Shown: one piece after another, positions 1 through 13,408 of the stretch
Numbering within the stretch: position 1 is the stretch's first letter
Layout: each line of letters opens with the position of its first letter
Made by a program: the position numbers and the translations under genes
Source of the DNA: Elusimicrobiota bacterium
GTDB taxonomy: Bacteria > Elusimicrobiota > Elusimicrobia > F11
Assembly: GCA_022709485.1 (NCBI GenBank)
Contig: JAKLIS010000013.1
Location: 1 to 13,408 of the forward strand
DNA length: 13,408 nucleotides
Direction: 5' to 3'
Notes under the pieces: generated by a model
The model's input: the letters and a program-made list of their open reading frames with translations, nothing else
Told to the model about the DNA's origin: nothing
Databases searched by the model: none

Positions 1-1147
1 GAAAGTCGCTCCTCACAACGTCCAAAATGGCCATCACCGCTCCTGCCGTAAGAAAATAAATGACCGGACTCAGCGAGTTGATGTCCCCCCCAATCTTAGA
101 CCGAGTGATAAGGGACATTGGAATCATAAAAATTCCGACCCAAGGAAAGACGACCCAAAGATTTTTATTGGCCCACGCTTTGAGGGAACTCAAACTTCTT
201 TCACGCCCGGATTCATTCGGTTTAAAAATCCATCCGAATAAACCGATGAGAAGAAGCGCCCAAAAAGATTCCTGGCAAAGCCGCACAAATTCCAGGACCA
301 GAACGTCCCAAAAGGGCCCGGTGGGCGGTTTTTTTCCGAGAAAAGTCATGTTAAGCCACATTTCCTTGAAAGAGAATGGAGCAAAAGAGGCCGCCAGAAC
401 GGCCATAGCCAGACCAAAAATCAAAAGCCATTGAAGAGCGGATCTTTTAGACCCCACCAAAAAGATGAAAATTAGCAGCGCGATCACCAGTCCCGCGACG
501 GACTGTTTGGTCCACAATGCAGCCGCGCAAAAAACGGCGGACAAAAGAATGTCCCGAAAATGAGGGGTTTTAAGAAATTGAATGGTAAAAAAAGCGGCCA
601 AAAGAGAGAGCCCAAGCGCGGGGGCGTCCGCGTGGATTCGAAAAGCGGAGTATTTTAAAGGTTGCGATTCGTAGGACAGAAAGAAAAATAGAACGGCCAG
701 CGCCAAAGCCGGGAGCGCGTTCTTTTTTCCCCGATGTGAATTGCCCAGGATAAAGAACACCGGAGCGAAGAAATAAAACGAATTCATTAATCCCCCAAAT
801 ACAATCGCCGGGGTTGGGGATTTAAAAACGAGAAGAGGGGCGTATAAAAGCGCGGAGAGCGGGGGATAGTTCATGGATTGAAGCGGTCCTTCGCCGAGCG
901 CGTAATAAAGTTTATAGCCGAATTTAAGAGAGAAAATCCCCACCAAGCGGGAGGCGTTTCGATCCCAAAAGGGGGCCATAAGGCCTTGCCGAAGCAAAAG
1001 AGAAAGGACCAAAATGATGGCAGGGGGAATTAAGAAAGCGAATACTTTATGAACTCTAGTTCCCTGAATATTTCTCTGAATCTCAAACCCCAAAAAAAAT
1101 GAGGCGGCAAAAAGACCTATAAAAATGAGATCAACCATGTTTCCCAT
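1..1147 (-). CDS. Polytopic membrane protein, GT-C/GT39-like glycosyltransferase (C-terminus cut by window edge)
   Basis: Reading leftwards from 1147, an uninterrupted frame gives 382 residues without a stop, so the C-terminus lies beyond base 1. The protein is highly hydrophobic, with many membrane helices. A first helix at about 5-20 is followed by an acidic/polar loop with WDRNASRL (61-68). Further motifs are NYPPLSALLYAPL (93-105), HADAPALGL (172-180), WTKQSVAG (212-219) and KIGGDINSL (351-359). These resemble bacterial GT-C enzymes of the GT39/ArnT type, which move sugars from polyprenyl-phosphate carriers in the inner membrane; the match is from memory. Start: ATG at 1147 has GAGAGG (1158-1153) five bases upstream. 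The in-frame ATG at 1138 is less well placed. The gene is transcribed away from the REP-like repeats at 1222-1310. Donor and acceptor cannot be told, and a non-enzymatic membrane protein is possible. Confidence 0.75.
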   Translation of the reverse strand, partial: MGNMVDLIFIGLFAASFFLGFEIQRNIQGTRVHKVFAFLIPPAIILVLSLLLRQGLMAPFWDRNASRLVGIFSLKFGYKLYYALGEGPLQSMNYPPLSALLYAPLLVFKSPTPAIVFGGLMNSFYFFAPVFFILGNSHRGKKNALPALALAVLFFFLSYESQPLKYSAFRIHADAPALGLSLLAAFFTIQFLKTPHFRDILLSAVFCAAALWTKQSVAGLVIALLIFIFLVGSKRSALQWLLIFGLAMAVLAASFAPFSFKEMWLNMTFLGKKPPTGPFWDVLVLEFVRLCQESFWALLLIGLFGWIFKPNESGRERSLSSLKAWANKNLWVVFPWVGIFMIPMSLITRSKIGGDINSLSPVIYFLTAGAVMAILDVVRSDF

Positions 1148-1152
1148 TATAA

Positions 1153-1158
1153 CCTCTC
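1153..1158 (-). promoter_or_regulatory. Ribosome-binding site deciding the ATG at 1147
   Basis: On the minus strand the sequence reads GAGAGG, then five bases, then ATG. The next in-frame ATG (1138) would be 14 bases away. This favours the longer start, which adds Met-Gly-Asn to the truncated membrane protein. Confidence 0.5.
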
Positions 1159-1184
1159 AATAGTTTTTCTGTCATCCGGTGCCC

Positions 1185-1207
1185 GTCATTTCCGCGAATC
1201 GGGTGTC
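1185..1207 (+). repeat. Degenerate copy of the REP-like unit
   Basis: The stretch GTCATTTCCGCGAATCGGG... matches the unit at 1222 in its first half (one change in GTCATTCCCGCGAA) and less well in the second half, where the stem no longer pairs cleanly. It has the same orientation as the first intact copy and lies 15 bases before it, suggesting a decayed older insertion. Confidence 0.45.
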
Positions 1208-1221
1208 GACAACTGTCAACC

Positions 1222-1310
1222 GTCATTCCCGCGAAAGCGGGAATCCAGGCAGTGAACCTGCTTTTAAAAATCAGGTTTAAAACCTGGATTCCCGCTTTCG
1301 CGGGAATGAC
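1222..1310. repeat. REP-like inverted pair of 28-base palindromic repeats
   Basis: A 28-base unit at 1222-1249 recurs as an exact reverse complement at 1283-1310, with a 33-base spacer. Each unit is itself a hairpin: ATTCCCGC pairs with GCGGGAAT around a four-base loop, GAAA in the first copy and TTTC in the second. The spacer contains a smaller AACCTG/CAGGTT inverted repeat. The core resembles the widespread ATTCCC-N8-GGGAAT repeats (dRS3 in Neisseria and REP-like repeats elsewhere). Such elements are often spread by REP-associated (RAYT) transposases, but none is encoded here. A decayed third copy seems to lie at 1185-1207. The pair sits between the divergent genes starting at 1147 and 1386, so it is probably a passive or mRNA-structuring element rather than a terminator. 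Confidence 0.85.
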
Positions 1311-1315
1311 GCCCT

Positions 1316-1347
1316 GCACCGTCCTTTCCCGGATGCCGGATCGGTGC
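1316..1347. repeat. Weak inverted repeat upstream of the release-factor-like gene
   Basis: GCACCG (1316-1321) pairs with CGGTGC (1342-1347) around a 20-base loop, and pairing could extend past one mismatch into flanking CCC/GGG. It lies just outside the REP-like pair and 38 bases before the ATG at 1386. It could be part of the repeat element or a leader hairpin, and chance is possible. Confidence 0.25.
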
Positions 1348-1385
1348 GGGCCCTATATTAATAAAAAGTAGAATTCAGGCCGCCC

Positions 1386-1742
1386 ATGAATCTAAACGAA
1401 TTTTTTCATGTTTCCCCCGCCAAGTTGGAAGAGCTTAAGGCCCGAATCCAACGCCTGGGAATTGATCTTCGGCAAATCGAAGAGCGGTTTTCGAAAGGAG
1501 GCGGAAAAGGCGGCCAAAAAGTGAACAAGACCTCCAATGCCGTCACCTTGCGGTATATCCCCTTGGATTTGGTTGTGCGGTGCCACAGAGAACGGATGAG
1601 AAGCTTGAACCGTTTCCTGGCGCTTCGAGAGCTCGTGGACCAAATCGAAATGAAAATATCTCCCGGGACGTCGGAGAGATTGAAGGAATGGGAGCGTATT
1701 CGGAAAGCGAAAGATAGGAGCGGGCGGCGGCGGGAAAATTAA
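1386..1742 (+). CDS. Small GGQ-domain release-factor-like protein (ribosome rescue type)
   Basis: This 118-residue protein consists of the catalytic RF-1 domain alone. GGGKGGQKVNKTSNAV (38-53) contains the GGQ loop (42-44) that triggers peptidyl-tRNA hydrolysis in the ribosomal peptidyl-transferase centre. The codon-recognition domains of RF1/RF2 are absent. A basic tail (KEWERIRKAKDRSGRRR, 100-116) follows. In ArfB (YaeJ) a basic tail enters the empty mRNA channel of stalled ribosomes. The GGQ context (KTSNAV...VVRCHRER) is closer, from memory, to mitochondrial mtRF-R/C12orf65-type proteins than to ArfB. A role in rescuing stalled or split ribosomes is inferred. There is no clear Shine-Dalgarno site before the ATG. 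The gene stands alone, preceded by repeats and convergent with the dipeptidase gene. It could also be a degenerate paralogue, but the motif is intact. Confidence 0.88.
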   Translation: MNLNEFFHVSPAKLEELKARIQRLGIDLRQIEERFSKGGGKGGQKVNKTSNAVTLRYIPLDLVVRCHRERMRSLNRFLALRELVDQIEMKISPGTSERLKEWERIRKAKDRSGRRREN

Positions 1743-1762
1743 CGGGCCGCGCTAAAACCGCC

Positions 1763-1787
1763 ATTCCCAAAAATCTTTGTCGGGAAT
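1763..1787. repeat. Small inverted repeat between convergent genes
   Basis: ATTCCC (1763-1768) pairs with GGGAAT (1782-1787) around 13 bases, in the 65-base gap between the convergent ends at 1742 and 1808. The arms match the outer half of the REP-like unit, so this may be a decayed copy or a weak bidirectional terminator. There is no good T-run after the stem on either strand. Confidence 0.25.
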
Positions 1788-1807
1788 CTGACGACCAAAT
1801 CAAGATT

Positions 1808-3169
1808 TTACGGCAGGCCCCATTCCTTTTTTACCTTCTCGTAAACCTCTCGAGGAAGAAAAACCGCGGAAGGCTTGTCCTCCCCGGAGAGCCACTGGAG
1901 TAACTGGACCATGTTTTTTTCTTCCATGGCCACGCATCCTTCTGTTCCGGAGTTTTCACGGCGCCAGACATGGAAGAAAATGCAACTTCCTCCTCCCTTG
2001 AGAGTGGTGGGGGCATTTTGCTGAACATTAATAACCCATTTATAAAGGTGATCCCGCCTTTTCATGGTTTCTGCGGAATCCCAATCTCTCTTTAGACTGA
2101 TAGGGCAGTCAAAAATTTTGTTGTATGAGGTGGACGTGGGATCATCCACGCAAACCCAACCCTCGGTCACCTTTTGGTAGGCCCAGTTTGTTTTTTCGGG
2201 CGGGGTATCCGCATAGCCGTAAGCTTGGCCGACGTAAAAAACACCGGCGGGCGTGGTGAGATCCCCCTCCCTTTTGACGGGGCCCGGCACGACGGGAGTG
2301 TGAAGGCCTGTTCCCCAAGCCAATCCCTTTAAACCCAACACCACGGGCCATTGGGCCTCGGCGGCGGCCCATCCATTCCCATTCCGTCTAAAAAGCTGGA
2401 GCTGGCCCTGAACGGAATCCCATGTGGGAGCCGTCACCAAAATAAGTTGTTTTATTGCAGAAGAAAGAGGCAAATTTTTATTCGGAGCCAACAAATCTTT
2501 GTAAAGCGCGGGGTCTCCCAAGGGTTCATTTCGAAGAGCGAATTTGCTCCATTCGGGATCGTCGAAATGCCACCATTCCGTGGGAAGCCCCAAAAAACCC
2601 TCGCGTTCCATTGCCTCTTGAAGCCGGTCCCGGTTTTTAATGATATTGAGCGGAAGATTTTTATTCTTTCGGTAGGCTTTGGCGCTGAACTCGTCAAACT
2701 CAGTGGGCATCGGAAGTTCCTGGCCGTTTTTGTCCACGAGCGTGCAATCGATGGAAGCACCCCTGTTATGGCGGGACCCTGTTTTGGGGTTGGCCACAAA
2801 GCGCTGATCCGGTGCCACGATCCAAAGAATTTCTTGGACCGATACCGGCCGGTAACAATCCCATATCTTTAATCCGAATCCTTCTTTTTCAAGACGGACC
2901 TGGACCCGGGCGAGGCGCTCTGCCACCGGTTCACAAAGAAGGCAGTCATTGGCCATATACAATTTGCGGCCCGTGAAATTATGAGTGGTGGCGTATCTGA
3001 GATCCACATGAATCCCGGGCGCCAATGTTTTTATATCAATCAATGGAGGAGCCTCCTCTGCAGTGACGATGGGAGCGGGCAAAAACATTCCGAGGCCGAC
3101 GGCAATCCTCGTCAAGGTGATCTGCACGAAACGAATTAAATTTCCATTCTCGATTTTGATTAATTTCAT
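1808..3169 (-). CDS. Secreted fusion: VanX/DdpX-type D-Ala-D-Ala dipeptidase (M15D) plus L,D-transpeptidase (YkuD)
   Basis: This 453-residue protein opens with a signal-type segment (basic start, hydrophobic 11-36, TAEEA). Residues about 42-220 form an M15D dipeptidase, which splits D-Ala-D-Ala with zinc. It has SRHNRGASID with His134 and Asp141 (seven apart, as in VanX), EWWH with Glu198 and His201, and the YRP arginine at 107. Residues about 240-440 form an L,D-transpeptidase, which uses a cysteine to make 3-3 peptidoglycan crosslinks or related bonds. It has GDLTTPAGVF (302-311), His400 and GTEGCVAM with Cys412. Both active sites look complete. VanX alone is about 200 residues, so this is a true fusion with no frame break. 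An in-frame TGA directly before the ATG fixes the earliest start. No vanH or vanA ligase is nearby, so wall remodelling or recycling is likelier than glycopeptide resistance. Confidence 0.92.
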   Translation of the reverse strand: MKLIKIENGNLIRFVQITLTRIAVGLGMFLPAPIVTAEEAPPLIDIKTLAPGIHVDLRYATTHNFTGRKLYMANDCLLCEPVAERLARVQVRLEKEGFGLKIWDCYRPVSVQEILWIVAPDQRFVANPKTGSRHNRGASIDCTLVDKNGQELPMPTEFDEFSAKAYRKNKNLPLNIIKNRDRLQEAMEREGFLGLPTEWWHFDDPEWSKFALRNEPLGDPALYKDLLAPNKNLPLSSAIKQLILVTAPTWDSVQGQLQLFRRNGNGWAAAEAQWPVVLGLKGLAWGTGLHTPVVPGPVKREGDLTTPAGVFYVGQAYGYADTPPEKTNWAYQKVTEGWVCVDDPTSTSYNKIFDCPISLKRDWDSAETMKRRDHLYKWVINVQQNAPTTLKGGGSCIFFHVWRRENSGTEGCVAMEEKNMVQLLQWLSGEDKPSAVFLPREVYEKVKKEWGLP

Positions 3170-3199
3170 TCAATTGATTCAATTTACTCTCGGATTAGG

Positions 3200-3205
3200 A
3201 TTATA
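3200..3205 (-). promoter_or_regulatory. Possible -10 box for the dipeptidase/transpeptidase gene
   Basis: The minus strand reads TATAAT within the A/T-rich 80-base gap shared with the divergent gene at 3250. A start point about seven bases downstream would leave a leader of roughly 24 bases. No convincing -35 box is found 16-18 bases upstream, so this rests on the -10 match and position only. Confidence 0.3.
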
Positions 3206-3249
3206 TAAATATCCATTCTTCCTAGTTTCTTTCCTTCCGTGCCCAAGGT

Positions 3250-3894
3250 ATGATTAAGCAAAATATGGTTTCGACAAAAAAAGAACATTGGATTTTATTG
3301 GGGGGCGTTGTCCTTGCCCTCATTGTTTCCGCTTATAAGCCTTTTGACGGGCCCACATGGGCGTTGGAAATTTTCCCGGTGGTTCTCGGCATTCCGCTTC
3401 TTATTTATACCTATCCCAAATTCAGGTTAACAGATCTTCTTTATCGCCTTTTATTTATACACGCGCTTATTCTCATCATAGGCGGACATTACACTTATGC
3501 CCGGGTGCCTCTTGGATTTTGGATCCAGGACCTTTTTCATTTGGCGAGAAACCATTACGACCGCTTGGGACATTTAGCGCAAGGATTTATTCCCGCTATT
3601 CTCGCCAGAGAAATTCTTCTTCGGCGGACGCCCTTAAAAAATGGAGGCTGGTTATTTTTCATTGTGGTGTCTATCTGTTTGGCCTTCAGCGCCTTCTATG
3701 AATTCATCGAATGGGGAACTGCCTTGGTGGCGGGCGAAGGAGCGACGGATTTTTTAGGAACCCAAGGAGATCCGTGGGACACGCAGTGGGATATGTTTCT
3801 GGCGTTCGTGGGAAGCCTGATTTCACTGACAATTTTGACCCCAAGGCACGATAAGGAGTTGACGGCGCTTCTTGGCAAACCATGGGCCGAATGA
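3250..3894 (+). CDS. DUF2238 (YjdF-type) inner-membrane protein
   Basis: This 214-residue protein has about five or six membrane helices, close in length to E. coli YjdF. The family's conserved polar signature is present: GGHYTYA (78-84), NHYDRLGH (101-108), QGF (111-113), RE (120-121), YEFIEW (150-155) and FLGTQGDPWDTQWDM (168-182). The many conserved His, Asp and Glu residues at membrane boundaries suggest a metal site or enzymatic activity, but to my knowledge no function is established for the family. The gene diverges from the wall-enzyme gene across an 80-base A/T-rich gap. AAGG ends only one base before the ATG at 3250, so initiation may instead use the in-frame ATG at 3265; neither start has ideal spacing. 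Family assignment is confident, function unknown. Confidence 0.88.
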   Translation: MIKQNMVSTKKEHWILLGGVVLALIVSAYKPFDGPTWALEIFPVVLGIPLLIYTYPKFRLTDLLYRLLFIHALILIIGGHYTYARVPLGFWIQDLFHLARNHYDRLGHLAQGFIPAILAREILLRRTPLKNGGWLFFIVVSICLAFSAFYEFIEWGTALVAGEGATDFLGTQGDPWDTQWDMFLAFVGSLISLTILTPRHDKELTALLGKPWAE

Positions 3895-3953
3895 AAATAA
3901 GTGATATTGACTGGTATTTTTTATCAAAGGCCCAGAAAAAGAATCGCAGAAGA

Positions 3954-4148
3954 TTATTGAAGTGAGAAAAGGATGATGGGGGTCTGGGGGCCGTAAGGAC
4001 ATTGGATGAGGGCCTCATCATTCAAGATGGTGAGAAGAACGGACACGCACCTTTTCAATTGTTTCAACCGGCCGTGGTCAGTGTTCATATGCTTCAACAT
4101 GGAGTCCAGTTTCACCAATTTTTCTTTGTATGTTTGAATCGGGTCCAT
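3954..4148 (-). CDS. Small protein of unknown function (64 aa)
   Basis: The clearest gene signal here is on the minus strand: GGAGGA (4160-4155), a six-base gap, then ATG at 4148, one of the best ribosome-binding sites in the window. The product starts MDPIQTYKEKLVKLDSML and is rich in Lys, Leu and charged residues. Residues about 5-45 are predicted helical by eye, followed by ALIQCPYGPQTPIILFSLQ, with two cysteines in all (34 and 50). It has no signal peptide or membrane helix and I recognise no family. It occupies the 364-base gap between two + strand genes, so it is not a by-product of another frame. Without homologues its reality rests on the ribosome-binding site and the sensible composition. 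Confidence 0.55.
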   Translation of the reverse strand: MDPIQTYKEKLVKLDSMLKHMNTDHGRLKQLKRCVSVLLTILNDEALIQCPYGPQTPIILFSLQ

Positions 4149-4154
4149 GGTTTG

Positions 4155-4160
4155 TCCTCC
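4155..4160 (-). promoter_or_regulatory. Strong Shine-Dalgarno of the 64-aa gene
   Basis: The minus strand reads GGAGGA six bases before the ATG at 4148. Most other genes in the window lack such a site, so its presence in an otherwise empty gap is the main evidence that the small gene is translated. Confidence 0.6.
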
Positions 4161-4205
4161 GTTTTAATTCTGTAATAAGGTTGCATGAAGTCCGATTAAG
4201 ATAGC

Positions 4206-4222
4206 CTTAACTGGCGGTTAAG
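4206..4222. repeat. Perfect inverted repeat in the divergent promoter region
   Basis: CTTAAC (4206-4211) and GTTAAG (4217-4222) are exact inverted copies five bases apart. They lie between the divergent starts at 4148 (-) and 4259 (+), just upstream of a TATAAT at 4237. This is where a small dimeric regulator could bind, but no regulator gene is nearby and six-base arms can occur by chance. Confidence 0.35.
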
Positions 4223-4236
4223 AAGTGGAGAAGGAA

Positions 4237-4242
4237 TATAAT
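4237..4242 (+). promoter_or_regulatory. Possible -10 box for the GT-C-like gene at 4259
   Basis: An exact TATAAT lies 16 bases before the ATG at 4259. It would give a leader of about ten bases, which fits the lack of a Shine-Dalgarno site there. No good -35 box is present at the expected spacing; the palindrome at 4206-4222 overlaps that position. Confidence 0.35.
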
Positions 4243-4258
4243 AAAGAAGTGTCAAATT

Positions 4259-5953
4259 ATGATTGATAATACAACTCAAAAATGGAAAGGGTCAATTTTT
4301 CAAGCCATTTGCTGGCTTGGTTTAATTTTGGCCGTTTTGGCGGCCCTGAAAGTAAATATTGCTTGCCCCGACCTATGGTGGCATTTGGCATCGGGGCGGG
4401 AAATGATTGAGAATCATATATTTTTAAGGACTGACATATTCTCCCACACACTTTATGGGACACAATGGATTAATTTTGAATGGGGAAGCCAAATTTTTTT
4501 CTATTGGATTTACGAAGCTTTTGGATATTGGGGGTTTTTTTGGACCCAATATATCATCGGCTTGGCTGTTTGGTTTTTGGCTATCCAAATAGCCCGAGCG
4601 GCGGGCCTCAGGGACCCCATTTTGTTCTTGATGGCCGGTATCAGTTTCAAGCTTCTTCAGCCCCGCCTCATGTTTCGACCCGAAATCTGGTCTCTTTTAT
4701 TTTTGGCCGCTACCTTATTGTGGGTCTTAAAAATCCGCAATAAAACTCCAAATAATTCCTTAATTTCCTTGGGGCTCCTTTTCGCTTTGGCGGTTTTATG
4801 GATCAATTTTCATGCCGGCTTTATATATGGATTGGGCCTTTTGGTTTTACTTCGGTTGGGCGCCCAATTTTCGGAAGAAGATCCGAAATTTGTCCGGCTC
4901 CTTGAAAAAGCCATCGTTTTATTTCTAGTTGCATTTCTCATAAATCCGCATGGACCATTTATCGCCGGGGTGTTGGTGGACCACCTATTTCAATTAAAAG
5001 CCAACATGGCTCTCATTCAAGAATGGAATGTTCCTCGAGCGCACGTGGCGCCTTATTTTTGGGGCGTCTTCGTATTAACAGGGGGTCTTTTTATCCGTTA
5101 TTTTTTATCTCCAGGACGAAGAGGGCTTCTTTGGGGACCTGCCGTGGCAGTTTTTTCTTTATGGGGCGCCATGAGTTTTAGGAATATCTTTTTCCTTGGT
5201 CTCATTTTTCCTCCCTTCCTTTCTCAAACTCTGTCCTGGGAAAATATAAAAATAAAATCCCGCCGTTGGTGGTCTGCGGGATTATGGACTGTGGGCATTT
5301 CCGTCGCTATTTTTTCAATCGCCGATTACCGGCGCTTTCCCAGAAATCCGGTTGCCTGGCGGCTTTTTCCTGTACAAGCCTGCGATTTCCTTGAAGAAAA
5401 AAATATCCAGGGCGTTATGTACAACACCTACGGGTTTGGGGGATTTCTTGAATGGCGTTTTGGCCCAAGCCGGCCTGTTTTCATCGACGGCCGCTACTCG
5501 TTCCAACCGTTTTTGGTGGAAATGGATCAACTTGAAAAAAAGATGACCATCAATTTGAACAAAAACGGCTGGCGGGAGTTTTTAAACAGGCACCATGTGG
5601 ATTACGCGGTCGTGGACTATTGGGGCGAAACTCGCAAATTTATTTTTAAAGAACTTCCTTTTCCTCTCACCTTGTACAACGGAGTTTTCCCTCGCGAGGA
5701 TTGGGCCCTAGTCCACTGGGATGACACCGGGATGGTTTTTCTTAAAAGAATTCCTAAATTTTTATCACTCATTAAAAATCATGAGTTTGTGCATCTGAGG
5801 CCCTTCAATTTGGAACAGATAAAGGTATTGGTAGATAACAAACTTATTCCTGAAAAAGAACTAGCGGAGGAATTGAGGCGCCACTCCAAAGAAGTGGAAA
5901 TTAGTCTTCGCCGGCAAAAGATAGAAAATTTATTTCAGAGAAGAAGCCAGTAA
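4259..5953 (+). CDS. Large polytopic membrane protein, GT-C-like with conserved C-terminal soluble domain
   Basis: This 564-residue protein has a first membrane helix at about 14-34 and then a conserved extracytoplasmic loop: ACPDLWWHLASGREM (35-49), TDIFSH (58-63), QWINFEWGSQ (69-78). About ten further helices run to residue 355. The acidic first loop and topology are those of GT-C glycosyltransferases, which use polyprenyl-phosphate sugars. The C-terminal part (about 365-500) has YNTYGFGGFLEWRFG (388-402) and FIDGRY (408-413). From memory this architecture recurs in uncharacterised proteins of environmental bacteria, usually annotated as hypothetical. A charged, probably helical tail (510-564) ends the protein. 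It ends nine bases from the convergent hydrolase gene. It is not obviously homologous to the truncated membrane protein at 1-1147, but may serve the same kind of glycan assembly. Confidence 0.82.
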   Translation: MIDNTTQKWKGSIFQAICWLGLILAVLAALKVNIACPDLWWHLASGREMIENHIFLRTDIFSHTLYGTQWINFEWGSQIFFYWIYEAFGYWGFFWTQYIIGLAVWFLAIQIARAAGLRDPILFLMAGISFKLLQPRLMFRPEIWSLLFLAATLLWVLKIRNKTPNNSLISLGLLFALAVLWINFHAGFIYGLGLLVLLRLGAQFSEEDPKFVRLLEKAIVLFLVAFLINPHGPFIAGVLVDHLFQLKANMALIQEWNVPRAHVAPYFWGVFVLTGGLFIRYFLSPGRRGLLWGPAVAVFSLWGAMSFRNIFFLGLIFPPFLSQTLSWENIKIKSRRWWSAGLWTVGISVAIFSIADYRRFPRNPVAWRLFPVQACDFLEEKNIQGVMYNTYGFGGFLEWRFGPSRPVFIDGRYSFQPFLVEMDQLEKKMTINLNKNGWREFLNRHHVDYAVVDYWGETRKFIFKELPFPLTLYNGVFPREDWALVHWDDTGMVFLKRIPKFLSLIKNHEFVHLRPFNLEQIKVLVDNKLIPEKELAEELRRHSKEVEISLRRQKIENLFQRRSQ

Positions 5954-5962
5954 TGGTTTTAT

Positions 5963-6802
5963 TCAGGGCAGGTTTTGTTTAAGAAAATCAACGATTGTCT
6001 TTTCATATTCCGGAGTCCCTTCGCATCCCTGTAAATGATGGAACCCATTGATAATAAGAAGCGATTTTTTTTCCTTCGCGGCGTTATATAGTTTTCGCGC
6101 AAACCGCACAGGGACTTTTGAATCAACATCCCCATGAATAATTAGAACAGGCCGCGGCGCGACGTCAGGAATAGATTTGAAGGGACCGCGATCAGGAATG
6201 AGGAAAGGAGTTATAAAGAAAAGCATTTTTCCCAATTTCGTGGCCCAAGCCATTTCACGGTATGTGGTGAAGGCGCCTTCCAATATGAGGCATTTCACCT
6301 CATTATTTTTGGCCATGGCCTCCGTTGCGGCCGCGCCTCCCAAGGACTGCCCAAAAAGGGCAATTCGGTTTTTATCCACTCGTTTTGTCACGTATTCCAG
6401 GGCGGCCTGAGCGTCGTGGACAATGGCGGCGGGAGACGGAATGCCTTCCGATTCACCATACCCTTCATAATCAAACATGAATACGTTGTAACCCGCGCGG
6501 CATAAAAAGAGGAGTTCGGGAAAATGTTGGGAGATATTTCCCGAATTTCCATGGCAATGAACCACGGTCCCCTTGGGATTTCCATTCGACTTTAAAAAAT
6601 AGGCATGGAGCCGTCGATCATTGTGCGACAGGAAGAATAATTCTTCGTGGTCCACCCGGTAATATTTCGGGGCCGTCACCACATATCGATCCGGATGGAA
6701 AAAGAGACTGATGAAGTATTTTTTCGCCCAAGCTATCACAGTGATAAGTAGTATAAAGAGGACGAGAGTCCGAGTCCAGTGTTTCATCATAGAATTGTAC
6801 AA
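5963..6802 (-). CDS. Membrane-anchored alpha/beta hydrolase (serine hydrolase, BEM46/S33-like)
   Basis: This 279-residue protein has an N-terminal membrane anchor (about 12-35) followed by a full alpha/beta-hydrolase domain. It has the oxyanion-side HCHGNSGN (82-89), FDYEGYGESEG (110-120), the nucleophile elbow GQSLGG with Ser153, the acid in HGDVDSKVP (Asp227 likeliest) and the histidine in GFHHLQG (255 or 256). The triad is complete, so it should be an active esterase, lipase or peptidase-like enzyme. It probably faces the periplasm or the membrane surface; the substrate is unknown. Start: TTG at 6802 has AAGGAG (6820-6815) at a rather long spacing of 12. The ATGs at 6790 and 6787 have no such site but would lose only a few residues. 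Its leader abuts a composite hairpin repeat. Confidence 0.9.
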   Translation of the reverse strand: MYNSMMKHWTRTLVLFILLITVIAWAKKYFISLFFHPDRYVVTAPKYYRVDHEELFFLSHNDRRLHAYFLKSNGNPKGTVVHCHGNSGNISQHFPELLFLCRAGYNVFMFDYEGYGESEGIPSPAAIVHDAQAALEYVTKRVDKNRIALFGQSLGGAAATEAMAKNNEVKCLILEGAFTTYREMAWATKLGKMLFFITPFLIPDRGPFKSIPDVAPRPVLIIHGDVDSKVPVRFARKLYNAAKEKKSLLIINGFHHLQGCEGTPEYEKTIVDFLKQNLP

Positions 6803-6823
6803 TACGCTGCTTTTCTCCTTCCT

Positions 6824-6878
6824 ACCCCCTCCACTGATGAGGCGTGGAGGACCTGCCGCAGGCAGGGGCCGGGGGAGG
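6824..6878 (-). repeat. Composite hairpin repeat, copy A
   Basis: Two adjacent hairpins lie here: CCTCCAC (6828-6834) with GTGGAGG (6844-6850), and CCTGCC (6852-6857) with GGCAGG (6861-6866), followed by GGGGGAGG. Read on the minus strand, the order is CCTCCCCC, CCTGCC hairpin, CTCCAC hairpin, matching copy B at 11351-11407. It fills the gap between divergent genes starting at 6802 and 6898. It also contains an ATG that extends the downstream frame with repeat-encoded residues, which is why the start at 6844 was not used. Confidence 0.7.
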
Positions 6879-6897
6879 AAAAGAAAGAAAATTAATC

Positions 6898-7473
6898 ATG
6901 ATTTCAGAAATTAAACGAAAACTCTTTCATCTGCTGGGCCTTCTCTATGTGGCCGGGATTTATTTTCTTCCCCGGCCTATTTTTATCGGAATTATGGTTT
7001 TTGTTCTTTTGGCCCAGATCCTGTTTGAATTGGTTCGGCTCAAAACCCCGGCTTTCAATACCTGGCTTCACACCAATTTTGGTGATTTATTTAGGGAGGA
7101 AGAAGCCGGACAGTTTTCCGGCATGGCGTGGATGGCCGGCGGAGTTCTGGCCACGGGGCTTCTTTTGAAACCTCCTTTATTAGGCGCTACCGTGATCCTC
7201 TTTTTAATATTCGGGGACGGGGTGGCGAGCCTGGTGGGAAAAAAGGTCGGCGGGCCCCGGTGGCCTCGGTCCAAAAAAACATTTGCGGGGAGCTCGGCTT
7301 GCTTTCTGGCCTGTGTGGCCGTTGGATTTTTGATGCTTTTTCCGGAATATGCGTGGCGGGGAATTGTGGTGAGCGCTTTGGCCGTTACCGTCTTTGAAGT
7401 GGGGTATATCCCCTTAAATGACAACTTCCTTGTGCCCCTCGTCGCATCGCTTGTGATGCGGATTTTCTATTAA
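6898..7473 (+). CDS. Dolichol/phytol kinase-like integral membrane protein (SEC59/CTP-transferase family)
   Basis: This 191-residue protein has about six membrane helices. Signatures of the CTP-dependent polyprenol/phytol/diacylglycerol kinase and cytidylyltransferase superfamily are KRKLFH (6-11), EEAGQFSGM (68-76), FGDGVASLVGKKVG (105-118), KKTFAGS (126-132) and LNDNFLVPL (173-181). Such enzymes phosphorylate a lipid alcohol, often using CTP, and feed isoprenoid or lipid salvage. Which lipid is used here cannot be read from the sequence. In a window with two GT-C-like proteins, a polyprenol substrate is attractive but is inference. The ATG at 6898 is chosen because KRKLFH should sit near the N-terminus; the longer frame from 6844 would translate the hairpin repeat. 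There is no strong ribosome-binding site, only GGAGG about 20 bases upstream. Confidence 0.83.
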   Translation: MISEIKRKLFHLLGLLYVAGIYFLPRPIFIGIMVFVLLAQILFELVRLKTPAFNTWLHTNFGDLFREEEAGQFSGMAWMAGGVLATGLLLKPPLLGATVILFLIFGDGVASLVGKKVGGPRWPRSKKTFAGSSACFLACVAVGFLMLFPEYAWRGIVVSALAVTVFEVGYIPLNDNFLVPLVASLVMRIFY

Positions 7474-7485
7474 TATTTTTCAAAG
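7443..7485 (+). terminator. Possible intrinsic terminator overlapping the end of the kinase-like gene
   Basis: CGCATC (7443-7448) pairs with GATGCG (7455-7460) around six bases, inside the last codons of the gene. T-rich sequence follows (GATTTTCTATTAATATTTTT). The layout is terminator-like, but the stem is short and the first T-run is broken, so readthrough into 7540 is likely. Confidence 0.3.
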
Positions 7486-7539
7486 ATTCTCTTTGCATAC
7501 CATTGAGATCAAGGTAATTCCCTAAGAAAATGGAAAAAC

Positions 7540-8451
7540 ATGAAATATATTGGAATGAATTTTTCGATTGTTTTGAGTTCCATCCTATTTTGCAGTTTGT
7601 TGTTTGCGGACGAGAAATGGGAATCGGCCTCAGCCGGGCCCTTGGTCACTTGGACGGCGCCTTTATGCGAAAAAGGAAAATGGGCTGTTCAGCCCTACCT
7701 TATTTATAACCAGACACGGGGAACCTTCGGAACTCAAGGGGGCTATCATTCTTTCCCCAGCGGAGATTCGAAAAATCAATATCAACAAATTCTTTTTTCA
7801 CAGTTCGGTCTGACCGAAAAGTGGGAGATCGCCGGGCAACTGGTTTATCAGCAAAATGAGATCAAACAATCCGGGGTGAGAGCCAACGAACACGGCCTAG
7901 GAGACAGCCTTTTGTTTCTCCGGCGTTGTGTTTTAGAGGAGGGTGGAAAGCGCCCTGCCCTAACCGGGGTGGCGCAAGTGAAAATTCCCACGGGGAAATA
8001 TGAGCACGCGGATCCAAACAAATTGGGCGCGGATTTAATGGGCGCGGGGACGGGGGGCGGATCTTGGGATCCGGGTTTGGGATTCATTTTGTCAAAAACA
8101 CTAAAGCCCTTTTTGCTGCACGCGGACGCTTCCTATAGCGTTCCCCTCCGAGCCAAGGTGGATGGGGTAAACACCACATACGGCCAATACCTTAACTTCG
8201 ACGCGGGTATCGAGTATTTTCTGCCAAAAGGATTCAATCTCATGGTAGAAGCGAACGGGATCCAACAAGACAACATAAAAGAAGAAAGCCGTAGGGTTCG
8301 TTCCAGCGGAGTGGATTCTTTTATAGTGGCCACGGGGTTCGGCTGGTCATCGGAAAAGATTCAGACCCTCCTTGGATATCAACGCGTGGTCGCGGGGAAA
8401 AATACGGACGCGAATGACTCCGTTGTATTGACCGCCATATTTTCTTTTTAA
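7540..8451 (+). CDS. Outer-membrane beta-barrel, MetA-pathway/phenol-degradation-type (transporter-like)
   Basis: The 303-residue product has a signal peptide (hydrophobic 8-22, likely cut after LFA-23). Alternating polar/hydrophobic strands follow, ending in a C-terminal phenylalanine (IFSF), the usual outer-membrane insertion signal. Family marks of the Phenol_MetA_deg group are GLGDSLLFL (119-127), KIPTGKY (148-154) and GAGTGGGSWDPGLG (168-181). The name comes from a phenol-degradation gene cluster, but most members are of unknown role and may be channels or structural barrels. No phenol catabolism genes are nearby. The aldo/keto reductase gene starts 30 bases after this one with no terminator between them, so the two may be co-transcribed. 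ATG at 7540 is the first codon consistent with a signal peptide; a weak TGGA precedes it. Confidence 0.82.
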   Translation: MKYIGMNFSIVLSSILFCSLLFADEKWESASAGPLVTWTAPLCEKGKWAVQPYLIYNQTRGTFGTQGGYHSFPSGDSKNQYQQILFSQFGLTEKWEIAGQLVYQQNEIKQSGVRANEHGLGDSLLFLRRCVLEEGGKRPALTGVAQVKIPTGKYEHADPNKLGADLMGAGTGGGSWDPGLGFILSKTLKPFLLHADASYSVPLRAKVDGVNTTYGQYLNFDAGIEYFLPKGFNLMVEANGIQQDNIKEESRRVRSSGVDSFIVATGFGWSSEKIQTLLGYQRVVAGKNTDANDSVVLTAIFSF

Positions 8452-8481
8452 AAATCGAGGATTACCTCTCAAAACAACAAT

Positions 8482-9456
8482 ATGCGATCCCGGAAGTTCG
8501 GAAGAACAAGTTGGCAAGTCTCTGAAATCGGCTACGGCGGCTGGGGCATTGGAAAAGCTTGGTGGGGCGGGGCTGACGACGCGCAGTCCCTCCGGTCCCT
8601 TGAAAAGGCATTGGAAGTGGGCATAAATTTTTTCGACACCGCCTATGTATATGGCGACGGTCACAGCGAAATTCTGATGGGGAAAGTTCTCAAGGGAAAA
8701 GATGTCTATATTGCCACCAAAATTCCTCCTAAAAACCATGTTTGGCCGGGCTTACCTGAAACCCCTTTGAAGGAAGCCTTCCCGGCGGATTGGATAAGGT
8801 CTTGCACGGAACGGAGCCTCAAGAAATTGGGCCGGGAGATTATTGATCTCACACAATTTCATTGTTGGACGGACGCCTGGTTAAAAGACGATGATTGGAA
8901 AACCGCCGTGGAACGCCTCAAAAAAGAAGGAAAAATAAAAGCCTTTGGGGTCTCCATTAATGATCACGACCCGGATTCCGCTTTGGAACTGGTTCAATCG
9001 GGATTGGTCGATTCGGTGCAAGTCATTTTTAACATTTTTGATCAAAGTCCGATTGAGCGGCTTTTTCCGCTTTGTCAAAAACACAGCGTAGGCGTGATTG
9101 CGCGAGTGCCTCTGGATGAAGGCGGCCTCTCAGGGAGCTTGACCAAAGCCACCCGATTTGACGACGCCGACTTCAGGAAAAATTATTTTAAGGGAAATAG
9201 ATTGAATGAAACCGTGGAACGGGTCGAAAAATTAAAAATTTTCTTGGGGCCCGAAGCTTCAACCATTCCCGCCCTCGCCTTGAAATTTATCCTCGGGCAT
9301 GAAGCGGTGTCCGTGGCGATACCGGGGATGAGAAATCCAAAAAATGTGGTTTTAAATGCCGGAGTTTCTGATTCAACCCCCTTAAAAAATGAAACAATAA
9401 TGGCGCTAAGAGCCCACGCGTGGAAAAGAAATTTTTACGGGGGCGGGATCGATTAA
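8482..9456 (+). CDS. Aldo/keto reductase
   Basis: This 324-residue NAD(P)H-dependent oxidoreductase is predicted to be a cytoplasmic TIM barrel. The catalytic tetrad is complete: Asp52 and Tyr57 in FFDTAYVYGDGHSE (50-63), Lys80 in IATK, and His127 in TQFHCW. The C-terminal cofactor side has VSVAIPGMRNPKNV, the usual site that grips the NADP phosphate in this superfamily. Length and order match standard members. The start (KFGRTSWQVSEIGYGGWGIG) is the typical N-terminus, so the ATG at 8482 is sound even though no strong ribosome-binding site is visible. It follows the outer-membrane barrel gene by 30 bases. The substrate is unknown; sugar aldehydes and other carbonyls are typical for the superfamily. 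Confidence 0.95.
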   Translation: MRSRKFGRTSWQVSEIGYGGWGIGKAWWGGADDAQSLRSLEKALEVGINFFDTAYVYGDGHSEILMGKVLKGKDVYIATKIPPKNHVWPGLPETPLKEAFPADWIRSCTERSLKKLGREIIDLTQFHCWTDAWLKDDDWKTAVERLKKEGKIKAFGVSINDHDPDSALELVQSGLVDSVQVIFNIFDQSPIERLFPLCQKHSVGVIARVPLDEGGLSGSLTKATRFDDADFRKNYFKGNRLNETVERVEKLKIFLGPEASTIPALALKFILGHEAVSVAIPGMRNPKNVVLNAGVSDSTPLKNETIMALRAHAWKRNFYGGGID

Positions 9457-9534
9457 GAACTCCGCCATTTCGAATGTCCTAACGGGTACCCATAATGGAT
9501 TCCCAAAAGGAAACATAGGAATGACGAACATCGA

Positions 9535-9540
9535 AAGGAG
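9535..9540 (+). promoter_or_regulatory. Shine-Dalgarno AAGGAG with an overlapping two-codon mini-ORF
   Basis: AAGGAG lies eight bases before the ATG at 9549. A nearer ATG at 9544 opens a frame of only ATG-AAA-TGA, whose stop overlaps the real start. The true gene must use 9549. Whether the mini-ORF affects translation is unknown. Confidence 0.5.
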
Positions 9541-9548
9541 AAGATGAA

Positions 9549-10148
9549 ATGAGACAGGGGAAACCGGAAGTTTTAAAGCAAATTTTGATTGGCGTGGGCG
9601 TTGTTTTTATTTTTCTATCTGTTTTGATTTTGGGCTTGGGCATTTGGGAAGGCTATTCCAGCGTTCGTCAAAACGTCCATATGATCACGGTCCCGGGTTT
9701 TCATTCTCTCAAGTTAAAATCCGCGGGGCCCTACATGGGTATCTATCAGCATTCTGGGCGCGGAGCGGTGCCCATCAAGCTTTTAACTGGGATGGAATAC
9801 CGTTTAATTTCGAAGGACGGAACGCGGGAAGTGCCCGTCAACGGCAATCGGACGGGAGACATTATGATGCGCGGAGGCCGGGAGGCCATGATTGCCCTTA
9901 ACTTTATTTTAGAAGAGGCCGGCGAATATACTTTTAGCGCCTTCAATTTGGGCGAGGAAAAAGCGGTTTCTGAAATTCCTTTGATTCTTTTTGGACAAGG
10001 AGCCCAAGGGTTTAAACAATCCTTTGTGATTGGCTTTTTATTCTTCGTGCTTCTTCTTACCTTGGGTATTTTCCTTCTTTTGCAGGCCAAAAAACTGAAT
10101 CCTATTAAATCGGAGGGATCTCCTCCCCACGGGAACCGGGGCAAATAG
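9549..10148 (+). CDS. Two-helix membrane protein of unknown function
   Basis: I do not recognise this 199-residue protein. It has a membrane helix at about 11-33, an exposed region at 34-155 and a second helix at about 157-179, then a short basic tail (KKLNPIKSEGSPPHGNRGK). With a short N-terminal cytoplasmic stub, the central region is likely periplasmic. It reads as beta-rich (MITVPGFHSLKLKSAGPYMGIYQ; TREVPVNGNRTGDIMMRGGREAMIALNFILEEAGEYTFSAF), with no cysteines or obvious catalytic residues. The closing AGEYTFSAF pattern resembles beta-sandwich domains. It has one of the best ribosome-binding sites here (AAGGAG at 9535). It lies 92 bases after the reductase gene and 99 bases before the Rho-type gene. 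A role in envelope sensing or assembly is possible but unsupported. Confidence 0.75.
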   Translation: MRQGKPEVLKQILIGVGVVFIFLSVLILGLGIWEGYSSVRQNVHMITVPGFHSLKLKSAGPYMGIYQHSGRGAVPIKLLTGMEYRLISKDGTREVPVNGNRTGDIMMRGGREAMIALNFILEEAGEYTFSAFNLGEEKAVSEIPLILFGQGAQGFKQSFVIGFLFFVLLLTLGIFLLLQAKKLNPIKSEGSPPHGNRGK

Positions 10149-10212
10149 AGGTTGGGGTCCCGGCGAAAATTTTGTAGGCTAGGGCCTGTTCCAGTCGAAA
10201 TACCTTCCAAGC

Positions 10213-10232
10213 GGGTCCGTTATTTAGGACCC
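10213..10232 (+). other. Hairpin and start-stop codon in the leader of the Rho-type gene
   Basis: GGGTCC (10213-10218) pairs exactly with GGACCC (10227-10232) around eight A/T-rich bases. It is followed at once by ATG-TAA (10233-10238), a start codon next to a stop, in frame with the GTG start ten bases further on. There is no T-run, so it is not an intrinsic terminator. rho genes are autoregulated through their leaders in E. coli, so a regulatory role is conceivable, but this is inference. Confidence 0.4.
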
Positions 10233-10247
10233 ATGTAAAATCAAAAA

Positions 10248-11309
10248 GTGAGATCAAAAGCTCGTTTTCATAGAAAATTCCGTTCTTCGCGGCCAAACCG
10301 ATATAACCCCGGCGGTTATAATCCCAATGGTTATAACCCGGGCGGTTATCAAACGAATGGTCATCAGCACAATGGCTACCGGCAGAATGGGTACCGATCC
10401 GACCGCCGAAACGGCTATCGTGCGAACCAGCCTCCCGGGCCATCTGAGGCCGAGAGGCGTTTTTTAAGCCGCGTTTCAATTGATCCTCATCCGCGGATCA
10501 ACTTGGAATCGGGGCTTTCAGAATTCACCACTCGCGCCATGGACATTGTCTGCCCGATCGGTCGCGGCCAACGGGGGCTCATTGTGTCGCCTCCCAAATC
10601 GGGAAAAACCACCGTTTTAAGACACCTCACACAGGCCATCACCAATGCAAATCCTGACATGAAGGTTTATTGCCTTCTTATCGATGAACGTCCCGAAGAA
10701 GTAACCGAATTTAAACGAAGCGTTACCGCGGAAGTGCGCTGGTCCTCACTGGATCAACCCTATGAACACCATATCGGCGTGGCTCAAACTCTCATGAAAC
10801 AGGCGGTTGAAGAAGCGGACGCGGGAAAAGACGTCATGATTTTATTGGACTCCTTGACAAGGCTCGCTCGTGTTCACAATAGCCAAGTCCGTGGTATGGG
10901 GAGGACCATGTCTGGGGGGGTTGATGCCGCGGGTCTTTTGATTCCACGCAAGATCTTTGGTTCGGCTCGAAATATTGAAGGCGGCGGGTCTCTCGGAATT
11001 ATCGCGACCATATTGGTCCAGACGGGGAGCCGAATGGACGATGTCATTTTTCAGGAATTTAAAGGAACTGGAAACATGGAACTGGTTTTATCCCGGGAGA
11101 TTTCAGAACGTCGAATTTTTCCCGCCATTCAGATCCGCGAATCCGGAACAAGAAAAGAAGAATTACTATTTAGTCCGGAAGAATTAAAAGCCACCCGGCT
11201 TTTGCGCGCGGCATTGGCTGAAATGAGCGACGTGGAAGCCGCGCAACAGCTCGTAAATCTTCTTCAGAAATTTCCCACCAACGGGCAACTTCTCTCCTCC
11301 CTGCAATAA
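10248..11309 (+). CDS. rho: Rho-type transcription termination factor lacking the OB RNA-binding domain, with NGY-repeat N-terminus
   Basis: The 353-residue protein contains the complete Rho RecA-type ATPase/translocase core: GRGQRGLIVSPPKSGKTT with Lys120, DERPEEVTE (146-154), Walker B VMILLDSLTRLAR (196-208), the Q-loop region ending SGGVDAAGL, GSARNIEGGGSLG and the R-loop region FKGTGNMELVLSREISERRIFPAI. Usual Rho is about 420 residues, with a helical N-terminal domain and an OB fold that binds C-rich RNA. Both are missing. Residues 1-62 are instead basic and low-complexity, with six five-residue repeats (NPGGY, NPNGY, NPGGY, QTNGH, QHNGY, RQNGY at 20-49), and the core begins at about 68. 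An in-frame TAA at 10236 excludes an upstream extension. The GTG start has no Shine-Dalgarno site. It could be the cell's only Rho or a specialised paralogue. Confidence 0.93.
   Translation: MRSKARFHRKFRSSRPNRYNPGGYNPNGYNPGGYQTNGHQHNGYRQNGYRSDRRNGYRANQPPGPSEAERRFLSRVSIDPHPRINLESGLSEFTTRAMDIVCPIGRGQRGLIVSPPKSGKTTVLRHLTQAITNANPDMKVYCLLIDERPEEVTEFKRSVTAEVRWSSLDQPYEHHIGVAQTLMKQAVEEADAGKDVMILLDSLTRLARVHNSQVRGMGRTMSGGVDAAGLLIPRKIFGSARNIEGGGSLGIIATILVQTGSRMDDVIFQEFKGTGNMELVLSREISERRIFPAIQIRESGTRKEELLFSPEELKATRLLRAALAEMSDVEAAQQLVNLLQKFPTNGQLLSSLQ
10305..10394 (+). repeat. Six 15-base tandem coding repeats (NGY pentapeptides)
   Basis: Six consecutive 15-base units encode x-x-N/G-G-Y/H. The first three (built on GGCGGTTATAACCC-like sequence) are most alike in DNA, and the later ones have diverged. 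The unit size preserves frame, so copy number could change without breaking the gene. A seventh NGY follows out of register at residues 55-57. Confidence 0.8.
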
Positions 11310-11350
11310 TTTTCCCCTCTCATCCGGCTGTTTGGCGGCGCAATTTATCC

Positions 11351-11407
11351 CCCTCCCTTACCCCTGCCTGACGGCAGGCAGGCTCCCCACTGTGGGACGT
11401 GGGGAGG
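11351..11407 (+). repeat. Composite hairpin repeat, copy B
   Basis: It begins CCTCCC and then holds two abutting perfect hairpins: CCTGCCTG (11363-11370) with CAGGCAGG (11375-11382), and CTCCCCAC (11383-11390) with GTGGGGAG (11399-11406). Order and sequence match copy A (6824-6878) read on the opposite strand. It lies between the convergent ends of the Rho-type and cyclase genes. Two eight-base GC-rich stems should form in RNA and might stop polymerase or protect 3' ends, but no U-run follows. Confidence 0.75.
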
Positions 11408-11427
11408 AGAAACATTTCCCTCCCAAT

Positions 11428-11453
11428 CCTCTCCACTGTACGATATGGGGAGG
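11428..11453. repeat. Related hairpin next to copy B
   Basis: CCTCTCCA (11428-11435) pairs with TGGGGAGG (11446-11453) with one G-T pair around ten bases. The arms and the ACTG entering the loop resemble the CTCCCCAC-ACTG hairpin of copy B, so it is probably a partial duplicate of that half. On the minus strand it lies just past the stop of the cyclase gene (11458), where it could act as a 3'-end hairpin. Confidence 0.55.
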
Positions 11454-11457
11454 AAAA

Positions 11458-12819
11458 CTACGCCGCTTTTTCGTTTTTGATTTCGTCGGTTCGATCGTGG
11501 AATTCTTTGAGGGTGTGGACAAGGATGGGGCGTTTATGTCCCCGGAGATGGGCCAGGGTCAATGTTTTTACCCGGACATTGGACTCCACTTTTTCATAAA
11601 CGTTGTCTGAGATAAGAATCTGAGTGCCAAATTTTTTATTTAGTTCTTCAATCCGGGCGGCCACATTTACAACGTCCCCGACGACGGTGTAATCCATTCT
11701 GCGTTCGGAGCCGATGTGTCCGGCCATCACTTCTCCCAAATGGATCCCAATTCCTATCTGGATGGGCATTTTTCTCTGGGCTTGCCGGCGCTCATTGATG
11801 GCCGCGACATTCCCAACCAATCGCCAGGCTGTTCTGACGGCTCTTAATGGGTCGTCTTCATGGAGTTGCGGCGCGCCAAAAACCACGCAAACTCCATCGC
11901 CGTGAAATTTGTCGATGGTGCCTTCTTGTTCCATGATAATTTCCACTGTTCCTTTCCAATATTCATTTAAAAATTCTTGAAGCTCATCTCCGGTTAATTC
12001 TTCACAGATGGAAGTGTAATTCCGGATGTCGCAAAAAAGGATCGTCGCTTGGCGTTTGAGCCCGCCGAGTTTGGGATCTTCTTTGATGAGAGCCTCTGCG
12101 ATTTTGGGATCCATAATTCGTCCCAAAGAATGCTTCATCCGGTCTCTTTCGTGGAGAGCGTCCACCATTATATTGAAGGCGTCGACGAAATCGGTATGCT
12201 GATTGCTGACAGAAGGAGGAAGCGACACCTCCAAATTGCCGGCGCCCACTTGTTTGACCGCTTCAATAATTTCAGGCGCCATGGAGGAAGGTTTTTTCGT
12301 GAAGAAAATGGGAACAAAAACCCCAAAGAGAAAACCAAGAAAAGAAAGGAAAACAATTTTCCTTTGGAGCGGGCCGATAACATTCATCGCGTCAGGGCTT
12401 AATTTGAGTTGGATAAAAGCCAGGGGTTTGCCTCTTCCGTCCATTACGGGGTATTCAAAATCTTTGGTGTGGATAAATGGGGAGCCCGATTCTTTTTGCG
12501 AAAGTCCCAAAATTTGATTTGAATTCGTTCGGATGGAGGCCGACAATACCTGGGGATGATTTCGAGCCTCCCCGAGTGCATGATGAATGATTTCCTCTTT
12601 TATGAATTTGTTGGAAGATTTCTCCGCCACAAGATAAGCCTGAGCAACCTTATGACTCAGTATTAAATAATCCTGTTCTGTTTTTTTTATTGTCGGGCCC
12701 ACCGCTAGATTCCCCACGAAAAACACAAAAAAGCCCAGCAGAAGTCCGATAAAAAGAGGGCCTGGAAAAACAGGGGCAAGCGTTGTCATCAACGACTTTA
12801 AAATTTTTTTATCATCCAT
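11458..12819 (-). CDS. Membrane-bound class III adenylate cyclase with extracytoplasmic sensor and HAMP
   Basis: This 453-residue protein is built as membrane helix (about 22-42), extracytoplasmic region (43-150), membrane helix (154-174), HAMP-like linker (175-230) and class III nucleotide cyclase domain (about 254-440). The catalytic set is complete: metal-binding Asp264 (FCDIRNYTS) and Asp308 (HGDG), adenine-selecting Lys304 (DKFHGDG) with Thr378 in MDYTVVGD, and Asn385 and Arg389 in VVNVAARIE. It should therefore make cAMP in response to an envelope signal. The sensor region has no motif I can name; length and topology resemble small dCACHE/PAS-like sensors, which is only a guess. No CRP-type receptor is in the window. 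The ATG at 12819 has only a weak GGGA upstream. The gene is convergent with the Rho-type gene and divergent from the GT9 gene. Confidence 0.95.
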   Translation of the reverse strand: MDDKKILKSLMTTLAPVFPGPLFIGLLLGFFVFFVGNLAVGPTIKKTEQDYLILSHKVAQAYLVAEKSSNKFIKEEIIHHALGEARNHPQVLSASIRTNSNQILGLSQKESGSPFIHTKDFEYPVMDGRGKPLAFIQLKLSPDAMNVIGPLQRKIVFLSFLGFLFGVFVPIFFTKKPSSMAPEIIEAVKQVGAGNLEVSLPPSVSNQHTDFVDAFNIMVDALHERDRMKHSLGRIMDPKIAEALIKEDPKLGGLKRQATILFCDIRNYTSICEELTGDELQEFLNEYWKGTVEIIMEQEGTIDKFHGDGVCVVFGAPQLHEDDPLRAVRTAWRLVGNVAAINERRQAQRKMPIQIGIGIHLGEVMAGHIGSERRMDYTVVGDVVNVAARIEELNKKFGTQILISDNVYEKVESNVRVKTLTLAHLRGHKRPILVHTLKEFHDRTDEIKNEKAA

Positions 12820-12946
12820 GCAGATTTCCCAAACTCGCTTTCGGAGTTCTCTCCTTTGTACAATGGGACGGAGTCATTCGCCCATTAAGCCTACGGCGAG
12901 AAACGCAAGTATTCAACCTTAAAAAAGAGGCCAAAAAAGCCGTTTC
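12820..12946. other. Divergent intergenic region between cyclase and GT9 genes
   Basis: This 127-base gap must hold both promoters, but I find no good -35/-10 pair. It contains an imperfect CTCC...GGAG palindrome at about 12853-12877 that vaguely recalls the hairpin repeats. ATTCAACCT followed by an A-run occurs at 12911 and again at 12956 just inside the GT9 gene. Both are weak signals. Confidence 0.2.
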
Positions 12947-13408
12947 ATGTCTAAAATTCAACCTAAAAGAATAGTTGTCCGGATTCCTCAGTGGTTAGGG
13001 GACGCGGTGGTGAGCACTCTTTTTCTCGGGGGGCTTCGGGCCAAGGAACCGGATGCGCATATCTCGGTTTTTTGTCTTCCCTTTATGGCCCCTATATTCG
13101 AATCTTTTCGGGGAATTAATGAGGTGATTTCTATTCCCGCCAAGGGAATCAAGAGCGTTTGGACCGTTGGTCGGGAATACCGAAAGCGGGCTTTTGATGA
13201 AGCTTATATTTTGCCCAAATCGTTTCGAACAGCTTTGGAAGCTTGGCTTGGGAAGGTCCCCAGGCGAATTGGCTTTTCTGGGGATATGCAGAAATACCTT
13301 CTAACCGAAGTACACAAACGGTCGGATCATTTAGGATTTGATCCCTATCGCTACCTTAAGCGACTAGGCGATAAAGATATTGATAAACAAGGACTTTACA
13401 CACATTTT
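12947..13408 (+). CDS. waaF: Glycosyltransferase family 9, LPS heptosyltransferase-like (C-terminus cut by window edge)
   Basis: The first 154 residues of a gene continue past the window end; usual length is about 340-360. RIVVRIPQWLGDAVVSTLFLGGLRAKEPDAHISVF (8-42) is the N-terminal Rossmann strand and glycine loop of GT9 enzymes, which add heptose from ADP-heptose to the LPS core. ILPKSFRTALEAWLGKVPRRIGF (88-110) matches the LLPNSFRSAL...IPRRIGY signature of WaaF/heptosyltransferase II. FDPYRYLKRLG (131-141) fits the usual linker. Family membership is secure; the exact sugar and the gene symbol are less so, since GT9 enzymes vary. The ATG at 12947 places the first strand at residue 8 as expected, though no strong ribosome-binding site precedes it. 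Its presence supports an LPS-bearing diderm host. Confidence 0.88.
   Translation, partial: MSKIQPKRIVVRIPQWLGDAVVSTLFLGGLRAKEPDAHISVFCLPFMAPIFESFRGINEVISIPAKGIKSVWTVGREYRKRAFDEAYILPKSFRTALEAWLGKVPRRIGFSGDMQKYLLTEVHKRSDHLGFDPYRYLKRLGDKDIDKQGLYTHF

Follow-up and report, generated by a model that had tools for sequence, protein, structure and literature searches.

An OB-less Rho paralogue that coexists with OB-bearing Rho in Elusimicrobiota and Omnitrophota

Introduction

In the usual picture, classical Rho locates RNA through its OB domain, and it is this domain that lets the factor pick C-rich rut sites. In Bacteroides thetaiotaomicron, Rho contains an RNA-interacting disordered region, which includes a KE-rich part of 176 residues and an N/Q-rich one of 68, as described in the available portion of PMC13269538, and the accessible text of PMC4499133 reports that a hydrophilic insertion in M. 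tuberculosis Rho stimulates RNA binding. Shortened Rho paralogues are represented by the curated family NF041509 (paralog_Rho2, 'Rho, short form').

Here we analyse a stretch of 13,408 nt from an Elusimicrobiota bacterium, referred to below as the window, in which the ORF at 10248-11309 is a paralogue of Rho. With canonical Rho (TIGR00767 / NF006886) it shares the whole ATPase core, including the P-loop, the catalytic Glu, the Q- and R-loop regions and the arginine finger. It differs in lacking both the OB and Rho_N domains, in belonging to a separate clade and in coexisting with an OB-bearing Rho. B. thetaiotaomicron Rho offers a likeness in its disordered region, which is RNA-interacting there and corresponds here to a tail predicted to be disordered; in that protein, however, the disorder is added to a Rho with a primary RNA-binding site, whereas the OB-less form has a short Arg-rich tail and the site is missing (available portion of PMC13269538). 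The preliminary description of this DNA had left room for many described Rho proteins of the same architecture. We found no description of it in the open-access papers searched, though databases hold many such sequences, and those with names among the database matches listed are called 'transcription termination factor Rho'.

Results

The window encodes a complete Rho core

The features discussed below are as follows. For their interpretation we take E. coli E211 to be the catalytic Glu, D265 the Walker B Asp and R366 the arginine finger, with the Q-loop as the secondary RNA site of the Rho ring and the R-loop in its usual role. The invariant residues are presumably the Walker, catalytic, channel-loop and arginine-finger positions.

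10248..11309, + strand: ORF of the OB-less Rho paralogue, 353 aa, GTG start
10248..10433, + strand: N-terminal basic tail, residues 1-62, predicted disordered (composition; predicted structure)
10302..10391, + strand: six tandem pentapeptide repeats, 15-base unit, residues 19-48 (sequence; repeat search)
10590..10610, + strand: Walker A / P-loop PPKSGKT, residues 115-121, with K120 equivalent to E. coli K184 (alignment; K120 invariant in 104/104)
10683..10700, + strand: DERPEE, residue 147 equivalent to E. coli E211 (E147 and R148 invariant in 104/104)
10836..10853, + strand: Walker B strand, Asp 201 equivalent to E. coli D265 (invariant in 104/104)
10887..10925, + strand: Q-loop region, residues 214-226 (G223 and G224 invariant in 104/104, R/K at 219 in 104/104, D226 in 99/104)
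11019..11033, + strand: R-loop region, residues 258-262, with R262 equivalent to E. coli K326 (R/K at 262 in 104/104, G260 in 97/104)
11151..11153, + strand: presumed arginine finger R302, equivalent to E. coli R366 (invariant in 104/104)
10233..10238, + strand: ATG followed by TAA, in frame, upstream of the GTG start (direct reading of the sequence)
9549..10148, + strand: upstream gene, 199 aa, with two hydrophobic stretches by eye and no Pfam match, hence no OB match

Homology to Rho begins at about residue 66-68, the NF006886 match spanning residues 68-351 and the best PDB Rho chain aligning from residue 66, and the complete ATPase core occupies residues ~66-353. These profile and PDB matches agree with the earlier claim that a full Rho core starts at about residue 68 behind a basic repeat segment. 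The ORF passes the NF006886 cut-off (376.2 bits versus 315) while covering model positions 129-412 only, and it does not reach that of TIGR00767 (359.6 bits versus 509.45). Identity to solved Rho chains is 45-52% over 276-293 aligned residues (VIA-align). The FliI/SctN export ATPases are more distant, with scores far under the curated cut-offs (for example 79 versus 619.1) and 19-26% identity in the rows listed.

We also compared the ORF with two other kinds of shortened Rho. NF041509 is similar in length (360 positions), but its first ~70 positions span the OB region: in the Verrucomicrobiota protein L058, model position 3 falls on residue 47 and PF07497 covers residues 46-115. The ORF at 10248-11309 scores 323.6 bits against a cut-off of 628 and matches model positions 69-359 only; membership of NF041509 was rejected on both counts, as the score is below the cut-off and the OB region of the model is unmatched. 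None of 21 genomes searched contained a protein exceeding this cut-off. Six Verrucomicrobiota short Rhos (L039, L040, L041, L048, L053 and L058) are likewise shortened, at 374-408 aa, and a second Rho match occurs in 4/6 of their genomes. Unlike the OB-less form, all six carry PF07497, with no PF07498 match, and lie on the OB-bearing side of the tree described below; they score 377-403 bits, under the NF041509 cut-off in every case. Because NF041509 spans the OB region and the Verrucomicrobiota proteins carry PF07497, both kinds are distinct from the OB-less Rho.

The OB domain is absent throughout a single clade

A profile search for the OB (PF07497) and Rho_N (PF07498) domains gave no match in any of the 35 members of an alignment that includes the ORF at 10248-11309 (alignment A1). 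Among the best 120 homologues of 8000 scored candidates, which are 256-379 aa long, none has a precomputed PF07497 annotation, and the N-termini consist of short low-complexity tails or of nothing. We then counted matches to the OB-less form in 65/340 Elusimicrobiota genomes (E<=1e-90) and in 49/334 genomes of an Omnitrophota sample (E<=1e-92). A sample of 288 Verrucomicrobiota genomes yielded a single match past 1e-92 (L039), which retains its OB domain. The figures of 65 and 49 are threshold counts from two of the three phyla scanned, and such strict E-values would miss remoter OB-less forms; of these loci, 53 in Elusimicrobiota and 48 in Omnitrophota were read.

No OB domain was detected in any of these 101 loci (53 Elusimicrobiota and 48 Omnitrophota), the highest score being 21.0 bits, and each locus has one Rho frame. 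Presence of the domain was called from a gap in bit scores, as a cut-off of E<1e-3 flagged some OB-less proteins through their linker. Over 258 Rho-core frames the gap runs from 21.0 to 45.4 bits, and the only frame inside it, at 26.7 bits, is L073, a truncated protein cut by a contig end that is ambiguous and was excluded from the OB-less count.

In a tree built from the core only (84 rows; L111 and L103 were left out of the random canonical rows), a single branch with support 100/100 separates the 44 OB-less rows from all the others, and the ORF at 10248-11309 (row L001) groups with them, again at 100/100. Within this clade the Elusimicrobiota and Omnitrophota rows are intermixed, with well-supported branches forcing at least 3 changes, while the canonical Rhos of the two phyla form separate groups on the same tree. 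This difference points to an OB-less Rho that moved partly by horizontal transfer, although mis-binned contigs could mimic the pattern. Two further sequences deserve mention: P0082, named Verrucomicrobiae and possibly misplaced, also appears OB-less, and an IMG/VR 'viral' contig (L281, 3959-4918), which may be a misfiled cellular contig, encodes an OB-less Rho of 319 aa with a Lys-rich start.

The clade-wide absence bears directly on whether a frameshift or mis-assembly removed an OB domain and left an artefact or a decaying gene in the window. Such a reading could appeal to the in-frame ATG-TAA immediately upstream of the GTG start; against it stand the lack of the domain across the entire clade, the little space left by the previous gene, and catalytic residues that are invariant in 104/104 cores. 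We regard it as exceedingly improbable for this copy, and a frameshift concealing an OB domain is ruled out for the family. The earlier observation that an in-frame stop at 10236 and the end of the previous gene at 10148 leave no room for an OB domain holds, the TAA at 10236-10238 being in frame, and the comparison with related genomes that was proposed in the preliminary description gave absence of the domain throughout, both in the alignment and in the loci read.

The ATG-TAA at 10233-10238 has an AGGA just upstream (10226-10229), and its TAA ends 9 bases before the GTG. Since the ATG is directly followed by the stop codon, translation may in fact begin by way of a start-stop or re-initiation site; a recent nonsense change is another possible origin of this sequence.

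Catalytic residues are conserved and group-specific differences occur

We compared OB-less and canonical cores position by position in E. coli numbering, with L073, L111, L176, L104 and L082 dropped beforehand. K184, T185, E211, R212, D265, R269, G287, G288, T323, S325, R353 and R366 are invariant in 104/104 OB-less and 77/77 canonical cores, and position 326 is R or K in 104/104 OB-less cores. The catalytic site of the OB-less Rho is under strong constraint. There is some variation at other loop positions: G324 is kept in 97/104 and D290 in 99/104 of the OB-less cores. The motor is not identical to the canonical one, as 55/104 OB-less cores have Gly at the P-loop position that corresponds to E. 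coli K181, where 71/77 canonical ones have K or R. In addition, nine positions are at least 80% conserved inside each group yet differ between the groups.

Conservation of this kind would suit a second termination factor, in which NusG or some other adaptor would bring the OB-less ring to RNA polymerase, so that special transcripts are terminated without rut recognition. The catalytic and most channel-loop positions are conserved, and the core aligns with Rho of the Rho-NusG and pre-termination complexes (6duq, 6xav, 6xas). The nine group-specific positions differ from canonical Rho, however, so the partners may differ as well. We consider this explanation unlikely, though it deserves to be kept in view.

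A second, OB-bearing Rho is present in nearly all carriers tested

The source genome contains an OB-bearing Rho on a different contig (C74), where it is cut by the contig end; this is also the genome's sole PF07497 match, and it answers the suggestion in the preliminary description that the genome be searched for another Rho. A Rho OB domain is present elsewhere in 106/113 carriers tested, the source genome included. In Omnitrophota, PF07497 was found in 48/48 carriers searched (48 of 49; G742, whose match is cut at a contig start, was omitted). In Elusimicrobiota it was found in 58/65 carriers; the seven misses (G003, G036, G021, G195, G212, G215 and G233) are all multi-contig drafts, and in one of them, G003, a contig begins with another Rho fragment. 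Taken together, the co-present OB-bearing Rho and the single OB-less clade strongly support the earlier proposal of a specialised paralogue.

Co-occurrence in 106/113 genomes, together with ATP-site and arginine-finger residues common to canonical Rho, is also what one would look for in a modulator subunit that assembles with full-length Rho into mixed hexamers, so that each ring has fewer OB sites and termination is tuned. Yet none of the 101 loci read contains another Rho frame, and the intermixing of phyla among OB-less rows beside separate canonical groups makes strict co-evolution with the host Rho unlikely. Moreover, a passive diluter needs less than full catalytic conservation. We judge mixed hexamers of this type quite improbable.

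A basic Arg-rich tail is common and dispensable

The tail of the ORF at 10248-11309 has 62 residues with a net charge of +12 and one acidic residue, and pLDDT in the predicted structure is below 50 over residues 1-55. Residues 19-48 read YNPGG YNPNG YNPGG YQTNG HQHNG YRQNG, and in the DNA Tandem Repeats Finder detects periods of 15 and 30 bases, located at 10302-10361 (scores 61 and 85) and at 10367-10396. To place this tail in the family we used the best 120 of 8000 homologues: 117 could be anchored and three could not, 16 tails shorter than 20 residues were left out, and 101 were used. All 101 have a net positive charge (median +7) and 100/101 have more Arg than Lys; the median composition is Arg 19.5%, Pro 12.5%, acidic residues 2.6% and Asn+Gln 21%. 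None of the 101 has two or more [NGR]GY matches, so that an NGY-type repeat as the defining feature was rejected, being private to the protein at 10248-11309.

In at least 6/64 readable loci a stop codon leaves fewer than 20 residues before the conserved block and no space for a tail; the 64 come from 104 OB-less cores, of which the other 40 were unreadable by the script's motif and are uncounted. The tail is thus not required throughout the family, and the idea that it replaces the OB domain in every member was rejected. Across the family it is a common element, alike in composition and dispensable. The preliminary description had proposed that an NGY tail stands in for the OB domain; what survives of this is that a basic, Arg-rich tail is the rule, while the NGY motif is confined to one protein and some members have no space for any tail.

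Neighbouring genes suggest a possible link to translation and RNA decay in sub-lineages

Neighbours were identified by profile searches of stop-to-stop frames, gene calls being unreliable in high-GC loci, with an RNase E/G profile made from one sequence and an ABC-F profile made from five, over flanks of unequal length. Of the 48 OB-less loci in Omnitrophota, 18 have a same-strand ABC-F gene within 1 kb (12 upstream, 6 downstream), compared with 0/19 canonical-Rho control loci of that phylum (20 were taken, one of which had no Rho hit). For the six ABC-F proteins checked, the best models are of EttA-, Uup-, NF011646- and ribosomal-protection-like type, with L215 and L152 alone passing a curated ABC-F cut-off, that of NF000355. 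All 12 upstream loci belong to one clade and hence to one event, and the 6 downstream loci need 4 tree changes; the number of independent events is therefore small. A cold-shock protein, an RRM-type protein or an RsuA-type pseudouridine synthase is nearby in a few Omnitrophota loci. In Elusimicrobiota an ABC-F gene occurs within ~4 kb in 3/53 loci, every time on the opposite strand.

The ABC-F genes could have a bearing on the tail itself, by helping ribosomes translate its Arg/Pro-rich sequence, with a Rho function unrelated to translation. In the available part of PMC11381351, the ABC-F proteins YfmR and YkpA/YbiT are studied in connection with the translation of proline-rich or highly charged stretches, and the Arg and Pro medians of the tails given above would fit such a substrate. 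We nevertheless give this explanation little credence, as 30/48 Omnitrophota loci have no ABC-F gene within 1 kb.

The second association is with RNase E/G, for which a Rho in an RNase E complex of Rhodobacter capsulatus is a precedent (available portion of PMC3071783). In 32/53 Elusimicrobiota loci the upstream DNA carries a same-strand RNase E/G gene, 27 of the 32 within 4 kb; this count has no canonical-Rho control in the phylum. The link amounts to 9 changes on the tree. The contig ends early on the upstream side of several unlinked loci, however, so these changes do not establish nine events and the link may be one old arrangement. In the representative L133 the cluster also contains PBP2, RodA, an amidase, a racemase and a Rid-family gene.

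The Rho locus of the window lacks both ABC-F and RNase E/G, as does the DNA read from G001 and G003, its nearest relatives. Such a neighbour is a trait of sub-lineages only and does not define the OB-less clade. The window and G001 share the gene order aldo/keto reductase, membrane-type protein, Rho, cyclase and heptosyltransferase, and the upstream gene at 9549..10148 has a same-cluster neighbour in G001.

Several other observations concern neighbouring genes. A protein of about 200 aa that matches nothing in Pfam or NCBIfam (P0121; L133, 7212-7814) is mostly encoded one gene upstream of the OB-less Rho, its cluster occurring in 12/41 loci of the first neighbourhood set; the 201-aa gene next to Elusimicrobiota copies is likewise without a match in either collection. 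A protein of ~81 aa with no Pfam match (P0122; L214, 7704-7946) is encoded directly downstream in 3 Omnitrophota loci. Elsewhere in the window, 1386-1742 encodes a 118-aa RF-1-domain protein with a GGQ motif that is ArfB-like and under the ArfB cut-off, and 1808-3169 encodes D-Ala-D-Ala dipeptidase (PF01427) and L,D-transpeptidase (PF03734) domains in one protein. A 45-base inverted repeat of the short palindromic repeat type (1221-1311; 89% complementary, 1 base between arms) is crossed by a mechanical ORF at 1131-1319.

Discussion

We propose that the OB-less paralogue acts beside the OB-bearing Rho of its genome. Judging from conserved sequence and the predicted fold, it keeps the motor of a ring-forming RNA translocase, including the ATP site and the RNA loops of the central channel, and it has lost the primary RNA-binding domain used for rut choice. 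A Rho missing its OB domain would be loaded differently, and with this domain lost RNA is most likely engaged through the central channel without rut specificity. Where a disordered Arg-rich tail is present it may tether RNA, which would be in line with the M. tuberculosis insertion and the B. thetaiotaomicron disordered region as described in the available portions of PMC4499133 and PMC13269538. Judging by the neighbourhoods in part of the family, RNA is probably remodelled or cleared in translation or RNA-decay settings rather than in rut-directed termination.

Our leading interpretation is that the OB-less Rho translocates RNA independently of rut in the setting of translation or decay, usually with an RNA-tethering tail; it is a tentative one that we place slightly short of an even chance. 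Weighing against it are the loci of the window, G001 and G003, which have neither partner gene; the small number of independent ABC-F events and the Elusimicrobiota ABC-F genes, few and on the opposite strand; the RNase E/G link, which may be one old arrangement within a longer cluster with cell-wall genes; and the members with no tail space, together with the frequent Gly at the K181 position. A more specific version, in which a Rho-derived ring translocase of two phyla, partly horizontally transferred, operates outside termination, with ABC-F ATPases or RNase E/G as partners and with RNA that is bound to ribosomes or being degraded as substrate, seems to us possible but doubtful.

A conserved natural Rho that has no OB domain, retains an intact catalytic site and resides beside a normal Rho makes it possible to ask what the motor can do by itself and whether Rho-type rings have jobs beyond termination. 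It is also a caution for users of sequence databases, where some proteins bearing the name 'transcription termination factor Rho' may be something other than rut-dependent terminators.
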